This document shows positions 1-5,526 of a stretch of DNA of 5,526 nt, in pieces; the first letter of the stretch is position 1; every line of letters starts with the position of its first letter. Below the pieces are notes generated by a model, which saw only the letters and a program-made list of their open reading frames with translations, was not told the DNA's origin and did no database searches. This stretch comes from a bacterium. GTDB taxonomy: Bacteria > UBP15 > UBA6099 > DSWB01. The stretch spans positions 1-5,526 of the forward strand of contig JAGUYV010000093.1 of assembly GCA_020061125.1 (NCBI GenBank), read 5' to 3'. Both the position numbers and the translations under genes were made by a program.

Positions 1-1
1 G

Positions 2-2029
2 CCCGTGGCCGTAACGGCGCCGGCCGCGGAGCCGCGCCGCGCGCAGATTGACCTCGCCACTCCGGGCGAGACCCTCAACCGCATCCAGATCAATGTGGCC
101 GCGGGCGTGGCCTACAGCCTGTACGCGGACGGCGCGCTGTTGCTGAACAGCACGGGAACCGGCGGCGTGCAGACGCACAGCGCCTTCGGCAGCGTGTCTC
201 CGAACTCCCTCTTCGTCCAGTTCCAGCCCGGCCAGGGCGGACCCGCCAGCGTGGCCTCCATCACCGCCTCGAATGTCGCTTCTCTGGGCGCGGCCGCCTC
301 CAGCTTCGTGGATGTCAACAACGACAACGACAACATGGCCACCTACACACTGAACACCGCGTTCGGCAATGTGGCCGAATCTTTTGACCAGTTGCAGATC
401 AGCGTCAAAAACGGACATCCCTATCTCATGTACTGGTCCGACGACGGCGTGGCCTGGAACCTGCTCGGTTCGAGTACGGGCACGGGCGCGGTGCAGTCCT
501 TCGGCCCGGCAACAGATTTGACCGTAGACACCTCTGGCGACGGCGACGCATACTTTCGCGTGATTCTGCGTTCGGGCGAAGACGCGGGCGCGGCCATCCT
601 CGCCGCCCCCGTGTTCACAAACCACATAGACCGCGACGGCGACGGGTTCCCGGATGTCATCGAGCAGACCGCCGGGTCCAGCCCCACAAACGGCCTCGCG
701 GTTCCGTCCTGGTCCCTGTCCGGACAGCCCGATGCGGACAATGACGGGTTTCTGGACCACTCAAACTATGACCGCATTTATGACAACACCTATCTGGCCT
801 CGAACAATCCGTTTGGCGGCGCGTGGGACGGCTCGGGCACGCGGCTCGGCAACCCTCTCGACGCCGCGGGCGGCCAGTACCCCAATCCCGGCGACACCGT
901 GAACCCGGTTCTGGTTCCTTCGAACACGGACACCGACGGCGACACCATCCCGGATCCCCTGGACCCGTTCGTAAACACGGCCGAATGGGCCACCTGGAAC
1001 GATGTTGAGGCCTGCTTCCGCGGCGGCTACGAGTTCTTCATCTCGAACCGCAGCACTCCGGACCAGCCCGCGCAGCGCGATATTTATCTCAAAACCGGGC
1101 CGGGCAGCTATCAGCTCGTGGCCAATCCGGGCGATGCCCAGAATCTCATGGTGTCCTGGGACGCATCCAAACTCGCCTACGAGTCCGGCGGGTCCATCTG
1201 GGGCGTGGACCTCACCACCACAAGCTGCGGAGGCTCCGGCGCCACCTTTTCCGCGCCCTATCTCATCGCCGCCGGGGGCAGCAACCCGAGTTGGTCCCCC
1301 TACAACGACCAGGTGGTCTACGACGACGGCGCAAACCTGCACATCGTGGATATCGCCTCGGGCGCGGACACCGTGATCGCGGCTGGAACAAACGCGGACT
1401 GGTCCCCGGACGGCGACAATATTGTTTACGAAAGCGGCGGCGGCCTGTGGGTCTACAACACTGTGGCCGAACGCTCTTTCGACACCGGCCTTTCAGGAAC
1501 GGGCGCCACCTGGAACACCGACGGCACCAAAATCTCGTTCCGCAACGGCAACGATGTGCATGTGGCGGACATTGACATCATCAAGACCCCATACGCAATC
1601 CAGGCCGGGGGCATGAACGGCGAATCCCAGCGCCTGGAACTGCCCTTGCCCGACACCCGCGCAGGCGTTCTGGGCCTTCTGGGCCTAACGCTCATCAACA
1701 ACGGCGCGGCGCAGTCCGCCATAGACACCGTGGACGCGGCCATCGAAAAACTGTCCGAAGCGCGCGCCCAGGCCGGCATTACTTACAATCAGTTGTCCGC
1801 GGCGCTCAACGATATCTACGCCTTCCGCATCAACATCGAATCCGCGCGCTCGCGCATCCAGGACGCGGACATGGCGCGCGAGGCATCGGACATGGCCAGG
1901 AACAACATCCTGCTTCAGGGGTCTTCGGCCGTTCTCTACCACAACACCAGCGCCATCGAGCAGGCGTCCCTGCGCGCCATTGACGATTCCCTGAAGTATT
2001 CCCTGTACGAGACACCGTCCAGCAGTTAA
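2..2029 (+). CDS. Flagellin (fliC-like) with large beta-module, calcium-repeat and beta-propeller insert; 5' partial
   Basis: Structural subunit of the flagellar filament, inferred from its C-terminus. Numbering here starts at the GTG at position 5, but the frame is open to the window edge, no ribosome site is visible and the flagellin N-terminal D0/D1 domain is absent, so the gene almost certainly begins upstream. Seen in order: two related beta-rich modules (about 14-95 and 115-195) sharing STGTGGVQ/STGTGAVQ; Asp-rich thrombospondin-3-like loops at 209-217 (DRDGDGFPD), 243-251 (DADNDGFLD) and 309-317 (DTDGDTIPD); PD40/TolB-like propeller blades at about 342-528, with SWD, SWSP, DWSPDG and TWNTDG motifs at 384, 429, 465 and 502; then a flagellin C-terminal domain at about 530-660. 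That domain shows IQAGGMNGE (532), DTRAGVLGL (550), RAQAGITYNQL (587) and SRIQDADMAREA (616). The insert occupies the place of the variable D2/D3 region. About 15 extra residues follow the usual flagellin end. The C-domain call is strong; propeller blade number is uncertain. Confidence 0.9.
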   Translation, partial: PVAVTAPAAEPRRAQIDLATPGETLNRIQINVAAGVAYSLYADGALLLNSTGTGGVQTHSAFGSVSPNSLFVQFQPGQGGPASVASITASNVASLGAAASSFVDVNNDNDNMATYTLNTAFGNVAESFDQLQISVKNGHPYLMYWSDDGVAWNLLGSSTGTGAVQSFGPATDLTVDTSGDGDAYFRVILRSGEDAGAAILAAPVFTNHIDRDGDGFPDVIEQTAGSSPTNGLAVPSWSLSGQPDADNDGFLDHSNYDRIYDNTYLASNNPFGGAWDGSGTRLGNPLDAAGGQYPNPGDTVNPVLVPSNTDTDGDTIPDPLDPFVNTAEWATWNDVEACFRGGYEFFISNRSTPDQPAQRDIYLKTGPGSYQLVANPGDAQNLMVSWDASKLAYESGGSIWGVDLTTTSCGGSGATFSAPYLIAAGGSNPSWSPYNDQVVYDDGANLHIVDIASGADTVIAAGTNADWSPDGDNIVYESGGGLWVYNTVAERSFDTGLSGTGATWNTDGTKISFRNGNDVHVADIDIIKTPYAIQAGGMNGESQRLELPLPDTRAGVLGLLGLTLINNGAAQSAIDTVDAAIEKLSEARAQAGITYNQLSAALNDIYAFRINIESARSRIQDADMAREASDMARNNILLQGSSAVLYHNTSAIEQASLRAIDDSLKYSLYETPSSS

Positions 2030-2068
2030 GGCGCATGAGCGGTTATCGCACGATCCGCCCAATTTTAC

Positions 2069-2086
2069 TAACCCGTTATTAACCCG
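2069..2086 (+). repeat. Two TAACCCG repeats, 11-bp period
   Basis: TAACCCG occurs at 2069-2075 and again at 2080-2086, 40 bp after the flagellin stop codon, in a locally AT-richer stretch. One helical turn separates the copies, which would suit a protein site, but a 7-bp repeat may be chance. Confidence 0.3.
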
Positions 2087-2103
2087 ATGAATTTTTAGCG
2101 GAC

Positions 2104-2134
2104 AGGCGTTGCCCGCCGGCACGAAGGCGTTGCC
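2104..2134 (+). repeat. 10-bp direct repeat AGGCGTTGCC, 21-bp period
   Basis: Identical AGGCGTTGCC copies lie at 2104-2113 and 2125-2134, two helical turns apart, inside the non-coding gap after the flagellin gene. Function unknown. The repeat is directly visible, but it could be a small tandem duplication with no role. Confidence 0.5.
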
Positions 2135-2192
2135 GCAAAAGCCGGTTTCCGGGCCGCGCATCTCGCGCTGCGCCTCCGGGCGCGCCCGTATA

Positions 2193-2208
2193 TGTGATCA
2201 AGGTCACA
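2193..2208 (+). promoter_or_regulatory. CRP/FNR-superfamily-like operator TGTGA-N6-TCACA
   Basis: A perfect TGTGA-N6-TCACA inverted repeat, the consensus of CRP-type regulators and close to the HcpR site of sulfate-reducing bacteria (TTGTGA-N6-TCACAA, matched fully only on the right arm). No annotated gene starts within 600 bp on either strand. The nearest downstream element is the terminator at 2320-2345. Activation of a short transcript would fit: a site centred at 2200.5 implies a start near 2242 (class II spacing) or 2262 (class I spacing), though only weak -10-like sequences (TTTCAT at 2228, GATATT at 2252) are present. Confidence 0.5.
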
Positions 2209-2241
2209 ACATTTTATCCGCAATGAGTTTCATGCGTGCGG

Positions 2242-2345
2242 CGCCTGGATAGATATTGAACAGGAGAGCTTTGCGCTCGTTGACCCAGGCCCTAGCCAAC
2301 AGCAGTCATAAATTCACAAGGCGGTTGAATGACCGCCATTTTTTT
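2242..2345 (+). ncRNA. Candidate small RNA or flagellin 3'UTR-derived RNA
   Basis: Inferred from context only. A CRP-like operator lies upstream (2193-2208), the stretch lacks a convincing reading frame, and it ends in a strong intrinsic terminator about 290 nt beyond the flagellin stop, further than a gene's own terminator usually lies. The 5' end is a guess from the operator-to-start distance and could be 2242 to about 2263, giving 80-105 nt. The alternative is that the terminator simply closes a long flagellin 3' UTR. An AGGAG at 2262-2266 could in principle serve a TTG start at 2271, but that frame reads straight through the terminator. Confidence 0.3.
2320..2345 (+). terminator. Strong rho-independent terminator, plus strand
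   Basis: Stem GGCGGT (2320-2325), six-base loop TGAATG, stem ACCGCC (2332-2337), then A and seven T (2339-2345). This is a textbook intrinsic terminator for plus-strand transcription. On the minus strand the stem is followed by TTGTGAATTT rather than a T run, so it would serve the convergent epimerase gene poorly. Confidence 0.85.
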
Positions 2346-2447
2346 GGGGAATTGTCAGGCCGGTATGCCTGATTGCGCGCACGCGCGGCGCGGCCATGCT
2401 GTCCTAACCCGGCCTGCTGCTGCGGAATCGTTCACAATACGACGGGA

Positions 2448-2849
2448 TTACGGGTTCTGCACAAGCTCCAGAAGCACGCCCATGGTTCCTTTGGGGTGCA
2501 GGAACGCCACTTTTGTGCCGCCAACCCCCGTGCGCGGTGTCTGGTCAATGAGCGGGACATTCTTTGCCTTGAGATCCGCGAGCGCGGCTTCGATGTCCTG
2601 CACTTCCAGGGCGATGTGGTGAACGCCAGGCCCCTTGTTGTTCAGAAATTTGCCTACGGGGCTGTCCGGCTCCGTGGGTTCCAGAAGCTCGATGCGCGTG
2701 TCGCCCACGGGCAGCATGGCGGTTTTCACCTTCTGCGCCTCGACGGTTTCCCTGTGCGCGCATTCGAGGCCCAGCCCTGCGCCGTACAGAGCCAGCCCGC
2801 TCTCGATGTCCTTGACCGCTATGCCGATGTGGTGGATTTTTCCGATCAT
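2448..2849 (-). CDS. mce: Methylmalonyl-CoA epimerase
   Basis: Interconverts (2R)- and (2S)-methylmalonyl-CoA, linking propionyl-CoA carboxylase chemistry to B12-dependent methylmalonyl-CoA mutase, in the cytoplasm. The 133-residue product has the usual length and the paired beta-alpha-beta-beta-beta modules of the vicinal-oxygen-chelate fold: HHIGIAVKDI at 6 and GVHHIALEVQDI at 75. Likely metal ligands by family alignment are H7, E54 (Gln in the Propionibacterium enzyme), H78 and E128; E37 is a candidate catalytic acid. The start is supported by GGGGGAG at 2859-2865 (minus strand), 9 nt before the ATG; stop is TAA. It stands alone: no mutase or carboxylase subunit is adjacent, it converges with flagellin, and it diverges from the cdsA unit. 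A glyoxalase of another subfamily is a less likely alternative. Confidence 0.93.
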   Translation of the reverse strand: MIGKIHHIGIAVKDIESGLALYGAGLGLECAHRETVEAQKVKTAMLPVGDTRIELLEPTEPDSPVGKFLNNKGPGVHHIALEVQDIEAALADLKAKNVPLIDQTPRTGVGGTKVAFLHPKGTMGVLLELVQNP

Positions 2850-2972
2850 TGTCTGTGTCTCCCCCGCGAGGATTCCGTTAAGTTTAGATTACAGAAAATG
2901 TCTCGACTGTACAAGGCGGCCGTGGACCCGCGCTCCCGACTGTGCAGATCGCGCGGTCAAAAACCGGCGCGC

Positions 2973-2992
2973 ATTATGGATCATATCATAAT
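2973..2992. promoter_or_regulatory. Imperfect AT-rich palindrome in the divergent intergenic region
   Basis: ATTATG (2973-2978) and CATAAT (2987-2992) form a 6-bp inverted repeat with an 8-bp spacer, in an AT-rich island within GC-rich sequence. It lies 30 bp upstream of the -35 of the cdsA-unit promoter and about 125 bp from the epimerase start, so it could be an operator or an upstream promoter element. No regulator is known from this window. Confidence 0.3.
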
Positions 2993-3023
2993 ACAGGGTG
3001 CGGCCCTGGTAGAAATGCGCCGG

Positions 3024-3053
3024 TTGACGCCCCGGATCCGGCCGCTGTAAAAT
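3024..3053 (+). promoter_or_regulatory. Sigma70-like promoter for the small membrane protein-cdsA unit
   Basis: TTGACG at 3024-3029 (5 of 6 to consensus), an 18-bp spacer, then TAAAAT at 3048-3053 (5 of 6). The predicted start is near 3060, leaving a leader of about 74 nt before the ATG at 3134. This is the best plus-strand promoter match in the divergent region. Confidence 0.65.
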
Positions 3054-3133
3054 GAGATAACTATTAAAAATAAATTAGGGATCGGCGCGCTCGTCGGCGC
3101 GTTCGGGCCAGGAAGCATTTGGGGGGAGCGCTA

Positions 3134-3301
3134 ATGCAGCAGTACTTGCAGGACATGATAGACGCGGCACCCGCGTCTGTTGCGCGCGCGGGCAGATTCG
3201 CGGCCGCGGGCGCCATCGGCGTGTGCGCCGGGCTGTTCTTCATGGCCGCGGCCAAACTCGTGCTTTTCGCCGTGGGAGTGGCGCTGACCCATGTCTCTTA
3301 A
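3134..3301 (+). CDS. Small membrane protein translationally coupled to cdsA
   Basis: A 55-residue protein I do not recognise. Residues about 21-52 form a long hydrophobic Ala/Gly/Leu/Phe-rich stretch (GAIGVCAGLFF, AKLVLFAVGVAL) consistent with one transmembrane helix, perhaps a tight hairpin, after a short polar N-terminus. The ATG at 3134 is chosen over an upstream in-frame TTG (3119) because GGGGGGAG at 3121-3128 sits 5 nt before it. The stop TAA overlaps the start of cdsA, an 11-nt overlap in another frame. cdsA has only a weak, distant GGGAG of its own, so coupled translation is likely. This suggests a role in the same membrane or lipid context, but function is unknown. The gene has real ribosome-site and coupling support despite its size. 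Confidence 0.7.
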   Translation: MQQYLQDMIDAAPASVARAGRFAAAGAIGVCAGLFFMAAAKLVLFAVGVALTHVS

Positions 3302-4142
3302 CAAGGACTTCCTGGCCCGTGTGGGCATCGCCGTGCCCGCGGCGGTTCTGTTTCTCACCTTCGCCTTTTACAGCGAGTTGAATTTTCTGGTGGTGTGCGG
3401 ATTTTTCGTGGCGCTTGCGCTGCGCGAGTATTTCGCGCTGGTGCGTCGCGGCGGATACCGGCCCATGCCCGTGCTGGCCGCGGGCATCGCCGGCGTGTTC
3501 TTCTTCGTGGCCTACACCGCGCCGCGGGGCGACATATCCTCGCTGCACATTGCGCTCATCCTGTGCGTGGCGGCCATGGTGCTGCTCAAGGGCGCGGACA
3601 TGGCTCTACAGCCGGGACGCGGCATCTCGCCCGCGGTGTTCGCCAGCATGTTCGGCGCCCTGTACATCGGCGGCTCCATCAGTTGCGCCATCAACATCAA
3701 CCACATCCAGCGCGACATCTTTCCGGGCATGAGCCTGGGCCAGGCGCCCTTGGTGCTGCTGCCGTTCGTGGGCGCGTGGGCGTCGGACACCGGCGCGTAC
3801 CTGTCCGGGCGCATCGTGGGCCGCGAAAGGCTCACCCGCATCAGCCCCAACAAAACCCGCGAGGGCCTCATGGGCGCCGTGGCCGCGGGCTTCACGGCCA
3901 CCGTGATTTTCGGAACCTCGCTCGGCGTGCACAGGCATGTGCTGCTCCTGCTCGGGCTTATCCTGCCCTTCGCGGCACTGGCCGGAGACCTGTTCGAATC
4001 CGCCATCAAGCGCCGCTTCGACGCCAAAGACTCCGGCGCGTTCTTCAAGAACCACGGCGGCGTCCTGGACCGGTTCGACAGCATCTTCTTCTGCGCGCCC
4101 ATCACATACTTTTTGCTCTACTATTTCTACATCTACAGGTAA
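3291..4142 (+). CDS. cdsA: Phosphatidate cytidylyltransferase (CDP-diacylglycerol synthase)
   Basis: Makes CDP-diacylglycerol and pyrophosphate from phosphatidic acid and CTP, the branch point to all phosphatidyl phospholipids, in the cytoplasmic membrane. At 283 residues it has normal family length, with multiple hydrophobic segments from about 9-30 onward. Family motifs seen: WASDTGAYLSGR (163-174, with D166), SPNKTREG (185-192), and the C-terminal CdsA signature from S237 to D263, including SAIKRR, AKDSG (D247) and HGGVLDRFD (H255-D263). The signature matches the PROSITE-style pattern except that K253 occupies a position usually Pro or Gly. Start ATG 3291 is the first available in frame and overlaps the upstream small gene by 11 nt. 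The common upstream partner uppS is absent. Function assignment is secure. Confidence 0.96.
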   Translation: MSLNKDFLARVGIAVPAAVLFLTFAFYSELNFLVVCGFFVALALREYFALVRRGGYRPMPVLAAGIAGVFFFVAYTAPRGDISSLHIALILCVAAMVLLKGADMALQPGRGISPAVFASMFGALYIGGSISCAININHIQRDIFPGMSLGQAPLVLLPFVGAWASDTGAYLSGRIVGRERLTRISPNKTREGLMGAVAAGFTATVIFGTSLGVHRHVLLLLGLILPFAALAGDLFESAIKRRFDAKDSGAFFKNHGGVLDRFDSIFFCAPITYFLLYYFYIYR

Positions 4143-4169
4143 TGGCCCGGCGGCGCGGCGAAACCGCTG

Positions 4170-4196
4170 TTCAACGCCGCCGCAAACTGATACAAT
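4170..4196 (+). promoter_or_regulatory. Weak promoter candidate for the PC4-family gene
   Basis: TACAAT at 4191-4196 is a 5-of-6 match to the sigma70 -10. The only -35 candidate, TTCAAC at 4170-4175, is poor and 15 bp away. It lies in the 123-nt gap between cdsA and the PC4-family gene; cotranscription with cdsA is an equal possibility. Confidence 0.3.
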
Positions 4197-4265
4197 ATTT
4201 TCTGCATCCGCGGCGGCCCTGCACAGGGCGCGGCGCGGACACGCCAAGAAAGGATGCCACACCTC

Positions 4266-4520
4266 ATGGCGGTCACATTCGAAGACATTCAAACCATCGG
4301 CACGGTGGAAAAAAACAAGCGGGAAAAAATCCAGGTCAAGCTCGTGTCCGTAAACGGAAAGCCGTGCCTGGACTTCCGCATCTTTTTCAGCACGGCCAAA
4401 TCCGAGGACCTACAGCCGTCGGGCAAGGGCCTGTGCCTGACCCAGGAATGCATGAGCGAGCTTCTTCCACTGCTCGAACAGGGCCTCACCGAGCTGAAGA
4501 ACCTCAAACCCGGCGAATGA
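4266..4520 (+). CDS. Bacterial PC4/p15 coactivator-family nucleic-acid-binding protein
   Basis: An 84-residue protein resembling the single PC4 (p15) domain: charged beta strands from about 20-42 (EKIQVKLVSV, CLDFRIFF), the GKGLCLT turn at 53-58 matching the family's GxKGIxL motif, then an amphipathic helix at about 59-79 (ECMSELLPLLEQ). In characterised members the domain dimerises and binds single-stranded DNA or RNA through its beta ridge; the bacterial role is not defined here. Two in-frame ATGs exist. The one at 4266 is preferred because AAAGGA (4249-4254) lies 11 nt upstream, whereas the ATG at 4254 directly abuts AGG with no proper spacing and would add MPHL. It lies 123 nt downstream of cdsA on the same strand and ends before a probable terminator. 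Domain identification is from pattern only. Confidence 0.8.
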   Translation: MAVTFEDIQTIGTVEKNKREKIQVKLVSVNGKPCLDFRIFFSTAKSEDLQPSGKGLCLTQECMSELLPLLEQGLTELKNLKPGE

Positions 4521-4762
4521 CCCCGCATCCGGCGGCCCCCGCCGGACATTCGCGCAATCGCCTTCCGCGACGGGACGCGCTCACGCGCGTCAATGGCGGA
4601 TCGTTTTTTGACGGCGCAGCCGCGCAATTATGCACATGAAAATGATTTATCCGGAATCTTGAATAAGGCTTGCCAGGCGCCTGCCCGGGACCACGGAAAC
4701 CAAACCCCAATGGCAAAGCCGGGGGACGCCGCGCCTTGTTGCCGCGCCGCATGCCCCGTGCT
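4521..4762. other. Convergent non-coding gap
   Basis: The gap lies between the PC4-family gene (+) and the Cys-rich gene (-). Besides the terminator, it has a GC-rich 8-bp hairpin (TCCGGCGG, 4528-4535, with CCGCCGGA, 4539-4546), a 10-bp palindrome CAGGCGCCTG (4674-4683) and a repeated GCCGCGCC near 4730-4748. I see no gene and no good minus-strand terminator. Confidence 0.6.
4564..4609 (+). terminator. Probable intrinsic terminator after the PC4-family gene
   Basis: A two-part stem: TCCGC (4564-4568) pairs with GCGGA (4596-4600), enclosing GACGCGC (4574-4580) and GCGCGTC (4585-4591) around a TCAC loop, with small internal loops between. Six T follow at 4604-4609, three bases after the stem. 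It lies 44 nt beyond the PC4-family stop codon. Confidence 0.55.
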
Positions 4763-4987
4763 TCAGTTCGTCATTGCCGCCTGTTCAGATTTCACGATCC
4801 GGCCGGCCATAAGCTCCCGGATCTTCTCGAGGTCGCCCACCCCTGTGCTGGCCTGATACACCTGGCACCGGTGGTAAGAGCTGTTGCAGCAGAACTTTTT
4901 GTAATCCTGGCGGTACGGAACCATCAGGCCCAGCGCCCCGGTCTTGCAATACGAGTGCCGGGTCTTGAAAAGAAACGGACATTGCAT
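4763..4987 (-). CDS. Small cysteine-rich protein, putative metal- or cluster-binding
   Basis: A 74-residue protein of unknown function. It begins MQCPFL and has cysteines at 3, 14, 33, 34 and 41, in the layout C-x10-C-x18-CC-x6-C-x2-Y, followed by a polar helical tail (about 50-70). The arrangement CPFL...C...P...C...Y..C..Y resembles short Cys proteins or modules common in anaerobic deltaproteobacteria, which I recall as a pattern rather than a named family. Four to five cysteines could bind zinc or an iron-sulfur cluster (inference). The start at 4987 is chosen over an in-frame ATG at 5074 because AGAGG lies 6 nt upstream and the conserved-looking part begins exactly here; the longer start would add 29 unremarkable residues. 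Promoter-like sequence lies at 5100-5127. It is monocistronic and convergent with the PC4-family gene. Confidence 0.72.
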   Translation of the reverse strand: MQCPFLFKTRHSYCKTGALGLMVPYRQDYKKFCCNSSYHRCQVYQASTGVGDLEKIRELMAGRIVKSEQAAMTN

Positions 4988-5099
4988 AATGAACCTCTGC
5001 CCCTCGCGCCGTTCCCCACACAAAAAACTGGCGAACAGCGCCCTTTTCTGGTTTGCATTCAGTTCGTGGAGCAATCGCCACTCATTTCACGCATCCATG

Positions 5100-5127
5100 A
5101 TTATAATGAAATCCACGGAAATTACAA
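5100..5127 (-). promoter_or_regulatory. Sigma70-like promoter for the Cys-rich gene
   Basis: Minus-strand TTGTAA (5122-5127), a 16-bp spacer, and a perfect TATAAT (5100-5105) lie in an AT-rich stretch. Predicted start is near 5093, giving a leader of about 105 nt before the ATG at 4987. TATAAT is also readable on the plus strand (5102-5107), but no plus-strand gene follows. Confidence 0.6.
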
Positions 5128-5276
5128 CATTTTTATGATATTCAACAATAATCCGGGATTTTTTAAGGCATCCGGCGCACAGATCGCATCAGCATGAAAT
5201 ATGCATGATTCAGGGGATATTGCGCGGCCACGGAGCAGGAGCAGATCCAGATACGATTAATTGAGCAATTTTGTAG
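5128..5276. other. Non-coding AT-rich spacer
   Basis: AT-rich at its left, with short palindromic pieces such as GCAT-GAAAT-ATGC near 5192-5204. No gene, RNA or terminator is supported on either strand; the open frames crossing it lack a ribosome site and have low-quality composition. Confidence 0.5.
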
Positions 5277-5526
5277 CTGTGGGGGTGTCGAAAGAGCCAG
5301 GCGGCGCAAAAAGCGGCGGACAGGCACGCGGAAAAGCGCCGCCTGTGGGGCTGTTGAAAAAACCCTTCGCCTATCGAGGATGTGACTCATGCATTCGCAA
5401 GGCTGCGAAAAACCGGGGGACTGGGTCGCTGTTGAAAAACTCGTTATTTGCTTTCTTGGCATTGTTTCCAAGTACCGCAAATGAGCAAAAGTGAGGAAAA
5501 ACACCGGGACTGGGTGCGTTTTGCGA
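5277..5526 (+). repeat. Degenerate interspersed repeat array, continuing past the window edge
   Basis: A roughly 20-bp unit recurs in direct orientation at 5277-5296 (CTGTGGGGGTGTCGAAAGAG), 5343-5362 (CTGTGGGGCTGTTGAAAAAA) and 5421-5440 (CTGGGTCGCTGTTGAAAAAC), with a partial, diverged copy at 5510-5526 (CTGGGTGCGTT...) cut by the window end. Copies start 66, 78 and 89 bp apart. The last three are each preceded by a GAAAA-rich GC block (near 5331, GAAAAACC at 5407, GAAAAACACC at 5496). The intervening sequences differ, and no reading frame is convincing. The region may be a genome-dispersed intergenic repeat or remnants of insertion-sequence ends; neither can be settled here. Confidence 0.6.
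5446..5482. other. Extended hairpin within the repeat region
   Basis: ATTTGC (5446-5451) pairs with GCAAAT (5477-5482), and inside it CTTGG (5455-5459) pairs with CCAAG (5468-5472) around an 8-base loop. CTC at 5440-5442 and GAG at 5483-5485 can extend the stem past a bulge. No T run follows on the plus strand, so it is not a standard terminator; it may be part of the repeat element. Confidence 0.5.

Follow-up and report, generated by a model that had tools for sequence, protein, structure and literature searches.

A large composite flagellin with a TolB-type beta-propeller in its insert from a bacterium of the phylum UBP15

The window analysed in this study is the whole of contig C52 (5,526 bases) of the MAG G000, which comprises 4.12 Mb in 513 contigs and is 79% complete. 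Its first gene is read on the plus strand in the frame 2-2029 and encodes 675 amino acids. The contig begins inside this gene, so that the frame is open at the left contig edge; the 5′ part of the gene, and with it the N-terminal half of the protein, is absent from the assembly. The following features were assigned to the gene:

2-2029, plus strand: decorated flagellin, the C-terminal 675 residues of an estimated ~1000 (open frame; 45-47% identity to the complete orthologue in genome G002)
59-616, plus strand: tandem pair of beta-rich modules at residues ~20-95 and ~96-205, with a weak likeness to discoidin (F5/8 type C) (mutual resemblance; sub-threshold PF00754 in the orthologues)
623-985, plus strand: TSP3-like aspartate repeats, putatively Ca-binding, and a linker, residues ~208-328 (motifs; TSP3_bac in an orthologue)
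1025-1579, plus strand: TolB/PD40-type beta-propeller segment, residues ~342-526, with five recognisable blade hairpins (sequence, internal repeats, AF2)
1580-1597, plus strand: junction from the propeller to the flagellin D1-C strand (KTPYAIQAGG; alignment with orthologues that have the same junction)
1598-2026, plus strand: flagellin D1-C/D0-C (PF00700 match; PDB flagellins, E 1.5e-10)

The genes downstream are unrelated. They encode a glyoxalase-family protein on the minus strand, a cytidylyltransferase resembling CdsA and, at positions 4254-4520 of the plus strand, a small protein in which a PC4 (transcriptional coactivator p15) domain is matched with an E-value of 1e-7.

The original prediction, made from the window alone, had assigned the C-terminal end of the protein to the flagellins and had placed the junction with a preceding propeller at about residue 528. 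The assignment is borne out by the Pfam family PF00700 (Flagellin_C), which matches residues 574-645 (bases 1721-1936) with an E-value of 7.6e-15, and flagellins of the PDB align to the protein from about residue 499/529 up to residue 650. The junction also lies where it had been expected, as the strand YAIQAGG opens the D1-C half. At its D0-C tip the window protein diverges, with the PF00700 match reaching only position 72 of 86, which could point to poor or specialised assembly.

As the N-terminal half of the window protein lies beyond the contig end, a flagellin N-domain had to be sought in related genomes. G002, which belongs to the same order and is 97% complete, contains a complete orthologue of 1022 residues from stop to stop, which is 47% identical to the window protein over window residues 26-647. 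It combines, in one frame, the flagellin N-domain PF00669 (E 9.7e-23), TSP3-like repeats, PD40 and PF00700, and both of its end domains are close to the full profile length (PF00669, 12-136 of 139; PF00700, 1-86 of 86). G006 carries the same gene with PF00669 in frame and its 3′ end cut off, while in G001 a relative at a greater distance (32% identity) is present as a fragment at the edge of a contig. The orthologues of G002 and G006 differ in 3% of their residues at a dS of 0.34, and their dN/dS is 0.057 over 907 codons (N-domain, 0.054; propeller, 0.035). These low values show that the whole composite frame is under strong purifying selection.

A chimeric contig or a gene-fusion artefact could be suspected, as the MAG is split into 513 contigs and the contig of the window ends inside the gene. 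However, the propeller-flagellin junction is the same in G002 and G006, and three further propeller flagellins (see below) are intact in the MAG itself. A misassembly was therefore rejected, and the probability that is left to an artefact is negligible. Contig C200, a candidate for the missing front half of the window gene, was discarded as well, since its N-domain groups with the plain short flagellins. The end of C200 (L148:4067-4297) lies inside the N-domain of a flagellin gene of the short, near-identical type, and the assembly probably breaks there at repeats of such near-identical genes. The region upstream of the G002 orthologue showed no evident sigma-28 promoter; when complete genes were inspected, C422 was the only propeller flagellin with a fair sigma-28 site, with a score reached by 7% of shuffles. 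Viral contigs yielded no relatives.

The window protein shows TolB-type WSPDG...IVY repeats between residues ~342 and 526, and five blades can be counted. The base 1028, given as the start in the original prediction, is roughly where the first of these blades begins. In Pfam, the segment itself gave only a weak DPPIV_N match (residues 427-527), with PD40 below the cut-off; PD40 exceeds the cut-off in the orthologue and the paralogues. When residues 343-531 alone were compared with all PDB sequences, TolB was matched with an E-value of 2.9e-5, and the sole other match, far weaker, was DPPIV, which is likewise a propeller. A profile built from the tails of the window protein, the G002 orthologue and the paralogue C423 improved the TolB match to 3.1e-7. 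The segment is also internally repetitive, with a self-similarity score of 70 for residues 342-528 compared to 30 ± 5 in shuffled sequences (reached by none of 300 shuffles).

Structure prediction yielded consecutive four-stranded, TolB-like blades as well. Modelling of residues 325-675 with AF2 gave repeated antiparallel strands for most of residues 385-524, at block pLDDT values of 70-90. Foldseek (E 1e-7) and VIA-align (2ivz; Z 17.8, 183 residues, rmsd 3.8) both ranked TolB first for this model, the better of two. As this model was based on a three-row alignment that included one PD40 protein (L030) and might thereby be biased, an alignment-free model served as control, and TolB again came first for the part of it that is confidently predicted, residues 420-523 (Z 12.2, 104 residues, rmsd 2.6). 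This single-sequence model of all 675 residues was poor outside residues 427-520 (mean pLDDT 39), and residues 1-330 were for this reason not interpreted from it. With sequence, internal repetition and predicted fold in agreement, residues ~342-526 are assigned to a TolB-type propeller, as had been proposed. A pair of cysteines flanks the first blades at corresponding places, both in the window protein (residues 338 and 409) and in C423 (P0002; residues 677 and 759). Such a pair is unusual for flagellins, and a disulphide is possible.

The propeller had been predicted to occupy the variable region of the flagellin. It is indeed present there, but forms only the last part of a composite insert of ~700 residues, which begins upstream of the window. 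The preceding modules are TSP3-like and beta-sandwich-like, the latter with a weak likeness to discoidin. The two tandem beta modules resemble each other with a score of 63 compared to 27 ± 5 (reached by none of 1000 shuffles), and the PF00754 (F5/8 type C) match in the orthologues stays below the threshold (E 0.012). The window protein has the TSP3-like motifs DRDGDGFPD and DADNDGF (residues 210 and 244), and DTDGDTIPD was read directly near residue 310; in an orthologue, TSP3_bac is matched with an E-value of 0.003. Residues of about 190-330, which include these putative calcium-binding motifs, are the best conserved part between the window protein and the G002 orthologue (about 65-66% identity), while the flagellin C-domain reaches 35%. 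As much of the insert is thus better conserved than the flagellin C-domain, it is not a freely varying region.

In the orthologue family, the order between D1-N and D1-C is a possible first blade, TSP3-like repeats, the tandem beta modules, further TSP3-like repeats and five blades. The candidate blade on the N-terminal side has a score that about 5% of shuffles reach. It may close a ring like that of TolB in this orthologue family; if so, the propeller would have six blades, with the TSP3/discoidin part nested inside it.

Besides the window gene, the MAG encodes three complete propeller flagellins. C423, a frame of 1027 residues, has a flagellin N-domain and 14 DxDxDG motifs, together with a propeller of the PD40 type and a flagellin C-domain that is weakly matched. 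C487 (619 residues) contains a flagellin N-domain (E 2.6e-29), five PD40 stretches (E 1.1e-54), which by eye appear as seven repeats with a spacing of ~44 residues, and a flagellin C-domain; against the PDB it matches both flagellins and TolB with E-values below 1e-28 (TolB, 3.8e-29). C422 (586 residues) has a divergent propeller between its flagellin N- and C-domains. For C487 and C422, a search of the phylum's six other genomes yielded no close counterparts. A single clade of propeller flagellins was not rejected (AU p 0.56 and 0.63), and several independent origins are not claimed.

The propeller flagellins are part of a large set. The incomplete genome G000 has 21 PF00669 matches, probably including at least one FlgL, and the other six genomes of this small phylum have 7-16 each. 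The flagellin genes of G000 number about 20 (e.g., L046, L047, L048, L049-L055 and L149-L153), among them plain short flagellins of ~290 residues, a kind that is present in the phylum. Ten complete flagellins of G000 other than the window gene have inserts of at least about 170 residues, the probable FlgL being left out. The export gate protein FlhA is encoded in five of the seven genomes of the phylum and was not found in the window's own, 79% complete MAG. The excess of flagellin-like genes would fit a protein that is merely homologous to flagellin, is secreted through the flagellar export gate and serves in a matrix or biofilm instead of building a filament. The divergent D0-C tip points the same way, as do flagellin-homologous proteins of Vibrio, which are excreted for biofilm formation (PMC6692518). 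The orthologue, however, keeps both helical domains at near full profile length, and this alternative is regarded as unlikely.

Counterparts of several insert-bearing types are spread over different genera of the phylum. A VWA domain lies in the variable region of flagellins from G000, G001 and G006 (L049:2876-4495, L051:1921-3450, L129:464-2212 and L130:1973-3601). Related giant flagellins of 923-1025 residues occur in four genomes (L050:420-3494, L060:4397-7165, L061:106-2874 and L127:1202-3973), and their insert of ~650 residues matches no Pfam family. In G003, G004 and G006, there are flagellins 432-442 residues long (L125, L120 and L121) whose insert weakly matches DUF2135. The sibling giants are in line with a purely mechanical insert of the kind suggested for giant flagellins, consisting of outer domains that thicken or stiffen the filament and bind no ligand; a precedent is provided by giant flagellins of more than 1000 amino acids, which form thick filaments and have no known second function (Thomson et al., 2018; PMC6248924). 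Yet the insert of the window family does not consist of one packing domain but mixes folds of kinds which bind elsewhere (propeller, TSP3, VWA among the inserts), and it is under strong purifying selection throughout. A mechanical role alone is accordingly given about one chance in five, the same as the secreted protein.

The insert might also be an enzyme on a propeller, such as a lyase, a sialidase or a peptidase. It counts against this explanation that propellers of the PD40/TolB type generally serve as scaffolds for binding. Neither the HExxH motif nor the sialidase Asp-box SxDxGxxW (sialidase being a propeller fold, too) occurs in the five propeller flagellins tested (P0001-P0005), Pfam returned no peptidase catalytic domain for the window protein, the orthologue or the paralogues, and the propeller is not accompanied by a hydrolase domain. 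There are, on the other side, weak DPPIV_N matches in several of the propellers, a likewise weak match of an oligogalacturonate lyase model in C487 and the known enzymatic inserts of flagellins (Eckhard et al., 2017; PMC5595980). On balance, a flagellinolysin-like enzyme appears very improbable.

Insertion of a domain at the variable site of flagellin is already known. In Eckhard et al. (2017; PMC5595980), flagellinolysin is described as a metallopeptidase inserted in the variable region, and 61 domain types are reported from flagellin variable regions, with vWFA found 21 times and Sialidase 10 times (Table 1). The statement of the original prediction that no propeller-bearing flagellin had been described is therefore a little too strong with regard to the ten Sialidase database hits in that table; of the TolB/PD40 type, no described case was found. 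In literature searches, the titles and abstracts of the few hits contained no description of a flagellin with TolB, PD40 or a beta-propeller; a TolB/PD40 entry among the 61 domain types is possible. Surveys covered 385 further genomes, mostly from other families, and, with the C487 propeller flagellin, 10 and 398 genomes of two other phyla. They yielded propeller-only matches or nothing, and no other flagellin-propeller fusion was seen; as the large surveys scored the best three candidates per genome at strict thresholds, they do not imply absence elsewhere.

Like flagellinolysin (PMC5595980), the window family has a domain inserted between D1-N and D1-C, at the same site, but this is a TolB-type propeller with TSP3 and discoidin-like modules and without HExxH. 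The Sialidase and vWFA flagellins in Table 1 of that paper share with it a propeller-fold or adhesive domain predicted in the variable region, with VWA also being present in G000; they are database hits, whereas the flagellins described here contain TolB/PD40 propellers without Asp-boxes, carry TSP3 and occur as several kinds per genome. The giant flagellins of Thomson et al. (2018) are similar in their size of about 1000 amino acids and in having large inserts in place of D2/D3, but the inserts characterised in that work are DE/DX regions which are specific to flagellins and contain no known domains. TolB (PDB 2ivz, 1c5k and 4r40) and other PD40 propellers agree with the window segment in blade sequence and fold. 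In contrast to the flagellin insert, TolB occurs free in the periplasm, has an N-terminal domain of its own, for which the orthologue gave no match, and has Pal/TolA as partners.

Flagellin subunits with both end domains are exported unfolded and added at the filament tip, with their central part facing outwards. By analogy, the N- and C-terminal helical domains of the window family would pass unfolded through the type III channel of the flagellum and become packed in the core of the filament, while the insert of ~700 residues, with its TSP3-like repeats, discoidin-like modules and TolB-type propeller, would fold outside the cell, at the surface of the filament. The adjacent chain ends of a propeller would fit between the two D1 strands. 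Most likely, the decorated subunit would share the filament with the plain flagellins of ~290 residues that the same genome encodes, and the filament would thereby present binding domains to surfaces, polymers or other cells. We consider this reading, a large flagellin subunit which displays its insert on the surface of a mixed filament for binding, to be reasonably probable. The occurrence of several decorated flagellins in this uncultivated lineage suggests that their filaments also serve as binding surfaces. More tentatively, and with somewhat less than even chances, the filament might be a multi-receptor display organ, in which up to ~20 flagellins per genome, about half of them with distinct inserts (four different TolB-type propeller flagellins, VWA, TSP3-discoidin and unassigned giants), are combined in a single filament or in several, with which the cell would sense its surroundings or hold on to them.

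The following would apply if the filaments of these bacteria bear propellers and other binding modules by the hundreds to thousands. Large propellers would have to pass the narrow channel of the flagellum in an unfolded state and take up their fold outside, and such natural examples would be useful for the engineering of filament display. The window family would also add to the few flagellins in which a domain encodes a second function. For these bacteria, the flagellum would be an adhesive or receptor-bearing organ as well as part of a motor, and their flagellin genes would form a display repertoire.
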